Positions 1 through 64,000 of a DNA stretch of 64,000 nt are shown here, piece after piece (within the stretch, counting starts at the first letter, position 1; each line of letters begins with the position of its first letter). The notes under the pieces are model-generated. The model was given only the letters and a program-made list of their open reading frames with translations. It was not told where the DNA came from and did not search any database. The translations under genes and the position numbers were made by a program. Source of the stretch: Actinobacteria bacterium HGW-Actinobacteria-6 (GTDB taxonomy: Bacteria > Actinomycetota > Coriobacteriia > Anaerosomatales > Anaerosomataceae); NCBI GenBank assembly GCA_002841295.1, contig PHEU01000005.1, positions 1 through 64,000 of the forward strand. Reading direction: 5' to 3'.

Positions 1-160
1 CATGGAGACCACCACGTTTGACCTGTTGACTGGCCAGCTCCAGTGGTCCGACGCCGCGTCCGGTCACACTCCGAACAAGGCTGCGGCCATGGTGTCGCTG
101 ACCGAAGGCAAGCCGAGCTTCATCGGCTGGGTCATCCCTGAGAAGATCCCTGCCCCGTAA
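1..160 (+). CDS. Amide/amino-acid ABC transporter substrate-binding protein, C-terminal fragment
   Basis: Only the last 53 or so codons lie in the window (frame opens at base 2; stop TAA 158-160). The visible tail is closely similar to the C-terminus of the next gene: 38 of the last 52 residues match, and both end in the residues IPEKIPAP. It is therefore the end of a paralogous periplasmic-binding lipoprotein of the LivJ/LivK type (family 5 extracellular receptor), which would deliver ligand to the LivHMGF transporter downstream. The gap to the next gene is short and has no obvious terminator, so the two are probably cotranscribed. Confidence 0.85.
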   Translation, partial: METTTFDLLTGQLQWSDAASGHTPNKAAAMVSLTEGKPSFIGWVIPEKIPAP

Positions 161-223
161 GCTGAGGCAGGTTATTGAGGCTCTATCTATCACAAAATTG
201 GGTGGACAAAAATGGAGGTAGGC

Positions 224-1462
224 GTGAGTAAAAGCGATTCTGGAGATTCGAAGCGGCAACGTAGGGTTGGACGACTAGCTGCGATCATGTGCGCGATGCT
301 TGTCCTTGGACTGGCAGTCACCGGGTGTGCCGCGAAGACTGGCACCGATGGCGCCGTCAGTGGAGATGAGATCATCATCGGTACCGCCTTGTGCCAGACG
401 GGCATCCAGGCTCCTCTGGATGAGCCGCAGCTGCGTGGGGTACAGCTCGCAGTTGACGAGCTGAACGCCAACGGCGGAATCCTCGGCAAGCAAGTCAAGC
501 TGGTTGCCCTCGACGGCAAGAGCGATCCGGTCACCGTCGGCAACGTTGCCAAGCAGCTCGTCGATGATGGCGCTGCTGCCATCATCACCCCGAGCGACTT
601 CGACTTCGGTGGTCCGGCAAGCCGTGAGGCGCAGAAGGCTGGACTCGTCGGCATCTCGCCGGCCGCTTCGTCGCCGCTGTACGGCTCGGCCGCCTTGGGT
701 GACCTGCAGTTCACGATGTCCATGTGGAACACCACGATGGGCGCCGTCAGCGCAGAGTACGCGTACAACACCCTCGGCTACCGGTCGGTCTATGTCATCA
801 CTGACGATTTCATCGACTACACCAAGAGCCTCTCAAAGTACTTCATCGTACGGTTCAAGGAGCTTGGCGGAACGGTTGTCTTTGAGGACACCTACACGCA
901 GGGCCAGGCCGATGTCTCGGCACAGCTTGCGCGTATCAAGGCGCTCCCCGAGAAGCCCGACTTCATCTACATCTCGTCGTACATGCCTGATCTTGGGCTC
1001 ATGATCCGCACGCTTCGCGAGAGCGGTATCACCCAGCCTGTTATCGGCGGCGACGCGTATGACGACCCGGCCCTGTGGGGAGCATTGGGTGCGCAGTACG
1101 GTAGCGATGTCTACTACGACACGCACTGCTTCTTCTCCAACGAGGCAAACCCCGGCTACGACAAGTGGCTTGCTTCGTACCAGGACAAGTACGGTAAGGA
1201 CCCTGAGACTCCGATGATCATGATCGGGTACGACGCGATGATGGTCTTGGCACAGTCGATGGACAAAGCCGGTACGACAGAAGGTGCCGCTGTGGCCAAG
1301 GTCATGGAGACCACCGAGTACAACCTGTTCACCGGTAAGCTGAAGTGGTCTGATGCCGCGTCCGGTCATGAGCCGAACAAAGCTGCGGCCATGGTTCAAC
1401 TTGAAGCAGGCACACCGAAGTTTCTCGGCTGGTTCATCCCTGAGAAGATCCCGGCCCCGTAA
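224..1462 (+). CDS. LivJ/LivK-type ABC transporter substrate-binding lipoprotein
   Basis: 412-residue extracellular ligand receptor for the transporter encoded downstream. GTG at 224 is chosen over the in-frame ATG at 212 because a GGAGG ribosome-binding site (214-218) lies 5 bases before the GTG and would be inside the gene if ATG were used. The N-terminus is a lipoprotein signal: basic residues, a hydrophobic stretch and a VTGC lipobox with Cys35 as the lipidated residue. The rest is a type I periplasmic-binding fold (two alpha/beta lobes; early text IIIGTALCQTG, then a NANGGILGK segment typical of LivJ/UrtA proteins). The ligand is not certain: the family binds branched-chain amino acids, urea or short amides, and the acetamidase at the end of the operon favours amides. 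Confidence 0.92.
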   Translation: MSKSDSGDSKRQRRVGRLAAIMCAMLVLGLAVTGCAAKTGTDGAVSGDEIIIGTALCQTGIQAPLDEPQLRGVQLAVDELNANGGILGKQVKLVALDGKSDPVTVGNVAKQLVDDGAAAIITPSDFDFGGPASREAQKAGLVGISPAASSPLYGSAALGDLQFTMSMWNTTMGAVSAEYAYNTLGYRSVYVITDDFIDYTKSLSKYFIVRFKELGGTVVFEDTYTQGQADVSAQLARIKALPEKPDFIYISSYMPDLGLMIRTLRESGITQPVIGGDAYDDPALWGALGAQYGSDVYYDTHCFFSNEANPGYDKWLASYQDKYGKDPETPMIMIGYDAMMVLAQSMDKAGTTEGAAVAKVMETTEYNLFTGKLKWSDAASGHEPNKAAAMVQLEAGTPKFLGWFIPEKIPAP

Positions 1463-1493
1463 GACTGATTCTGTGGTGTGACGAAATCCAAAG

Positions 1494-1517
1494 GGGGAGC
1501 CCGTTCGCGGGCTCCCC
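1494..1517 (+). terminator. Intercistronic hairpin with TTCG loop after the binding-protein gene
   Basis: A perfect 10-bp G+C-rich stem (GGGGAGCCCG / CGGGCTCCCC) closes a TTCG tetraloop. No T-run follows, so it is unlikely to stop transcription fully. Stable hairpins at this place, between a binding protein and its ATPase/permease genes, commonly protect the upstream mRNA or attenuate readthrough so that the receptor is made in excess. That role is inference. Confidence 0.6.
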
Positions 1518-1568
1518 TGTGGACTGAACCGGACGGCAGCGATGCCGGTCCACAGCGCGGAGGGCTGA

Positions 1569-2312
1569 ATGGAACCACACAAGGACACACAACAAAGCAT
1601 TCTGGAGGTCTCAAAGCTGTGCAAGTCGTTCGCCGGTCTCAAGGCCGTAAACGACGTCAGCTTCACCGTTCGCTCAGGTGAGATCCTCGGACTCATCGGC
1701 CCGAACGGATCAGGCAAGACTACGCTGGTCAACGTCATCACGGGGCTTCTGCCGGCAACAAGCGGCACGGTTACCGTTGATGGCTATGTGACCTCCGGCA
1801 AGAAGCCGCATCGTGTGGCCCGTGCGGGCATCGCTCGCACGTTCCAGACGATCCGGCTCTTCAAAGAACTCACGGTTCTGGAAAACGTTGAGGTCGCTGC
1901 CGTGAGCATGGGCGCGTCTCGGCGAGCTGCGGCTGCAACAGCCAAACGGCTCCTGGATGAGATGGGCCTCTCGGAATGGGCCGAGGTGCTTGGCTCTGAG
2001 ATTCCCTTTGGGCATCAGCGCAAGCTCGAGATCGCCCGCGCGCTGGCCACGGAGCCCAAGTTCCTGTTCCTAGACGAGCCCGCGGCCGGTCTGAACGAGG
2101 AAGAGTCGGACCTGCTCAACGAACTGCTCCGCGAGATCCCGTCGCGCTACGGCGTGGGACTTGTCGTCATCGAGCACGACATGCGCCTGATGATGGCGCT
2201 CTGCCCGCGCCTGCACGTGCTCAACTACGGTCAGACCATCACGGAAGGCACGCCTGCTGAGGTTCGCGCGAACCCCGAGGTCGTCTCCGCATATCTAGGG
2301 AGCAGTGCCTGA
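1569..2312 (+). CDS. livG: LivG-type ABC transporter ATP-binding protein
   Basis: 247-residue ATPase subunit of a branched-chain-amino-acid-type importer. The Walker A motif GPNGSGKT is near residue 44; the signature region is degenerate (GHQRKLEIARAL), as is usual in LivG; Walker B reads FLFLDEP, and the switch histidine is in VVIEHDM. The ATG is preceded by a GGAGGG site (1559-1564). The stop overlaps the ATG of livF (ATGA at 2309-2312), so translation is coupled. It pairs with LivF to drive the LivH/LivM permease. Confidence 0.95.
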   Translation: MEPHKDTQQSILEVSKLCKSFAGLKAVNDVSFTVRSGEILGLIGPNGSGKTTLVNVITGLLPATSGTVTVDGYVTSGKKPHRVARAGIARTFQTIRLFKELTVLENVEVAAVSMGASRRAAAATAKRLLDEMGLSEWAEVLGSEIPFGHQRKLEIARALATEPKFLFLDEPAAGLNEEESDLLNELLREIPSRYGVGLVVIEHDMRLMMALCPRLHVLNYGQTITEGTPAEVRANPEVVSAYLGSSA

Positions 2313-3055
2313 TGACGCCGATGCTGACAGTAGAGAACCTCTCCGCCTCGTACGGTGTCGTGCGTGCGCTCAACGACATCTCGCTTGAGGTCAACGAGGG
2401 GGAGATGGTCGCGCTTCTCGGCGTGAATGGCGCCGGCAAGTCGACCACGCTCAAATCCATCACGGGCGTTCTGCGTCCGGTGAAGGGATCGATCAAGTTC
2501 CTCGGCCAGGAGATCGCCAACGGCAAGCCTGAGGCCACAGTCAAGCGCGGTCTGTCGCTTGTGCCAGAAGGCCGCGAGATCTTTGGCACGCTCACCGTTG
2601 AGGAGAACCTGCGCCTCGGCGCGTTCGTGTCGTACCAGCGCGACCGCTATAAGGCGGACCTGAAAGAGATGTTCGAGCTCTTCCCGATTCTGGAAGAGCG
2701 CTTCACGCAGCCCGGCGGGCTGCTTTCCGGTGGCGAGCAGCAGATGCTCGCGATCGCCCGTGCGCTCATGGCGCACCCGAAGTTGCTGATGCTCGACGAG
2801 CCGTCACTCGGCCTGTCGCCTGCGATGACCGACCAGATCTTCGAGCTCATCAAGGGGCTCCGGGATCGCGGTTCGACGATCTTGCTCGTTGAGCAGAACG
2901 CCGAGCGCGCTCTTGGAATCGTCGACCGTGCATACCTGCTCGCCAGCGGTGAGGTCCAGTACTCTGGCACCGCCGAGGAGATCAGGCGTCAGGTCGACAT
3001 CGCATCCGTCTACTTCGGCGGCGACGATGCCGCACCATGTGAGGTGACCCAATGA
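2312..3055 (+). CDS. livF: LivF-type ABC transporter ATP-binding protein
   Basis: 247-residue second ATPase of the importer. Walker A reads GVNGAGKS, the signature LSGGEQQMLAIARAL, Walker B LLMLDEP, and the segment LSPAMTDQIF is typical of LivF/UrtE. It starts on the last base of livG's stop codon and its end overlaps livH by 4 bases. Asymmetric LivG+LivF pairs are standard in this transporter family. Confidence 0.95.
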   Translation: MTPMLTVENLSASYGVVRALNDISLEVNEGEMVALLGVNGAGKSTTLKSITGVLRPVKGSIKFLGQEIANGKPEATVKRGLSLVPEGREIFGTLTVEENLRLGAFVSYQRDRYKADLKEMFELFPILEERFTQPGGLLSGGEQQMLAIARALMAHPKLLMLDEPSLGLSPAMTDQIFELIKGLRDRGSTILLVEQNAERALGIVDRAYLLASGEVQYSGTAEEIRRQVDIASVYFGGDDAAPCEVTQ

Positions 3056-3945
3056 TGAATCTTGAGTTCATGATCAACACGATCAGCCTGGGAAGCCTCT
3101 ACGCGCTGCTTTCGCTCGGTCTGGTGTTGGTGTTCGGTATCTTGAAGCTTGTGAACTTCGCCTACGGCGAGTACCTCATGATCGGTGGCTACGGGCTGTA
3201 CTTCTCGGCCACGGTACTACACGCGCCCTGGTGGGCGATGGTGGTCTTTGGCATCCTTGCCGCCATCCTCACGAGTTATCTGTCCGAGTTGGCCGCTTTC
3301 AGGCCGGTGCGCAACAAGTCCGCAAACGCACTCCTCGTGACGTCGTTCGCGGTGAGCATCTTCCTGCAAAACGCAGTGCTCATCTTGGTGTCGCCGCGCG
3401 CACGTGCCGTGCCGCTGCCTCCGATCTTCTCGCAGACGGTCAACATCTATGGTGCGGTCACGCCGGTGCGCAACCTGCTCATCATCGGCACCACGATTTC
3501 GGTGCTGATCCTGCTGTCACTGCTCATGAAGAAGACGGTTCTCGGCCTCGCGATGCGTGCCGCGTCCGACAAGTTCACCACCACGCGCCTTATGGGCGTT
3601 CCGGCGAACCTGGTCATCTCGGCAGCGTTCGTCATCAGCGGTCTTTTGGCGGGCATCTCATCGATCTTCTGGATCGGTCGCTCTGCGTCCGTTGACCCGG
3701 TCACCGGTGCGGCTCCGCTGCTCATCGCGTTCATCGCGACCGTCGTGGGTGGCATGCACAGCCCCGCGGGCGCAGTTGTTGGTGGCTTCGTGTACGGACT
3801 GCTCTTCAACGTACTGAGCATCACGCTTCCGGCCAGCATGATCAGCTACCGCGATGCGTTCATGTTCGTGATCGTCGTCCTGTTCTTGCTCATACGCCCG
3901 GAAGGAATCATCAAGGGCGGCTACACAGAGGAGCGTGTCGGATGA
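3052..3945 (+). CDS. livH: LivH-type ABC transporter permease
   Basis: 297-residue inner-membrane permease with about eight hydrophobic segments. It opens with the family pattern of a short N-terminal helix followed by GSLYALLSLGLVLVFG and then VNFAYGEYLMIGGY, the region that lines the translocation path in LivH/UrtB proteins. The cytoplasmic coupling loop is around residues 165-185 (LAMRAASDKFTTTRLMG). It overlaps livF by 4 bases (ATGATGA context) and livM by 4 bases. It should form a heterodimer with LivM. Confidence 0.94.
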   Translation: MMNLEFMINTISLGSLYALLSLGLVLVFGILKLVNFAYGEYLMIGGYGLYFSATVLHAPWWAMVVFGILAAILTSYLSELAAFRPVRNKSANALLVTSFAVSIFLQNAVLILVSPRARAVPLPPIFSQTVNIYGAVTPVRNLLIIGTTISVLILLSLLMKKTVLGLAMRAASDKFTTTRLMGVPANLVISAAFVISGLLAGISSIFWIGRSASVDPVTGAAPLLIAFIATVVGGMHSPAGAVVGGFVYGLLFNVLSITLPASMISYRDAFMFVIVVLFLLIRPEGIIKGGYTEERVG

Positions 3946-5006
3946 GTCTTCTCTCGCGCTTCCTCACCTGGAGTCGTCAGCACTCCACACTGGCGCTGCT
4001 CATGATCCCGCTTGTTCTTGCCGGTCTCGCGATCAATGCGTTCGGCTCGAGTCTGTTGCTCAACATCTACACGTACTTCTGCGTGAGCCTCATCATGGTG
4101 CTCAGCCTGCAGATGTTCATGGGGAACTCCGGCATCCTGAACTGGGTGCACATCGGTTTCGTCGGCGTGGGCGCGTATGCGTCAGCCATCTTGTCGACCG
4201 CTCCGATGGTGAAGAGCATGGGCGTTCCGAACATGTTCCCGGCGCTCGTTGCGCTCAACATGCCGGTGATTCCCGCCATCATGATCGGCGGACTCATCGC
4301 GGCAGTGCTTGCGGCGATCATCGGCTACCCGCTCATGCGTCTCTCGGACTTTGTCGGGGTCATCACGCTCTTTGCGACGCTGATCGTCTTCCACGTGATC
4401 ATGACGCAGTGGGACAACGTCACCAACGGGCCGCGCACGTTCTTCGGCGTGCCCGAGTTCACGACGCTTACCGTCGCGCTCATCGGCGCGCTCATCGCGA
4501 TCATGGTGGCGTACTGGTTCCGCGAGTCCGGTCTCGGCCTGCGTCTTCGTGCGTCGCGTGACGACCGCTATGCGGCCATGTCCGTGGGCATCGACGTCGT
4601 GCGCGTTCGCTACTACGGCTTCATCACGAGCGCGCTCATCGCGGGCATGGCTGGCGGCGTATGGGCGCACTTCATCACATCGTTCTCGCCCAAAGCGTTC
4701 TACATGTCCGAGATGTTCATCTTGCTCGCCATGTTGGTCATCGGCGGGTCGGGGAGTATCTCGGGAGCGTTCATGGGCACCACGTTCGTGACGATCGCCC
4801 GCGAGGCGCTGAGGCAAGTTGAAGGAACCGTCAACAACGCGCACGTACTGCCGTTTGACGTCTTCGGTCTGACCGAGGCGGTCATGGCCGTGCTGATGAT
4901 AACGATTCTCATCTGGCGTCCGGGTGGCGTTGTTGGCGGCCAGGAAATCACGTGGCCGCTCTTCAAGCGTAAGAGTCCGATCAAGGAGGTCGAAGATGGC
5001 GTGTGA
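3942..5006 (+). CDS. livM: LivM-type ABC transporter permease
   Basis: 354-residue second permease. It has several membrane segments and the LivM/UrtC coupling-loop text GLGLRLRASRDDRYAAMSVGID near residues 190-210. The C-terminal part (WRPGGVVGG) is typical of the family. The gene starts inside the livH stop and its last 11 bases overlap the start of the acetamidase gene, tying that enzyme to the transporter in expression. Confidence 0.94.
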   Translation: MSLLSRFLTWSRQHSTLALLMIPLVLAGLAINAFGSSLLLNIYTYFCVSLIMVLSLQMFMGNSGILNWVHIGFVGVGAYASAILSTAPMVKSMGVPNMFPALVALNMPVIPAIMIGGLIAAVLAAIIGYPLMRLSDFVGVITLFATLIVFHVIMTQWDNVTNGPRTFFGVPEFTTLTVALIGALIAIMVAYWFRESGLGLRLRASRDDRYAAMSVGIDVVRVRYYGFITSALIAGMAGGVWAHFITSFSPKAFYMSEMFILLAMLVIGGSGSISGAFMGTTFVTIAREALRQVEGTVNNAHVLPFDVFGLTEAVMAVLMITILIWRPGGVVGGQEITWPLFKRKSPIKEVEDGV

Positions 5007-5901
5007 TCTAACGCGTGACAAAGCATTCTTCGCATTCTCGGCGGAGGTGGAGCCGGTTCTGCGTGCCAAGCAGGGCGAGGAGATCCACCTCACTACGCAC
5101 GATTGCTTCAGCGGGCAGCTGAAGACATCGGCCGATACCCTTGAGACGCTCGACTGGTCGATCACCAACCCGGCCACCGGCCCCGTCTACATCGAGGGCA
5201 CCAAGCCCGGTGACCTGCTGCGCATCGACCTGCGCGAGGTCACAGCCACGGGTCCCTCGGTCATGGTCGCGGTTCCCAACGTCGGTGCTCTCGGCCATCT
5301 CATCACAGAAGAAGAGACCGTCATCGTCGAGCACGTCGGCGACACTGTGGTGTTCAAAGACACCGTCGTCGTGAAGCAGAATCCGATGCTCGGCGTTATC
5401 GGCGTAGCTCCTGCCGAGGGTGAGATTCCCAACAGCACGCCCGGCACGCACGGCGGCAACATGGACTGCACGCTCATCACGAGCGGTTCCAGCCTGTACC
5501 TGACCGTCGGCGTCGAAGGCGCGCTCTTCGGCTGCGGCGACATGCACGCGGTCATGGGTGACGGCGAAGTCGTCGTCTGCGGTGCCGAGACACCCGGTGA
5601 GGTGCGGCTCACGCCGCAGGTCGTGGACATCCCCGGTATGCCGACGCCGTTCATCGAGAACGACGAGATCGTGGCCGTTGTTGCCTCGGCGGAGACCGTG
5701 GATGACGCGTACAAGCTCACGCTCGATATGATGCACGGATTCCTCACGAAGGTTGCGGGGATTCCCAACAACGACGCGGCGATGCTGATGAGCCTGGTGG
5801 GCAACCTGAAGTTCTGCCAGGTTGTCGATCCGCTGCTCACCGTGCGATTTGAGTTTCCCAAGTCTGTACTCGCGGATTATGGGTACGTTCTACCGCGTTA
5901 G
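4996..5901 (+). CDS. Acetamidase/formamidase family amide hydrolase
   Basis: 301-residue cytoplasmic enzyme of the FmdA/AmdA family, which hydrolyses formamide, acetamide or related short amides to ammonia and the acid. ATG 4996 is chosen because AAGGAGGTC (4983-4991) lies 4-5 bases before it; an upstream in-frame start at 4924 would run through livM. Recognisable family features are an N-terminal beta-rich part (VEPVLRAKQGEEIHLTTHDCFSGQ), a central GTHGGNMDCTLI segment, a GCGDMHAVMGDGEVVVCG segment and the C-terminal FPKSVLADYG. It is the last gene of the liv-type operon and is followed by a terminator. The pairing resembles the known amide/urea transporter-formamidase operons of methylotrophs, so the imported ligand is probably an amide. 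Exact substrate is not visible. Confidence 0.92.
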   Translation: MACDLTRDKAFFAFSAEVEPVLRAKQGEEIHLTTHDCFSGQLKTSADTLETLDWSITNPATGPVYIEGTKPGDLLRIDLREVTATGPSVMVAVPNVGALGHLITEEETVIVEHVGDTVVFKDTVVVKQNPMLGVIGVAPAEGEIPNSTPGTHGGNMDCTLITSGSSLYLTVGVEGALFGCGDMHAVMGDGEVVVCGAETPGEVRLTPQVVDIPGMPTPFIENDEIVAVVASAETVDDAYKLTLDMMHGFLTKVAGIPNNDAAMLMSLVGNLKFCQVVDPLLTVRFEFPKSVLADYGYVLPR

Positions 5902-5947
5902 CTAAATTTGAGGTTCTGGCGGCAGAAATGCCGGCTGCCTGAGACGC

Positions 5948-5980
5948 AAAGCCCGGGTGACGTGTTGGCACCCGGGCTTT
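5948..5980 (+). terminator. Rho-independent-type terminator of the amide operon
   Basis: A perfect 12-bp inverted repeat (AAAGCCCGGGTG / CACCCGGGCTTT) with a 9-base loop starts 46 bases after the acetamidase stop. The stem itself ends in TTT and begins with AAA, so it could act on both strands; the T-run after it is short. Confidence 0.75.
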
Positions 5981-5984
5981 GTGC

Positions 5985-6015
5985 TGGACACGTTCCCAGC
6001 ATCAAGGGGTAGAAT
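5985..6015 (+). promoter_or_regulatory. Candidate promoter of the sensor kinase gene
   Basis: TGGACA (5985-5990) and TAGAAT (6010-6015) are separated by 19 bases, a little wide for sigma-70. The site lies between the upstream terminator and the kinase ribosome-binding site at 6041-6044. Confidence 0.4.
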
Positions 6016-6049
6016 GCCAGTCAGGGACACCGCAAAGTGTGGAGACAAC

Positions 6050-7771
6050 GTGAATCCTGCAAGCCGACGCATTGGCTCACAACTCCTTCTGGTCTGGACA
6101 GCGACGTTCCTGGTCGTCGCCGTAACGGTGGTCTTCGCTGTGAGCTTCTCACTCCATGCTTTGGCGCGGCGTGAAGCACGCGACAAAGCAGAGATCATCG
6201 CCAACCGAAGCCTTGCCGTTCACTATTACTTCAGCGACGAGCTTAAGCCGAACGTCTTCAAGCTCTCCGAACAAATCGAGGGTCCCGACTACTTCGATCC
6301 GGTCTGGATGTCGTCGACGTACGCCGTGCGCGATATCCAGAGCCGCTTCAGTGAGCTGATGGATGGCGACTACTACTACAAGGAGGCCGCGGTCAATGCG
6401 CGCAGCCCCGAGTACGAAGCAGATGCTGTTGAGAAGGAGTTCCTCGTTCGTGTGAATGCGGACCATACCGTCAAGAACGAGTCGATGGTACGCACGTTCA
6501 ATGGAGAACCGTTCTATGTCGTGCTTGAGCGCAGCGAGCAGATGGTCGAAGCGTGTCTGCGATGCCATTCGGATCCGTCGCTCGCACCAAAGGACCTGGT
6601 TGCGGAGTACGGGCCTGTCCGAAGCTTCAATCGCGAGCTCGGCGAGTACTCCTCGGCGATTTCGGTCCGTATCCCGCTTGCGCAGGCATACAAGTCTTCA
6701 GATGCGACAACCCGGAACCTCTCGGTGCTGCTGGTGGGCGTCTTCGGGCTCAGCCTTGGTGGTATCTACGCGTACAACCGGCGTGTTGTATTTGTCCCTG
6801 CACGCCAGTATGAGGCGCAGGCCTCCGCCCTCCGTGATGCTGTTGACAGTTCGCGTGCTGCCAATGAAGACCTCAGCGCGGTTAACCAGGAGCTGCTCGC
6901 AATGAACGAAGAGCTTTCGAGCGAGGTGAACACTCGCGAGGAAGCCGAAGCGGAGCTGGAGCACTACAAGAACAGCCTTGAGGAGCTTGTTGGTTCGCGC
7001 ACCACGGACCTAGAGAGCGCATTGAATGAGGCCGAGAGCGCGAACGCGGCGAAGTCGCTCTTCCTTGCGAACATCAGCCACGATCTGCGCACACCGCTCA
7101 ACTCGGTCATCGGCTTCAGTGATGTGCTCATCTCGGGCATGGCGGGCGAGATGGCCGAGGAGCAGCTTAAGCAGGTTCGGATGATCAACGATTCGGGTCG
7201 GTATCTCCTTGCGCTCGTGAGCGACCTGCTTGACCTGAGCCGGATCGAGAATGATGACCAGCTCGTGGAGCTATCGGACGTCGACCTCAGCGAGATCCTT
7301 ATCGGAGTCACCTCGATCATCCGCCCGATGTGTCAAGACAAAGGCATCGCCTTCATGTGTGAAGGCTGTGACCACAATATCCGTATGAAAACGGACTCAC
7401 GGCTGATGAAGCAGATGCTACTGAACCTCCTGACGAACGCGGTGAAGTTCACGCGACAGGGAAGCGTGACCCTTCGAATCACAGAAGACCACACGCACGA
7501 CTCCGTTGTCATCGATGTGGCGGACTCCGGTCCCGGTATCGACAGCAATGAGTTGCCGTATGTCTTTGAGGCATTCAAGCAGTTCACGCGCGATGAGTCG
7601 GCCAAGCCTGACGGTGCAGGACTCGGGCTTGCGATCTCGCTTCGCATCGCGAGAATGCTCGGCGGCACGATCACGGCCAAGAGTACTGTCGGCAAGGGCT
7701 CGGTGTTCTCGGTACGTCTGCCGAAGACGACGCCCCTTGGCGCCGAGGATGCAAACACACCTCTCGTATAG
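6050..7771 (+). CDS. Membrane sensor histidine kinase with periplasmic heme-binding DUF3365-like domain
   Basis: 573 residues, start GTG 6050 with GGAG 5 bases upstream. In order: an N-terminal membrane helix (about 10-37); an extracytoplasmic domain to about residue 220 that resembles DUF3365 (Tll0287-like) and contains a CLRCH motif (Cys169, Cys172, His173), the covalent heme c attachment signature; a second membrane helix (about 222-242); a coiled coil (about 260-325); a HisKA dimerisation domain with phospho-acceptor His344 in ISHDLRTP; and a HATPase domain with an N box (NLLTNAVKF), G1 (DSGPGI) and G2 (GAGLGLAI). It should autophosphorylate in response to a redox or gas ligand sensed at the heme; the signal is inference. 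No response regulator is adjacent, so it is an orphan in this window. Confidence 0.9.
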   Translation: MNPASRRIGSQLLLVWTATFLVVAVTVVFAVSFSLHALARREARDKAEIIANRSLAVHYYFSDELKPNVFKLSEQIEGPDYFDPVWMSSTYAVRDIQSRFSELMDGDYYYKEAAVNARSPEYEADAVEKEFLVRVNADHTVKNESMVRTFNGEPFYVVLERSEQMVEACLRCHSDPSLAPKDLVAEYGPVRSFNRELGEYSSAISVRIPLAQAYKSSDATTRNLSVLLVGVFGLSLGGIYAYNRRVVFVPARQYEAQASALRDAVDSSRAANEDLSAVNQELLAMNEELSSEVNTREEAEAELEHYKNSLEELVGSRTTDLESALNEAESANAAKSLFLANISHDLRTPLNSVIGFSDVLISGMAGEMAEEQLKQVRMINDSGRYLLALVSDLLDLSRIENDDQLVELSDVDLSEILIGVTSIIRPMCQDKGIAFMCEGCDHNIRMKTDSRLMKQMLLNLLTNAVKFTRQGSVTLRITEDHTHDSVVIDVADSGPGIDSNELPYVFEAFKQFTRDESAKPDGAGLGLAISLRIARMLGGTITAKSTVGKGSVFSVRLPKTTPLGAEDANTPLV

Positions 7772-7786
7772 GCCTACCCGAGACAG

Positions 7787-8872
7787 CTACACGAATCGGG
7801 CGAGGATTTCCTCGTACATCTCGGCGGCACGCTCGATGCGCTCGATCGGGCAGCTCTCGTTTGTGGTGTGCGCCGCGTCCGGGTTTCCCGGGCCAAGGAA
7901 GACTGTCTCGGTGCAGCCGAGCGCCTCGCTCAAGACGGAGGCGTCGGTGAAGTACGAGAGCGGCGAGCGTGGCTCGGTTCCCGCGATCTCACGGGCGAGC
8001 GCAGCGAGTGGCGCGTGCGGCTCCGAGTAGACTGGTGCGCGGTCAAGGAGGACTTGTAGTGCGACCTCCGGGCCGGCAAGCGCTTGCACGTGCGCGAGTA
8101 TCTCGGCAGAGCTGATGCCGGGCACGAGGCGGATGTCGATGGTCATAGACGCGGTGTCCGGAACGAGGTTCGTCTGGATGCCGCCGGAAAACGTGCCGAC
8201 ATTTGCGGTGGTGCCGCCCATAACGGGGTGGACTCCGGGCAGGACCTCCTCGGCCAAACGCACTGCGAGGCGGGCGAGAGGCGTGATCGCGCTCACGCCA
8301 AGGTCGGGCCTGGACCCGTGCGCCGAGACGCCCGTGGCGCTTGCGCGCAGCCAGAACGCTCCCTTGTGACCGGTGGTCACGCGGTTGGATGTGGGCTCAG
8401 CGATGAGCATCGGGCCGCCGCCTGGAAGCGACAGGTGATCTACGAGGTGTTGCACGCCCTCGCAGCCGGTCTCTTCGGCCGCCGAGAGGATGAGCATGAC
8501 GCCGCGTGCTGGCACGCCGCGCTTCAGGTGCCGTACGAGTGCGGTCACAAGCGCGGCCACGCCCGATTTCATGTCACTGGAGCCACGGCCGTAGAGTCGG
8601 CCGTTCGCGATATCTGCCGAGAGCGGACCGTGCACCCAGAGTGCGGGGTCGGCTGGCACCGTGTCGAGGTGACCGCTTAAGACGAGAGGGGAGTCGCTGG
8701 TATCGCCCGCATGTGCCACGAGGGTGCTACGTCCGGGGGCGAAGGTATCGTACTCGAGCCGGGCGCCTGCGGACTCCAAGATCGCGCCTACGAGCAGCGC
8801 AGCGTGTTCTTCGCCTGCGCCGGCGGTATCGAGCCGCACGAGCTCACGGGTGAGTTCGACGACGTCGATCAC
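7787..8872 (-). CDS. M20 family metallopeptidase (ArgE/DapE-type deacylase)
   Basis: 361-residue cytoplasmic zinc amidohydrolase. The start is the GTG at 8872-8870, which overlaps the stop of the lacI-family gene (GTGA), with GGAGG a few bases upstream; a longer frame to 8977 would run through the regulator. M20 motifs are intact: SGHLDTVP (His68, Asp70), RGSSDMKSG (Asp100), AAEETG (Glu133/Glu134), IAEP (Glu159), and a C-terminal His in a GPGNPDAAHTTNE segment. The lid/dimerisation domain (about 170-280) begins with TGHKGAFWLR. The substrate cannot be told from sequence: N-acyl amino acids, small peptides or succinyl-diaminopimelate are all possible. Coupling to the regulator suggests it serves the same catabolic regulon. 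Confidence 0.9.
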   Translation of the reverse strand: MIDVVELTRELVRLDTAGAGEEHAALLVGAILESAGARLEYDTFAPGRSTLVAHAGDTSDSPLVLSGHLDTVPADPALWVHGPLSADIANGRLYGRGSSDMKSGVAALVTALVRHLKRGVPARGVMLILSAAEETGCEGVQHLVDHLSLPGGGPMLIAEPTSNRVTTGHKGAFWLRASATGVSAHGSRPDLGVSAITPLARLAVRLAEEVLPGVHPVMGGTTANVGTFSGGIQTNLVPDTASMTIDIRLVPGISSAEILAHVQALAGPEVALQVLLDRAPVYSEPHAPLAALAREIAGTEPRSPLSYFTDASVLSEALGCTETVFLGPGNPDAAHTTNESCPIERIERAAEMYEEILARFV

Positions 8873-9873
8873 GACTGGCCTCCGGTGGACTCGCGCACCA
8901 CGAGAGATGGAGCGATCGCGATACGCTGCACCGGCGTGTCCTGCTCGGCCATGCGCGCGTCCAGCAGGCGGATACACTCTGCGGCCAGCTGTTCATGCGG
9001 CTGGCGCACCGTTGTGAGCGGCGGATCCGCCAGCGCCGCGAAGCGGATATCGTCGAAGCCGGTGACAAGCACGTCCTCGGGAACTCGAATCTGACGTCGC
9101 CTGAATTCACGCAGAACTCCCACGGCGATCTCGTCGTTGCCGCAGACCACGGCGTCGGGCAACACGCTGCCCGTAGCGAGCTCCTGAGCGGCGGCGCGTC
9201 CCCACTCGGCACGGTAGGTCCCAAAGAGCTGCTGGGTGTCATCCGGCAAGCCCAGGCGTGCCATCGCGCGCTTGAAGCCCGTATAACGCTGAACTGCCGA
9301 AGAGCTATCGAGCTTGGCGTTCACGAACGCGATATTCCGAGCACCAAGTGATGCGAGGTGCTCCACCGCAAGCCCGATACCGAGTTCATCGTCAACGCCG
9401 ACCCAGTCGGCTGCGTACTCTTCCACGAAGCGGTCGACCTGCACAACTGGCGTCTGGTGAGGTATCCGTTCCAAGGCGTCCCGGCTAGCAGCTGCTGAGA
9501 CAGGAATGATGATGAGCCCGTCCACCTGCCTGTCCGCTAGCGCCTGGACCCGACTCAGTTCGATGCCGACGTCTTGCTGAGCATCGCATAAGAAGAGGTC
9601 GCGTCCCGACTCTTGAAGACGGCGTTCGACGGCCTCGACGATGGCGGGGAAGAAGGGGTTTCCGATCTCGGGTACGACCATGCCGATCGTGTTGCTGCGA
9701 CCACGACGCAGTGCGCGCGCGACCGCGTTGTGTCGGTAGCCCAACGTGCGTGCGGCTTCTTGTACGCTGGTCACCAGATCCGGCGTGACCTTGCGGCTCC
9801 CCGTGAGAACCCGTGATGCAGTTGCAACGGAGACACCTGCGCGCTCTGCGACGTCGCGGATGGTCGGCGTCAT
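8869..9873 (-). CDS. LacI-family transcriptional regulator
   Basis: 334 residues. ATG 9873 is chosen since it gives the canonical N-terminus TIRDVAERAGVSVATASRV (helix-turn-helix at residues 4-23, then hinge helix around VTSVQEAARTLGYRHNAVAR). The rest is a periplasmic-binding-like effector domain (about 60-330). A GAGGGA site precedes the start. It is transcribed away from the ribose-type ABC operon; a perfect operator lies next to that operon's promoter and a poorer copy lies 58 bases upstream of its own start, so it should repress the operon and probably itself. The effector is likely a sugar or nucleoside; this is inference from the operon. Confidence 0.94.
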   Translation of the reverse strand: MTPTIRDVAERAGVSVATASRVLTGSRKVTPDLVTSVQEAARTLGYRHNAVARALRRGRSNTIGMVVPEIGNPFFPAIVEAVERRLQESGRDLFLCDAQQDVGIELSRVQALADRQVDGLIIIPVSAAASRDALERIPHQTPVVQVDRFVEEYAADWVGVDDELGIGLAVEHLASLGARNIAFVNAKLDSSSAVQRYTGFKRAMARLGLPDDTQQLFGTYRAEWGRAAAQELATGSVLPDAVVCGNDEIAVGVLREFRRRQIRVPEDVLVTGFDDIRFAALADPPLTTVRQPHEQLAAECIRLLDARMAEQDTPVQRIAIAPSLVVRESTGGQS

Positions 9874-9930
9874 CGTTCCCTCATCTCCCTCGATGGCGTG
9901 ACAACAGTTTACGATGAGTGTCCACTCAAC

Positions 9931-9946
9931 ACGAGAACGTTTACCC
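9931..9946. promoter_or_regulatory. Secondary LacI-type operator, upstream of the regulator gene
   Basis: ACGAGAACGTTTACCC matches 12 of 16 positions of the perfect palindrome at 10021-10036, with the right half (AACGTTTACCC) intact. Centre-to-centre distance between the two sites is 90 bases, about 8.5 helical turns, so looping is possible but not clearly phased. Confidence 0.6.
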
Positions 9947-9982
9947 AAGAGGGCGCAATTCCGACCCTTCACGCATTGATGC

Positions 9983-10010
9983 TTGACGAAAGTCACTCTG
10001 TAACTAAGAT
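9983..10010 (+). promoter_or_regulatory. Promoter of the ribose-type ABC/nucleoside operon
   Basis: TTGACG (9983-9988), 16-base spacer, TAAGAT (10005-10010). Predicted transcription start is near 10017, placing the perfect operator at about +4 to +20, a position for direct repression. This and the two operators account for most of the 190-base divergent intergenic region 9874-10063. Confidence 0.7.
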
Positions 10011-10020
10011 TACAAGCAAG

Positions 10021-10036
10021 GGGTAAACGTTTACCC
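10021..10036. promoter_or_regulatory. Primary LacI-type operator
   Basis: GGGTAAACGTTTACCC is a perfect 16-bp palindrome with the central CG typical of LacI/GalR-family operators. It lies just downstream of the predicted -10 box and upstream of the binding-protein gene. Confidence 0.85.
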
Positions 10037-10063
10037 ATTCTAAGGTCTTGGAGGGAGTCTGCT

Positions 10064-11044
10064 ATGGCAAGACGTAAGGGACTGAGGCTCGTAGCGCTGA
10101 TAGCTCTCGTAGCTATGCTCGCGCTAAGCGCAGCCGGTTGCGCTGCAAAGACCGACGACAGCTCGACATCTGGCGAGACCGCGGCCAAGCCAAAGGTAGG
10201 TCTGGTTCAGATCAACCAGCAGGCCATCTTCTTCAATCAGATGAATGAGGGCGCGCAGGAGTACGCAGACGCAAACGGCGTCGACCTCACGATCTTCAAT
10301 GCCAACGATGATGCCGCGAAGCAGAACGAGGCGATTTCAAACTTTGTGACACAGGGCTTCGACGCCATCGTCGTCGTTGCGATCGACGTTGAGGGCATCA
10401 AGCCGGCGCTTGCCGAGGCCGCAGCTGCAGGCATCAAGATCGTTGCGGTTGACGCAGTTATCGAAGATCCCGCTGTCAACGTCCAGGTTGGCGTGGACAA
10501 CGCTGCCGCAGGCGCCAAGATCGGCGAGTTCGTTGCCGAGTACATCAAGACCAACAATATCTCGCCCGCGAATATCGGTGTCATCGGCGCGCTCAACTCT
10601 TTCATCCAGAACCTGCGCAAGGACAGCTTCGTTGAGGTCGTAGAGGCTGCCGGCGCGAAGATCACCCAGACAGTAGACGGTCAGAATCGCCAGGAAGTGG
10701 CAATGACCGCTTCTGAGAACCTGTTCACCGCCCAGAAGGACACCAGCATCATCTACACCACCGGTGAGCCCCAGATGGTCGGCGCTGTTGCTGCGACGCG
10801 TTCGCAGAACAGAATGGATACCATGAAGCTGTTCGGCTGGGACCTCACTGCAGAGGTCATCACTGGCATCGACGACGGATTCGTTATCGGTGTTGTGCAG
10901 CAGGACCCGAAGACCGAGGGTTTTGAAGCCGTGAAGGCATGTGCGACGCTTGTGTCCGGCGGAAGCGTCGAAGCGTTCATCGACGTGCCGATCGTTATCG
11001 TTACCAAGGACAACGTGGAGCCGTACCGCGCAATCTTCAAGTAA
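10064..11044 (+). CDS. Ribose/nucleoside-type ABC transporter substrate-binding lipoprotein
   Basis: 326 residues. The signal peptide ends in a lipobox ALSAAGC (Cys26 lipidated). The mature part is an RbsB-like type I binding protein (PKVGLVQINQQAIFFNQMNEG, then GFDAIVVVAIDVEGIKPAL and KIVAVDAVIEDP). It begins with a GGAGGGAG ribosome-binding site and is the first gene of the operon. It should bind a pentose-like ligand or a ribonucleoside outside the membrane; the nucleoside hydrolase and ribokinase in the same operon suggest a riboside or ribose. Confidence 0.92.
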   Translation: MARRKGLRLVALIALVAMLALSAAGCAAKTDDSSTSGETAAKPKVGLVQINQQAIFFNQMNEGAQEYADANGVDLTIFNANDDAAKQNEAISNFVTQGFDAIVVVAIDVEGIKPALAEAAAAGIKIVAVDAVIEDPAVNVQVGVDNAAAGAKIGEFVAEYIKTNNISPANIGVIGALNSFIQNLRKDSFVEVVEAAGAKITQTVDGQNRQEVAMTASENLFTAQKDTSIIYTTGEPQMVGAVAATRSQNRMDTMKLFGWDLTAEVITGIDDGFVIGVVQQDPKTEGFEAVKACATLVSGGSVEAFIDVPIVIVTKDNVEPYRAIFK

Positions 11045-11078
11045 TACGAACGGATCCGTTAGCGTCGTGGAGGGTGCT

Positions 11079-11831
11079 ATGACCGCAGAAGTACAGCCGG
11101 ACCGCGTGGTCCTTAAGGACATACGCAAGAGGTTCGGCATGGTTGAAGCGCTGCGGGGAGTCACCCTCCGCGTCGCTCCCGGTGAAGTCGTCGGGCTGGT
11201 GGGCGACAATGCCGCCGGCAAGTCGACGCTCATGAAGGTGCTGTCGGGGGCGTATGTGCCCGACAGCGGTGAGATCTGGATCGACGGAACGTGTGTGGAG
11301 TACTCTTCACCACGTCACGCACAGCAGCTCGGTATTGAGATGGTCTATCAGGACCTCGCACTCTGCGACGATATCGATGTTGCAGGCAACATCTTTCTCG
11401 GACGAGAACCGCGGCTCGCGGGTGGCATCGTGCTCGACAAGAAGACAATGCATGCCAACGCTCGCCGTCTGCTCGACTCGCTCAAGATCCGCATACCCTA
11501 CACCGATCTGCCTGTGAGAAATCTCTCTGGCGGTCAGCGTCAGGCGGTTGCAATCGCGCGCGCGGTCAACTTCGAGCCGCGGCTTCTTATCCTCGATGAA
11601 CCCACGGCCGCTCTTGCCGTCTCGGAAGTTGAGACCGTACTGTCGCTCATCCGGACCGTTGCGGCCCGGGGAGTCGGCGTTATCTTGATCACTCATCGTT
11701 TGCAGGACCTGTTCGTGGTCTGCGACCGGTTTTGCGTTATGTACGAGGGGACACTTCGAGCTGATCTGTGTGCCGCTGAGGCGTCCCTTGAGACACTCGT
11801 TCAGGAAATCGTAGGAGGGGGACACGAATGA
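11079..11831 (+). CDS. Sugar-type ABC transporter ATP-binding protein, single-domain
   Basis: 250 residues; start ATG 11079 with GGAGGG upstream, not the longer frame that overlaps the binding protein. Walker A GDNAAGKS, signature LSGGQRQAVAIARA, Walker B LLILDEP, switch region ILITHR. The ribose family's RbsA normally has two fused ATPase halves (about 500 residues); this is a single half, as in FrcA-type transporters, so it would act as a homodimer. It overlaps the permease gene by 4 bases. Confidence 0.93.
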   Translation: MTAEVQPDRVVLKDIRKRFGMVEALRGVTLRVAPGEVVGLVGDNAAGKSTLMKVLSGAYVPDSGEIWIDGTCVEYSSPRHAQQLGIEMVYQDLALCDDIDVAGNIFLGREPRLAGGIVLDKKTMHANARRLLDSLKIRIPYTDLPVRNLSGGQRQAVAIARAVNFEPRLLILDEPTAALAVSEVETVLSLIRTVAARGVGVILITHRLQDLFVVCDRFCVMYEGTLRADLCAAEASLETLVQEIVGGGHE

Positions 11832-12850
11832 GCGCTGCGAAGTCCCCTGACTGTGTGCCAGTAGAGGCTACGACGGCATCGCGCGCCGAGCATATGCGCG
11901 CCTGGGCCCTCAGCAACATTCTCACGATGGCTGTTGGCGTCGTGCTTCTGGTACTCGTCGTATTCTTCAGCTTCACGGCCGACAGGTTCATGTCGCTGCC
12001 GAACGTGCTCAATATGTTGCGCCAGATAGCTCCTACGCTGATCGTCGCAGTCACGATGACGTTCGTCATCACGACTTCGGGCATCGATCTCTCCGTGGGT
12101 TCGATGGTGGCGCTTTCCGGGTCATTGCTTGCGATCATGATCCATGCCGGTTGGAATCCCACGGTAGCGCTCCTCTTGGTGCTGCTGCTTGGTGTCGTGG
12201 TCGGTGCCGTGAACGGATGGTTCTCCTCGTATCAGGGACTGCCTCCGTTCATCGTCACACTCGCGACGCTTTCGGTGGTCAGAGGCTCCGCGTTGCTCTT
12301 CACGGGTGGGTACTCAACCCCGATCTCGAGCGATGCCTGGGTGACCGTGCTTGGACAAGGTCGTGTGGCCGGCGTGCCGGTGCCGGCCATCATCGCTGTT
12401 CTCGTCGCGATAGCCGGCGGACTGGTATTCACCCAGACACCGTACGGGCGCTATGTGGTCGGCCTCGGCTCAAACGCAGAATCGCTGCGCCGCACCGGCG
12501 TCAACACCCGGTTCGTTGGCCTGATGGTCTACATCATGTCTGGCCTGGCTGCATCGACCGCTGGCGTGTTGGTTGCAGCGCGGCTCGCCTCGGGCTCATC
12601 GAATGCCGGTGTTGGATTTGAACTCGAAGTGATCACCGCGGTCGTCCTGGGCGGAACGAGCCTACTCGGCGGTCGCGGCAGCGTTGTCGGTACCGCAATC
12701 GGAGCCCTCGTCCTCGGCGTGATCGCGAACGGACTCGTCTTGCTGCACGTGTCGCCGTTCTACATTCAGATCGTACAAGGCGCCATCCTGCTCATCGCCA
12801 TCTTCCTCAACACCCGGTTGTTCTCGCGATTTGGAACAGTGGTGCGCTGA
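11828..12850 (+). CDS. Ribose-type ABC transporter permease (RbsC family)
   Basis: 340-residue permease with eight to ten hydrophobic segments. Family features are TSGIDLSVGSMVALSG near residue 80, the VGLGSNAESLRRTGVNT coupling loop near residues 212-228, and a C-terminal GGTSLLGGRGSVVGT segment. It overlaps the ATPase gene by 4 bases and the next gene by 1 base (TGATG), so the enzyme downstream is coupled to the transporter. Confidence 0.93.
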   Translation: MSAAKSPDCVPVEATTASRAEHMRAWALSNILTMAVGVVLLVLVVFFSFTADRFMSLPNVLNMLRQIAPTLIVAVTMTFVITTSGIDLSVGSMVALSGSLLAIMIHAGWNPTVALLLVLLLGVVVGAVNGWFSSYQGLPPFIVTLATLSVVRGSALLFTGGYSTPISSDAWVTVLGQGRVAGVPVPAIIAVLVAIAGGLVFTQTPYGRYVVGLGSNAESLRRTGVNTRFVGLMVYIMSGLAASTAGVLVAARLASGSSNAGVGFELEVITAVVLGGTSLLGGRGSVVGTAIGALVLGVIANGLVLLHVSPFYIQIVQGAILLIAIFLNTRLFSRFGTVVR

Positions 12851-13890
12851 TGACCATGGTGAGGACCGTCCTCGGCGAGATTGATTCCTCTCAGCTGGGC
12901 GCGACGCTCTTTCATGAGCACCTCATCATCGACGGCAGCACGGCGTGGAGAGCTCCCGAGTCTGATGATTCTGCGGGCAGGGAGATTGCGCGAAATCCCA
13001 TTCAGATGAGCTACCTGGGACGACTGCGCGATGACCCCTATCTGTCGTTGGATAACACGCGCCTTGATGATGTCGATGTCGCTATTGAAGAGGCATCGTT
13101 GTTCAAAGCCGCGGGCGGCTCGACGATCGTTGAGGTCACACCTGCGGCTGTCGGCCGAAATCCGATTGCATTGAGGGACATTGCTGCGGCCACAGGTCTG
13201 AACGTCGTCATGGGCTCTGGTTTTTACCTCGAGCGCACGCATCCCAAGGCGTTGGCGACGATGAGCATCGACGGCATCGCCGCCGCGGTAGAGCACGACA
13301 TACTCGTTGGCGTGGATGGTGTACAAGCCGGCGTGATCGGTGAGATCGGCGTGGGTCTGGAGTTCACAGATGCCGAGCAGCGATCGCTGCGCGGTGCCGC
13401 TCGCGCGGCGGCTCGCACAGGAGTGCCGCTGTCGGTGCATCTTCCTGGGTGGCATCGCTACGGACATAGGGTGCTCGACATCGTCGAAGAAGAGGGGTGC
13501 AGCCCGTCTGCGACGGTCCTCTCGCATATGAATCCGAGCATGGATGACCTCGAGTATCAGCGCGCACTTGCACGCCGAGGCGCGTGGATCGAGTACGACA
13601 TGCTCGGCATGGAGTTCTACTACCAGGGCGAAGGCCAGAGTCCGAGCGACGAGGACAACGCGCGCGCCATCGCGCGGCTCATCGAGGACGGGTTCAAAGA
13701 TCGACTGCTGCTCTCACACGACATATTCATCAAGACGCTCCTCACGCGCTACGGTGGCTTTGGGTACGCGCATGTGCTCACCGGCTTCGCCGATCGCCTG
13801 GAGCGGTGCGGGGTTCCGCGTGACACCTTGCTCGGCATACTTACCGACAACCCGCGAGGCGTATTTGAGCGCGCTGCGGAAGGAGACTGA
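12850..13890 (+). CDS. Phosphotriesterase-family metal-dependent hydrolase
   Basis: 346-residue TIM-barrel amidohydrolase-superfamily protein. Predicted binuclear metal ligands are visible: His22 and His24 (FHEH), His197 (SVHLPGWH), His226 (LSHMNP) and Asp291 (LSHD). At the place of the carboxylated lysine of true phosphotriesterase there is Glu165 (VIGEIG), the variant known from the phosphotriesterase homology protein group, whose members act as lactonases or on phosphorylated sugar lactones rather than on organophosphates. Its ATG overlaps the permease stop. In this operon it may open a lactone or hydrolyse a modified sugar or nucleoside; the substrate is unknown. Confidence 0.88.
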   Translation: MTMVRTVLGEIDSSQLGATLFHEHLIIDGSTAWRAPESDDSAGREIARNPIQMSYLGRLRDDPYLSLDNTRLDDVDVAIEEASLFKAAGGSTIVEVTPAAVGRNPIALRDIAAATGLNVVMGSGFYLERTHPKALATMSIDGIAAAVEHDILVGVDGVQAGVIGEIGVGLEFTDAEQRSLRGAARAAARTGVPLSVHLPGWHRYGHRVLDIVEEEGCSPSATVLSHMNPSMDDLEYQRALARRGAWIEYDMLGMEFYYQGEGQSPSDEDNARAIARLIEDGFKDRLLLSHDIFIKTLLTRYGGFGYAHVLTGFADRLERCGVPRDTLLGILTDNPRGVFERAAEGD

Positions 13891-13891
13891 C

Positions 13892-14641
13892 ATGACGAAG
13901 GTTCTTATCGCTGGTGAGTCCTGGGTGAGTGAAGCTACTCACTACAAAGGCTTTGACTCATTCACGTCGGTGACGTTTCACACGGGCGTCGATCCGCTGC
14001 GCGATGCACTGACGGCTGAGGGCATCGAAGTCGTCTATATGCCGGCACACGAGGTGCCGGAGCGATTCCCGATGACCGTTGAGGCGTTCAATGAGTTCGA
14101 TGTCGTGATTCTCTCGGACATCGGTGCGAACAGCATCCTCATCCACCCCGACACGTGGCTGCACGGCAGGCGCACTCCTAATCGCCTCAAGGCACTTGCC
14201 GAGTGGGTTAATGCGGGTGGTGGACTGATGATGGCCGGCGGCTATATGAGCTTCCAGGGTTTTGAGGGCAAGGCCATGTATCGGGGAACGGCTGTCGATG
14301 ATGTACTTCCTTCGATCATCGACCCATGGGATGACCGGGTTGAAACACCTGAAGGCGCGGAGTCGACCGTGCTAGACGCCTCGCACCCCATCCTTGCAGG
14401 TGTGGACGGGGAGTGGCCTGTGCTTCTCGGCTACAACCGCTTCACGGCGAAAGCTGACGCGCACGTTCTTGTGCACGTGGGCGAAGATCCGCTGTTGGTT
14501 GTTCGCGAGGTCGGCCGCGGCCGAACGCTTGCGTGGGCGTCTGACATCGGACCGCACTGGTGCCCCGACGAGTTTGTCGAATGGCCTGGCTATCAGCATC
14601 TCTTCTCGCAGGCTGTCACGTGGCTCGCGGGCGGGCGGTAA
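13892..14641 (+). CDS. Class I glutamine-amidotransferase-like protein
   Basis: 249 residues, start ATG 13892 with AGGAG upstream. It resembles the putative glutamine amidotransferase family PF07090: N-terminal VLIAGESWVSEATHYKGFDSF, VVILSDIGANS, then LAEWVNAGGGLMMAGGYMSFQG, where a class I amidotransferase would carry its nucleophile elbow but no cysteine is seen. The C-terminal part contains LAWASDIGPHWCP with a conserved-looking Cys. It is probably not a functional glutaminase; family members often sit in sugar-catabolic operons and lack an assigned reaction. It is sandwiched between the phosphotriesterase-like enzyme and the nucleoside hydrolase and overlaps the latter by one base. Confidence 0.8.
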   Translation: MTKVLIAGESWVSEATHYKGFDSFTSVTFHTGVDPLRDALTAEGIEVVYMPAHEVPERFPMTVEAFNEFDVVILSDIGANSILIHPDTWLHGRRTPNRLKALAEWVNAGGGLMMAGGYMSFQGFEGKAMYRGTAVDDVLPSIIDPWDDRVETPEGAESTVLDASHPILAGVDGEWPVLLGYNRFTAKADAHVLVHVGEDPLLVVREVGRGRTLAWASDIGPHWCPDEFVEWPGYQHLFSQAVTWLAGGR

Positions 14642-15579
14642 TGCCGATGGCCACCCCGATGATCCTCGACTGCGACCCCGGCCACGATGATGCGCTTGCG
14701 ATTCTGCTTGCCGCGTCGCATCCGGCTATCGATCTGCTCGCGATCACCACGGTTGCGGGTAATCAGACCATGGAAAAGTGCACGATCAATGCTCGGCGGA
14801 TCTGCTCGGCGGCCGGAATCACGGACGTGCCGATCGCCAAGGGTGCTGCCGAGCCGCTCCTTGGGACACTGCATATCGGAGAGTACGTTCACGGTGTCTC
14901 CGGACTTGATGGTCCCGAGTGGGGCGAGCCTACCGTCGGTGTCTCCAGTGAGAGTGCTGTAGAGCTTATCGTGCGCTTGCTGCGAGAGCACCCGGAGCCG
15001 ATCACGCTGGTGCCGGTTGGTCCGCTCACGAACATCGCACTCGTCTTGAAATCGCACCCTGAGCTCAAGCCCAAGATTCGTGAGATCGTGCTCATGGGCG
15101 GGTCGACCGAGCGCGGGAACGACACACCATACGCCGAGTTCAACATCAAGGTGGATCCGGAGGCGGCCGATATCGTGTTCCGCTCCGGTGTTCAGGTGAC
15201 GATGGTCGGCTTGAATGTGACGCATCAGGCGCTTGCCGTTCCTGAGGTACTTGAGCGCTTGAGCGGTTTGGGCACGCGGATGGGCGACCTGTGTGTTGAG
15301 CTACTCACGTTCTTCTCGGCAAGCTATCTACGGACATGGGGATTCACCTCACCGCCGCTGCACGATGCGGTGGCTGTGGCGCGCGTTATCGATCCGACGT
15401 TGGTTGAGTGCATACCTGTACCAGTGGTGATCGAGACTATGGGTCGATTCACCAGCGGTGCCACGTGCGTCGATCTGCATCACCTCACTGGTGAGCCGGA
15501 CAACGCGCTCGTGGCGATGAAGCTGGATGCTCCGAGGTTCTGGGATCTGATGATAGAGGCGGTCAGCACCTATGAGTGA
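14641..15579 (+). CDS. Inosine/uridine-preferring nucleoside hydrolase family protein
   Basis: 312 residues; ATG 14641 overlaps the previous stop by one base. The calcium-binding N-terminal motif DCDPGHDDA (Asp10, Asp12, Asp16, Asp17) is intact; other family landmarks are TTVAGNQ (residue 38 on), VPVGPLTNIA, VLMGGS, AEFNIKVDPEAA and the late Asp in LHDAVAVA. The enzyme hydrolyses the N-glycosidic bond of ribonucleosides giving ribose and base. The following ribokinase would phosphorylate the ribose released, so these two define the likely pathway of the operon. Confidence 0.92.
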   Translation: MPMATPMILDCDPGHDDALAILLAASHPAIDLLAITTVAGNQTMEKCTINARRICSAAGITDVPIAKGAAEPLLGTLHIGEYVHGVSGLDGPEWGEPTVGVSSESAVELIVRLLREHPEPITLVPVGPLTNIALVLKSHPELKPKIREIVLMGGSTERGNDTPYAEFNIKVDPEAADIVFRSGVQVTMVGLNVTHQALAVPEVLERLSGLGTRMGDLCVELLTFFSASYLRTWGFTSPPLHDAVAVARVIDPTLVECIPVPVVIETMGRFTSGATCVDLHHLTGEPDNALVAMKLDAPRFWDLMIEAVSTYE

Positions 15580-16462
15580 AGTCGTCGTTATCGGCAGTAT
15601 CAACGTCGATCGTTCCGTCAGCGTGCCGGGCGCCCCGCTGCGCGGCGCGACACTGCTCGGCGGGGGTGTGAGGCGCGGTCCTGGCGGCAAGGGAGCCAAT
15701 CAGGCGGTTGCACTCGCACGGCTCGGCCGTTCTGTCGCCATGATCGGTGCTGTTGGTAACGATGCCGACGGTGACTGGATGCTCTCGATTCTCGCTGAGG
15801 AAGGCATCGACGTGAGCGGTGTCGTTCGCGTACCGGATCCGACAGGGCAAGCATTCATCTTTGTGGAGTCGGACGGGGAGAGCACGATCGTCGTGAGTCC
15901 CGGCGCCAACAGCGCTCTTACGCCTGAGCTGCTTGATAACAGCCGCGACGCGATTGCATCTGCGCGGTGCGTTCTGGTTCAACAGGAGATTCCCTCGGCC
16001 ACTGTCGAGCGCGCCGCAGAGCTGGCAGAAGGCATCTTCGTTCTCAATCCTGCACCGGCGCGACCTGTGTCTGAGGAGCTATTAGCCCGGGTTGATGTGC
16101 TGGTTCCTAATCGGTTCGAGCTGGCGGGGCTTACCGGCGGGCTGGTCCCGCAATCGACGGATGATGTTGCCCGCATGGCTCTCGCATTTGGCGGGTCTCA
16201 GGCTGTCGTTGTGACACTCGGGTCCGACGGTGCGGTAGTTGCCGAGGCGGGAGTTGCATCAGAGGTTCCTGCGACTCGTGTGGAGGCCGTGGACGCGACA
16301 GCGGCCGGGGATACGTTCTGTGGCGCACTCGTCGACGCTCTACTCGACGGCATGAGCCTCGTAGGGGCATCGGCATGGGCTTCTCGAGCGGCAGCCTTCG
16401 CTGTCAGCCGACACGGTGCTCAGGAGTCGATTCCGTATCGTGCCGATGTTGTCGACAACTAG
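15572..16462 (+). CDS. rbsK: Ribokinase
   Basis: 296-residue PfkB-family sugar kinase. N-terminal GSINVDRSVSVPG, the substrate-binding GPGGKGANQAVALARLG, and the C-terminal DATAAGDTFCGAL carrying the catalytic Asp are all present. It overlaps the nucleoside hydrolase by 8 bases and is the last gene of the operon. Reaction: D-ribose + ATP to ribose 5-phosphate. Ribokinase rather than fructokinase or adenosine kinase is chosen for its length, motifs and context. Confidence 0.9.
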   Translation: MSEVVVIGSINVDRSVSVPGAPLRGATLLGGGVRRGPGGKGANQAVALARLGRSVAMIGAVGNDADGDWMLSILAEEGIDVSGVVRVPDPTGQAFIFVESDGESTIVVSPGANSALTPELLDNSRDAIASARCVLVQQEIPSATVERAAELAEGIFVLNPAPARPVSEELLARVDVLVPNRFELAGLTGGLVPQSTDDVARMALAFGGSQAVVVTLGSDGAVVAEAGVASEVPATRVEAVDATAAGDTFCGALVDALLDGMSLVGASAWASRAAAFAVSRHGAQESIPYRADVVDN

Positions 16463-16515
16463 CAGACGCCTCATCTAAAGCAGCAACCTCAGCGGACGTT
16501 GATTTAGGCGTCTGC
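16462..16515 (+). terminator. Possible long-loop hairpin after the ribokinase operon
   Basis: GCAGACGCCT (16462-16471) pairs with AGGCGTCTGC (16506-16515), but the loop is 34 bases and no T-run follows, so it is a weak terminator candidate. It could also be an RNA structure in the leader of the next gene. Confidence 0.3.
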
Positions 16516-16611
16516 GGCTCGGCAGCGGGATTTTATCGTGCGCATGTCAGTTGCTTTTGGTACGGTGTGCCAGCAGGTAATCAGCGTGGTCTCTTTGGGG
16601 GAGGAGCGTTC

Positions 16612-18969
16612 ATGTTTCGTCGCGCGCACAGTGGTTCTTCGCGCATGCTCATTTGTGTCTTGATGAGTGTCGTGCTCGTCGCAATCGGAATTCCTGGAAT
16701 CGCATGTGGAGCGAACCGTGGTGCCAGTCCGATTTCACTCGGCCAGCACACCGTGGGAGGCGGAATCGCTCCAGCAGGCACCAATGCTTCATTCATGGGC
16801 GTGGTGACCGATGCCGCGACGGGTCTGCCCATCAAGGGTGCTTGGGTAAGCATCTACAGCAGTACAGCCTATTTCGAGGCCGAGACTGACGATGCAGGTA
16901 TCTATCATCTCAATACGGGCTGGAGATACTCGGATGGCGGGGTCGTTTTGCTGCCCGCCGGTACCTACGAGGTCGACTTCTGGGCCGAGGGCTACGACGA
17001 CGCCTACATTGACGGAACCGCAGTCGCAGGACAAATCACCATCCTCGACGCGCAACTTGAGGCGTATCAGGAGCCGGGCGAACTGCAGGTTGCTGTGGGC
17101 AACGGAACCTCGGCGTTGAGCGACTTCTGGGTGAGCGTGTACCAGAATGGTCCGGACGGCATGGAGTTCGTCGACGGAACGGGTCCGTATTGGGGCGACA
17201 ACGCAGATGCCACCTTTTACCTCGACCCCGGTACGTACTACGTTTGGGCGACTGCGCCCGGACGCTCTCCCGAGTTCTACAACGACAAGGCGACATTGGA
17301 AACTGCTACTCCGGTCGAGGTCACCTCGGCTGGCACAGAGCGGATTTCGATGGTTCTGGCACCGGCCGCCTTGGCGAGCTACGACATCACGGTAGTCGAT
17401 GGTTCGTCTGCTCTGCCGCTTCAGGGTATCTTCGTTGAATTCCTGCAGTACGGCCCGCTCGGCGAGGAGGTATGGAGCGCTTCTACCGATAACGTGACCG
17501 GGGTAAGTGGTCATGCGGTTGGCACGCTTTCGGCTGGCAACTTCCGACTCTCGTTTGATGACTACGATGGCGAGATCTACGCGAGCGAGTACTACGACAA
17601 CGTGGTCCTCTCGGAAAGCGCGACTCCAGTCGCTATGAAGGCGGGCGAAACGACTTCTCTGACGGTGCCACTAGAGGTAGCGTCAACCGTCTCGGGCACG
17701 AACTACGACAGCACAGACACTGGCTACTTCCCGATCGGCGGGGACGAGGCCGTCGAGCTGCTTTCCTATGACGCATCCACCGATGAGTGGGAAAGCGTCT
17801 ACTGGACGGGCTGGAATGACAACGGCACGTTCAATCTGACGGGTATCCATTCCGGAGTGTATCGCGCTGTTTCGTATCGATGGTCAGACACTGAAGACGA
17901 CTTGGAGATGGCCTACTACACGAACACGGGAACGGTGGACGACATCTCCCTGGCTGATGACATCGTTGTTCCGGTCACCGGGACGATCCAGGGTATCGAC
18001 TTCCACTTCAGCAGCTACATCCCGATTCCTGATACTCCGGTCATGCGCATCGCCGGTAAGAACAGGTACACGACCGCGATCGAGACGAGCGAGGCGAACT
18101 TCACCAGCGCGGACACCATTGTGCTCGCAACGGGCGCGAACTTCCCTGATGCGCTTTCCGCCTCGGCTCTTGCCGGTGCATACGGTGGGCCGCTTTTGCT
18201 GACCGAGCCCACGCGACTGACGTCAGGTGTGGCAACCGAGATCGCACGGCTTAAGGCAACCAAAGTCGTGATCATCGGCTCGACGGCAGCGGTCTCCAGT
18301 GGCGTCGCGAATCAACTTGCCGCGATTCCCGGACTCTCGGTCGATCGTGTCTACGGCGAGAACCGCTATGAGACGTCAGCTGAGATTGCTTATCGGGTCG
18401 CAGAGCTTACCGGTGGCGTCTATGAGGCGTTCGTTGTGCGCGGGGACGGGTTCGCCGATGCACTCGCTGCATCGCCGATTGCGTACAACAACGTGATTCC
18501 GGTTCTGTTGACGAAGACGGCGTCGCTGAGTCCTGAGGCTGAGATGGCGCTTGTTGATCTTGAGGTTGAGAGCGTCATCATCGCGGGATCGACCAAGGCA
18601 GTTTCTACGACCGTCGTGAAGTCGATAGAGGCCCTGTCGAGTGATATGTATGTTGAGCGAGTGTACGGTGCCGACAGGTATGCAACCGCAGCCAATCTCG
18701 CTTCCTGGGCCGTTGAGTGGGGCTACAGCGGCAAGGGCTTTGTCGGTGTTGCGACCGGCACCAACTTCCCTGATGCTCTCGGAGGGGGCGCTGCGTGCGG
18801 CGCTCATCGTGGAGTATTGTTGCTGACGAGTCCGACGGCGCTGAGTGAGCCTGCGGAGAAGTTCCTGACGCAGTACGGCAACAAGTACACGCAGGTACAG
18901 GTGTTCGGTTCATCGGCAGCGGTGAGTGACGGAGTGAAGAGCAGTATCGCGAACGCCATACCGAAGTAG
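16612..18969 (+). CDS. Secreted surface protein with three cell-wall-binding type 2 repeats
   Basis: 785 residues; ATG 16612 preceded by GGAGGAG. The N-terminus is a signal peptide (basic start, hydrophobic 12-28). Residues about 58-150 form a carboxypeptidase-regulatory-like beta-sandwich (GVVTDAATGLPIKGAWVS, then LPAGTYEVDFWAEGYDDAY), with further beta-rich segments to about 470. From about residue 478 three repeats of the cell-wall-binding type 2 family follow, starting at RIAGKNRYTTA, RVYGENRYETS (about 577) and RVYGADRYATA (about 681), each containing an ATGxNFPDAL or equivalent segment. Such triplets attach proteins non-covalently to anionic wall polymers in Gram-positive bacteria. The beta-sandwich part may be adhesive or structural; no enzyme motif was seen. 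The protein is rich in Asp, Glu, Tyr and Thr. Confidence 0.9.
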   Translation: MFRRAHSGSSRMLICVLMSVVLVAIGIPGIACGANRGASPISLGQHTVGGGIAPAGTNASFMGVVTDAATGLPIKGAWVSIYSSTAYFEAETDDAGIYHLNTGWRYSDGGVVLLPAGTYEVDFWAEGYDDAYIDGTAVAGQITILDAQLEAYQEPGELQVAVGNGTSALSDFWVSVYQNGPDGMEFVDGTGPYWGDNADATFYLDPGTYYVWATAPGRSPEFYNDKATLETATPVEVTSAGTERISMVLAPAALASYDITVVDGSSALPLQGIFVEFLQYGPLGEEVWSASTDNVTGVSGHAVGTLSAGNFRLSFDDYDGEIYASEYYDNVVLSESATPVAMKAGETTSLTVPLEVASTVSGTNYDSTDTGYFPIGGDEAVELLSYDASTDEWESVYWTGWNDNGTFNLTGIHSGVYRAVSYRWSDTEDDLEMAYYTNTGTVDDISLADDIVVPVTGTIQGIDFHFSSYIPIPDTPVMRIAGKNRYTTAIETSEANFTSADTIVLATGANFPDALSASALAGAYGGPLLLTEPTRLTSGVATEIARLKATKVVIIGSTAAVSSGVANQLAAIPGLSVDRVYGENRYETSAEIAYRVAELTGGVYEAFVVRGDGFADALAASPIAYNNVIPVLLTKTASLSPEAEMALVDLEVESVIIAGSTKAVSTTVVKSIEALSSDMYVERVYGADRYATAANLASWAVEWGYSGKGFVGVATGTNFPDALGGGAACGAHRGVLLLTSPTALSEPAEKFLTQYGNKYTQVQVFGSSAAVSDGVKSSIANAIPK

Positions 18970-18975
18970 GGAATC

Positions 18976-19947
18976 ATGCGAGTTCTCGTCACCGGCGGAG
19001 CCGGCTACATAGGTTCGATCACAGCGCGTACGCTGCTTGATTCAGGGCACGATGTCGTGGTTCTCGACACGCTCGAGAAGGGGCATCGCTGGGCCGTCGA
19101 CACACGCGCAGAGCTCGTCGTTGGCGATGTCGGTGACCGCAATGTTGTCCTGGGCTGCCTTGCGGGCGTGGACGCCGTGATGCACCTTGCGGGATACATA
19201 GAAGTGGCCGAGTCGCAGGCTGATCCCGAGCGCTACTTCGATAACAACGTCACACGACCGCTGGTGATGCTGCAGGCGATGGAAGAGCTCGGCATCGATG
19301 CCATCGCGTTCTCGTCGACAGCGGCGGTCTACGGCGAGCCTGAGCAGGTTCCCATTGACGAGACGGCTTCAAAGCGCCCGGTGAATGCATATGGGGAGAG
19401 CAAGCTGGCGTTTGAGGGAGTTCTGGACGATGCCGCTGCGGCATGGGGACTTAGGTCCGTGCGTCTTCGGTACTTCAACGTCGCCGGAGCATGGCCCGAC
19501 GGCTCGCTGGGTGAAGCGCATGATCCTGAGACACACATCATCCCGCGCATCCTCGGCGCTATCGCGGGCGGGCGCACAGCGTTCGAAGTGTATGGCGACG
19601 ATTACCCGACGCCTGACGGCACCTGCGTGCGCGACTATATACACGTGTGCGACCTTGCGCGCGCTCATGTATTGGCACTTGAATACCTTCACGCAGGTGG
19701 TGAGGGTGTCGTGTGTAACCTCGGCAATGGCCAGGGCTTCAGCAATCTGGAAGTCGTGAAGGCGTGTTCGGAGGTTACCGGCGTTTCTCTGGCGATCGAA
19801 TTCGGGCCGAGAAGAGCAGGCGATCCGGCAATCCTTGTCGCCTCGGCTTCGCAAGCACGCGCGGTTCTTGGATGGGAACCGGCGTATGGCGACTTGCAGG
19901 TGATGGTGCAAGACGCCTGGCGGTGGTGTCAGCGGATTGTGCAATAA
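18976..19947 (+). CDS. galE: UDP-glucose 4-epimerase
   Basis: 323-residue extended short-chain dehydrogenase. The NAD-binding GGAGYIGS is at residues 7-14, the catalytic pair is Ser123/Thr124 region (FSSTAAVYG) with YGESK (Tyr-x3-Lys), and DYIHVCDLARAH is typical of GalE. It interconverts UDP-glucose and UDP-galactose, supplying galactose for envelope polysaccharides. It starts 6 bases after the first surface-protein gene and ends just before the second, so it is probably cotranscribed with them. Confidence 0.93.
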   Translation: MRVLVTGGAGYIGSITARTLLDSGHDVVVLDTLEKGHRWAVDTRAELVVGDVGDRNVVLGCLAGVDAVMHLAGYIEVAESQADPERYFDNNVTRPLVMLQAMEELGIDAIAFSSTAAVYGEPEQVPIDETASKRPVNAYGESKLAFEGVLDDAAAAWGLRSVRLRYFNVAGAWPDGSLGEAHDPETHIIPRILGAIAGGRTAFEVYGDDYPTPDGTCVRDYIHVCDLARAHVLALEYLHAGGEGVVCNLGNGQGFSNLEVVKACSEVTGVSLAIEFGPRRAGDPAILVASASQARAVLGWEPAYGDLQVMVQDAWRWCQRIVQ

Positions 19948-20008
19948 TGCGTCACGGGGCTGCCGGGTCCACTACCGGTGGTGGAAATTGATCAGGGGCG
20001 GGGGAATC

Positions 20009-22225
20009 GTGAGAAGTTCTACTCGGAGTGGAGCTCGCTATTGCGTTGTCGCGGTATTGGCGACGGCTCTGGTCATGGGCATCGTGCCACTGAGCGTGGC
20101 CGCGACCGAGACGAGCGTATTCGATACTTCCGTGGCGACCAACAAGGTGGCCGCATCGCTGTACGGAAAGACCTTCGCTGATGCCGACGGGGTACGTGAC
20201 CTGGGCTTGGCGGCAATCTCACCACTGGTATCCGATGACACGATCTCTGGCGCCGTCGCGATTCCCGCCACACCGTTCGCCGGAGCGTTGAGTTTCACAT
20301 CTGATCCAACTGATGTCTACACAGTCGCTCTCACGGGCGGGACGCGGCTCACCGTGGTGCTCACGGGCGAGGCACAGCTCTCCTGCGACGCGTATCTCTA
20401 TGAGCCGTACACGACCGATGCCAATGCGTCGTATGCCATGGCTGGAACACTCGGTGATGGCTACCCCAAAAAGCTCACCTTCGATGTACCTTCCGGTGCT
20501 GATGGCAACTACCATCTCGCGATCGATGCTGCAGCGGGGACAGGCTTGTACAACATCGCGTGGTCCACGTGCCCGGTTCCGTCGGGTCCGGATGACAGTA
20601 TTCCCGGAATCGTTCCTTCATCCAACTCGTTCGGTGACACCCTGGATTGCACCACCGACTCCGATGACGTGTTCCGGCTTTCGCTTGCAGAAGGCAAGAG
20701 GCTGCAAGTCGCGCTTACGGGTGCGGCTGGCACCGATTTCGATCTGTACCTCTACGCACCCGGGTCAACGAGCGTCGGGCTAGACCTTCCCATCGGAGGG
20801 TCTGCAGGCAACGCCTCTTCCGAAGCATTCCTGTATGACGTCCCCTCTGGTGGCGCGGGCACGTACTACCTCGTTGCACATGCCGCCACCGGCGATGGCG
20901 CGTACACGCTTGACTGGTCAGTGACCGACGTCCCGGTCGGGACGTGGCAAACCAGGTCGTCAGCCGTACCGTTTTCGGTCATGACTGGCTCGGTGCAAGG
21001 TTTCCTCAATCTGCTCACCAACGCGAACGATGTCTACTCTGTGGTCTTGACCGCTGGAGACCGCTTTGACGTCACGCTCTCGGGTGGCGCCGACACGGAC
21101 TTTGATCTGTATATCTATAGTCCGACCGGGGCACCCGTTGCTTGGTCGAATGATCTCGCATACCCGGAACGAGCAGTCCTCGATGCGACGACGCCAGGTA
21201 CGTACTACATCGAGGCACGAGCGTTTAGTGGCTCGGGCGCGTACTCGCTGCAGTACGCGACCTCTCGAACTCCGGTGTGGATTGCGACCAGTCGTTTGGC
21301 CGGTGATGATCGCTACAAGACCGCAGTCAAACTGTCGCAGTCAGCCTATGCAGATGACGCGTGCGCAACCGTTGTAATGGCAACAGGGGAGGACTTCCCT
21401 GATGCTCTGTCAGCGTCGGGACTCGCGGGAGCCTACGGTAGTCCGATTCTGCTCACCAGGAAGTCTGGTGTGTCTTCTGAGGTGTTTGCCGAGCTCAAGC
21501 GGCTTGGTGCGCGGAAGGTCGTTCTTATCGGAGGCACTCCGACGCTGCCGACGCCCATAGCGACCTCGCTTACCAAAGCAGGCTACACGGTTGCTCGAGT
21601 GGCTGGCGTCAACCGCTATGCCACATCGGCAGCTGTCGCCTCCGAAATTTCGCGCCTCAAAGGATCCACGTTCGCCAAGAAGGCGTTCGTCGCCCGTGGC
21701 GACTTGTTCGCGGACGCACTCGCGCTGTCGCCATTCGCATACCGCCAGGGTTACCCGGTCCTTCTGACCCGCACAGAGAATCTAGCTCCCGAGTGCTCCG
21801 CCGCGATCACCTCTCTCAGCATCTCTGAGGTGTACATCGCTGGCAGCACGAGCGCCGTCAGTGCCGCGGTCATGAAGTCGCTCAATGCGCTTCCTCCCGT
21901 GACGATGCCGGTGGTCCGGCTTGCTGGCGCCAATCGCTACGCGACGGCAGTTGCAATTGCGGAGTACGGTATCGATTTCTGGTGGGGCACCGCTTCGTAC
22001 GCAGGAATCGCCACTGGTACCAACTTCCCCGATGCTCTGGGTGGCGGCGCAGTGACTGGCTCCAAAGGGGGAGTCATGCTGCTCACCGACCCGAAGACGT
22101 TGTCATCACCCACGTCGGCGTTTCTGAAGAGCAACGCCCGCGATGTGAAGTCCAGCCAGATTTACGGCGGCATCAGCGCGGTGAGTGACGACGTGCGCTC
22201 CCAGGTGGATGGTGTCCTCAAATAG
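20009..22225 (+). CDS. Secreted surface protein with pre-peptidase C-terminal-like repeats and three cell-wall-binding type 2 repeats
   Basis: 738 residues from GTG 20009 (GGGGGA just upstream); a longer frame from 19937 overlaps galE. A signal peptide with likely cleavage after SVAA precedes three beta-sandwich repeats resembling bacterial pre-peptidase C-terminal domains (about 85-190, 200-305, 315-420; each has a DxYxVxL...G...xVxLTG...xDxDLYLY pattern). From about residue 428 follow three cell-wall-binding type 2 repeats starting RLAGDDRYKTA, RVAGVNRYATS (about 529) and RLAGANRYATA (about 635). It shares the anchoring module with the protein on the other side of galE but has a different N-terminal part. 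Probably a wall-associated surface or S-layer-like protein; function unknown. Confidence 0.9.
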   Translation: MRSSTRSGARYCVVAVLATALVMGIVPLSVAATETSVFDTSVATNKVAASLYGKTFADADGVRDLGLAAISPLVSDDTISGAVAIPATPFAGALSFTSDPTDVYTVALTGGTRLTVVLTGEAQLSCDAYLYEPYTTDANASYAMAGTLGDGYPKKLTFDVPSGADGNYHLAIDAAAGTGLYNIAWSTCPVPSGPDDSIPGIVPSSNSFGDTLDCTTDSDDVFRLSLAEGKRLQVALTGAAGTDFDLYLYAPGSTSVGLDLPIGGSAGNASSEAFLYDVPSGGAGTYYLVAHAATGDGAYTLDWSVTDVPVGTWQTRSSAVPFSVMTGSVQGFLNLLTNANDVYSVVLTAGDRFDVTLSGGADTDFDLYIYSPTGAPVAWSNDLAYPERAVLDATTPGTYYIEARAFSGSGAYSLQYATSRTPVWIATSRLAGDDRYKTAVKLSQSAYADDACATVVMATGEDFPDALSASGLAGAYGSPILLTRKSGVSSEVFAELKRLGARKVVLIGGTPTLPTPIATSLTKAGYTVARVAGVNRYATSAAVASEISRLKGSTFAKKAFVARGDLFADALALSPFAYRQGYPVLLTRTENLAPECSAAITSLSISEVYIAGSTSAVSAAVMKSLNALPPVTMPVVRLAGANRYATAVAIAEYGIDFWWGTASYAGIATGTNFPDALGGGAVTGSKGGVMLLTDPKTLSSPTSAFLKSNARDVKSSQIYGGISAVSDDVRSQVDGVLK

Positions 22226-22230
22226 CGGGG

Positions 22231-22259
22231 TTACGTCTACGGGGTTGTAACGCTAGAAT
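22231..22259 (+). promoter_or_regulatory. Promoter of the tRNA-Val gene
   Basis: TTACGT (22231-22236), 17-base spacer, TAGAAT (22254-22259), placing the start about 24 bases before the mature tRNA 5' end. Confidence 0.6.
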
Positions 22260-22289
22260 AGTCGTCGCCGCAGTTTTGGCGGCCAGAAC

Positions 22290-22364
22290 GGGCGATTAAC
22301 TCAGCGGGAGAGTGCCACCTTCACACGGTGGAAGTCACAGGTTCAAATCCTGTATCGCCCACCA
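22290..22364 (+). tRNA. tRNA-Val, anticodon CAC
   Basis: Complete cloverleaf: 7-bp acceptor stem GGGCGAT/ATCGCCC, D arm ACTC/GAGT, anticodon stem CCACC/GGTGG with loop TTCACAC (anticodon CAC, reads GUG), 5-base variable loop, T arm ACAGG/CCTGT with loop TTCAAAT. Discriminator A at 22361 and an encoded CCA at 22362-22364. Confidence 0.97.
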
Positions 22365-22373
22365 GTCGAATAC

Positions 22374-22416
22374 GGAAGCCCGGATTCTCTACTGAATCCG
22401 GGCTTCCTTTGTTTCC
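22374..22416 (+). terminator. Rho-independent terminator after tRNA-Val
   Basis: A 13-bp perfect stem (GAAGCCCGGATTC / GAATCCGGGCTTC) with 6-base loop TCTACT, followed by CTTTGTTT. It begins 10 bases after the tRNA CCA end. Confidence 0.9.
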
Positions 22417-22440
22417 TTCTCGCGTCCATGCGGGTATAGA
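22412..22440 (+). promoter_or_regulatory. Weak candidate promoter for the 132-residue hypothetical gene
   Basis: TTTCCT (22412-22417), 17-base spacer, TATAGA (22435-22440), the latter preceded by GGG. It overlaps the tail of the tRNA terminator. The -35 is poor. Confidence 0.35.
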
Positions 22441-22486
22441 ACAGCCCTGGACTCAGATGCGGTGCGTCTCGCGGGGAGGCACCACG

Positions 22487-22885
22487 ATGAACAAGGTTGT
22501 AGCGCGCTTCATGGACGGGCGCATCGTCAAAGGCATGACGATGGACTTCTCGATGGATAGAGACACCTTCCACATCGCCAAACCGCCTCCTGATCCAGGG
22601 TGGGTGCGCACGGAGATTCCGGTCAGAGAACTCAAAGCACTGTTCTTTGTGAGGGATTTCGACGGTGATCCAGACCATGTGGAGAGCCCGTCGCTCGATT
22701 CCGCACCTCCAACGGGCGAGCATCGAGTCCAAGTCACCTTCACAGACGGTGAGACCCTGCTGGGCAACACGTCCCGCTATCAGGCTGCTCACCCCGGATT
22801 CTTCTTGGTGCCGCTCGATGCCGAGTCGAACAACGAGCGCTGTTACGTCGTGGACGCGGCAACGCGCGAGGTGTACTTCGTCTGA
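22487..22885 (+). CDS. Conserved hypothetical protein, DUF6982-like
   Basis: 132 residues, ATG 22487 preceded by GGGGAGG. The N-terminal text KVVARFMDGRIVKGMTMDFS followed by a HIAKPPP segment and a two-sheet beta pattern (VRELKALFFVRDFDGDP) resembles a family of small uncharacterised proteins seen in many bacteria, apparently a repeated small barrel: the second half (VQVTFTDGETLLGNTSRY) echoes the first. No catalytic residues, signal or membrane segment are seen. Function unknown; a small ligand- or RNA-binding barrel is possible. Confidence 0.8.
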   Translation: MNKVVARFMDGRIVKGMTMDFSMDRDTFHIAKPPPDPGWVRTEIPVRELKALFFVRDFDGDPDHVESPSLDSAPPTGEHRVQVTFTDGETLLGNTSRYQAAHPGFFLVPLDAESNNERCYVVDAATREVYFV

Positions 22886-23020
22886 TCGAGCCGGATTGCT
22901 GCCTTTGAGCTGGTAGGGCTGAACCTTTCAGGAGATGCCACACGTCGTCTTGCGCGCCACAAGTTCCTCGTGGAGGATACTTGTCGAACAGGAAGGTGCG
23001 GCTGCGCCAGAGGAGGATGC

Positions 23021-23965
23021 GTGCACCCTAAACGGCTTGCTCTTCCGGTACTCCAGCGAATTTGGTTCGGGCGTCCCGGTAACGATACGGACTTCAGCAG
23101 ACCGGTGAGCTGCGGACCTGAGGGAAACGCGACCATAGCGGACGCGCTCAAGACGGGTGCGCCGTGCATGATTTCTCGTCTCGGCACGCAAGAGGTCGGC
23201 TGCATGTCGTATTACCTGAGGTGGCGGCATGGTCGTCGGTTCAAGTTCAGATACCCTGCACCAATGAGGCGTGGAATGTCACTGAACGCGGGCTTCTTTC
23301 CGACGGATGAACGATCGCTGGACGAGTTCGCAGAACTGTACATCCAAGCAGTGCAACAGGCGGACGTGATGGGGTTGTGGTTCAACAGCCATCACGGTTC
23401 CCAAGGTGGGCAACGACGCGTCATACGCGAGTACTGCAGCGACGCGCGCCTTGTGGAGTTCTCCTCCTATCTCAGCATGCTGTATGAAGAACCATGGACG
23501 GCTCAACTTGAGGGCAAGAGAGTGCTTGTGGTGCACCCCTTCGCTGCGACGATCGAGTCCCAGTATCTTCACAGCCACGATGCCCTTTTCAAGAATGAGG
23601 CGGTTCTACCTCGGTTTGAGCTCACCACACTCGTCCCACCGCAATCCGCGGCCGGGAGTGTCTGTAGCTTTGCGAACTGGTTTGACGCGTTATCTGAGAC
23701 GTGCGATCGGATTGCCCAGGTGTCTTTTGACGTGGCTCTGATAGGCGCGGGTGCCTACGGACTCCCGATCGCTGCTTTCGTTAAGAGCCAAGGCCGACAG
23801 GCAGTTCACATCGGCGGAGCAACTCAGCTGTTGTTCGGTATCCGCGGACGGCGGTGGGACTCCGATGAGGGCTTTGCTTCGATGTACAACGAGTACTGGG
23901 TGCGCCCGTCCTCGGATGAAACGCCTGAGGGTGCGTTACAGGTTGAGGGCGGCTGCTACTGGTAG
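23021..23965 (+). CDS. Conserved hypothetical protein, possibly GT-D-like glycosyltransferase domain
   Basis: 314 residues from GTG 23021, chosen because AGGAGG (23011-23016) lies 4 bases before it; an in-frame ATG at 22970 lacks a good site. No signal or membrane segment. The early ISRLGTQEVGCMSYY segment is reminiscent of the RFGxGE motif of GT-D-type glycosyltransferases, and the late FDVALIGAGAYGLPIAAFVKSQG...HIGGATQLLFGIRGRRW segment (residues about 242-290) is shared, from memory, by a group of proteins found in capsule and surface-glycan loci. The activity is not established. It stands alone between two other unknown genes. Confidence 0.75.
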   Translation: MHPKRLALPVLQRIWFGRPGNDTDFSRPVSCGPEGNATIADALKTGAPCMISRLGTQEVGCMSYYLRWRHGRRFKFRYPAPMRRGMSLNAGFFPTDERSLDEFAELYIQAVQQADVMGLWFNSHHGSQGGQRRVIREYCSDARLVEFSSYLSMLYEEPWTAQLEGKRVLVVHPFAATIESQYLHSHDALFKNEAVLPRFELTTLVPPQSAAGSVCSFANWFDALSETCDRIAQVSFDVALIGAGAYGLPIAAFVKSQGRQAVHIGGATQLLFGIRGRRWDSDEGFASMYNEYWVRPSSDETPEGALQVEGGCYW

Positions 23966-24205
23966 GGTGTGCCCACGGGCCTGCGTAATGTCAAGAGCGG
24001 TCGGGACGGCAGCTATCAGGAACCAAAGAAGAAGCAGTGGAGCTTGCCAGCGCCAAATCACTTCCAGCCGTACGTCTGAACTCTGTGACGCGGGTTCAGT
24101 TGGACGCCATTTGTGCCGATGAACGGAGATGAAGCAACTAATCGCCAGGCTGACGATTAGCTAGAACCGCATGCGTTGAGCGAAGGCTCAACGGGGAGGC
24201 CGCAA
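23966..24205. other. 240-base intergenic stretch with a short echo of the downstream gene
   Basis: No confident gene. A 36-codon GTG frame (23969-24079), in the same frame as the upstream gene after its TAG stop, encodes the text GSYQEPKKKQ, close to GNYDEPTKKQ in the 122-residue gene at 24206. At DNA level 24008-24043 matches 24425-24461 with five substitutions and one gap. It may be a decayed partial duplicate or a tiny unrecognised gene. The rest of the stretch shows nothing clear. Confidence 0.4.
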
Positions 24206-24574
24206 ATGGCTCGTGATCGCGCGTACAGAGAATGGCGCCTTGAACAAGTACTACCTGCCGAGATGGATGCGTTCGCAGCAAGAGACATCATGTTGGACTG
24301 TTTCTACCACGTGCATGGCGCTCACTTCGAAGCTACGAAGGAGATGCTCGGCGTCACTTCTAATGAGAAGCGCGTTAGACAGAGCGCCAAGGGCGCGCTG
24401 AGAATTGCATTCCGGCACGTTGGTGGCAACTACGACGAACCAACGAAGAAGCAGCTGGAGCAGGTGTCGGAGTACCTCTCCGAGAAGTCGCGCGCATGGG
24501 GCACTCCGGACAACGTCATCGCTCGTCATCAAAGAGAGATGCAGCGAGTGTTCTCGCGAGTCAAGACAGACTGA
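24206..24574 (+). CDS. Hypothetical protein, helical, 122 residues
   Basis: ATG 24206 with GGGGAGG upstream. The sequence is charged and mostly helical (RAYREWRLEQVLPAEMDAFAARDIM, then KKQLEQVSEYLSEKSRAWG), contains CFYHVHGAHF, and has no signal, membrane segment or known motif that I recognise. It runs convergent to the oxidoreductase gene, whose stop is 3 bases away. Not recognised; real because of a good start site and codon use like its neighbours. Confidence 0.7.
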   Translation: MARDRAYREWRLEQVLPAEMDAFAARDIMLDCFYHVHGAHFEATKEMLGVTSNEKRVRQSAKGALRIAFRHVGGNYDEPTKKQLEQVSEYLSEKSRAWGTPDNVIARHQREMQRVFSRVKTD

Positions 24575-24577
24575 TTC

Positions 24578-25927
24578 TTAGAACGATGCCCAGTTCACCG
24601 ATTCGCTGAAGGCCGGGTGCACCGCAGCCGAAGATCGCAGCTGCTCGAGCGTTGACCGACTGCGCACTGCCAGAGCCAATGGGTAGATCAGGTCGCTTGC
24701 GCGCTCTCCCGCGATGTGACCGCCGATGACAATGCCGGTGTCCTTCTCGGCAATGATCTTGACGAGGCCATGTCGCGTGTCGGAGATGATTGCGGCACCA
24801 AGGTACTCAAACGTCGTCGAATGGCTCTCAATCGCGATTCCTGCGCTTCCGGCCGCTTCTTCGGTGAGCCCGGTCTGCGCAAGTTCCGGCACCGTGAAGC
24901 ATGCAAAGGGAGTACCGCCCGTGTCTGGAACCACGGCCGCGCCTTCAAGAATGGTGCGAGCCACGCTTCGTCCATGGATTGAGGCGATAGGTGTGTGCTG
25001 TTCGCGCGAAGCTGCATCGCCGACAAAGAACACTCGCTGGTTGCTTGAGTGAAGTGCCGGGTCAAGAACGACTCGTCCCCGCTGATCAAGGTCCACGCCA
25101 GCTACATCAAGGCCGAGGCCGTCATATGCCGGGCGTCGGCCAATCGCTGCAAGGACCCGCTCGGCACGCAGAGTGAGAGGCTCATCGCCCACGGAGTACG
25201 AGACCGTGATATCTCCGCGGTCGCCGGCAAGACTTGTGAGCGTGGCTCCCGTGACGAACCTCACCCCGAGTCCTTCGAGAGCGGTCCGGGCGATGGCGAC
25301 ACAATCGCGGTCGAACGGCGCAAGGATCGTCGCTCCGCGGGAAAGCACCGTGACCGACGTGCCGAATGATGCATAGATCCCTGCGAACTCAAGCGAGACA
25401 TAGCCAGCTCCGATGATGCAGAGCGACTTTGGGAGCTCCTGGAACCGGAGCGCGGTCTCGCTCGTGTCAGCGAACTCAGCCCCGGGGACCGTCAACGGAA
25501 TCGGGACTGCACCGGTGGCAACGATGACGTGCTCGGCTTCAATCTCGCGGCCTCCTATGTCGAGGGTCTCGGGGCTCAGGAAGCGCGCGCGTGCTTTGAC
25601 GAGTTCGATGCCGAGCGATGACAGGATGCCGTCCTGGTCGCCGGCGTACGTCTCCTGGGAGTGCCACTTCCATGCGAGCACGGCGGGCCAGTCGATAGCT
25701 GGCGCGCCGCCGTTGACCCCAAACTGCGCTGCGCGTCCGAGACCGCGCACGACGGCGCCTGCATGGTAGAGCGCCTTCTTCGGCATACAGCCCCGCCACA
25801 GGCACGTGCCGCCAACGCGATCAGGCTCGGCTATCAGTACGTGTCGCCCGGCATGGGCAAGCGCGCGAGCCGCCGCACTGCCTGCTGCTCCAGCACCGAC
25901 AACAACTATCTCAATTTGTTCGGGCAT
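24578..25927 (-). CDS. FAD-dependent pyridine nucleotide-disulfide oxidoreductase
   Basis: 449 residues; ATG at 25927-25925 with AGGAGC upstream. FAD site VVVGAGAAGSAAA (residues 8-20), redox-active disulfide GGTCLWRGCMPKK (Cys42, Cys47), NAD(P) site CIIGAGYVSLEFAG, a second FAD segment VFFVGDAAS, and the C-terminal active-site base pair HPAFSE (His437, Glu442). This is the dihydrolipoamide dehydrogenase/glutathione reductase/mercuric reductase family. It lacks the N-terminal metal-binding and C-terminal CC residues of MerA, and no 2-oxoacid dehydrogenase genes are near, so the substrate is unknown. Confidence 0.9.
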   Translation of the reverse strand: MPEQIEIVVVGAGAAGSAAARALAHAGRHVLIAEPDRVGGTCLWRGCMPKKALYHAGAVVRGLGRAAQFGVNGGAPAIDWPAVLAWKWHSQETYAGDQDGILSSLGIELVKARARFLSPETLDIGGREIEAEHVIVATGAVPIPLTVPGAEFADTSETALRFQELPKSLCIIGAGYVSLEFAGIYASFGTSVTVLSRGATILAPFDRDCVAIARTALEGLGVRFVTGATLTSLAGDRGDITVSYSVGDEPLTLRAERVLAAIGRRPAYDGLGLDVAGVDLDQRGRVVLDPALHSSNQRVFFVGDAASREQHTPIASIHGRSVARTILEGAAVVPDTGGTPFACFTVPELAQTGLTEEAAGSAGIAIESHSTTFEYLGAAIISDTRHGLVKIIAEKDTGIVIGGHIAGERASDLIYPLALAVRSRSTLEQLRSSAAVHPAFSESVNWASF

Positions 25928-25942
25928 GAGGCGCTCCTGGTG

Positions 25943-25948
25943 GTAGAC
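25943..25948 (+). promoter_or_regulatory. Candidate -10 box giving a leaderless ABC-F mRNA
   Basis: TAGACT preceded by TGG (extended -10 form) lies 9 bases before the GTG start at 25958. No ribosome-binding site is visible, so the transcript may start at or next to the start codon. Only 30 bases separate this start from the divergent oxidoreductase start. Confidence 0.35.
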
Positions 25949-25957
25949 TGACGTGTT

Positions 25958-27925
25958 GTGATTATCACCGTAGATCATGTGACGAAAACCGTTGGTGAAC
26001 GCGTCCTATTCCAGGACGCGTTTCTGCGCGTTGGCGTCCGAGACAGAATCGCCCTCGTCGGACCTAACGGCGCGGGCAAAACGACGCTGCTCGAAATCAT
26101 CGCCGGCGAGCAGGATCCCGAAGAGGGTCGCATCATCCTTGCGCGCGACGCGACGATCGGCTATCTCAAGCAAGAGGCCATCGAGATGGCCGGACGCAGC
26201 GTTCTTGCAGAGGTCCTGTCAGCGGCCTCCGAGGCAACATCTATCGAGCACAGGCTTCACCTGCTCGAGGAGCAGATGGCCGACGGCGAAGACGCAGAGC
26301 ATCTGCTCGGCGAGTACGGCCGCCTGCGTGACCGATACGAGCATCTCGGCGGATACACCATTGAGTCAGATGCGCGTGCCGTTCTCATGGGTCTTGGGTT
26401 CAAAGAACATGACCTGGTACGCGATTGCGTTGAGTTCTCTGGCGGATGGCTCATGCGCATCGCCATGGCGAAGCTTCTGCTTCGCCAGCCTGATGTGCTG
26501 CTGCTCGACGAGCCGACAAACCACCTGGACCTTGAGTCAGTCACCTGGCTCGAGACGTTCCTGCGCGGGTACGATGGCGCGATCCTCATCGTCAGCCACG
26601 ACCGTGCGTTCATGGACGGACTTGTTGACCATGTTGCCGAGATCGACCTCAAGACGCTCACGGTCTACCCGGGAACGTATGACGGGTTCATCAAGCAAAA
26701 GGCTCTCGCGCTCGAGCAGCTGAAGGCCGCGTACGAACAGCAGCAGCGCGAGATCGCCCATATGGAAGCGTTCATTGAGCGCTTCCGCTCCAAGAACACC
26801 AAAGCCAAGCAGGCTCAAGATCGCCAGAAGAAGCTCGACAAGATGGTGCGACTCGAGATTCCCGAGGAGCGCAAGACCGTCAAGTTCCGCTTCCCGCAGC
26901 CTGCGCGGACCGGCGAAGAGGTTATTCGACTCTCGAGCGTGGCCAAGTCGTATGGACCGCTGGTCGTGTACGACAAACTCGACCTGGCGCTGTATCGCGG
27001 CGACAAAGTCGCACTCGTTGGCCCGAACGGCGCCGGCAAGTCGACGCTTCTCAAGATGCTTGCCGGCGAGCTTGCACCGGATTCGGGCGATCGTGTCCTC
27101 GGCCACAGCGTCTCGGTCGCTTACTTTGCACAGCATCAGCTTGAAGCGCTTGATGTAAGGCGTACGGTTCTCGATGAACTCGCTAGTGCGGCTCCGGGGT
27201 GGACGCCGATGGAATGCCGTCGTCTTCTCGGCGCGTTCCTGTTTGTAGGCAACGACGTCATGAAGAAGGTGAAGGTGCTCTCCGGCGGAGAGCGCGCGAG
27301 GCTGGCGCTGGCGAAGCTCCTGGTGCAGCCGGCACCGCTTTTGTGCGTGGACGAGCCGACCAACCACCTCGACATCACCTCAAGTGACGTGCTCGAGCAG
27401 GCACTCAAGATGTACACCGGCACGCTTGTGCTCATCACCCACGATCGGCATCTAATCCGCAGTGTCGCGAACAAGGTCGTTGAGGTTCGCGATGGCGGTG
27501 CGCGTGTCTATGAGGGCGACTATGACTACTACCTGTTCAAGCGGGAGCAGTCCGGCGCCGGCTCCGTTGATCCCGACGAGAAGTCGAAGCCTGAGCCCGA
27601 GCACAAGGTCAAGAAGTCCTCGGAGCAGTCAGGCTACAAGAGTAAAGAACAGAAGCGCCTTGAGGCGGAGTCGCGCAATCAGGCATACCGTGCGACCAAG
27701 GAGCTCAAGAAGACGCTGACGGTGCTCGACAAGCAGCTTGCCGAGACACAGGCGCGTCACGCAGAGTTGATCGCCGAGATGGCCGATCCCGAGGTCTACG
27801 AGAACCAGGCACGGTTTGACAAGGTGATGGGGGAGTACAACACCGTCAAGCCGAAACTCAAGGAGCTCGAAGCGCAGTGGCTCAAGGCATCCGAGGCTGT
27901 GGAGGCGGCCGACGGGACTTTGTAA
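25958..27925 (+). CDS. ABC-F family ATP-binding protein
   Basis: 655 residues with two ATPase domains and no membrane segment. Domain 1: Walker A GPNGAGKT (about 35), signature [16 protein letters not shown], Walker [14 protein letters not shown]. Then the linker (about 245-320) rich in Lys/Glu ([19 protein letters not shown]). Domain 2: GPNGAGKS (about 358), [29 protein letters not shown]-terminal coiled coil (about 550-650) resembles that of Uup/EttA-type proteins. These act on the ribosome during translation; the C-terminal coil suggests a Uup-like member. GTG 25958 has no clear Shine-Dalgarno; see the regulatory note on the 30-base divergent gap. Confidence 0.92.
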
Positions 27926-27939
27926 CAATGTTTACAAAG
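27918..27939. promoter_or_regulatory. Inverted-repeat operator candidate over the nuo promoter -35 box
   Basis: CTTTGTAA-caatgt-TTACAAAG: perfect 8-bp arms with a 6-base spacer. It overlaps the end of the ABC-F gene and covers the predicted -35 hexamer. Its form (TTGTAA...TTACAA) is reminiscent of binding sites of redox regulators such as Rex, but it is not a consensus match. A related repeat lies at 28043-28064. Confidence 0.6.
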
Positions 27940-27960
27940 TATTGCCGGTTCTGCTATAAA
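27931..27960 (+). promoter_or_regulatory. Promoter of the nuo operon
   Basis: TTTACA (27931-27936), 18-base spacer, TATAAA (27955-27960). The predicted leader is about 130 bases before the nuoA start. Confidence 0.6.
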
Positions 27961-28042
27961 CCCCATATATCGCGTCTGTGATGGTTGGCCCACACAGGGG
28001 GACAAAGGCAAAGAGGCCGTCAGACGTGCGACGTTGTAAGTC

Positions 28043-28064
28043 TGTAACTTTGTGTTACAAAGTT
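28043..28064. promoter_or_regulatory. Second inverted repeat in the nuo leader
   Basis: Two overlapping palindromes: TGTAAC-tttgt-GTTACA (28043-28059) and AACTTTGT-gtt-ACAAAGTT (28046-28064). The elements TGTAAC and TTACAAAG are shared with 27918-27939, so the same protein may bind both. Confidence 0.55.
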
Positions 28065-28096
28065 TGCGCCGTACTGCGGGAGGGGTGAGGGAGCAG

Positions 28097-28459
28097 GTGG
28101 GATCGTCCGAGAATGTCCTCTTCGCTATCGGCCTTGCTGCCGGTCCCGTGTTGTTTCTTCTCGTCCTCATTACGCTCAATTCGCTTCTCTCCCCAAAGAA
28201 CCCCAACCCGATCAAGTCATCGAACTACGAGTGCGGTATTCCGCAGGCTAGTTCTCCTTGGCTTCCGGTAAATGTGCGATTTGCAGACGTTGCACTGCTG
28301 TTCGTCCTATTTGATGCCGAGACGGCTTTGCTCTTCGCCGTTGCGCCTGCCGTTCGTGGCTCTGTCGCCGGTCTCATCGAGGTCGCTGTGTTCGCCGGTT
28401 TCCTCGGATTTGGACTGCTGTACGCCTGGCGCAAGGGGGCTTTGAAGTGGCCTTCGTAG
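28097..28459 (+). CDS. nuoA: NADH-quinone oxidoreductase subunit A
   Basis: 120 residues from GTG 28097, which follows GAGGGAG (28086-28092) at good spacing; in-frame GTG 28085 lies too close to its GGAGG. Three membrane segments, the conserved SSNYECGIP loop (quinone-site region) and FDAETALLF. It is a membrane subunit at the junction of the arms of complex I. First gene of the nuo operon; it overlaps nuoB by 13 bases. Confidence 0.93.
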   Translation: MGSSENVLFAIGLAAGPVLFLLVLITLNSLLSPKNPNPIKSSNYECGIPQASSPWLPVNVRFADVALLFVLFDAETALLFAVAPAVRGSVAGLIEVAVFAGFLGFGLLYAWRKGALKWPS

Positions 28460-29034
28460 ACGATCTTGGCGCTGCCCTCGACAAGACGCCCGGCGGGGGG
28501 ATCATTCTCACGTCGCTCGACGCAGTGATGGACTGGTCTCGTGGCAAGTCGCTGTGGATGATGCCGATGGGTACCGCGTGCTGCGCTATGGAACTTATCG
28601 CCGCGTCATTCTCGCGCTTCGACTTTGACCGTCACGGGTCGATCCCGCGCCCTGATCCGCGACACTGCGATGTGATGGTGGTGGCCGGCACGATCACACG
28701 GAAGATGGCGCCGGCGGTCAAGCGGCTCTACGAACAGATGCCCGATCCCAAGTGGGTCATTGCGATGGGCAACTGTGCCGTGTCTGGCGGCATCTTCTAC
28801 TACGACACGTACTCGGTCATCCGCGGCGTGGATGAATTCCTGCCCGTTGATGTGTACATCTCCGGTTGCCCGCCTCGGCCAGAGGCATTGCAGGACGCGA
28901 TTCTGCGTCTACGCGAACAGGTAGCCACTGACTCGATCGTGCCGGGTCGTGATCGTCAGCTCAACACGATACTGCCGACACCCGGATCACCCCGGAAGGG
29001 CGATTCTGCCGCTGCGGACGGTGATGATTCGTGA
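28447..29034 (+). CDS. nuoB: NADH-quinone oxidoreductase subunit B
   Basis: 195 residues, GTG start. Ligands of the terminal 4Fe-4S cluster N2 are present: Cys45 and Cys46 (GTACCAMEL), Cys110 (GNCAVSGG), Cys141 (GCPPRPE). It passes electrons to quinone at the interface with NuoD. A C-terminal tail of about 25 polar residues is longer than the core needs. It overlaps nuoA and nuoC. Confidence 0.96.
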
Positions 29035-29492
29035 ACATCGACGAACTCCGCGAGCATCTGTGCTCGACGTATCCGGATCTCTGCCCGCTGTTCTCGGTGG
29101 AGTACGGCGACGGCATGCTCATGGTCGATTCCTCCAGGCTGCACGAGGCCGCCAGTGATCTTCGCGATCTTGGCTTCGACCGCCTCGGCATGGTGACTGC
29201 GGTTGATACCGGTGATGAGTTCGAACTCGTCTATCGGGTGCAGTCACGCGAGATGCACGCTGGCATCTTCGTCAAGACGCGCGTGGCGCGAGATGTCGCC
29301 TCGATCGCGTCGGTCAACGACTTGTGGCCTGCCGCGAACTGGCAGGAGCGCGAGGTCTTCGACATGTTCGGCATCGTGTTCGAGGGTCATCCGGACCTCC
29401 GTCGCATCTTGCTCACGGATGACTGGGTGGGCTACCCACTTCGCAAGGACTACGAGGACGAGCGCATCATCCGCCGGCCGGACTACATCTAG
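29031..29492 (+). CDS. nuoC: NADH-quinone oxidoreductase subunit C
   Basis: 153 residues, a short but typical bacterial NuoC (30-kDa subunit). The signature [20 protein letters not shown] is complete, followed by PLRKDY. It is a scaffold subunit of the peripheral arm. It overlaps nuoB by 4 bases and is separate from nuoD, not fused as in some Gammaproteobacteria. Confidence 0.95.
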
Positions 29493-29504
29493 GGAGGTGC
29501 GACC

Positions 29505-30599
29505 ATGACCGAGCAGACTATCGTCAACATAGGCCCGTCGCACCCGTCCACGCACGGCGTCTGCCGCGTTATCGTCACGCTCGACGGAGAGACTGTCGTG
29601 CATGCTGAGCCGGTCATCGGCCACCTCCATCGCGGCATCGAGAAGATGGCCGAGAACCGCACGTACCTGCAGGTAGTCCCGCTGACAGACCGACTCGATT
29701 ACGTGGGCAGCATGTACGCGAACTGGGCGTATTGCCGCTCGGTCGAGCGCCTCGCCGGCATTCGTGTTCCTGAGCGTGCCGAGTACATCCGCGTGATCGT
29801 CTGCGAGCTGCAGCGCATCGCGAGCCACATGATGGGCATCGGCTCGACTGGCGCAGACACCGGCGCCACAAGCGCGTTCATGTACACGTTCGCGCAGCGC
29901 GACCACGTGGTCGAGCTCTTCGAGGCGCTCTGCGGCGCGAGACTCACGTACAATTACGTCCGCCCCGGCGGCGTATCGATGGACCTGCCGGATGGCTGGG
30001 TCGAGCAATGCCGTGCGTTCACCGCGCAGCACCCCCCGGTCATGATGGAGATCGACCGGCTGCTCTTCGGCAATGTCATCGCCCGTGCTCGCCTCAAGGG
30101 CGTGGGCGTTCTTACGCCGGAAGACGCCGTTGGTTGGGGCACCTCGGGGCCGGTCGCTCGCGGCTCCGGTGTTGACTGGGACCTCCGCCGAGACGACCCG
30201 TACTCGGTGTATCCGCGCTTCGACTTCCAGATTCCGCTCGGCGAGATCGGTGACTGCTACGACAGGGCGCGCGTGAGACTCTGGGAGTGCGTGGAGAGCT
30301 GCAAGATCATCAACCAGGCGCTTGACCAGATAGAGCCCGGCTCGGTGCATGCCGAAGGACTCCCGCGCCTGCTGGCGCCGCGTCCGGGCGATGCATACGA
30401 CCACATCGAAAGCGCCCGCGGATCGCTCGGCGTGTACCTCGTGAGCGACGGCTCTCCGCGTCCGTATCGCATGAAGGTGCGCTCACCTGCGTTCTGCAAC
30501 CTCGCGGTGCTCCCGCTTCTTGCCGAGGGACACACGCTCTCGGACCTCATCGTCATAATCGGATCGCTCGACCCCGTCTTTGGCGAGGTGGACCGATGA
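29505..30599 (+). CDS. nuoD: NADH-quinone oxidoreductase subunit D
   Basis: 364 residues, ATG with GGGAGGTG upstream. The 49-kDa signature begins GPSHPSTHG (with the quinone-site His) and HRGIEKMAE; the C-terminus ends DPVFGEVDR as usual. It forms the quinone cavity with NuoB. It overlaps nuoH by 4 bases; in the standard order nuoE, nuoF and nuoG would lie between these two genes, and here they do not. Confidence 0.96.
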   Translation: MTEQTIVNIGPSHPSTHGVCRVIVTLDGETVVHAEPVIGHLHRGIEKMAENRTYLQVVPLTDRLDYVGSMYANWAYCRSVERLAGIRVPERAEYIRVIVCELQRIASHMMGIGSTGADTGATSAFMYTFAQRDHVVELFEALCGARLTYNYVRPGGVSMDLPDGWVEQCRAFTAQHPPVMMEIDRLLFGNVIARARLKGVGVLTPEDAVGWGTSGPVARGSGVDWDLRRDDPYSVYPRFDFQIPLGEIGDCYDRARVRLWECVESCKIINQALDQIEPGSVHAEGLPRLLAPRPGDAYDHIESARGSLGVYLVSDGSPRPYRMKVRSPAFCNLAVLPLLAEGHTLSDLIVIIGSLDPVFGEVDR

Positions 30600-31543
30600 C
30601 GCTACTCTGGGGCTTCTTGTGGGGCGTAGCGGGCATGACGGTCATCGCCGTCGGCGCTATCCTCGGCGTGTGGTGGGAGCGTAAGGTCGCAGCGCGCATT
30701 CAAATGCGGTACGGTCCGCAGCAGATCGGGCCGTTCGGCTCGCTGCAGATGATCGCCGATGTCCCGAAGCTGCTCTTCAAAGAAGACATCATTCCTGACT
30801 CGGCAGACAAGCCGATCTTCAAGTACGCTCCGCTCTTCGTTTTCGGGCCGATCGCTGTCTCGATGGTGGTCATTCCGTTCTCGGCCGGGTGGGCTCCGCT
30901 CAACACGAGCGTCGGCGTGCTGTTCTTCCTCGCAGTGCCGTCGATCGAGGTCATCGCGATCCTGCTCTCGGCATGGGCGAGTCACAACACGCTCTCAACG
31001 CTCGGCGGCATCCGCGCCACTGCGCAGATGATCAGCTACGAGGTGCCGCGGTCGCTTGCGGTGCTGGCGATCGTGCTCTTGGCCGGATCGCTTCGCCCGC
31101 TCGACGTCGTCGACGCCTGGCGCTGGTGGTGGCTGCCGCTCACGTTCATCGCGTTTCTCATCTACTTCATCGCATCGATCGCCGAGATGAACCGTGGCCC
31201 CTTTGACATCCCTGAAGCCGAGAGCGAGCTCGTCGCGGGCTACTTTGCGGATTACTCCGGCATGCGCTGGGCGTCGTTCATGATGGCCGAGTACGGCGGG
31301 ATGATCTCTGCGTCGCTCTTTGGTGCTGCTCTCTTCCTCGGCGCGGGTTGGCCGTTCACCGGAGCGCTCGGGGTCGTCGCGCTTATCGTCAAGACGATCG
31401 CGCTCATGACTATCGTCATGTGGGTCAAATGGACGCTCCCGCGCCTGCGGCAAGACCACCTGATGTCGTTCTGTTGGAAGGTGCTCACGCCGCTCGCGCT
31501 TGTGCAGCTTGTGATCGTAGGGGTGGTGCTTCCGTGGCTGTAG
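30596..31543 (+). CDS. nuoH: NADH-quinone oxidoreductase subunit H
   Basis: 315 residues with about eight membrane segments. Conserved features are the N-terminal ERKVAARIQMRYGPQ and the EMNRGPFDIPEAESELVAGY loop, which joins the quinone channel to the proton path. Its stop overlaps the start of the nuoI fusion gene by 10 bases. Confidence 0.95.
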   Translation: MTLLWGFLWGVAGMTVIAVGAILGVWWERKVAARIQMRYGPQQIGPFGSLQMIADVPKLLFKEDIIPDSADKPIFKYAPLFVFGPIAVSMVVIPFSAGWAPLNTSVGVLFFLAVPSIEVIAILLSAWASHNTLSTLGGIRATAQMISYEVPRSLAVLAIVLLAGSLRPLDVVDAWRWWWLPLTFIAFLIYFIASIAEMNRGPFDIPEAESELVAGYFADYSGMRWASFMMAEYGGMISASLFGAALFLGAGWPFTGALGVVALIVKTIALMTIVMWVKWTLPRLRQDHLMSFCWKVLTPLALVQLVIVGVVLPWL

Positions 31544-33579
31544 AACGCGACGACATCATCACTCCAGCGAGCGTCAGCAACGAGTATTCGCCCGGCGTGA
31601 AGGGCTTCCTTGAAGGCGTGCGCTCGCTTGTGACAGGACTTGGGATCACCGCGCGCATCAGCACCGAGAAGCCGGTGACCATCTGCTATCCGGCCGAGAA
31701 ATGGAGCGTCAGCCCTCGCTGGCGCGGTGCCCTCAGATTGCGCGGGGTTCTCGGCAGGGACGAGATTCCGCTCATCCGCGATGCCTCGGAGCTCTACAAC
31801 TCGGTCATCGAGGACCTCTACAAGGCCGAGCGTTTGCCGCCGTGCGTGGGTAACTGCCCCGCCAATGTCGACGCGCGCGGCCAGGGCTTCCTCATTGCCG
31901 AGGACCGCATTCCTGAAGCGTACGAGCTTGTCCGCGACCGCAACATATTGCCGGGTGTCCTCGGCCGAATCTGTCACCACCCGTGCGAGAGCGCTTGTCG
32001 GCGAAACTACTACGACGAGCCTGTCGCGATCAGACCGCTGCACCGATTTGCCTACGAGGAGTTCCAAAAGGTCGCCGCCGAGCGCCTCAAGCCGCTGCCT
32101 GTGACACAGGACAAGAGTGTCGCCGTTGTCGGCTCCGGACCGTCGGGTCTCACCGCTGCGTACGACCTTATGAAGCACGGCTACCGCGTTGTCATGTACG
32201 AACGCGAAGAGCGTCCCGGTGGGGCTCTGGGTAGCGGGGTCCCCGCGTATCGCTTGCCCCGGGACATTTTGTACAAGGAGATCGACGGGCTAGTCGCTCT
32301 TGGCATCGAGCTCCATTGCGGAGTCGAGATAGGGAAGTCCATGCCGCTAGCCGCGCTCCAGCGCGAGCACGCGGCAGTGCTCCTGGCCGTCGGCCTGCAA
32401 GAGAGTCGAATCCTTCCGATTCCAGGGCATGATGCAGAAGGCGTTGCCGGCGCACTCGAATTCCTCTGGGCCGCCAACAACAAGGGCGAGACGGGAGTCC
32501 GCGGCAAGAAGGTCTTCGTCATCGGCGGCGGCAACGTAGCCGTTGACGTCGCTCGCTGCGCGCTGCGGACGGGCGCAACCGAGGTTCGCCTCGCATCGCT
32601 TGAGTCCACCGAAGAGCTGCCGGCGCATCCCTGGGAGATCGAAGAGGCTCTCGACGAGGGCGTTATCGCGACGTGTTCGGTCGGTCCCGAAGAAGTGCTC
32701 ACGCAAGACGGCCACGTGACGGGAATGCGCGTCCGCGAGTGTCTCTCGGTGTTCGATGAGACCGGTCGTTTCTCACCGAAGTTCGGTACCGGGCTCTCTG
32801 ATTTCGAGTGCGACGTTGTCGTCTTCTCGATCGGTCAGGCCGCAAAGCTCGACACGCTTATCGCTGGAACCGAACTCCTGGTCTCGGGCCGCGGACAGCT
32901 GGTCGTCGACGGCACGCATTTCACTACCTCGGTCGACGGCGTCTTCGCGTGCGGCGAAGTTGTCACGGGCCCGGGTAGTGCGATCGGTTCCATCGCGACG
33001 GGCCATGAAGTCGCAACGTCGATGATCCGCTACCTCCAGGGGAATTCGCTCACCGACAACCGTACGCCTCGGCCGGTGCCGGTGTACTCCAAGTACGCCG
33101 TTGCGGACGTCACGGGTGTGGAGCGTTCGCGTTTGCGCTCGGTCATGCCGATGTCCAGGCCTGAGGACCGTGCCAAGGACTTCCGGCCTGTCGAGCTCGG
33201 CCTGACGCATCAGGAGGCCATGATCGAGGCTGCACGGTGCCTGCGCTGTCAGTCCGAGATCTGCGTGGGGTGCACATTCTGCGCGCGGACGTGTCCCGAT
33301 TACGCGATACAGGTAGAGCGCGTCGACGAGCCCGGCGGTCGGTGTCTCACGCGCTACGACCTCGATCTGACCAAGTGCGCATTCTGCGGTCTGTGTGCCG
33401 AGCAATGTCCGACCAACGCGCTCACGCACACCGGTCAATACGAACTCAGCTTCTTCCATCGCGATCTCATGGTATTCGACAAGGGCGAGATGCTTCGCTC
33501 GGGCGAAGGCACACGCGCTACCGGCCGAGACGGCATCACGCCTCCTCGCTGCAGTGCTCCGAAGCGAAGGGAGCTGTGA
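31534..33579 (+). CDS. NuoI with an inserted GltD-like FAD/Fe-S NAD(P)H oxidoreductase
   Basis: 681 residues from GTG 31534 (overlaps nuoH). Three parts in one unbroken frame. (1) Residues about 18-70 match the NuoI N-terminus: GFLEGVRSLVTGLG, then KPVTICYPAEKWSVSPRWRG. (2) Residues about 80-545 are a GltD-type module: N-terminal Fe-S domain with Cys104, Cys108 (CVGNC), Cys147, Cys151, Cys155 (CHHPCESAC); FAD site VVGSGPSGLTAA (about 199); second nucleotide site IGGGNVAVDVAR (about 330); FACGEVVTGPGSAIGSIATG near the end. (3) Residues about 565-660 are the NuoI double ferredoxin: Cys577-x2-Cys580-x2-Cys583-x3-Cys587 and Cys615-x2-Cys618-x2-Cys621-x3-Cys625, then a NuoI-like tail (FFHRDLMVFDKGEML). 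Two further cysteines (569, 572) precede the first cluster. The gene sits exactly where nuoI belongs. It probably feeds electrons from NAD(P)H through FAD and Fe-S into complex I, replacing NuoEFG; the direction and nucleotide are inference. Confidence 0.9.
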   Translation: MAVERDDIITPASVSNEYSPGVKGFLEGVRSLVTGLGITARISTEKPVTICYPAEKWSVSPRWRGALRLRGVLGRDEIPLIRDASELYNSVIEDLYKAERLPPCVGNCPANVDARGQGFLIAEDRIPEAYELVRDRNILPGVLGRICHHPCESACRRNYYDEPVAIRPLHRFAYEEFQKVAAERLKPLPVTQDKSVAVVGSGPSGLTAAYDLMKHGYRVVMYEREERPGGALGSGVPAYRLPRDILYKEIDGLVALGIELHCGVEIGKSMPLAALQREHAAVLLAVGLQESRILPIPGHDAEGVAGALEFLWAANNKGETGVRGKKVFVIGGGNVAVDVARCALRTGATEVRLASLESTEELPAHPWEIEEALDEGVIATCSVGPEEVLTQDGHVTGMRVRECLSVFDETGRFSPKFGTGLSDFECDVVVFSIGQAAKLDTLIAGTELLVSGRGQLVVDGTHFTTSVDGVFACGEVVTGPGSAIGSIATGHEVATSMIRYLQGNSLTDNRTPRPVPVYSKYAVADVTGVERSRLRSVMPMSRPEDRAKDFRPVELGLTHQEAMIEAARCLRCQSEICVGCTFCARTCPDYAIQVERVDEPGGRCLTRYDLDLTKCAFCGLCAEQCPTNALTHTGQYELSFFHRDLMVFDKGEMLRSGEGTRATGRDGITPPRCSAPKRREL

Positions 33580-34073
33580 TGACGCTGACGATTCTCGCCT
33601 TCGCGCTCTCCGGGCTCCTGATGGCGGGTGGCGCCGCAGTTGTCGCCCTCACCAGGGACCTGATGCGTATGGTGATTGGACTCGGGACATTTCTTCTCGG
33701 CGTGGCCGGGATGTTCCTCTTCTACGGGCAGGCGTTCCTTGCGACCGCGCAGGTCTTCGTCTATGTGGGCGGAGTACTGGTGCTCTTCGTTTTCGCAGTC
33801 ATGGTCGTGCACCGGTCGAGCGGTGGACGTCCGGTGCTGGAGTCACGTCACGATATCGGTGCGGCTGTGATCGCCCTCGGCGTGTCCGGCATGGTGATCC
33901 TGTCATTGCAGGATTCGGTGGGTGGATGGCTGCCTGCTTCAGCGTCCGGCGGAGCTGCAATCGCAACAGAGCTCCTCGGCGGGCACCTGGTTGTGTTCGA
34001 GCTGCTTGGAGCACTCCTGCTTGCGGCACTCGTTGCAGTGCTCGTGATCGTCGGGGCAGGTGAGCGCCGATGA
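33579..34073 (+). CDS. nuoJ: NADH-quinone oxidoreductase subunit J
   Basis: 164 residues; ATG 33579 overlaps the stop of the fusion gene (TGATG). Five membrane segments; GQAFLATAQVFVYVGGVLVLFVFAVMVV is the conserved third helix with its pi-bulge region. Membrane arm subunit next to NuoK. Confidence 0.93.
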   Translation: MTLTILAFALSGLLMAGGAAVVALTRDLMRMVIGLGTFLLGVAGMFLFYGQAFLATAQVFVYVGGVLVLFVFAVMVVHRSSGGRPVLESRHDIGAAVIALGVSGMVILSLQDSVGGWLPASASGGAAIATELLGGHLVVFELLGALLLAALVAVLVIVGAGERR

Positions 34074-34366
34074 CCGCGCTCGTGTTGTGCTCACTGGTCT
34101 TCGGTGTCGGCCTCTACGTGGTGCTGACTCGCCGAGAGATCATCGCAATTCTTGCCGGCGTTGAGCTCATGCTCGGCTCTGCGAACATCCTGCTCGTTGC
34201 GCTCGCATCGTTCGCAGGTGCAGACGGCGGTGTGATCGGCTCTGTTGCACTCGCGGTGCTCGTTGTCGCTGCCGCAGAGGCTGCTGTTGGGCTTGCACTT
34301 GTCGTCTCACTTGCACGGCGCAGCAAGCGAAGTCGTGTCGAAGAACTCTTGGAGGTGAAGGGCTGA
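34070..34366 (+). CDS. nuoK: NADH-quinone oxidoreductase subunit K
   Basis: 98 residues, three membrane helices, with the conserved LTRREIIAILAGVELMLGSANI segment carrying the buried Glu of the proton path and a second Glu in AAEAAVGLAL. It overlaps nuoJ by 4 bases and nuoL by 1. Confidence 0.95.
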   Translation: MTALVLCSLVFGVGLYVVLTRREIIAILAGVELMLGSANILLVALASFAGADGGVIGSVALAVLVVAAAEAAVGLALVVSLARRSKRSRVEELLEVKG

Positions 34367-36177
34367 TGACGCTCTTCGCGTCCAATCCCTGGCTTGCCGT
34401 CGCGGTTCCTGTGTTTGTCGCGCTCGTTGTTGCAGTCGCCGGGAAGCGTTTGGTCGGAATGACCCAGTGGTTCGCGGTGCTTGCGCCCGTCACTGCGGGA
34501 ATGGTCGGCATCGCGGGCTGGAATTCCACTGCAGGGCCGCAGAGTACGTCGTGGTTGTCGCAGGCGGGCACGTCGATAGAGACCGGCATCGCGGTCGACG
34601 GCCTCTCGGCGATCATGCTCATCGTGGTCGGTGTGGTTGCCACGATGGTGGTTGTGTTCTCCGTCGGCTACATGGCTCACGACGAGTCCCGGGCCCGATA
34701 CTTCGCGCTCCTTGCGATCTTCACTGCCGCGATGTGCCTGCTTGTGATGTCAACGAGCCTTGTCACGCTGTTCATCGGCTGGGAGCTGGTGGGCGCGTGC
34801 TCGTACTTGCTCATCGGCTTCTGGTATCGCAAGGCCTCAGCTGCAAGCGCTGCGATGAAGGCGTTTCTCACCACCAGAGTCGGCGATGTCGGGATGCTTC
34901 TGGGTCTCGCGCTGCTCTGGAAAGCGACCGGCTCGCTCGATATCGCCGTCATTACCGGAGCCGCACCCGGACTTGCTGCCGGTACTGCGACTCTTGCGGC
35001 GCTCCTGCTCTTCATGGGCGCAGCGGGAAAGTCCGCGCAGTTCCCGCTCCATATTTGGCTGCCGGACGCGATGGAAGGCCCAACGCCGGTCTCAGCGCTC
35101 ATCCATGCCGCAACGATGGTCGCGGCCGGAGTGTTCTTGATCGCTCGCATGTGGCCCGTCTTCGATGCCAGTGAGGCCGCTCGCACGGTTGTGCTCTGGA
35201 TCGGTACGTTCACGGCGATTTTCGCGGCGACGGTCGCATGTGTTCAGACTGACATCAAGAAGGTTCTTGCGTACTCCACGATCAGCCAGCTCGGATTCAT
35301 GTTCGCTGCGCTCGGCGCGGGAGCATGGGGCGCTGCGATGTTCCACCTGGTCACGCACGCTGCATTCAAGTCGCTCTTGTTTCTCGGTTCCGGTAGCGTG
35401 ATTCACGGCGCCAAGACGCAGGACATCCGTGAAATGGGCGGACTCGCTCGATTCATGCCGGTCACAGCCGCAACATGGATCGTAGGCGCGGTTGCTCTTG
35501 CCGGAATTCCGCCTCTCTCCGGATTCTTCTCGAAAGACGCGGTGCTCGCCTCCGTGCTCCACGCGTCGCCCTTGGCGGCGTCTGTGCTCTTCGCGGCGAG
35601 TTTACTTACAGCGTTTTATGCATTCCGAGTCACGAGCCTTGTGTTCTTTGGGAAGGGCCGAGGCACGACAGTGGCGCATGAATCGCCACTGAGCATGACG
35701 GCGCCGCTCGTGGTTCTGGCAGTGCTTGCGGCGACACTTGGCTTCATGGGTGACCCGATCATGACAGCGCTCGGGCTTGAACCGGAGATCTTGAGCTTTG
35801 CTGTCGCGGGTGTTTCCGTGATGGTAGCGGTGCTCGGCCTGTGTTCGGCGTGTGCTCTGTATGTCAATGGCCTCGGTCAAGCCTCGCGGCTGAGCGAGCG
35901 CTTCTCGGCACTGCACCGGTTGCTGCTTGGCGGCTGGGGTGTTGACGCACTCGTACAGCGTGTATTCATCGCCCCGGTCATTCGGTTTGCCGGCGCTTTG
36001 TACGTATGGCTCGACCGGCTCATCATCGATCGTGCAGTTGAGGGTGTTGGCACTGGATCACAGTTCATCGGGCGCTTCATGGCAAACCTTCAAAGCGGCG
36101 AAACCGACGTCTACGCGTCGCTTGCCGCTGTCGGATTCATCGTGCTCATGGGCATCGTGCTCTGGATAGGGAGGTGA
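34366..36177 (+). CDS. nuoL: NADH-quinone oxidoreductase subunit L
   Basis: 603 residues with about 14-16 hydrophobic helices. The antiporter-like core has the conserved FIGWELVGACSYLLIGFWY (key Glu), KSAQFPLHIWLPDAMEGPTPVSALIHAATMVAAGVFL (Lys and His), and AYSTISQLGFM. The C-terminal third contains the lateral-helix region. It pumps protons or sodium at the distal membrane arm. Four bases separate it from nuoM. Confidence 0.95.
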   Translation: MTLFASNPWLAVAVPVFVALVVAVAGKRLVGMTQWFAVLAPVTAGMVGIAGWNSTAGPQSTSWLSQAGTSIETGIAVDGLSAIMLIVVGVVATMVVVFSVGYMAHDESRARYFALLAIFTAAMCLLVMSTSLVTLFIGWELVGACSYLLIGFWYRKASAASAAMKAFLTTRVGDVGMLLGLALLWKATGSLDIAVITGAAPGLAAGTATLAALLLFMGAAGKSAQFPLHIWLPDAMEGPTPVSALIHAATMVAAGVFLIARMWPVFDASEAARTVVLWIGTFTAIFAATVACVQTDIKKVLAYSTISQLGFMFAALGAGAWGAAMFHLVTHAAFKSLLFLGSGSVIHGAKTQDIREMGGLARFMPVTAATWIVGAVALAGIPPLSGFFSKDAVLASVLHASPLAASVLFAASLLTAFYAFRVTSLVFFGKGRGTTVAHESPLSMTAPLVVLAVLAATLGFMGDPIMTALGLEPEILSFAVAGVSVMVAVLGLCSACALYVNGLGQASRLSERFSALHRLLLGGWGVDALVQRVFIAPVIRFAGALYVWLDRLIIDRAVEGVGTGSQFIGRFMANLQSGETDVYASLAAVGFIVLMGIVLWIGR

Positions 36178-36181
36178 TCCG

Positions 36182-37630
36182 GTGTTGACACTGCCTGCTC
36201 TCATACTCGTACCGCTCGCCGGGTCGCTCATCGCAGTGTTCTCGGCCAGGCGCAGTGCCACCGCCCCACGAGTCGTCGCGCTGATCGCGGCAGTTGCCGA
36301 GGCAGGTGTCGCTGTCGCTGCGCTGGTCTCGATGCTCGCAACGAGCGGGGAGCGGCTGATGTGGGTGTCGGGCGGCAACAACGCTGTGGCGACATCAAGA
36401 TTGGTAGCCGATGGTCTCTCGATCCCGCTCGTTTTGCTGACGGCGCTTCTCGGCATCGTCGCTGTTGCTGCGTCCTGGCGAATCACTGACCGACCTGGTA
36501 CTCACCACGCGCTTCTGCTCGGTCTTGAAGCAGCTGTGATGACGGTGTTCCTTGCGGGCGATTTGATTCTGTTCTACGTGGCCTGGGAGGCCGTGTTGAT
36601 CCCTATGTTCTTCCTCATCGGCGGATGGGGCCATGAGAATCGGCGGCATGCCGCTCTCAAGTTCTTCATCTACACCTTCGCAGGATCAGTGCTCATGCTT
36701 GCAGGGATCATCGCCGTCGTCATGACCGTGCGCTCGATCACCATTGGCGAGATCGGGAATGCCATTCCAGCTTCGACGCAGATGTGGCTCTTCTGGCTTC
36801 TCGCAATCGGCATGCTTGTGAAGATTCCGGTATTCCCGCTGCACACGTGGCTGCCGGATGCCCACGTTGAGGCTCCTACGGCAGGCTCGATCATGCTCGC
36901 CGGGGTCCTGCTCAAGATGGGCGGCTACGGACTGATGCGCATCGCTATTCCATACGCCCCGCAAGGGTTCCAGTCGGCCGCTCCTGTTATGGCGGGCCTC
37001 GGTATCGCGAGCATCGTGTACGGAGCACTCATGGCGCTTGCGCAGACCGACTTGAAGCGGCTGGTCGCGTACTCATCGGTAGCTCACATGGGCTTCGTTG
37101 TTCTGGCCATCTCGACGGGGACCGCGCTTGGGTACGCCGCCGCTATGCTCGGCATGGTGAGCCATGGATTGGTTGCGGGACTCATGTTCCTACTGGTCGG
37201 ATCACTTTACGAACGCACACATACGCGGGAGATCGCCAGGTTCGGTGGATTGGGCGTCACCACGCCGAGATGGGGCGGCATCTTCGTATTCGCTGCGCTT
37301 GCGAGCCTAGGACTTCCGGGCCTCTCCGGATTCCCCGGAGAGCTACTGGCAGTGCTCGAAGGCTTCGGGGCCTTTGGCTGGTGGATGATCATCGTCGCGT
37401 TTGGCGCGCTTCTCGGTGCGGTGTACAACCTCACAGCGGTTCGCAGAGTCGTCCATGGAGAACCTTCCACCGAGTGGACCCATCTCTCCGACATCGCTCC
37501 GGTCGATCTCGCTGCAGCGTCATTGCTGGCTATCGGAATCGTTGTCATAGGCGTGACTCCGGGAGTTGTGATGCGTTTGACCGATCCCGTAGTGACGGTG
37601 CTCGCAAGGGCACTAGGAGGTGGGTCGTAG
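36182..37630 (+). CDS. nuoM: NADH-quinone oxidoreductase subunit M
   Basis: 482 residues from GTG 36182, with GGGAGGTGATC directly upstream. Antiporter-like: FYVAWEAVLIPMFFLIGGWG (Glu), KIPVFPLHTWLPDAHVEAPTAGS, LKRLVAYSSVAHMGF. A membrane-arm ion pump. The next gene begins immediately after the stop. Confidence 0.95.
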   Translation: MLTLPALILVPLAGSLIAVFSARRSATAPRVVALIAAVAEAGVAVAALVSMLATSGERLMWVSGGNNAVATSRLVADGLSIPLVLLTALLGIVAVAASWRITDRPGTHHALLLGLEAAVMTVFLAGDLILFYVAWEAVLIPMFFLIGGWGHENRRHAALKFFIYTFAGSVLMLAGIIAVVMTVRSITIGEIGNAIPASTQMWLFWLLAIGMLVKIPVFPLHTWLPDAHVEAPTAGSIMLAGVLLKMGGYGLMRIAIPYAPQGFQSAAPVMAGLGIASIVYGALMALAQTDLKRLVAYSSVAHMGFVVLAISTGTALGYAAAMLGMVSHGLVAGLMFLLVGSLYERTHTREIARFGGLGVTTPRWGGIFVFAALASLGLPGLSGFPGELLAVLEGFGAFGWWMIIVAFGALLGAVYNLTAVRRVVHGEPSTEWTHLSDIAPVDLAAASLLAIGIVVIGVTPGVVMRLTDPVVTVLARALGGGS

Positions 37631-39106
37631 GTGACGGCTCTAGCACAGCTCTTGGAGTCCCTGCGACCGATGCTGTCAATCGGCTGGCTTGCGGCAGCGC
37701 TGGCTGGCGCTGGCGCGCTTGCCGGTCTCGTTGCAGACATGTTCGATAGCCGCAAGACGGGCATCGCGCTGGTCGCACTTGGGATGGCTGCTGCCACTGT
37801 CGTGTCGCTCGCTGCGGCCCTTCTGCCCCTAGAGACACAGATCAGCGGCATCAGCAGCACATTTGCCGTCGTGTTGACCGGAGCGGGGTTCGCCGGTCTT
37901 GCCTCGGTGGTCTACTTCACTGCTTTCCTGTCGTGTGCCAGCGGACTGGGTACCGTTCGGGAGAACATAAGGGTTCCGGTCGCCGCACTGATTGCAGTCG
38001 GGGCCGTGGCCGGTCAGGTCCTCCTTGGCGCCGACGACGTCTTGGTGCTGTTCGTGGCACTCGAACTCATGGCACTTATCGCATACGCATTGGTCGCAGC
38101 GGCTGGTACCAATCGATCGGATGAGGCAGCGATCCGCTACTTCGTGCAGGGGTCCGTTGTCACCGGATTGGCGGTTCTCGGTCTCGCAGTGCTCATCGGC
38201 CTAGGCGGAGGCGTGAGCGGATATGGTGAACTCACAGCAGCGATCGGTCTCTTGGCGCCTGGAGCCGCTTTGCTCGGGGTAGTTCTCCTGGTAAGCGTGC
38301 TTGCGTTCAAGGTTGGAGCCTTCCCGTTCCATTCATGGGTGCCTGACGCCTACGAGAATGCGCCGGCAGGTGCAGCTGCATTTCTGTCGTCCGGCGCAAA
38401 GGCAGCCGCAATTGGCGGCTTCACCGTACTCTTTGCTCGCCTGCTGACGGTTGACCCGTTCCTGCCGGTCGCCGCTGCTGTGCGCATCATGGCTGTCGCG
38501 TCGATACTTTTCGGGAACCTCGCCGCGCTCAGACAGACATCAGTTGGGCGCATGCTCGGCTACTCAGGGATCGCGCAGGTTGGATACGCCCTCATCGGTC
38601 TTGCGATTTCCCCAAGGGATACACTCCTCTTCGCATCAACGTACGCGGTTGCAGCTGCGACAGCCTTCGTTGCGCTCGAGTACTTCCGTTTGGCCGAGCC
38701 GGGTTGGGATGGAAGCGTCGCCGGTTTGGCCGGCTATGGAAAGACCCACCGCATCGCCGCACTTTCGCTGACGATCAGCCTACTATCCCTCACGGGCATG
38801 CCGCTCATGGCAGGATTTTGGGGCAAGTTCTTCGTGTTCTACGCCGCGGGATCATCAGGGCTTCTGTGGCTGTCGGTTGTCGGGCTGATCGGCTCAGTCA
38901 TTTCGTTCGGCTACTACGGCCGCGTGATTCGTAGCCTCTATTTCGACGCAGCGAGTGCTGCAATTGTCGATCAAGACGAGCAGGGGAGCAGTGCATCACT
39001 TCCGAATGTTTGGCCCTCTGCGCTCGGCGCGAGTGTCATCGTACTCACGGGCATAGCACCGTTACTGTGGGGACTACAGCTTGTGTATGCACTCTTCAGT
39101 CTGTAG
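37631..39106 (+). CDS. nuoN: NADH-quinone oxidoreductase subunit N
   Basis: 491 residues from GTG 37631, with AGGAGGTGG upstream inside nuoM. Antiporter-like: LFVALELMALIAYALVA (Glu), KVGAFPFHSWVPDAYENAPAGAAAFLSSGAKAA, MLGYSGIAQVGYALIG. Last gene of the operon, followed by a terminator about 95 bases on. Confidence 0.95.
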   Translation: MTALAQLLESLRPMLSIGWLAAALAGAGALAGLVADMFDSRKTGIALVALGMAAATVVSLAAALLPLETQISGISSTFAVVLTGAGFAGLASVVYFTAFLSCASGLGTVRENIRVPVAALIAVGAVAGQVLLGADDVLVLFVALELMALIAYALVAAAGTNRSDEAAIRYFVQGSVVTGLAVLGLAVLIGLGGGVSGYGELTAAIGLLAPGAALLGVVLLVSVLAFKVGAFPFHSWVPDAYENAPAGAAAFLSSGAKAAAIGGFTVLFARLLTVDPFLPVAAAVRIMAVASILFGNLAALRQTSVGRMLGYSGIAQVGYALIGLAISPRDTLLFASTYAVAAATAFVALEYFRLAEPGWDGSVAGLAGYGKTHRIAALSLTISLLSLTGMPLMAGFWGKFFVFYAAGSSGLLWLSVVGLIGSVISFGYYGRVIRSLYFDAASAAIVDQDEQGSSASLPNVWPSALGASVIVLTGIAPLLWGLQLVYALFSL

Positions 39107-39137
39107 GCACCTGGAATACAGCAATTCCCATGCAGTC

Positions 39138-39166
39138 TTGCATTGGCCTGAGCATCGCAATATAAT
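39138..39166 (+). promoter_or_regulatory. Strong sigma-70-like promoter after nuoN
   Basis: TTGCAT (39138-39143), exactly 17 bases, TATAAT (39161-39166). The predicted start is near 39173, only about 30 bases before the terminator hairpin at 39202. Confidence 0.65.
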
Positions 39167-39171
39167 CCCCT

Positions 39172-39240
39172 CAAGAGTTGCTTCGGCAACCCCTTACCCC
39201 TGAGCCTCAAGGTGCCGGCCTTGGGGCTCCCCCTTTTCCC
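39172..39240 (+). ncRNA. Candidate small RNA or attenuator leader
   Basis: The segment between the promoter at 39138-39166 and the terminator folds into two adjacent hairpins: GTTGC-TTCG-GCAAC (39177-39190) and the terminator stem (39202-39229). It could be a free RNA of about 65 bases or the attenuated leader of the small gene at 39327. It matches no RNA family I recognise. This unit fills most of the 220-base gap 39107-39326. Confidence 0.4.
39202..39238 (+). terminator. Terminator of the nuo operon and/or small RNA
   Basis: GAGCCTCAAGG (39202-39212), 6-base loop, CCTTGGGGCTC (39219-39229): an 11-bp stem with a G-T pair, followed by CCCCTTTTCCC. Confidence 0.75.
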
Positions 39241-39326
39241 AAAGAGATTTCTTGAGGAGTTTGGCCAAATGGCTGCCTGATTCACCATTAAGAACAGCAT
39301 TCATTCAGCCGATACATTCTCCTGAC

Positions 39327-39590
39327 ATGATTATTTCTGACGAGCAGGTACAACGTGTTGTTGAATACCTGCATACAACAGATTCACATCGATTCCCGGT
39401 CGACGTGCCGCTGCCTTCTTGGGCGACGTCAGAGCTGGTGGATTTTGTGGTTCATGAGCTCGAGCTGATTCCTGACGTTCGTGCCGACAGAGTAGCGCAA
39501 GCCCGGGACATGCTCGCGTTCGAGCTTCCCGCCTCTGAAGTCGTGGCGGACAAGCTCATCGGACGCGTTCTCTCAGACTCAATTCGCTAG
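39327..39590 (+). CDS. Small protein with FlgM-like C-terminal half
   Basis: 87 residues from ATG 39327; no ribosome-binding site is evident, and a TTG at 39252 gives a longer alternative. The C-terminal part (IPDVRADRVAQARDMLAFELPASEVVADKLIGRVLSD) follows the pattern of anti-sigma-28 factor FlgM (VRxDRVxxxRxxIxxGxYxVxxxxVAxKL). The N-terminal half (DEQVQRVVEYL) does not. No flagellar gene or sigma-28 gene is in the window, so a different anti-sigma or adaptor role is possible. Confidence 0.55.
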   Translation: MIISDEQVQRVVEYLHTTDSHRFPVDVPLPSWATSELVDFVVHELELIPDVRADRVAQARDMLAFELPASEVVADKLIGRVLSDSIR

Positions 39591-39693
39591 GCCTTCGTAA
39601 CTGTGTCGAGCAGACGACGCTCATTGAGCGTTGACTCTGCTACGATTAGGCAGCCTCAAACCATGTCCGATGACTGTTCCGGGGGTCACCTGC

Positions 39694-39975
39694 GTGAAGA
39701 AGTCGGCGCGCACCGTTCTCACAATCGTTATGGATATCCTCGTGCTGGCCGCTGTCTGCGTGACTATCGGCATCGTTGTGAGATTTTTCGGATCGCTAGC
39801 GAACACTTCTCTCGGCGAGTCGTATCTTCGTTTTGCATCTCTGCTGCGGATTCCCGCAGGGTTTGAGGGGATAGACTCACCGTATGGGGGTTCCTTCGAC
39901 GTGAACGCGACTATCACCGTCGGTGTTGTGCTTATGCTCGAGTGGGCACTGAGTATTGCCAGACGGCGCGCGTAA
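39694..39975 (+). CDS. Small membrane protein of unknown function upstream of pilB
   Basis: 93 residues from GTG 39694 with GGGGG 8 bases upstream; longer in-frame starts exist to 39631. One clear N-terminal membrane helix (about 6-30, LTIVMDILVLAAVCVTIGIVV) and a second C-terminal one (about 70-87), ending in RRRA. The middle (YLRFASLLRIPAGFEGIDSPYGGSFD) is a short outside loop. It lies 12 bases before the PilB-like ATPase gene, so it may belong to the same machine. No family recognised. Confidence 0.7.
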   Translation: MKKSARTVLTIVMDILVLAAVCVTIGIVVRFFGSLANTSLGESYLRFASLLRIPAGFEGIDSPYGGSFDVNATITVGVVLMLEWALSIARRRA

Positions 39976-39987
39976 CTGGAGGTTTGA

Positions 39988-41655
39988 ATGACGTATACGC
40001 GTGAGCGTCTCGGCGAATTGCTCATGAGGAGCGGCCGTATAACGGAGAAAGAGCTTGCCGATGCGCTCGCTATTCAGGGGACCGATGGCGGAAAACTCGG
40101 ACAGGTGCTCGTTCGTCAACTCGTCTTGGATGAGGACGACATTGCGCGTACCCTGGCCGAACAGAAGGGTCTCGAGTACGTCAGTCTGACGACGTACAAG
40201 ATCGACCGCGAGGCTGTTGCTCGGATTCCCGATCGCGTCGCAAGGCGTTGCCTCGTCATCCCAATCGGCTACAACGGCGGTTCGATCGTCCTAGCCATGG
40301 CCGACCCGCTCGACATCGAGACCATCGACGATGTGAAGGTCCGTACCGGCATGAACGTACAGCCGGTAGTTGCGACCGCTACGCAGATTCAGTACGCGAT
40401 CGAGAAGTACATCACGTCAGCAGACGCTTTCCAGGACATCATGGTCACTGCCGAAGAGGACGAAGTCGAGACCGATGTCGGTGACGGTGATGAGGATGTT
40501 CCAGTTGTGCGACTGGTCAACCAGCTCATCCGCGAAGCGGTCATGGAGAACGCAAGCGACATACACATCGAGCCAGGAGACAAGTCCATTCGCATCAGGT
40601 ATCGCGTGGACGGCGTCCTACATGAGGTCATGCAGCTTCCTCTCTCGGTCAAGGCGGGTGTCATCAGCCGTGTCAAGATCATGGCCGAGATGAATATCGC
40701 CGAGCGCCGGCGCCCACAGGACGGGCGCATCAGCATCGTCATGAACGGACGCGGTGTCGATCTGCGTGTCGCCACGCTGCCAACACCCGCCGGTGAGTCG
40801 ATTGTCATTCGCGTCCTGAACCACGACATGGAGATGCTCACCCTGGAGATGCTCGGTATGGCGCCGGAGCATATGAAGACCGTCCAACGCTTCCTGGAGC
40901 GCCCGTACGGTGCGGTTCTTGTGTCTGGTCCGACGGGGTCGGGCAAGTCGACATCGCTGTATGCAGGGCTTGTTCGCATCAACCAGCCCACGCGAAAGAT
41001 CATCACGATCGAGGATCCGATCGAGTATCAGATTCCGGGTGTCACGCAGATGGCGATCAACCCCGTCATCGGGCTGACGTTTGTCAGGCTGCTCCGAACC
41101 GTGCTGCGCTCGGATCCCGATGTTGTGCTCGTTGGTGAGATTCGTGATGCCGAGACAGCCGAGATCGCGGTGCGCGCAGCCCTGACCGGTCACCTCGTGC
41201 TGTCATCCATCCACACCAATGATGCTCCATCGGCTCTCACGCGACTGGTCGACATGGAGGTTGCGCCATACATCACGTCATCCGCGCTCATCGGCGTTAT
41301 CGCTCAGCGCCTTGCACGTCGTCTCTGCCCGAAGTGCAAGAAACGGGTTAAGTTGTGCGACGACGTGCTTCTCGCCGCTGGATTCAGCCAGGAAGAGGTT
41401 GATGGCAAACTGAAGGTCTACGGACCTAAGGGGTGCGATGATTGTGCAGGCACGGGGTATCGCGGACGAATCGGGCTTTTCGAGGTCATGGAGATGAGTG
41501 ACGAGCTCGAGCGACTCTTCTTGCGCCAGGCTCCCTCCGACCAGCTGCGCGAAGTCGCGCTCGCCGCGGGTATGGTCTCACTACGCAGAGATGCACTCGA
41601 CAAGGTTGCCGCAGGTCTCACCAGTCTAGAAGAGGTCAACCGAGTCGTCGTCTAG
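39988..41655 (+). CDS. pilB: Type IV pilus / type II secretion assembly ATPase (PilB/GspE family)
   Basis: 555 residues. An N-terminal MshEN-type domain (LGELLMRSGRITEKELADAL...; residues 5-140), then the ATPase: Walker A GPTGSGKS (about 314-321), Asp box (ASDIHIEPGDKSIRIRYRVDG, about 187-207), Walker B/His box LVGEIRDAETAEIAVRAALTGH and a zinc tetracysteine Cys447, Cys450, Cys483, Cys486. It powers pilin or pseudopilin assembly at the inner membrane. No pilC, pilT or pilin genes are next to it; the upstream 93-residue membrane protein is its only close neighbour. PilB versus GspE is not settled by the sequence. Confidence 0.9.
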   Translation: MTYTRERLGELLMRSGRITEKELADALAIQGTDGGKLGQVLVRQLVLDEDDIARTLAEQKGLEYVSLTTYKIDREAVARIPDRVARRCLVIPIGYNGGSIVLAMADPLDIETIDDVKVRTGMNVQPVVATATQIQYAIEKYITSADAFQDIMVTAEEDEVETDVGDGDEDVPVVRLVNQLIREAVMENASDIHIEPGDKSIRIRYRVDGVLHEVMQLPLSVKAGVISRVKIMAEMNIAERRRPQDGRISIVMNGRGVDLRVATLPTPAGESIVIRVLNHDMEMLTLEMLGMAPEHMKTVQRFLERPYGAVLVSGPTGSGKSTSLYAGLVRINQPTRKIITIEDPIEYQIPGVTQMAINPVIGLTFVRLLRTVLRSDPDVVLVGEIRDAETAEIAVRAALTGHLVLSSIHTNDAPSALTRLVDMEVAPYITSSALIGVIAQRLARRLCPKCKKRVKLCDDVLLAAGFSQEEVDGKLKVYGPKGCDDCAGTGYRGRIGLFEVMEMSDELERLFLRQAPSDQLREVALAAGMVSLRRDALDKVAAGLTSLEEVNRVVV

Positions 41656-41681
41656 GTTTGATCCTTCGGAAGGAGGCGACC

Positions 41682-42887
41682 GTGGAGAGCTCAATCACTC
41701 GAGCACCGCGGGCTATCGTCGTTGTTCTCGACAGCGTTGGCGCCGGCGCACTGCCGGATGCCGCTGAGTATGGCGATGAGGGTGCCAATACGCTTTCTCA
41801 CACGTCGTACGCATGCGGCGGACTGTCCATGCCTCAGCTCGGCGCAATGGGTCTCGGGAACATTACGGATGTGATGGGCGTGCCGCCCGTCGACGCACCA
41901 ACGGCCTCCTGGGGCAAGAACGCAGAGGCATCCGCGGGCAAAGACACAACGACAGGCCACTGGGAGATGATGGGGCTTCAGCTGAAGACGGCGTTCCCCA
42001 CATACCCGGATGGATTCCCTGACGAGGTCATCGACGAGTTCATCCGCCTCACGGGTGTGCCCGGTATCCTCGGCAATTATGCAGCCAGCGGTACGGTCAT
42101 CATCGAGGACCTCGGTGATGAGCACGTGGCGACAGGCAAACCGATTGTGTATACCTCGGCGGATTCGGTCTTCCAGATCGCATGCAATGAGGAAACATTC
42201 GGGCTGGAGCGCCTGTACGAGGCCTGCGAGATCGCCCGGAAGATGCTCGTTGGCGAGCACTGCGTCGGACGCGTCATTGCAAGGCCGTTCATCGGGCCGG
42301 ACGCCAGTGGCCACTACACCAGAACGCATCGGCGCCGGGACTTCGCTGTGAAGCCGTTTGAGCCCACTGTGCTGGACTTGTTGCAGGACAACGGAGTTCC
42401 CGTCTTCGGTGTTGGGAAGATCGGCGACATCTTTGCATGGCGGGCCGTGACATCATCGCCACACGTGACCGACAACATGGACGGCTTCACGAAGCTGGTT
42501 GAAGAGGTGGGACGCCCCGAGCAAGGCTTCGTCTTCACGAACCTGGTGGATTTCGACATGCTCTGGGGACACCGGAACGACTTCCGCGCGTACGGCGCAG
42601 GGCTCGAGGCAGTCGACCGACGGATGCCGGAGCTCCTCGATGCGATGGTCGACGGCGACCTGCTCATCATCACGGCCGATCACGGATGCGATCCCACCAC
42701 GGATTCCACCGACCACAGCCGAGAGTACACGCCGTTGATCGCGAAGATCAAAGGCCTTGATCGCGGCGTTCCACTCGGCATTCGTGCGACGTTCGGAGAC
42801 ATCGGGGAGACCGTTCTCGACTTCTACGGGCTTCGTGATCGTTGCGGCAGGGGTACATCGTTCCTTGAGGAGGTGCGTGGCGCATGA
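41682..42887 (+). CDS. deoB: Phosphopentomutase
   Basis: 401 residues from GTG 41682, preceded by GGAGG (41672-41677). Alkaline-phosphatase-superfamily metalloenzyme: VVLDSVGAGALPDA (metal Asp), GKDTTTGHWEMMG (phosphorylated Thr), TADHGCDPTTDSTDHSREYTPL (metal Asp/His). It converts ribose or deoxyribose 1-phosphate to the 5-phosphate. It overlaps the nucleoside phosphorylase gene (ATGA) which provides its substrate. Confidence 0.95.
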   Translation: MESSITRAPRAIVVVLDSVGAGALPDAAEYGDEGANTLSHTSYACGGLSMPQLGAMGLGNITDVMGVPPVDAPTASWGKNAEASAGKDTTTGHWEMMGLQLKTAFPTYPDGFPDEVIDEFIRLTGVPGILGNYAASGTVIIEDLGDEHVATGKPIVYTSADSVFQIACNEETFGLERLYEACEIARKMLVGEHCVGRVIARPFIGPDASGHYTRTHRRRDFAVKPFEPTVLDLLQDNGVPVFGVGKIGDIFAWRAVTSSPHVTDNMDGFTKLVEEVGRPEQGFVFTNLVDFDMLWGHRNDFRAYGAGLEAVDRRMPELLDAMVDGDLLIITADHGCDPTTDSTDHSREYTPLIAKIKGLDRGVPLGIRATFGDIGETVLDFYGLRDRCGRGTSFLEEVRGA

Positions 42888-44185
42888 AGTCAATCGTCGA
42901 GCTCATCGGGGATAAGCGTGACGGTGTCGAGCACTCTGAAGAGGAGATGCGGCAGCTGGTTTCGGCGTACGTAGCAGGGGAGATGCCCGACTACCAGATG
43001 TCGGCCTGGCTCATGGCAGCGTTCATCCGAGGCCTTTCAAGCGCCGAGACCGCGTTTCTCACAGCTGCGATGGCTGAGTCCGGTCGGATGATTGATCTGT
43101 CCTCGGTTCCTGGCACCATCTTGGACAAGCACTCGACCGGCGGTGTCGGCGACAAGACGACCCTCATTCTCGCGCCGCTTGTGGCTAGCTGCGGTGTGCC
43201 GGTCGCAAAGATGTCGGGACGAGGCCTCGGCCATACCGGCGGGACGCTCGATAAGCTCGAGTCGATTCCGGGATTCAGCGTGTCGCTCGCACAGGACGCG
43301 CTTCTCGCACAGCTGCTCGATATCGGCGTCGTCGTCACCGCTCAGAGCGCAGACGTGGACCCTGCCGACAAGAAGATGTACGCACTCAGAGACGTGACGG
43401 GCACCGTCCAGTCGATTCCGCTCATCGTGGGATCGATCATCTCCAAGAAGGTCGCCGGTGGCGCAAACGCGATCGTTCTCGACGTGAAGGTCGGCAGCGG
43501 CGCGTTCATGAAGACCGAGGAGGAGGCACGCGCGCTTGCGCATGAGCTGCAGCGCGTTGGGGAGCTGCTCGGCCGGAAAGTCGTCTGCGTCATGACGGAT
43601 ATGTCGCAGCCGCTTGGCATGGCTGTAGGAAACTCGGTTGAAGTCTGCGAGGCCATCCGCACGCTCAAGGGCGATGGTCCTGCTGACCTGACGGAGCTCT
43701 GCCTCGCACTGGGAGCCAAGATGCTCGTGCTCGGCGGTGTCGCCGATGACGAGGTCGCAGGCCGTAGCATGCTGCTCGACTCCATTGCCTCCGGCGCTGC
43801 AATCGAGCGCTTCTCGGCATGGATCGAGGCGCAGGGCGGCGACCCGCGCGTGGTCGAGGAGTCGGAGCTCCTGCCACTTGCCCAGTACGTGACCATCGTC
43901 GATGCGCCGAGAAGCGGGTACATCACGGGATTCGACGCTGAAGGCGTAGGTCGCTCGGCGATGCTGCTCGGTGCTGGCCGAGAGACAAAGGAGTCCCAGA
44001 TCGATCTTGGTGCAGGCCTCGTTCTGCAGGCGAAGATCGGCGATGCGGTTCAGGCTGGTCGGCCTATCGCAACACTCTATGCTTCCGACGAGATGCTCTT
44101 TGACGCGGCTCGCGAGAAGCTGCTTGCCTCCGTCATGATCGGCGACGAGAAGCCCGAGCCTCCGGTGCTCTTCCACGAGGTGTGA
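42884..44185 (+). CDS. deoA: Pyrimidine-nucleoside (thymidine) phosphorylase
   Basis: 433 residues. Glycosyltransferase family 3-like: DKHSTGGVGDKTTLILAP (phosphate site, about 80-97), MSGRGLGHTGGTLDKLESIPGF, and ADKKMYALRDVTGTVQSIPLI. A C-terminal domain (about 345-433) is the PYNP_C region. It cleaves thymidine/uridine with phosphate to give base and (deoxy)ribose 1-phosphate. Coupled to deoB. Thymidine- versus broad pyrimidine-specific (Pdp) cannot be decided. Confidence 0.93.
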   Translation: MKSIVELIGDKRDGVEHSEEEMRQLVSAYVAGEMPDYQMSAWLMAAFIRGLSSAETAFLTAAMAESGRMIDLSSVPGTILDKHSTGGVGDKTTLILAPLVASCGVPVAKMSGRGLGHTGGTLDKLESIPGFSVSLAQDALLAQLLDIGVVVTAQSADVDPADKKMYALRDVTGTVQSIPLIVGSIISKKVAGGANAIVLDVKVGSGAFMKTEEEARALAHELQRVGELLGRKVVCVMTDMSQPLGMAVGNSVEVCEAIRTLKGDGPADLTELCLALGAKMLVLGGVADDEVAGRSMLLDSIASGAAIERFSAWIEAQGGDPRVVEESELLPLAQYVTIVDAPRSGYITGFDAEGVGRSAMLLGAGRETKESQIDLGAGLVLQAKIGDAVQAGRPIATLYASDEMLFDAAREKLLASVMIGDEKPEPPVLFHEV

Positions 44186-44189
44186 TGGC

Positions 44190-46835
44190 GTGAGCCGACA
44201 CGGCGGCAGAGGCGGGGAGCGCATCACGCAGGTCGTCGTCGGCCATGCGAATCCGGACTTTGACGCGTACGGCGCAATGGTCGCGGCAACCAAGCTCTAT
44301 CCCGGTTCCCGCGCCGTCTTTCTAGGCACGCAGAACGCGAACGTACGGGAGTTCCACAATCTCCACGAAGAGTTCCTCGCGTTCGCGGATCTGAAGACGC
44401 TCGATCTCGACGGCGTCGAGCGCGTGATCATGGTCGATACGCGCGACCCGGGTCGCGTTGGCGAACTCGGGTCGTTGATCTCCCGACCGGGCGTGGAAGT
44501 CATCATCTACGACCACCATCCACGTGCCGAGGGCGACGTCACGATCGCCGAAGACCGCTCGATGGGCGTGGGCGCGTCGACATCCATCCTTGTGCACGAG
44601 ATTCGTGATAGAGGTGTGGCGCTCACACCGCTCGAAGCCAGCGCCATGCTTCTCGGCATTCACGAGGACACCGGCTCGCTCACGTATCCCAATACCACGC
44701 CCTACGATGCCGATGCGGTTGCGTTCCTGATGGCCGCTGGCGCGGACATGGAAGTCCTCAATCAGTTCATGTCACGCACGCTTGACCCGGAACAACGCGG
44801 CCTTCTCGAGCGGCTTCTTGAGAGTCTTGAGGTCTGGGATGTTCACGGACAGCAGATCGCGGTGGGCGCCACCATAGCCGAGGAGTATGTAGACTCGGCG
44901 AGCGTGCTAACGCATTACATCTGTGAGGACCTCGGCTACAGGGTGGCGGTCGCTGTGATCGGCATGCCGGACAGGTTGCAGGTCGTCGGCCGTAGCCGCA
45001 TCGCCGAGATCGACATAGGTGCGGTGCTCAAACGCCTTGGCGGCGGCGGACATCCGCAAGCCGCCTCGGCTGCGCTCAAGAACACGACGATTCCGGAGCT
45101 TCTCGGCCGTCTGCGGGAGGCACTCGACTTGGAGGTCCCGCCGCCACTCTCGGCGCGTGACATCATGAGCTCGCCCGTGCGCACGGTCTCGAAAGAGATG
45201 ACCATGGGTGAGGCCGGTCGCCTGATGGCGACCTGGGGGCACGGCGGGCTGCCAGTGGACGAGGACGGGGAACTCGTCGGGCTTGTCACGCGCAAGGATG
45301 TCGACAAGGCCATGCGGCATGGGCTGGCCCATGCTCCGCTTACCGGCTTCATGGCACGCGAGCCCATCACTGTGTCGCCAGACATACATCTCCTGGAGTT
45401 GGAGCGCCTTCTCGGCAGCTCTGGAATTGGACGCGTGCCGGTCGTCGAGGACGGAGTCTTGCTCGGCATCGTGACCCGCAAGGACCTGTTGCGCGCCGAG
45501 CATGGCGAGTCGTATCTCGACCGCGGACTTGTTCGCTCGCGTACAGCCGCTTCTCAGCGGTTCATGGACACCTACGACCACTTGCTGCCTGAAGAGGTCC
45601 GCGCCGCCGTGCGCACCATCGGAGAGCTTGCGGACGGCGATGGCATTCGTGCGCATGTCGTGGGCGGCTTCGTGCGCGACATGCTTCTCGGCAGGGCAAA
45701 TCTCGATGTCGATATCGTCGTTGAGGGTGACGGTCTCGCGTTTGCCGAGAAGGCTGCCGAGACGCTTGGCTACAGAATCCGAGTTCACAAGCGGTTTGGG
45801 ACAGCGATACTCGTCGTGAACAAGACGCTGCACATTGACGTCACAAGCGCGCGCACCGAGTACTACACACGCCCCGGTGCGCTACCGACCGTCGAGCGTT
45901 CTTCCCTCAGGCAAGACCTCTTCCGGCGCGATTTCTCGATCAATGCGATGGCCGCGTGCATCACGCCGGACTGCTTCGGGACGATCGCTGACCCGTTTGG
46001 CGGTCTCGCTGACCTGGAGCGAGGCGTCGTGCGTTGCCTTCATTCGTTGTCGTTCGTCGAGGACCCAACCCGGGTGCTCCGCGCTGCACGCTTTGAGGAG
46101 CGTTATGGCTTCCGAATGGATGGCTCCACCACGGCCCTGCTGCGCCAGGCCGTTGACATGGAGATGCTCTCGGAGGTCAGCGGAGCCCGTATCCGCGAGG
46201 AGATGCTCGACATCCTCGACGAGGAGCGAGTGGCCGCCGTCTTGCGGCGCCTGGAGGAGATCGGGGCATTCTCAGCACTGGTTCCTGAGGACGTGGACCG
46301 GGCTCGAATCCTCGACGAGGTCACGCTGGTGGACGCGAGCTTCGCCGCTCTCGCATTGCGTTTCGCACGGACACCACGCCGTCGCGTGACCCTCGCAGTT
46401 CCGCTTGCGGCAAGCGCAACGCGGCAATCAGCCGAGCGATGGGCGCGTCGTCTCCGTTTTGGTCGCGAGTACGGCACCCCGGCAATTGCGGCCGCCGAGA
46501 GGGGAGCCGCTGTTCTCGGCAGGCTTCGCGACCGACGCAAGATGCGTGACAGCAGGCTCTACTACTTGCTTCAGCCGATACCGGATGAAACGATCATCTA
46601 CCTGTGGTCCGTCGCAGGTCGCCTGGAGCGCGAGCGCATAGAGCGGTATCTTGATGTTCTCGCTGGAACCAAGACTGCCATCAGTGGAGACGATCTTGCG
46701 TCTCTCGGTATGGAACCGGGCCCCGGTTACTCTGCTATCCTTGCTCAGGCGCTTGCCGACCGTTTGGACGGCAAGGCCGTTGGCCGAGAGGCTGAACTCG
46801 CAAATCTCAAGCGGCTCGCAAAGGCGAGGCGCTGA
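44190..46835 (+). CDS. DHH-CBS-tRNA nucleotidyltransferase fusion
   Basis: 881 residues, GTG start. (1) DHH phosphoesterase, about 12-320: GHANPDFDAYGAM, DTRDPGR, YDHHPRAEGD, HEDTGSLTY, GGGGHPQAASA (DHHA1). (2) Two CBS domains, about 325-445 (MSSPVRTVSKEMTMGEA; FMAREPITVSPDIHLLEL). (3) PolA-type nucleotidyltransferase, about 465-700: VVGGFVRDMLLGRANLDVDIVVEGDG with the two metal-binding Asp, then RRDFSINAMA; remaining helical RNA-binding domains to 881. It adds CCA or only A to tRNA 3' ends; in bacteria with this fusion the enzyme often works as A-adding enzyme with a separate CC-adding partner. The DHH domain may act on nucleotides or short RNA. Confidence 0.93.
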   Translation: MSRHGGRGGERITQVVVGHANPDFDAYGAMVAATKLYPGSRAVFLGTQNANVREFHNLHEEFLAFADLKTLDLDGVERVIMVDTRDPGRVGELGSLISRPGVEVIIYDHHPRAEGDVTIAEDRSMGVGASTSILVHEIRDRGVALTPLEASAMLLGIHEDTGSLTYPNTTPYDADAVAFLMAAGADMEVLNQFMSRTLDPEQRGLLERLLESLEVWDVHGQQIAVGATIAEEYVDSASVLTHYICEDLGYRVAVAVIGMPDRLQVVGRSRIAEIDIGAVLKRLGGGGHPQAASAALKNTTIPELLGRLREALDLEVPPPLSARDIMSSPVRTVSKEMTMGEAGRLMATWGHGGLPVDEDGELVGLVTRKDVDKAMRHGLAHAPLTGFMAREPITVSPDIHLLELERLLGSSGIGRVPVVEDGVLLGIVTRKDLLRAEHGESYLDRGLVRSRTAASQRFMDTYDHLLPEEVRAAVRTIGELADGDGIRAHVVGGFVRDMLLGRANLDVDIVVEGDGLAFAEKAAETLGYRIRVHKRFGTAILVVNKTLHIDVTSARTEYYTRPGALPTVERSSLRQDLFRRDFSINAMAACITPDCFGTIADPFGGLADLERGVVRCLHSLSFVEDPTRVLRAARFEERYGFRMDGSTTALLRQAVDMEMLSEVSGARIREEMLDILDEERVAAVLRRLEEIGAFSALVPEDVDRARILDEVTLVDASFAALALRFARTPRRRVTLAVPLAASATRQSAERWARRLRFGREYGTPAIAAAERGAAVLGRLRDRRKMRDSRLYYLLQPIPDETIIYLWSVAGRLERERIERYLDVLAGTKTAISGDDLASLGMEPGPGYSAILAQALADRLDGKAVGREAELANLKRLAKARR

Positions 46836-46854
46836 AAAGAAGGGTAGCCCGCCT

Positions 46855-47523
46855 GTGGGCAACATCGACATTGTTGGCACGATAATCCGCTTTGCCCTGC
46901 TTCTTCCGGCGATCGTCTTCCATGAGGTCGCTCACGGGTACGTAGCACTGGCGCTTGGCGATACAACCGCAAAGGACGCCGGGCGTCTGTCTCTTAACCC
47001 GATCCGACATATCGACCCATGGGGCACGATCATGCTTCCGTTGCTGATGACGGCGATGTTCGGCGCAGGCTTTGGATACGCCAAGCCGGTTCCCGTGAAC
47101 CCGTATCGGTTCCGGGGTGATCGTCGCATGGGGATGTTCCTGACAGGCATCGCGGGACCGGCCTCCAACCTGCTCCTGGCTGTGTTCTCGGGCATCGTCT
47201 TCCGCGTGTTGGCGCCGATGAGTGGAACCATCACGTACTACGTTGCCTACGGCGCGTACTTGTTCGCGCTGATGAACCTGGTGCTGATGTTCTTCAACCT
47301 GATTCCGCTACCTCCGCTTGATGGCTCACGGGTCTTGCCGCTGCTCCTGCCGGATAGCGCCATGGAGGCGTACCACAAGTGGGAGCGGTACGGCTTCTTC
47401 ATCCTGATTGGCGTGCTCTGGCTGGTTCCGTCCATCTTCAATGTGGACCCGATAGGCGCGTACTTCGACGTGACGGTCTATCCGATACTCACGCTGATCA
47501 CCGGCGTGGGGCTTGGCGGCTAG
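46855..47523 (+). CDS. Site-2 protease family membrane metallopeptidase
   Basis: 222 residues from GTG 46855. About six membrane segments; the zinc motif HEVAH (His23, Glu24, His27) is in the first helix, and the third ligand Asp is in NLIPLPPLDGSRVL (about 150-163). SLNPIRHIDPWGTIMLP is also typical of the short S2P subgroup (YwhC-like, M50). These cleave within the membrane or remain of unknown substrate. 19 bases after the nucleotidyltransferase gene. Confidence 0.9.
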   Translation: MGNIDIVGTIIRFALLLPAIVFHEVAHGYVALALGDTTAKDAGRLSLNPIRHIDPWGTIMLPLLMTAMFGAGFGYAKPVPVNPYRFRGDRRMGMFLTGIAGPASNLLLAVFSGIVFRVLAPMSGTITYYVAYGAYLFALMNLVLMFFNLIPLPPLDGSRVLPLLLPDSAMEAYHKWERYGFFILIGVLWLVPSIFNVDPIGAYFDVTVYPILTLITGVGLGG

Positions 47524-47581
47524 TAGAGTTCCCGTGCGCTATCATGTACAGGTCCCGCAGCTCACATAGGAAAGGCTCCGC

Positions 47582-48580
47582 ATGTCGAAGAAACGCATCT
47601 TGACCGGCTATCGCCCGACCGGCCGTCTCACACTCGGCCATTGGTTTGGCAACCTACTCAACATGCGTGAGCTTCAGGACGAGTACGAGGCGTACTACTT
47701 CGTCGCTGACTGGCATGCGCTCACGAGCGACTGGCAGGACACGCATGCGATCAGGCAGTACACAGAAGAGATGGTTCTGGACTGGGTCGCAGCGGGCATC
47801 GACCCGGCTAAGGCCACCATATATCGCCAGTCTGACGTGCAAGAGGTCGCAGAGCTGACCATGTACCTGTCGATGGTCGCGCCGATGTCGTGGCTCGAGC
47901 GCGTTCCGTCGTACAAAGAACAGCGCGAACAGATCTCCGAGAAGGACCTCGGAAACGTTGGATTCTTCCTGTACCCGCTCATGCAGGCGGCCGATATCAC
48001 AATCGTACGCGGCGCAGTCGTGCCTGTTGGTGAGGACCAGATTCCACATCTCGAGCTCACACGCGAACTCGTACGACGCTTCAATGGTCAGTACGGCGAT
48101 TTGCTCGTAGAGCCGCAGGCCATCATCGCCAAGCAGGGTGCGCGCGTACCCGGTCTCGACGGTCGCAAGATGTCGAAGAGCTATGGCAACGCGATCTACC
48201 TCTCGGAGACCGAAGAAGAGACCACCAAGAAGGTCATGAGCATGGTGACCGACCCTGCGCGCAAACTGAAGACCGACCCCGGTAACCCCGATATCTGCCC
48301 GCTGCACCAGATTCACAAGCTCATCGGCGATGCCGCTGATGTGGCCGAGTGGGATCGCTGCTGCCGGGTGGCCGATTGTGGCTGCGTCGCACACAAGCGC
48401 AAGCTTGCCGAGGACCTCAACGCGTACCTGAGTGACTTCCGTGAGCGCCGGGCTGAGCTCGCAAAGAACCCCGGCTATGCCTGGGAGGTCCTTGCCGATG
48501 GCGCCGCGCGTGTCCGACCTGCCGTGAGTGAGCTTATGGGTGATGTCCGCCGCGCAATGCACGTCGACAGCGGCGTCTAG
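47582..48580 (+). CDS. trpS: Tryptophan-tRNA ligase
   Basis: 332 residues, ATG with AGGAAAGG upstream. Class I synthetase motifs: a HIGH equivalent LGHW (residues 18-21, in TGRLTLGHWFGN) and KMSKS at 196-200 (GRKMSKSYGN). It charges tRNA-Trp. It is followed after 2 bases by scpA. No leader structure was recognised in the 58 bases before it. Confidence 0.95.
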   Translation: MSKKRILTGYRPTGRLTLGHWFGNLLNMRELQDEYEAYYFVADWHALTSDWQDTHAIRQYTEEMVLDWVAAGIDPAKATIYRQSDVQEVAELTMYLSMVAPMSWLERVPSYKEQREQISEKDLGNVGFFLYPLMQAADITIVRGAVVPVGEDQIPHLELTRELVRRFNGQYGDLLVEPQAIIAKQGARVPGLDGRKMSKSYGNAIYLSETEEETTKKVMSMVTDPARKLKTDPGNPDICPLHQIHKLIGDAADVAEWDRCCRVADCGCVAHKRKLAEDLNAYLSDFRERRAELAKNPGYAWEVLADGAARVRPAVSELMGDVRRAMHVDSGV

Positions 48581-48582
48581 TC

Positions 48583-49326
48583 ATGGCCTATAACGTAAAG
48601 ACAGACACCTTTGAGGGTCCGTTCGACTTGCTGCTGTCGCTCGTTTCCCGGCAGAAGCTCGACGTGAGCGAACTCTCGATTGCAGACATCGCCGATCAGT
48701 ACCTTGTTGAGATCGAGCGCATGGAAGAGCTCGATCTGGACGTTGCAAGTGACTTCTTGCTTGTAGCCGCGACGCTTCTTGAAATCAAAGCCGCAAGCCT
48801 TCTGCCGAGAGAGCCTATGGATCTCGGCGAAGAGTATGAGGACATGTCGCCCGAAGAAGCGCGTGAGCTGCTCGTGACGCGCTTGCTCGCGTACAAGCAG
48901 TTCAAGAACGCAGCCAGTGAGCTTGCCACCCGCTTCGAGTCCGAGGCGCATATGCACGCCCGCGCTGCCGGCCTTGAAGAGCCATTCCTCAAGCTCATGC
49001 CTGACTACCTTGAAGGACTCACGCTGCGCGCGCTCGGCGTCATCTGCGCGGACCTGGAACACAGACGCGAAGTGTTCCTGCTGCAAGCGGAGCACATTGC
49101 AGCGGCTCCCATCTCGCTTGAGCTGCACGTTGAGGGTGTGTCCCGCACGCTGAGCAAGCGCAAGCGGGCGATGTTCTCAGAGCTCATCGCGGCCGGAGCA
49201 CGCACTGAAGAAATGGTCGTCACGTTCCTCGCAATACTCGAACTATACAAACGCGGGCTCGTGTCCCTGCGTCAGGACGCGAATTTCGGCGACATCGAGA
49301 TCGTACGACTGAAGGGGAAGGGGTAG
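48583..49326 (+). CDS. scpA: Segregation and condensation protein A
   Basis: 247 residues. Kleisin family: N-terminal FEGPFDLLLSLVSRQKLDVSELSIADIADQYL, then a helical linker and a C-terminal winged helix (about 165-245, VTFLAILELYKRGLVSLRQD). It bridges the SMC heads together with ScpB. Adjacent scpB confirms. Confidence 0.95.
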   Translation: MAYNVKTDTFEGPFDLLLSLVSRQKLDVSELSIADIADQYLVEIERMEELDLDVASDFLLVAATLLEIKAASLLPREPMDLGEEYEDMSPEEARELLVTRLLAYKQFKNAASELATRFESEAHMHARAAGLEEPFLKLMPDYLEGLTLRALGVICADLEHRREVFLLQAEHIAAAPISLELHVEGVSRTLSKRKRAMFSELIAAGARTEEMVVTFLAILELYKRGLVSLRQDANFGDIEIVRLKGKG

Positions 49327-49330
49327 TCGC

Positions 49331-49975
49331 GTGGGCGATTCCGCACGCTTGAGAGGCCCACTTGAGGCGCTGCTCTTCGTAAGCGATGAGCCGGTGAGTT
49401 CTGCACGCCTCGCGAAGGTTCTCTCGGCAGACATTGCCGACATCGAGACCGCGCTCGCAGCCCTTGCAGCGGAGTACGTTGCTGATGAGCGCGGCTTCCA
49501 GCTGCGCGCGGTTGCCGGTGGATGGCGCATGGGTACGCATCCCGGGTACCACGAGTATATCGAGGAGTACGTGTTGTCCTGGGATACTCGCAAGCTCTCA
49601 CAAGCTGCGCTTGAGGCACTGGCTGTTGTCGCGTACCACCAGCCGGTCACCCGGCAGGGGATCAACGCCGTGCGCGGCGTCAACAGCGAGGCCGTTATCG
49701 CGTCGCTCATCGAGAAGGGCCTCGTCCGCGAGGTTGGACGCGACAGAGACGCTGGCAACGCCATCCTCTACGGCACCACGCGTGCGTTCCTTGAGAAGTT
49801 CGGACTGAGAGACATCACCGAGCTGCCGCCGCTTGCGGAGTTCGCGCCCGATCCTGATACCGAACGGGCAATCCGTGACCGCTTGAACGCACTGGAGATG
49901 CCTCTTTTCGGCGAACCGGAAGATGATGACGAGGAGCCGGACGACGATGACGCCGAGCCAGAAACCGACGAGTAG
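49331..49975 (+). CDS. scpB: Segregation and condensation protein B
   Basis: 214 residues, GTG start 4 bases after scpA. Two winged-helix domains; ALEALAVVAYHQPVTRQGINAVRGVNSEAVIASLIEKGLV is the diagnostic central segment. The last 20 or so residues are strongly acidic (EDDDEEPDDDDAEPE). The end overlaps rluB by 29 bases. Confidence 0.95.
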   Translation: MGDSARLRGPLEALLFVSDEPVSSARLAKVLSADIADIETALAALAAEYVADERGFQLRAVAGGWRMGTHPGYHEYIEEYVLSWDTRKLSQAALEALAVVAYHQPVTRQGINAVRGVNSEAVIASLIEKGLVREVGRDRDAGNAILYGTTRAFLEKFGLRDITELPPLAEFAPDPDTERAIRDRLNALEMPLFGEPEDDDEEPDDDDAEPETDE

Positions 49976-50711
49976 CGAAGAGCGCCTCAACAAGTTCCTT
50001 GCGCGTGCCGGCGTAGCGTCCAGACGCGGAGCCGAGGAGCTCATCTCGGCAGGACGCGTCCGCATCAACGGCAACCTCGTAACCGAAATGGGCATCAAAG
50101 TCATTCCGGGCGAAGACGTCGTTGAGGTTGACGGCACACCGGTGCGGCTAAAGGAGGAGCGACTCTACGTCATCCTCAACAAGCCAGCGGGATACGTCTC
50201 CACACTCAAGGACCCGCAGGGTCGGCGCACCGTGGCCGAGCTCATGCCGGCTACCGACCACCGTCTGTTCAACGTGGGTCGGCTCGATATGGACACCACC
50301 GGTATTCTGTTGCTGACCGATGACGGAGAACTTGCGCATCGGCTCATGCATCCGCGTTACCACATGTCCAAGGAATACATGGCCACCGTTTCCGGCCGCC
50401 CCACCGAGGAGACGCTTGCGCACGTGCGAGCTGGTGTGGAGCTCGACGACGGCCTCACCCGTCCTGCGGAAGCCACGGCTGATCGGCTCGGAGACACCAC
50501 GAGTCTCGTGCGCCTGGTGATCCGGGAGGGCAAGAAGCGTCAGGTGCGCCGCATGCTCGCCGCCGTTGGACATCGGGTGCTTGCCCTGCACCGGGTGCGT
50601 TTTGGCCCCATCGAGCTTGGCGAATTGCCGCTCGGTGAGACACGCGTTCTCACCGATGCGGAGGTTGACGCGCTCCTGGCGAACGCCGGGTTCGAGAAGC
50701 GGGGCACCTGA
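49947..50711 (+). CDS. rluB: 23S rRNA pseudouridine synthase, RluB/RsuA family
   Basis: 254 residues from ATG 49947, inside the end of scpB. An S4 RNA-binding domain (about 11-58, RLNKFLARAGVASRRGAEELI) and the synthase domain with catalytic Asp114 in GRLDMDTTGILLLT; EGKKRQVRRMLAAVGH is the other family motif. It modifies one uridine of rRNA, most likely 23S (RluB), since RluB-type genes typically follow scpB. Confidence 0.93.
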   Translation: MTPSQKPTSSEERLNKFLARAGVASRRGAEELISAGRVRINGNLVTEMGIKVIPGEDVVEVDGTPVRLKEERLYVILNKPAGYVSTLKDPQGRRTVAELMPATDHRLFNVGRLDMDTTGILLLTDDGELAHRLMHPRYHMSKEYMATVSGRPTEETLAHVRAGVELDDGLTRPAEATADRLGDTTSLVRLVIREGKKRQVRRMLAAVGHRVLALHRVRFGPIELGELPLGETRVLTDAEVDALLANAGFEKRGT

Positions 50712-51277
50712 TGGCGCTCGTCGTCTTCACTGGCGGCGCTCGCAGCGGAAAGTCTGCGGCGGCGTCGCGTCTTGCTGAGTCGCATGGTTCCGCGGTCGTT
50801 GTGGCCGTCGCGGGTGTTGCCGTAGATGATACCGAGATGGCCGCTCGCATCGAGCAGCATCGCGCGGATAGACCTTCAGCGTGGACCACTATGGAAGTCG
50901 CTGGTCTACCTATTGCAGAGTGGCTGCCTGCGGTCCCAGCGGGCGCGGTCTTGCTGCTGGATTGCCTCGGCACGCTGCTTTCCGACGTGTTGTGGGGTGA
51001 TGGCAAACAGCTGACAGATGAGACCGAAGCTGAGACCCTCGCGCATGCGCTCACGGATGCACTCGCTGCCCGTGCGGGCGATACGATCATCGTCACCAAC
51101 GAGGTCGGCATGGGTGTTGTGCCTGTCTCGACATCGGGACGGCTCTTCCGCGACGTGCTCGGACGCGCGAACGCGCGCCTGGTGGCGCACGCGGACGCCG
51201 CGTACCTTGTGGTGTGCGGCCACTCGATTGACCTTTGCGCTGCGCCGACTGATCCGGTGTGGCCGACTCACGAATAG
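50711..51277 (+). CDS. cobU: Adenosylcobinamide kinase / adenosylcobinamide-phosphate guanylyltransferase
   Basis: 188 residues; ATG overlaps the rluB stop by one base. P-loop TGGARSGKS (residues 7-15), LLLDCLGTLLSDVL and NEVGMGVVP are characteristic. It phosphorylates adenosylcobinamide and attaches GMP. First of four genes for nucleotide-loop assembly of cobalamin; no cobalamin riboswitch precedes it. Confidence 0.94.
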   Translation: MALVVFTGGARSGKSAAASRLAESHGSAVVVAVAGVAVDDTEMAARIEQHRADRPSAWTTMEVAGLPIAEWLPAVPAGAVLLLDCLGTLLSDVLWGDGKQLTDETEAETLAHALTDALAARAGDTIIVTNEVGMGVVPVSTSGRLFRDVLGRANARLVAHADAAYLVVCGHSIDLCAAPTDPVWPTHE

Positions 51278-51284
51278 GAGAACC

Positions 51285-52355
51285 ATGTCTGCCGAGGCAC
51301 AGCTGCAAGAACTCATCGCACGCATCATCCCAGTCGATGGCACCTTTGAAGCCGACGCGCGCGAGCGCCTCGACTCTCTCACCAAGCCGCCGGGAAGCCT
51401 CGGTAGGCTCGAAGACCTCGCAGCACGCGTGGCGATCGTGCAGCACGACGTTCGTCCCTCGGCAACACCGTCTGCGATCGTGCTGATGGCGGGCGATCAC
51501 GGCGTGGTGGCCGAGGGGGTCTCGCCATATCCGCAGGACGTGACGTGGCAGATGGTCGCGAACTTCTCGGCGGGCGGCGCGGCTATCAATCAACTCGCAA
51601 AGCATGCGGGAGCTAAGCTCGTGCTCGTTGACGTGGGAGTTGTCGCCGACACGAGCGGGTTCGCCGATGTGGTGCAGGCGAAGGTGCGCCCCGGCACCGA
51701 GAACATGGCTGTGGGTCCCGCGATGACGCGCGAGGAAGCGGCTGAAGCGCTGCTCACCGGCGCTCGCGTGGCTGCTGAGCTCGTTGCTGCTGGCGTACGC
51801 GTCATCGGAACCGGCGAGATGGGTATCGGGAACACCACTGCTGCTGCTGCTCTGGCGGCCGCGTTCACGGGCACTGAGCCTGGCAGCGTCGTCGGCCGCG
51901 GTACGGGTCTGGATGACGCCGGTGTCGCGCACAAGGCCGAGGTTATCCGACGCGCTCTCCGCGTGAATGGCACGGACGAGCTCGACGCGCTTGGCGTACT
52001 TGCGGCTGTCGGCGGACTTGAGATCGCCGGTATGGCTGGCGTGATGCTCGGTGCGGCCGCGGCGGGCGTTTGCGCGGTGTCCGACGGCTTCATCTCGGGC
52101 GCGGCTGCTCTCGCGGCCTTGCGTCTGTCGCCAGATATGGCCGGCTACATCTTCCCGTCGCACCGGTCGGTCGAACCGGGGCACACGGTCGTACTTGAAG
52201 CACTCGGTCTGGAACCCGTGCTCGAGCTCGATATGCGCCTCGGTGAAGGAACCGGCGCCGCACTCGCGATCGAGATCATTGGCGCAGCATGCGCCGTCAT
52301 GAGTGGCATGGCCACATTCGCCGAGGCTGGCGTCAGCGGAGCCGACGAGGCATGA
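51285..52355 (+). CDS. cobT: Nicotinate-nucleotide-dimethylbenzimidazole phosphoribosyltransferase
   Basis: 356 residues from ATG 51285 with AGGAG upstream. Features: SLTKPPGSLGRLEDLA, MAGDHGVVAEGVSPYPQDVT, GTGEMGIGNTTAAAAL, and a C-terminal LGEGTGAALA containing the catalytic Glu. It makes alpha-ribazole phosphate, the lower ligand donor. Overlaps cobS by 4 bases. Confidence 0.95.
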   Translation: MSAEAQLQELIARIIPVDGTFEADARERLDSLTKPPGSLGRLEDLAARVAIVQHDVRPSATPSAIVLMAGDHGVVAEGVSPYPQDVTWQMVANFSAGGAAINQLAKHAGAKLVLVDVGVVADTSGFADVVQAKVRPGTENMAVGPAMTREEAAEALLTGARVAAELVAAGVRVIGTGEMGIGNTTAAAALAAAFTGTEPGSVVGRGTGLDDAGVAHKAEVIRRALRVNGTDELDALGVLAAVGGLEIAGMAGVMLGAAAAGVCAVSDGFISGAAALAALRLSPDMAGYIFPSHRSVEPGHTVVLEALGLEPVLELDMRLGEGTGAALAIEIIGAACAVMSGMATFAEAGVSGADEA

Positions 52356-53092
52356 GCCTCTTCGGCAACATAGCGGCCGCGTTCGGGTGGCTCAGTATCG
52401 TGCCGGTCACGCCCCGGGCCGACTCGAGACCGGCTCGGTGGTTCCCGCTCGTCGGCTGGCTCTTTGGCGGCATCGGCGCTGCTATGGCATGGATCGCCGG
52501 GCGTCTCGGCGTCGGCGTGCTCGGCGCGCTGCTCACAGGCGCGCTCGTAATGGCTGTCTGGGCCGCGATGAGCCGGCTGCTTCACTGGGACGGTGTGGCC
52601 GACACGGCTGACGGCCTTCTCGGCGGGCATGACCCCGAACGTCGTCTCGAGATCATGCATGACTCTCTCACCGGCGCGTTCGGTGCCGCGGCGATCGTCA
52701 TCGGCATGCTGCTTCAGGCGCTTGCGCTTGGTGCGCTCGTTGCCTCCGGCGAAATCTGGGGAATTATCGCCGCCCCCGTTCTCGGAAGATTCGCGGCGAC
52801 CGCAGGACTCTGGACGCTTCGCCCGGCGCGTGCCGAGGGCCTCGCCGCACAGCTCGCCATCGGCGAGGGTTGGCTTGCATGGATGACCGCCATTGCAATA
52901 TGCACGCCATTGCTGCTGGCATTCACACCCATTCACGCTATCATCGTGCTTACTGGATTCGCTGCAGCCGTGATCGTTCCGAGAATGCTCGCCCGGCCCG
53001 TGGGTGGTATCAGCGGCGATCTGCTCGGCGCATCGGTTGTTATCGTTGAGGTGCTCGTGCTTGTCATATCCGCGCTCTCAGCAGGAGTGTGA
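52352..53092 (+). CDS. cobS: Adenosylcobinamide-GDP ribazoletransferase
   Basis: 246-residue membrane enzyme. The Mg-binding HWDGVADTADGLLGGHDPERRLEIMHDSLTGAFG motif (about 71-105) is intact; PVGGISGDLLGASVVIVE near the C-terminus is also conserved. It joins adenosyl-GDP-cobinamide and alpha-ribazole (phosphate). Followed directly by the phosphatase gene. Confidence 0.95.
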   Translation: MSLFGNIAAAFGWLSIVPVTPRADSRPARWFPLVGWLFGGIGAAMAWIAGRLGVGVLGALLTGALVMAVWAAMSRLLHWDGVADTADGLLGGHDPERRLEIMHDSLTGAFGAAAIVIGMLLQALALGALVASGEIWGIIAAPVLGRFAATAGLWTLRPARAEGLAAQLAIGEGWLAWMTAIAICTPLLLAFTPIHAIIVLTGFAAAVIVPRMLARPVGGISGDLLGASVVIVEVLVLVISALSAGV

Positions 53093-53094
53093 AC

Positions 53095-53733
53095 ATGTCA
53101 TCGCCCGCAACTGAGATAGTCGTGGTTCGGCATCCTGAGACCGTCGCCAACATCGAGGGCAGATTCGTTGGCAGAGGTGACTCTGAGATCACGGAGCGCG
53201 GACGCGGGCAGATCATGCGGCTCACGAGATTCATGGAGAGCTGGAGCCCTCTGGCTGTCTATACATCACCGTTGAAGCGCGCCCTCATGACCGCGCAGGC
53301 GATGACCGCTTGCGGTATTCCGGTGACTGTTCTGGAGGACTTGCAGGAGATCGATTTCGGACGTGCCGAGGGACTCACCTGGAACGAGCTAACTGCACTC
53401 GGCATGAGCGTCGACTATCTGCGCAACGGCGCCGCCACTGCAGCTGACGCAGCTGAGCTGGGTGGTCCAGGTGCTGGCCCGGTAGCTCCGGGCGGGGAGA
53501 CGTGGGTTGATTTCGAGACGCGCGTACGGCGCGCCGCCGCCACATGCGAGAACGGTGCCAGGCGTATTGCCGTTGTGACGCACGGCGGTGTCTTCCGGAC
53601 GCTGCTCGCGCACTGGATGGGTCTTCCGATGGACGCTACATGGCGGTTCTCGGTACCGAACGCGGCGATCGCAACGCTGCACGTCGTCGACGGCGCCGGA
53701 GTGCTAACGGGCCTGCAGGAGGTGCCCGAGTAG
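53095..53733 (+). CDS. Histidine phosphatase family protein, probable alpha-ribazole phosphatase
   Basis: 212 residues from ATG 53095; AGGAG (53083-53087) is better spaced for this start than for GTG 53089. Phosphoglycerate-mutase-like fold: catalytic His13 in RHPETVANIEGRFVGRGDSEIT (RHPE in place of the common RHGE/RHGQ), Arg in TSPLKRALMTAQ, Glu in DLQEIDFGRAEG, and second His in VVTHGGVFRTLL. As last gene after cobU-cobT-cobS it is likely CobC, removing the phosphate from cobalamin 5'-phosphate or alpha-ribazole phosphate. The family is broad, so the symbol is withheld. Confidence 0.85.
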   Translation: MSSPATEIVVVRHPETVANIEGRFVGRGDSEITERGRGQIMRLTRFMESWSPLAVYTSPLKRALMTAQAMTACGIPVTVLEDLQEIDFGRAEGLTWNELTALGMSVDYLRNGAATAADAAELGGPGAGPVAPGGETWVDFETRVRRAAATCENGARRIAVVTHGGVFRTLLAHWMGLPMDATWRFSVPNAAIATLHVVDGAGVLTGLQEVPE

Positions 53734-53748
53734 GGCGTGTCTCGGGCA
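53723..53748 (+). terminator. Hairpin at the end of the cobalamin operon
   Basis: TGCCCGAG (53723-53730) and CTCGGGCA (53741-53748) form a perfect 8-bp stem over a 10-base loop; the stop codon lies at its start. No T-run follows, so it is a possible partial terminator. Confidence 0.4.
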
Positions 53749-53764
53749 ACTGGCTTGTGTGCCC

Positions 53765-53793
53765 TTGCACCGTGCCCCTTTGTGCGGGACAAT
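53765..53793 (+). promoter_or_regulatory. Promoter of the hisC-aro operon
   Basis: TTGCAC (53765-53770), 17-base spacer, GACAAT (53788-53793), 36 bases before the hisC ATG. Confidence 0.6.
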
Positions 53794-53828
53794 CCTCGGC
53801 AACCCTTGAGCAGCCGAGGAGGACGTAG

Positions 53829-54929
53829 ATGTCCTGGGACGACTTGATCCGACCCGACCTTGAGCCACTCGTGCCGTACGCCCCCGGGCTGCGCGCGAGC
53901 CAGGTTCGCGAGCGCTCGGGCAAAGAGATCGTCCTGAAGCTCTCAAGCAACGAACACCCCTGCGGACCTGTGCCTATCGCCATGGCCGCCATGCGGGAAG
54001 TGCTACCCCGACTGAACCGCTACCCCGACGGCGCCTGCACCGCGCTGCGCGGAAAGCTCGCAAAGCGCTTCGGCGTTCCTGTCGAAACGGTAGCAGTCGG
54101 CAACGGCAGCAACGAACTCCTGCGTCTTCTGGCGCAGGTCGTACTACGCCCGGGAGACGAGGTCGTGTTCCCGTGGCCATCGTTCATCGTGTACCCGATG
54201 GTCACCGCGGTATTCGGCGCGAAAGCCGTACGCGTACCGCTCGCCGAGGGCGATTGCGTTGACCTGGATGCCATGCTGGCTGCGATCACCCCTCAGACGC
54301 GCCTGGTGTTCCTGTGCAACCCGAACAATCCAACCGGCACCATCTACGGCAAAGAGGCCTTTGAACGCTTCCTGGCCGCTGTGCCGGCTCATGTGCTCAC
54401 AGTCGTTGATGAGGCCTACTTCGAGTTCGTGACCGACGAAACGTACCCTGACGGTCTCAAGTACTTCGACGGTGAGCGTCCCATCGTCGTAGCTCGTACC
54501 TTCTCCAAGATCTACTCGCTTGCCGGACTCCGCGTTGGCTACGCAATCTGCCCTCCACAGGTCATCCAGGCGATGGACAAGGTGCGTGAGCCCTTCAACG
54601 TCAATTCCGTGGCGCAGATTGCCGCGTACTACTCTTTGGACGACGAGGCTGAAGTGCGCCGTCGGCGCAAAGAGAACCAGGAACAGAAGACGTATCTGTA
54701 TTCGTGCTTCGATCGGCTGGGAATCACGTACGCGAACTCGGAGACCAACTTCGTGTACATCCACACCTCCCGCCCGGTCGAAGTCTTCCAGGCCCTCCTT
54801 GAGGAGGGCGTGATCGTCCGCGACTTTGGGAATGCACCCGCACTCCGAGTGGGTATCGGTACTCCCGAAGACACGCAGATGACGATCGCAGCACTCGAAG
54901 TGGTCGTGGCGCGACTCGGCAAGATCTAG
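53829..54929 (+). CDS. hisC: Histidinol-phosphate aminotransferase family (probable aromatic aminotransferase here)
   Basis: 366 residues, ATG after GAGGAGG. Fold-type I PLP enzyme: ... NPNNPTGTIY, VVDEAYFEF, and Lys227 in TFSKIYSLAGLRVGY binds PLP. KLSSNEHPCGP at the N-terminus is typical of HisC. HisC proteins also accept phenylalanine and tyrosine precursors; this copy is at the head of an aromatic operon (aroF, tyrA, aroA) with no other his gene near, so its main job may be the last transamination of Phe/Tyr synthesis. CobD (threonine-phosphate decarboxylase) is a homologue and cannot be wholly excluded given the cobalamin genes upstream. Confidence 0.85.
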   Translation: MSWDDLIRPDLEPLVPYAPGLRASQVRERSGKEIVLKLSSNEHPCGPVPIAMAAMREVLPRLNRYPDGACTALRGKLAKRFGVPVETVAVGNGSNELLRLLAQVVLRPGDEVVFPWPSFIVYPMVTAVFGAKAVRVPLAEGDCVDLDAMLAAITPQTRLVFLCNPNNPTGTIYGKEAFERFLAAVPAHVLTVVDEAYFEFVTDETYPDGLKYFDGERPIVVARTFSKIYSLAGLRVGYAICPPQVIQAMDKVREPFNVNSVAQIAAYYSLDDEAEVRRRRKENQEQKTYLYSCFDRLGITYANSETNFVYIHTSRPVEVFQALLEEGVIVRDFGNAPALRVGIGTPEDTQMTIAALEVVVARLGKI

Positions 54930-54999
54930 CGTCGCGCGCGACCGCAGATAGCGGTCAGAGAATGCGACGCACGCGCTGCGTGCTGGAAGGGTGATACAG

Positions 55000-56022
55000 A
55001 TGCTCGTAATCATGCGAGACCACGCCACTCAGGCGGAGGTCGACCACGTTGTAGGACTCCTTCATGAGGCAGGTGCCGAAGCGCATCTGTCGCAAGGCGA
55101 AGTCAAGACGATCATCGGCGTCATTGGCGATCGCGAAGTCATGTACGCCCTCGATCTCGAAGGCTTACAAGGTGTCGAACAGGTAATTCGCGTTCTGAAG
55201 CCGTACAAGCTTGTTTCGCGCGATTTCCAGCCAGAGGACACCGTCATCAAGATCGGCTCGGCCACGGTCGGTGGCGGGGCGTTCGCGATGATCGCCGGTC
55301 CGTGCTCGATCGAATCAGAAGAGCAGCTCTTCGCGACTGCCCGCGCCGTCAAGGCCTCCGGCGCCACAATGCTCCGCGGTGGCGCGTACAAGCCGCGTTC
55401 AAGCCCGTACGCGTTCCAGGGCATGGGACTTGAAGGACTTAAGCTGCTGCGCGCCGCCGGCGATGAAGTCGGACTCCCGGTCGTCACAGAGGTTCTCGAC
55501 GTGCGCGATGCCGAGATAGTCGCCGAGTGGGCTGATGTCCTGCAGGTGGGCGCCCGCAACATGCAGAACTTCATGATGCTCGACGAGCTTGGGACCATCA
55601 ACAAGCCGGTCCTGCTCAAGCGGGGTCTCTCGGCCACGATCGAGGAGCTCCTCTCGGCTGCGGAGTACGTGCTCAAGGGCGGTAATCGCGACCTGATGCT
55701 CTGCGAGCGCGGCATCCGGACGTTTGAGACGTACACGCGCAACACGCTCGACCTGGCGGCCGTGGCGGCACTCAAGACGCTCACGCATCTGCCGATCATC
55801 GTGGACCCGTCGCATGCCACCGGCAGGCGTGAACTCGTGGCGCCGATGTGCCGCGCGGCTGTCGCGACCGGCGCCGACGGCCTCATGGTCGAGGTGCATG
55901 TCGATCCCGAGCACGCGCGCTGTGACGGGCCGCAGTCGCTTCGTCCTGCCGAGTTTGACGCACTCGTAAGCGATATCACGCCACTCGTGACGCTTGAGGG
56001 TCGCACCTTCGGGAGGGCCTGA
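55000..56022 (+). CDS. aroF: 3-deoxy-7-phosphoheptulonate synthase, type I-beta
   Basis: 340 residues. ATG 55000 is preferred to GTG 54991 since GGAAGGG (54985-54991) is correctly spaced only for the ATG. N-terminal ferredoxin-like regulatory domain (1-70, [17 protein letters not shown]), then the TIM barrel: [41 protein letters not shown]. It condenses phosphoenolpyruvate and erythrose 4-phosphate, entering the shikimate pathway. The N-terminal domain usually mediates feedback by Tyr or Phe. It overlaps tyrA by one base. Confidence 0.95.
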
Positions 56023-57143
56023 TGTTCCGCTCGATGATGATCGTCGGTTTGGGACTCATCGGCGGCTCGATTGCCGCTGCCGCCAAGGCGCTCGATGAGC
56101 CGCCCGCGATCTACGCGGTCGATACCGACCAGAAGACGCTCGCCTACGCGGTGGAGACGCACCTCGCCGATGCGGCCGCACAGCCTGACGAGGCGTTCAC
56201 GGCGGGATGGCTCAAGCCCGGGGTCGTTGATGTGGTCGTGCTCGCGACGCCTGCACGCCATATCAGCGAGTGGCTCGGGAAGCTACAGGAGGTCGGCTAC
56301 CAGGGCATCGTGACTGACGTCGCCTCCACAAAGCGCGGCGTCATGGCGGCGGCGCAGAAGCACGCGGGCACATCGTTCGCATTCGTGGGCGGTCATCCCA
56401 TGGCTGGCTCGGAGCGCAGCGGCATCACGGCTGCCGACCCCGCGATCTTCAAGGGCGCGTACTACGTGCTCACGCCGACGGATGACACCAACCTGGAAGC
56501 CTATCGCCAGGTGCATGAGTTCGTCTCGGCGATCGGCGCGCGCGTTATCTCTGTGCCTGCAGAAGCACATGACGAGGCAGTCGCGGTTGTCAGCCATGTG
56601 CCGCATGTCGCCGCTTCGGCGCTGGTGGCCCTTGCGTCGCGACGCTCACAGCGCGGTGGCCGAGACGTACTTCGGCTTGCAGCTGGTGGCTTCAAGGACA
56701 TGACGCGCATCGCGGCGGGTAGCGCGGAGCTCTGGACCGGCATCTGTCTCGACAATGCAGAGCCGCTGGTGGCTGGTATCGAGGAGTTGCAGTCGGTTCT
56801 CGGCGAATTCGCTGAGGCGGTTGCCGAGGGAGACACCGAGGCTGTGCGTGCATGGCTGGCCGAGCCGGCCGAGGTGCGCCGCGCGCTACCTGCGCAGTGG
56901 GTGCCTGCAACAGCCGCGCTCTTCGAGCTCTCGTTGTCGATGTCAGACCGACCTGGTGTCGTCAGTGAGATAACGACTGCGGTCGGCCGGGCTGGCTGCA
57001 ATATCGAAGACATCGAGATCGACCATCAGTCTGAGGACAGCGCTGTGCTCCGACTCGTGCTTACCGACGAAGGCGATAGGGCACGTCTATTGAGTGACCT
57101 TGATGCAGCCGGATTCGACGCGGTCCTCAAACCGCTGGAGTAG
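56022..57143 (+). CDS. tyrA: Prephenate dehydrogenase with C-terminal ACT domain
   Basis: 373 residues. NAD site [12 protein letters not shown] (residues 8-19), catalytic His region [26 protein letters not shown], and a C-terminal ACT domain (about 300-373, [21 protein letters not shown]) for feedback by an aromatic amino acid. Converts prephenate to 4-hydroxyphenylpyruvate. The fused ACT is as in Bacillus TyrA. Confidence 0.94.
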
Positions 57144-57152
57144 GAGGAAGAC

Positions 57153-58475
57153 GTGCGCTACCACACCCGTCCCGCCGCATCACCGCTTTCCGGTCTCATT
57201 CGCGTGCCGGGAGACAAGTCCATCTCTCATCGCGCTGTGATCTTCGCGGCAATGGCCGAGGGAACGTCGCACCTCACCGGCGTGCTGGATAGCGCCGATG
57301 TGAGATCAACGATGTCGGCGGTGTCGGCACTTGGTGCTGCAGTCGAGATCGTCTCCGAGAGCTCCGAGGGCTCCGAGGGACTCGAAGTCGTCGTACACGG
57401 GTGGGGTGCCGACGGACCCGTCGAGCCGATCGGCGCAATCGACTGCGGCAATAGTGGTACCACCATTCGCTTGTTGCTCGGCGTGCTGGCGGGCTGGGGA
57501 ATTCACGCTGTCCTCACGGGCGATGAGTCACTCTGCCAGCGACCTATGCGTCGCGTCACAGCGCCGCTCGCCGAGCTTGGTGCGCGTGTTGAAACCGCCG
57601 AGAACGGATGTGCTCCCGTCGGCATTCGTGGCGGCGAACTCCTTGCGACATCTTTCGAACTCCCGATTGCGAGCGCGCAAGTCAAAAGCGCGCTTCTCCT
57701 TGCGGGCACCCGTGCATCGGGTGTCACGAAGGTGTGCGAGCCTGCGCCCAGCCGTGACCACACCGAGCGCATGCTGCCGGGCTTCGGCATCGAAGTCGTA
57801 CGCGAAGGGCTCTGCGCAAGCGTCTCCGGCCCGGTTATCGCGCAGGCGACGGATATCGCCGTGCCGGCCGATCCTTCCTCGGCAGCGTTTCTCGTGGGCG
57901 CGGCGCTGCTCGTGCCCGGGAGCGATGTCACGTTGCCGGCAGTGTCGCTCAATCCAACCCGGATCGGCTTCTTGCGCGTATTAGCACGCATGGGTGCGAA
58001 CCTCGACATCACCGCGGGCCCCGACGTTTGTGGCGAGCCCACGGGCGATGTGCGCGTTCGGTACACTGCTTCGCTTACCGGCACGACGATCACTGCCGAG
58101 GAGGTCCCGTCGCTCATCGACGAGGTCCCGCTGCTTGCAATCGTGGCCACGGCCGCCGTTGGCACCACCGAGTTTCAGGGTGTGGGAGAGTTGCGAGTCA
58201 AGGAGTCCGACAGGCTTACGGCTATCGCCGATGCGGTGAACGCATTGAGCGGCGGTGCGGCCGTTACAGACGACACGCTCGTCGTCACCGGTGGGCATCC
58301 TCTTGAAGGCACGACGCTCGACTCGCTCGGCGACCACCGCCTCGCGATGTCGTATGCGGTAGCCGGGCTCGCCGCGGAGGGGGAGACCGTCATCGACCGT
58401 TTCGAGGCCGTCGACGTGTCGTATCCCGGATTTGCCGGCGATCTCAAGGCACTCCTGGAGAGCGCTCTCGGCTAG
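57153..58475 (+). CDS. aroA: 3-phosphoshikimate 1-carboxyvinyltransferase
   Basis: 440 residues, GTG with AGGAGGA upstream. EPSP synthase motifs: GDKSISHRAVIFAA, DCGNSGTTIRLLLG, QRPMRR, LRVKESDRL, DHRLAMSYAVAG. It adds enolpyruvyl to shikimate 3-phosphate. The NSGTTIRL loop has Gly at the usual position (class I-like). The end of the aromatic set; cmk follows after 68 bases. Confidence 0.95.
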   Translation: MRYHTRPAASPLSGLIRVPGDKSISHRAVIFAAMAEGTSHLTGVLDSADVRSTMSAVSALGAAVEIVSESSEGSEGLEVVVHGWGADGPVEPIGAIDCGNSGTTIRLLLGVLAGWGIHAVLTGDESLCQRPMRRVTAPLAELGARVETAENGCAPVGIRGGELLATSFELPIASAQVKSALLLAGTRASGVTKVCEPAPSRDHTERMLPGFGIEVVREGLCASVSGPVIAQATDIAVPADPSSAAFLVGAALLVPGSDVTLPAVSLNPTRIGFLRVLARMGANLDITAGPDVCGEPTGDVRVRYTASLTGTTITAEEVPSLIDEVPLLAIVATAAVGTTEFQGVGELRVKESDRLTAIADAVNALSGGAAVTDDTLVVTGGHPLEGTTLDSLGDHRLAMSYAVAGLAAEGETVIDRFEAVDVSYPGFAGDLKALLESALG

Positions 58476-58543
58476 CAGGCGCGTCGCTGCTGCGTGCTAT
58501 TATCGGCGTGCAGAAATGAACCCATCCCGCAGGAGTCTTCCGC

Positions 58544-59215
58544 ATGATCATTGCCATCGACGGACCAGCTGCGTCCGGAAAATCGACTGTGGCCCGCGCT
58601 GTTGCGCGACGTCTCGGGTTCCGCTACCTGGACACAGGTGCGATGTATCGCGCGGTCGCTGCCGAAGCGGTTCGTCTCGGCATGCCGCTCGAAGACGCAG
58701 CCCTCATGACCACACTGGCTGAGACGACCTCCGTGCGCTTCAGCTACGCAGAAGGCGATCCGATACCTGCGGGCGTTCTCGTGGGCTCGCGTGACGTCAC
58801 AACCGAGATTCGCACACCTGCCGTTGATGCCGCCGTGAGCCTCGTCGCTCGCATTCCCGGCGTCAGGCACGCTATGGTTCCGCAGCAGCGTGAGTTCGCC
58901 TTGGGCTCGGACATCGTTGTGGAAGGCCGTGATATCGGAACCGTCGTATTCCCGGACGCCGCCGTGAAGGTCTATCTGACTGCCACTCCGGAGGAGCGCG
59001 CGCGCCGCAGGTTCGGTGATCGCGAAGCTGCGGGCCATGAGGCCGAGATTGCAGCGGTCGCCGCAGATATCGCACATCGCGACAGAATCGACTCCACTCG
59101 AGCCGCCAGCCCGCTCGCAACCGCTGATGACGCACATGTCATCGACACCACGGGACTCACCGTGGATGCTGTCGTGGAGCTCATCGCCGCGCTTGCTGCG
59201 GAGGTGGGTGCGTGA
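58544..59215 (+). CDS. cmk: Cytidylate kinase
   Basis: 223 residues, ATG after AGGAG. IAIDGPAASGKSTVARAVA P-loop (5-20), LDTGAMYRAVA, VEGRDIGTVVFPDA, and the DRIDSTRAASPL segment. Makes CDP/dCDP. Its stop overlaps plsC by 4 bases. Confidence 0.95.
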   Translation: MIIAIDGPAASGKSTVARAVARRLGFRYLDTGAMYRAVAAEAVRLGMPLEDAALMTTLAETTSVRFSYAEGDPIPAGVLVGSRDVTTEIRTPAVDAAVSLVARIPGVRHAMVPQQREFALGSDIVVEGRDIGTVVFPDAAVKVYLTATPEERARRRFGDREAAGHEAEIAAVAADIAHRDRIDSTRAASPLATADDAHVIDTTGLTVDAVVELIAALAAEVGA

Positions 59216-59832
59216 GTCTTCTCGCAGGTATCGCCCGTCCGCTCGCCTGGCCGGTGTTCATGGCCGCGTTCCGCGTGCGAGTCATCGGGCGTGAGAACAT
59301 TCCAAAGACCGGCGGGGCGATTCTCGCTGGTAACCACGTCTCATATATGGATCCCGTGCTGCTGTGGGAGTTCACGCCACGCCGGGTGCACTTCATGGCC
59401 AAGAGCGAGCTTTTCAAGGGGCTCATCGGCTGGATGCTGAATGCGTTCTACGCGTTCCCGGTCGTAAGAGGAAGCGCGGACCGCGCGTCCATCACGGCCG
59501 CCACAAAGCTCCTCGTGGACGCCGAGCTTGTCGGCATCTTCCCTGAAGGGACTCGGTCCCAGGACGGCCAGGCCGGAGAGGCTCACGGCGGCGTGTCCTT
59601 CATTGCCATGCGCGCCGGTGTGCCGGTCATACCGGTTGCTTGCGTCGGTACAGACAAGGTTCTGCCGAGGGGCCAGAAGTTTGTGCGCCCCGCACGCGTG
59701 ACCATCAAATTCGGCGAGCCGATCGATACCGCGTCGTTCACCGAGGGTTCACGCAAAGAGCGGATGGACGCGCTCACGGGTACAATCATGATGCGTATCG
59801 GCGAGGAGCTGGACGCAGCGAGGAGGCTCTAG
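59212..59832 (+). CDS. plsC: 1-acylglycerol-3-phosphate O-acyltransferase
   Basis: 206 residues, GTG start. NHVSYMDPVLL is the HX4D acyltransferase box, FPEGTRSQDG the second substrate box, and VPVIPVAC the fourth. One N-terminal hydrophobic segment. It makes phosphatidic acid; plsY, which makes its substrate, is nearby at 63304. Confidence 0.93.
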   Translation: MSLLAGIARPLAWPVFMAAFRVRVIGRENIPKTGGAILAGNHVSYMDPVLLWEFTPRRVHFMAKSELFKGLIGWMLNAFYAFPVVRGSADRASITAATKLLVDAELVGIFPEGTRSQDGQAGEAHGGVSFIAMRAGVPVIPVACVGTDKVLPRGQKFVRPARVTIKFGEPIDTASFTEGSRKERMDALTGTIMMRIGEELDAARRL

Positions 59833-60678
59833 GTGCGCGTTGTCATCGCACAGCATGCAGGCATCTGCTACGGCGTCGAGCGCGCACTCAAACTCGCAGG
59901 CGAGGCTGCCGACAGGGGCGGTGCCGTTCACACGCTCGGACCGCTCATCCATAACCCTCAAGCTGTCCAGGCACTCAAGGATAGAGGCGTATTCGTTGCC
60001 TCTGATGTTGACGAGGTTTCCGGGGGAACGCTTGTCATCCGCTCACATGGCGTCGATCCGGCTGTGATCGTAGCAGCCGACGAAGCTGGCCTTGAGGTCA
60101 TAGACGCGACATGCCCCTTCGTCTCGACTGCGCAGCGTCACGCTGCCGATCTCACGCACGAGGGGTACTCCGTCATTATCGTTGGCGAGGCCGAGCACCC
60201 CGAGGTTGAGGGCATCCTTGCACACGCCGGTGGTGTCGCGCTCATCGTACAGCGCGCGTCAGACCTGCCCGAGCGCCTTCCCTCGAAGCGCGTCGGCGTT
60301 GTCGTCCAGACCACGCAGTCGGCTTCGCGGCTTGAAGAGGTCGTCTCGGCACTCCTTAGTCGCGTCAGCGAACTGCGTGTCTTCAACACGATTTGCAGCG
60401 CGACGACCAAGCGCCAGAAGGCTGCCGACGAACTGGCGCGCACTGTGGACGTGATGGTTGTCGTGGGCGGCCGCAACTCCGGTAACACGACCCGCCTGGC
60501 CGAGATATGCCGCGCTGTGAACGCTCGCGTTCACCACGTCGAGACTTCTGATGAGCTCGACTCGGCCTGGTTTACCGGTGCCGAGGTCGTTGGCGTGACG
60601 GCCGGAGCCTCGACGCCCGACGAGCAGATTCGTGGCGTGATCGACGCCATCGAAGCGCTGAGTTCCGATGACATCTGA
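59833..60678 (+). CDS. ispH: 4-hydroxy-3-methylbut-2-enyl diphosphate reductase
   Basis: 281 residues, GTG start immediately after plsC. The three Fe-S ligands are Cys12 (GICYGVERAL), Cys94 (DATCPFV) and Cys188 (TICSATTKRQ); HPEVEGI and SRNSGNTTRL-like GGRNSGNTTRLAE are also present. Last step of the methylerythritol phosphate isoprenoid pathway. It overlaps the next gene by 11 bases. Confidence 0.95.
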   Translation: MRVVIAQHAGICYGVERALKLAGEAADRGGAVHTLGPLIHNPQAVQALKDRGVFVASDVDEVSGGTLVIRSHGVDPAVIVAADEAGLEVIDATCPFVSTAQRHAADLTHEGYSVIIVGEAEHPEVEGILAHAGGVALIVQRASDLPERLPSKRVGVVVQTTQSASRLEEVVSALLSRVSELRVFNTICSATTKRQKAADELARTVDVMVVVGGRNSGNTTRLAEICRAVNARVHHVETSDELDSAWFTGAEVVGVTAGASTPDEQIRGVIDAIEALSSDDI

Positions 60679-61981
60679 GCGATACGGCGAGGCGGTTGCT
60701 CCTGAAGGCGGGCGCATCGCGACACTGGCTCCAGGCGGTGCTATCGCAACAGCAGGCATCGAGGTCGGTGACGTCGTCCGCGAAGTCGATGACACCCCGG
60801 TAGCTGACATCCTCGATTGGCAGTGGTACACGGCCGAGGACGACTTCATCGTCACTATCGAGCGCGACGGCGAGCTCTTTGAGGCCGAGGTCGAGCGCAT
60901 CCCTGGCGCTCCGCTCGGTGTTGAATTTGAAGGCGTGGTCTTCGATGAGGTCCGTCAGTGCGTGAACTCGTGTGCGTTCTGCTTCGTGGCACAGCTGCCG
61001 AGTGGCCTGCGCCCGGCGCTCTACGTACGTGATGACGATTACCGGCTCTCGTTTCTCTACGGCAACTTCATCACACTCACCAACCTCACCGAGCACGACA
61101 TGGCGCGCATCGCCGAACAACACCTGACGCCGCTGCATATCTCACTTCATGCGGTTGACGAGGACGTGCGCGCTCGGCTCGTGTGTCCCACGGTCGAGGA
61201 CACGACGCTTGACCGAATCGACGAGCTTGTCTCAGCGGGGATCGAGATCCACGTGCAGATCGTGCTCGTGCCGGGACAGAACGATGGCGACGTCCTTGAG
61301 CGCACACTTGGCTGGCTTGCGACGCGTGAAGGCGTACGCTCTGTCGGAATCGTGCCGCTCGGCTACACGTCGTATCAGAAACGCTTCGAGCGCTCTTTCA
61401 CGGCACAGGAATCGCGCGACCTCGTGGGCTCTCTGGCACCATGGCAGCAGCGAATGCGTGCCGAGCGCAGAGTCGGCTGGGTCTACGCAGCTGATGAGTT
61501 CTATCTCGCAGCGGGGGAGACGATTCCCGACGCGGAGGCATACGACGACTTCCCACAGTATGAGAACGGAATCGGGCTCGTGCGGGCGTTCATCGATGAA
61601 TTCATCGCCGCCCTTAGCGTGGATCCGGTCTCTCTTGCCGAGACCGTCCTCATCACCGGAACCCTCTTTGCACCGGTGCTAATCGGTCTGCTTCAACAAG
61701 CGCGTCTTGATGAGCACGTTCGCGTTCTGGCGGTGGAGAATCGCTTTTTTGACGGGAATGTCTCGGTCACCGGGCTCCTTGCCGGCGGCGACATCGTCGA
61801 AGCCGTACGCAAAGACGCATCAGACGCACGCTACTTCGTACCCGACATCGTGGTAAACTCCGACGGTCTATTGCTCGACGACGTCCCAGCAGGGGATCTC
61901 GCCGAGTTGACCGGTGCCCGAGTGCAACTCGTCGGCCCCGACGCAGCCGCGCTCACGGAAGCGCTCGCAGCGCCCGCTTAA
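60668..61981 (+). CDS. PDZ-DUF512 radical-SAM-like protein
   Basis: 437 residues. A short PDZ-like N-terminal domain (about 10-75, GGRIATLAPGGAIATAGIEVGDVV), then Cys98-x3-Cys102-x2-Cys105 (CVNSCAFCF), a radical-SAM 4Fe-4S pattern, followed by YLRDDDYRLSFLYGNFITLTNL-like text and a C-terminal DUF512 domain (LIGLLQQARLDEHVRVLAVENRFFDGNVSVTGLLAGGDI). The family is widespread in Clostridia, Cyanobacteria and Actinobacteria, usually beside der as here; its reaction is unknown. Confidence 0.9.
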   Translation: MTSERYGEAVAPEGGRIATLAPGGAIATAGIEVGDVVREVDDTPVADILDWQWYTAEDDFIVTIERDGELFEAEVERIPGAPLGVEFEGVVFDEVRQCVNSCAFCFVAQLPSGLRPALYVRDDDYRLSFLYGNFITLTNLTEHDMARIAEQHLTPLHISLHAVDEDVRARLVCPTVEDTTLDRIDELVSAGIEIHVQIVLVPGQNDGDVLERTLGWLATREGVRSVGIVPLGYTSYQKRFERSFTAQESRDLVGSLAPWQQRMRAERRVGWVYAADEFYLAAGETIPDAEAYDDFPQYENGIGLVRAFIDEFIAALSVDPVSLAETVLITGTLFAPVLIGLLQQARLDEHVRVLAVENRFFDGNVSVTGLLAGGDIVEAVRKDASDARYFVPDIVVNSDGLLLDDVPAGDLAELTGARVQLVGPDAAALTEALAAPA

Positions 61982-61992
61982 GGAGGACCCTC

Positions 61993-63300
61993 ATGAGCTT
62001 ACCGCTCATCGCCGTGGTAGGCCGACCGAATGTCGGCAAGTCCACGTTCGTCAACCGCATCATGCAAGGTCACGACGCGATCGTACACGCCTCAAGTGGC
62101 GTCACGCGCGACCGCAGCTACCACAAAGCAGACTGGAACGGCGTCGAGTTCATGCTCATCGACACCGGCGGAATCGAGTTCGCCGACGACGACGCGTTCG
62201 GTCCCTCGATTCGCGCTCAGGCCGTAATGGCCGCCGAGCAGGCCGACATCGTTATCTTCCTCGTGGACGGCAAAGCCGGTATCGCTCCCGGTGATGAAGA
62301 TGTCGCCAAGCTGCTGAAGCGATCGAAGGCCACGGTCTTCCTGGTCGTCAACAAGGCTGACACACCCGGTAATGACAGTGCCATTCATGAGTTCTGGAGG
62401 CTCGGCCTCGGCCAGCCATGGTCAGTCTCGGCATTGCACGGGCACGGCACCGGTGACCTACTGGACGAGATCGTCTCCGCTCTGCCTGAGAGTGAGCCTG
62501 AAGAAGATACCGACGCGATCAACGTCGCCATCATCGGTCGTCCGAATGCGGGGAAGTCGTCGCTCTTCAACCGACTTCTCGGCGTGGAGCGCTCGATCGT
62601 ATCCGAGGTGGCCGGCACCACACGCGACGCGCTCGACACGATGCTTGAGCATGAGGGCGTCACGTACCGGCTCGTCGACACCGCCGGCCTTCGCCGCAAG
62701 TCGCAGATTGACGAATCCATCGAGTACTACAGCTTCGTGCGAGCGATGCGCGCAATCGACCGCGCTGACGTTGCAGTGCTCGTGGTTGACTCTCCGCTCG
62801 GCATCACCGACCAGGATCAGCGCGTGGCGCGATTCGCTCAGGAGCGTGGCTGCGCGATGGTGGTTGTACTCAACAAATGGGACATCGTTCCGGGGCCCGA
62901 AGGTAAGATCGAAGTCACCGCGACCGTTCCAGAGAAGCTCGGCTTCGTCGGCTTCGCGCCGGTCCTCCGTATCAGCGCGCTCACGGGTACGGCGACTCAC
63001 AAGATCCTGCCGGCCGTGAAGCAGGCGTACGACGCGTACACCCGCACCATCACGACGAGTTCACTCAACAAGTTCCTCACGGACATTCGCGCGACCGGAC
63101 ATTCGATCTCACGTGCCGGCAAGATGCTTCGCCTCAACTACATGACGCAGACCGGCATAAAGCCGCCGGTCTTCACCTTCTTCGCGAATCATCCGCACTT
63201 TGTCGACGATCAGTTCGAGCGCTATCTCGAGAACCGCATGCGTGAGAACTTCGACCTTATCGGCACTCCCGTGCGTCTCAGATTCAGGAAGAAGGCATAG
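61993..63300 (+). CDS. der: Ribosome-associated GTPase Der (EngA)
   Basis: 435 residues, ATG after AAGGAGGA. Two tandem G domains: GRPNVGKSTF (10-19) with DTGG and NKAD, and GRPNAGKSSLF (about 182) with DTAG and NKWD; then a C-terminal KH-like domain (about 350-435, NFDLIGTPVRLRFRKK). Needed for 50S ribosome assembly. Confidence 0.96.
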   Translation: MSLPLIAVVGRPNVGKSTFVNRIMQGHDAIVHASSGVTRDRSYHKADWNGVEFMLIDTGGIEFADDDAFGPSIRAQAVMAAEQADIVIFLVDGKAGIAPGDEDVAKLLKRSKATVFLVVNKADTPGNDSAIHEFWRLGLGQPWSVSALHGHGTGDLLDEIVSALPESEPEEDTDAINVAIIGRPNAGKSSLFNRLLGVERSIVSEVAGTTRDALDTMLEHEGVTYRLVDTAGLRRKSQIDESIEYYSFVRAMRAIDRADVAVLVVDSPLGITDQDQRVARFAQERGCAMVVVLNKWDIVPGPEGKIEVTATVPEKLGFVGFAPVLRISALTGTATHKILPAVKQAYDAYTRTITTSSLNKFLTDIRATGHSISRAGKMLRLNYMTQTGIKPPVFTFFANHPHFVDDQFERYLENRMRENFDLIGTPVRLRFRKKA

Positions 63301-63303
63301 TCG

Positions 63304-63930
63304 TTGGATGCCGTTTTCCGGGTCGTAGCCGCGCTTGTTGGTGCGTTCCTGCTCGGGAGCGTCCCGTTTGCCGTGCTCGTCAGCCGAATCTTCTTCAAGA
63401 GAGATATACGCGAATTCGGGTCTGGCAACCCTGGTGCCACGAACGTGCTGCGGACTTTTGGCCCGGTCGCTGGCGGCGCGACATTCGTCCTTGATATTCT
63501 CAAAGGGGCAGCTGCGGTCTATCTGGCGACGTTGCTCGCACCGGCCGTCTGGTCGGCCGACGGCCGGGACTGGCTCATGATCGCAGCTGCTATGGCAGCG
63601 ATAGCGGGCCACTCGTTCTCGCCCTTCATCGGTTTCAAGGGGGGCAAGGGCGTCGCAACTGCGGCCGGAGCCATCGGCATGCTCATGCCTGTGGCTTTCT
63701 GGGTACTGTTCTTGATGTTCGTCGTGATTCTGCTCATCACCCGGATGGTGTCGCTTGGCTCCATCACGATTGCCATCGAGTTCCCGGTGCTCTGTGTGCT
63801 TCTGTACGGCGACCGGACTCCCATGTTGTTGTTCGGTCTGCTTGGCGGCGGCCTCGTTGTGTGGCGACACCACGCGAACCTCAAGCGCATCTTCCGGGGA
63901 GAAGAGCATAGGATAGGTAGCGCAACGTAA
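63304..63930 (+). CDS. plsY: Glycerol-3-phosphate acyltransferase PlsY
   Basis: 208 residues, TTG start 3 bases after der. About five membrane helices; LLGSVPFAVLVSR, GSGNPGATNVLRTFG, GHSFSPFIGFKGGKGVATAAG are the three conserved PlsY motifs. It uses acyl-phosphate to acylate glycerol 3-phosphate. The start of gpsA 19 bases downstream supplies the glycerol 3-phosphate. Confidence 0.95.
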   Translation: MDAVFRVVAALVGAFLLGSVPFAVLVSRIFFKRDIREFGSGNPGATNVLRTFGPVAGGATFVLDILKGAAAVYLATLLAPAVWSADGRDWLMIAAAMAAIAGHSFSPFIGFKGGKGVATAAGAIGMLMPVAFWVLFLMFVVILLITRMVSLGSITIAIEFPVLCVLLYGDRTPMLLFGLLGGGLVVWRHHANLKRIFRGEEHRIGSAT

Positions 63931-63949
63931 CGTTGGAAGGATTCGACTG

Positions 63950-64000
63950 ATGAGCATCGCAGTCATCGGAGCAGGATCGTGGGGTACAGCGGTCTCGGCT
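63950..64000 (+). CDS. gpsA: Glycerol-3-phosphate dehydrogenase [NAD(P)+], N-terminal fragment
   Basis: Only 17 codons are in the window: ATG 63950 after GGAAGG, then the dinucleotide-binding text IAVIGAGSWGTAVSA, characteristic of GpsA. Position after plsY agrees. Confidence 0.85.
   Translation, partial: MSIAVIGAGSWGTAVSA

Follow-up and report, generated by a model that had tools for sequence, protein, structure and literature searches.

The nine genes described here most likely import a ribose-containing compound, strip it with two enzymes and pass its ribose on to metabolism. We put at slightly better than even the chance that they constitute a LacI-repressed operon for the use of one particular modified riboside. 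They lie in the window, the 64,000-nucleotide stretch of actinobacterial DNA that was analysed. In the proposed pathway, an ABC transporter would import the riboside, and its decoration would be processed both by a phosphotriesterase-like protein (PTE), acting as a hydrolase of the ester, amide or lactone type, and by a PF07090 protein, through a ThuA-like reaction. A nucleoside hydrolase would then free ribose from the processed riboside, a ribokinase would convert it to ribose 5-phosphate, and an M20-family protein may hydrolyse an amide in the freed aglycone. An operon of this hydrolase-containing type suggests a riboside, and not ribose, as the class of compound used.

Organization and control of the nine genes

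Profile searches gave clear families for the seven genes called in the earlier note, and all seven calls were correct; the unit it described, however, left out two genes and an operator. Divergent from the seven-gene operon is a gene for a LacI-family repressor (8869..9873, minus strand; PF00356 and PF13377) resembling RbsR, UriR and PurR, which scored 218 bits against the RbsR model (cut-off 382). Translationally coupled to it is a gene for an ArgE/DapE-like M20-family amidohydrolase (7787..8872, minus strand; PF01546, 1e-31; PF07687, 3e-20), whose GTG start overlaps the LacI stop as GTGA. The M20 protein reached no NCBIfam cut-off. Overlap of all the genes had also been claimed, and this holds for four of the six junctions in the seven-gene operon but not for the other two, with gaps of 34 nt between the binding protein and ATPase genes and of 1 nt between the PTE and PF07090 genes. 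The genes nevertheless form one unit, and the same nine-gene arrangement is preserved from Coriobacteriia relatives to distant Actinomycetes, as far as Streptosporangiaceae (proteins mostly 44-79% identical), which is well beyond chance. Judged by sequence, the nine genes are a real and tightly regulated set.

A putative LacI-type operator, the perfect 16-bp palindrome GGGTAAACGTTTACCC, is located at 10021..10036 and serves both the divergent LacI-M20 pair and the seven-gene operon; this palindrome or the kindred GGGTAATCGATTACCC is found between the LacI and binding protein genes in most relatives. The 14-bp core of the operator is the sole exact copy in the genome, and as a genome-wide search found no second exact site, no wider regulon was seen. 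An operator-like half site, AACGTTTACCCA (9936..9947; direct repeat D1, inverted pair I3), sits 90 bp upstream of its identical half in the main operator. Weak promoter-like hexamers, TTGACG-16-TAAGAT, occur at 9983..10010 on the plus strand, in a number equal to the shuffled expectation. An Rfam riboswitch search of the 7-17 kb region gave no match, and thus no thiamin-type control was seen, despite the presence of TenA in sister clusters.

An importer with an altered pocket, and the riboside-to-ribose 5-phosphate step

The operon opens with a substrate-binding protein of the ribose-cluster (CUT2) type (10064..11044, plus strand; Peripla_BP_4, PF13407, 1e-45), whose best solved relative is the K. 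pneumoniae protein 5hsg (282 bits). It is followed on the same strand by a 250-aa ABC ATPase with one nucleotide-binding domain (11079..11831; PF00005), which covers only the first half of the 501-aa RbsA model (residues 6-239), and by an RbsC-like permease (11828..12850; PF02653, 2e-37; RbsC model 226 bits). We compared the binding pocket with that of RbsB at 12 ribose-binding positions. Phe15, Phe16, Asp89, Arg141, Asp215 and Gln235 are kept, while Asn13 is replaced by Ala, Asn64 by Val, Arg90 by Ala, Phe164 by Asn, Asn190 by Gly and Phe214 by Trp; these six changes recur in all, or all but a few, of 57 homologues. Such a uniform departure from RbsB suggests that the imported ligand is probably not free ribose, in agreement with the proposal in the earlier note of a substrate other than plain ribose.

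The other end of the operon encodes a nucleoside hydrolase of the RihA/UriH group (14641..15579, plus strand; PF01156, 2e-98); the genome has no other PF01156 gene. The hydrolase falls below the curated cut-offs for RihA (347 vs 433 bits) and UriH (347 vs 450), and its best solved relative is RihA (3g5i). It is a full-length enzyme with its active-site residues intact, as seen in an alignment with RihA and in a set of 30 sequences, more than 95% of which conserve the N-terminal Asp cluster (DCDPGHDD) and the C-terminal His241. The last gene encodes a PfkB ribokinase (15572..16462, plus strand; TIGR02152, 297.2 bits vs a cut-off of 299.65) with E. coli RbsK as its best solved relative. It keeps all seven of the RbsK ribose contacts listed in PMC9604405 (Asn14, Asp16, Gly42, Lys43, Asn46, Glu143 and Asp255). 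Both enzymes are intact by sequence, and together they imply the route from riboside to ribose 5-phosphate put forward in the earlier note.

The PTE and PF07090 pair and its interchangeable partners

The PTE (12850..13890, plus strand; cog1735; PF02126, 2e-58) has a predicted complete binuclear metal site: the six ligands that had been named, His22, His24, Glu165, His197, His226 and Asp291, are correct and invariant in 81/81 aligned sequences. They are shared with two homologues of solved structure, Rsp3690 (PDB 3k2g; E 2e-101, 343 bits) and Pmi1525 (PDB 3rhg/4qsf; 3rhg, E 7e-66, 226 bits). The window PTE forms a branch apart from these two and is more distant from both, whereas Rsp3690 matches the BtpA-type PTE with 591 bits and Pmi1525 is the PTE of a Proteus rikA-type cluster (locus L137).

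With respect to the substrate, some other cog1735 proteins are lactonases, and the window PTE gives a weak match to a phospho-furanose lactonase model (75 bits, cut-off 630). One could then envisage a pathway for sugars or sugar lactones, in which the ribose is O-linked or a lactone, the PTE is a lactonase and the hydrolase acts on an O-riboside; the clusters with a DMT transporter described below, which lack hydrolase and BtpA and mostly have ribokinase-like genes, would agree with it. We think this unlikely, given a full-length nucleoside hydrolase with intact catalytic residues and given that PMC5341072 describes Rsp3690 and Pmi1525, the best relatives of the PTE and members of sister clusters, as metal-dependent carboxylesterases. 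A sugar lactone, one of the substrates suggested in the earlier note, is no more than a possibility. In vitro activity on artificial esters is itself a poor guide to the natural substrate of a PTE. Mammalian PTER, which falls in the same PTE-family branch (9efa, E 8e-59), is an N-acetyltaurine hydrolase (PMC11374699), and this activity was set aside for the window protein because the substrate-side region differs, with PGRNER in PTER and PGWHR here.

The PF07090 protein (13892..14641, plus strand; PF07090, 2e-99, 332 bits vs a cut-off of 27) has a ThuA/GATase1 fold and is similar to STM3548 by Foldseek (TM 0.89). It had been described as amidotransferase-like, a function that does not survive inspection of the nucleophile elbow, which reads GGYMSF instead of the G-x-C-x-G of class I glutamine amidotransferases. 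Two alignments, of 19 and of 20 diverse sequences, show Tyr118 (in place of the catalytic Cys) and His222 to be invariant and no Cys to be conserved. A class I glutamine amidotransferase is therefore ruled out, and proteins of this PF07090 branch are mislabelled as "glutamine amidotransferase". A PF07090 match also occurs in the E. coli control genome.

Genome loci were collected with the PF07090 gene alone (n=80), and a PTE gene adjoins it in 59 of them, which supports the assignment of both proteins to the pathway. These loci include three types that never overlap: nucleoside hydrolase plus ribokinase (15 loci, the type of the window, with all four enzymes together as sought in the earlier note), PfkB kinase plus BtpA/SgcQ (24) and DMT transporter (17). 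The M20 gene is present in 14/15 hydrolase-type loci; across loci, families with no relation to one another (M20, TenA, carbamoylase-like) occupy the amide-hydrolase slot, and in some it is vacant. TenA raised the idea of a salvage of thiamin breakdown products by M20 and TenA, which was kept only as a lead because no more than 3/24 BtpA-type loci have TenA. Clustering of the unassigned neighbour ORFs yielded mostly antisense shadow ORFs. The core genes recur across several bacterial phyla, Salmonella included.

This distribution bears on a simpler reading, ordinary ribonucleoside salvage, in which the hydrolase and ribokinase work on common pyrimidine nucleosides and the PTE, PF07090 and M20 proteins are accessory or promiscuous. 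Membership of the hydrolase in the RihA/UriH group and the resemblance of the regulator to RbsR, UriR and PurR would fit; yet no other pair in the cluster is as constant as PTE and PF07090, which persist even where hydrolase, transporter and kinase differ, while accessory genes would be expected to go first. We consider this reading improbable and retain a modified riboside as substrate.

In the BtpA-type system, found in Proteobacteria and one Bacillota genome, the same importer, PTE and PF07090 protein would serve, but the riboside would be phosphorylated first by the kinase and then cleaved by BtpA/SgcQ, a phosphate-binding TIM barrel whose model matches ThiE, RPE, TrpA, HisF and PRAI. Kinase position 143 is Glu in 24/24 hydrolase-linked proteins and Asn in 26/27 BtpA-linked ones, and in the pseudouridine kinase PsuK Asn143 holds the base (PMC9247573). 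The hydrolase type is served by two separate ribokinase lineages. The BtpA-linked kinases form one clade, so the contrast at position 143 amounts to a single evolutionary change. It suggests two routes to one riboside: hydrolysis followed by phosphorylation, or phosphorylation followed by cleavage. Alternatively, the BtpA-type clusters might act on a different substrate, the types having only the PTE/PF07090 chemistry in common, and the two-route model would be wrong. The BtpA-linked kinases are indeed far from ribokinase (194-222 bits against TIGR02152, cut-off 299.65), but the binding proteins of both ABC types have an identical pocket at the 12 positions in 57 proteins, from which a common ligand is probable, and we give a separate substrate little credence. 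As the DMT-type clusters have the same PTE and PF07090 genes and encode neither hydrolase nor BtpA, glycosidic cleavage may occur elsewhere or be outside the core.

Tentatively, and at somewhat less than even probability, we propose that one riboside is used in several phyla through a PTE and PF07090 pair with interchangeable ends, either hydrolase plus ribokinase or an Asn143 riboside 5'-kinase plus BtpA/SgcQ as a 5'-phosphoriboside glycosidase. If so, the orphan family BtpA/SgcQ, for which this is a concrete hypothesis, would become a family of catabolic enzymes, and PF07090 would add a new chemistry of the ThuA-like kind. The exclusive architectures open the order of steps to testing.

Comparison with known systems

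The window shares with E. coli rbsDACBK a ribose-cluster ABC importer, a LacI-family repressor and a ribokinase. However, RbsA has two ATPase domains and the window ATPase one, rbsD is absent, and the pocket is altered at Arg90, Asn190 and other positions. Both logics seen here have counterparts in E. coli, kinase then glycosidase in psuK-psuG and hydrolase then ribokinase in rihA/rihB with rbsK, although these are without a PTE, PF07090 or M20 partner, and BtpA and PsuG belong to different fold classes.

The closest described system, and the only one that we found in the literature for this gene combination, is the Salmonella rikA locus (STM3547-STM3550), which its authors propose to be a pathway that uses some unknown source of carbon; its RikA phosphorylates ribose, and the cluster was reported in only a subset of Enterobacterales (PMC13432705, 2026). 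As in the window (12850-16462), it contains a ribokinase-like PfkB protein, a PF07090 protein (STM3548) and a PTE (STM3550), but its transporter is of the DMT and not the ABC type, and the four-gene cluster as described is without the nucleoside hydrolase, M20 and LacI genes of the window. The core is a widespread cluster, already noticed as the rikA locus (PMC13432705). Rsp3690, Pmi1525 and STM3548 belong to one system, and 5HSG probably does too, which brings together structures solved without a physiology and the unexplained context of RikA.

Layout of the operon and its divergent arm

The seven genes at 10064-16462 (+) encode an ABC substrate-binding protein (SBP, 10064-11044), an ATPase, a permease, a phosphotriesterase-like metallohydrolase (PTE, PF02126, 12850-13890), a PF07090 protein, a nucleoside hydrolase and a ribokinase. 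Their coordinates in the earlier note are correct in the window sequence, and profile matches agree with the families that it assigned. The SBP and ATPase genes are spaced by 34 nt, and the following junctions are overlaps of 4 nt (ATPase/permease) and 1 nt (permease/PTE), a 1-nt gap (PTE/PF07090) and overlaps of 1 nt (PF07090/hydrolase) and 8 nt (hydrolase/ribokinase). The operon proposed there is real, conserved and was correctly spotted, but the unit is larger, since it includes a divergent arm on the opposite strand, made up of the genes for a LacI protein (8869-9873) and for an M20 amidohydrolase (7787-8872), the start codon of the latter overlapping the LacI stop in GTGA. The two arms are separated by a region that holds the palindrome GGGTAAACGTTTACCC (10021-10036) and, at 9936-9947, another half site; the site at 10021-10036 is the only exact match to the palindrome core genome-wide. 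The same or a kindred palindrome separates the LacI and SBP genes in most relatives, its Streptosporangiaceae form being GGGTAATCGATTACCC. No other nucleoside hydrolase is encoded in the genome, which has one further PfkB gene besides the ribokinase.

A histidine kinase gene with a Tll0287-like sensor domain (PF11845; 5957-7771, +) converges on the M20 gene. Immediately downstream, the operon is followed by genes for two surface proteins (16375-18969, + and 19937-22225, +), each carrying three CWB2 cell-wall binding repeats, on either side of a GalE-like epimerase gene (18976-19947).

Three types of cluster around PF07090 and PTE

The PF07090 gene is patchily distributed, being present in 14 of 99 related genomes. 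Named genomes were scanned with a PF07090 alignment, the best 80 loci were retained, and neighbour genes, identified by BLAST against reference proteins, were counted within about 7 kb. PTE was present at 59 of these best 80 loci. A nucleoside hydrolase was found at 15 of the 59, BtpA/SgcQ at 24 and a DMT transporter at 17. Because loci were collected by way of PF07090 and capped at the best 80, these proportions are not free of bias; the three types are mutually exclusive, with none of the 59 loci belonging to two. The hydrolase type, to which the window belongs, has the conserved gene order M20-LacI / SBP-ATPase-permease-PTE-PF07090-hydrolase-ribokinase in Coriobacteriia, Microbispora, Nonomuraea and relatives, with no ribokinase match at three of its 15 loci (L052, L053, L055). 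The BtpA type occurs in Rhizobium, Shinella, Mesorhizobium, Pannonibacter, Paracoccus, Pantoea and one Bacillota genome. It shares the importer, PTE and PF07090 with the hydrolase type and adds a PfkB kinase, BtpA and frequently TenA or a carbamoylase-like Zn hydrolase. The latter, carbamoylase/allantoate-amidohydrolase-like (11525-12769 in L017 and at other BtpA-type loci), fills the TenA/M20 slot. The DMT type (L061-L081, L099, L107) contains PF07090, PTE and the DMT transporter, usually with a ribokinase-like gene, and lacks both hydrolase and BtpA.

Two loci from another family of the window's taxonomic order (L023, L047) carry PF07090 proteins 81% identical to that of the window, above the 72-75% of several members from its own family, an identity that hints at a transfer between families.

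Ligand, kinases and a possible pair of routes

Fifty-seven SBPs from both ABC types (hydrolase and BtpA) were aligned to E. coli RbsB, at residues that we presume to have pocket roles. Phe15, Phe16, Asp89, Arg141, Asp215 and Gln235 are retained, and the changes Asn13 to Ala, Asn64 to Val, Arg90 to Ala, Phe164 to Asn, Asn190 to Gly and Phe214 to Trp are nearly without exception. The alignment suggests that a ribose-like part of the ligand would be held in the old way, that a larger or different group may occupy the space of Arg90, Asn13 and Asn190, and that the SBPs of both types probably bind the same ligand. The idea of a riboside as substrate, already raised by the earlier note, is strengthened.

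The sugar contacts of ribokinase are Asn14, Asp16, Gly42, Lys43, Asn46, Glu143 and Asp255 (PMC9604405). Glu143 is kept in all 24 hydrolase-linked kinases, whereas this position is Asn in 26 of the 27 BtpA-linked kinases, a contrast that goes back to a single change in evolution and so counts only once as evidence, since the latter form one clade (support 98/89). The BtpA-linked kinases keep the remaining contacts except Asn14; the hydrolase-type kinases fall into two lineages, with Glu143 in both. Asn143 of E. coli PsuK, which contacts the base of pseudouridine (PMC9247573), aligns with this position. Against a ribokinase profile cut-off of 299.65 bits, BtpA-type kinases score 194-222, the window kinase 297 and Proteus RikA 285 bits. 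BtpA is predicted to be a TIM barrel (mean pLDDT 79.8), and the best matches of its model are mostly enzymes with phosphorylated substrates (ThiE, PdxJ, RPE, TrpA, HisF, PRAI). The simplest reading of the hydrolase and BtpA types is two routes: in the window's type the riboside would be hydrolysed before a ribose kinase acts, and in the BtpA type a riboside kinase would act first, the phosphoriboside then being cleaved by BtpA.

PF07090 and relation to known systems

The PF07090 model (mean pLDDT 89) matches Salmonella STM3548 (TM 0.89) and STM1381, followed by domains of GH42 galactosidases and by ThuA-like proteins. Its nucleophile elbow has Tyr118 in place of the expected Cys in all aligned sequences; therefore it is not a glutamine amidotransferase, and the label amidotransferase-like falls. 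Invariant residues include His222-Trp223, Asp76 and Glu151. At L034 (a Klebsiella plasmid) and L039, PF07090 has no PTE next to it and its neighbours are different C-N hydrolases (M24 peptidase, nitrilase, hydantoinase), so that its reaction may be connected with the breakdown of amides or ureides.

The best solved relative of the window SBP is 5hsg (282 bits), presumably from Klebsiella pneumoniae; a Klebsiella record holds a matching cluster (LacI/SBP/ATPase/permease/PTE/PF07090/M20) whose SBP is a candidate for 5hsg. The PTE of the Proteus rikA-type cluster (L137) is Pmi1525 but for two residues, and a Rhizobium BtpA-type PTE matches 3k2g, which we take to be Rsp3690, with 591 bits. Rsp3690 and Pmi1525 are cited as PTE-family esterases whose activity is stimulated by metal (PMC5341072). 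The rikA-STM3548-STM3549-STM3550 cluster of Salmonella was reported in June 2026, RikA being a ribose kinase, and the authors left open the roles of the remaining genes and the substrate (PMC13432705). The connection of STM3550, its PTE, to these esterases appears not to have been made there, since the authors report finding no functional study of STM3550 or homologues (PMC13432705). The Proteus RikA homologue (5751-6971 in L137) fuses a DeoR-type HTH and PfkB in one frame (PF08220, PF00294); the N-terminal part of Salmonella RikA is dispensable (PMC13432705). The window locus joins this broader orphan system, a widespread one that can now be tested sharply, yet is assembled from known families.
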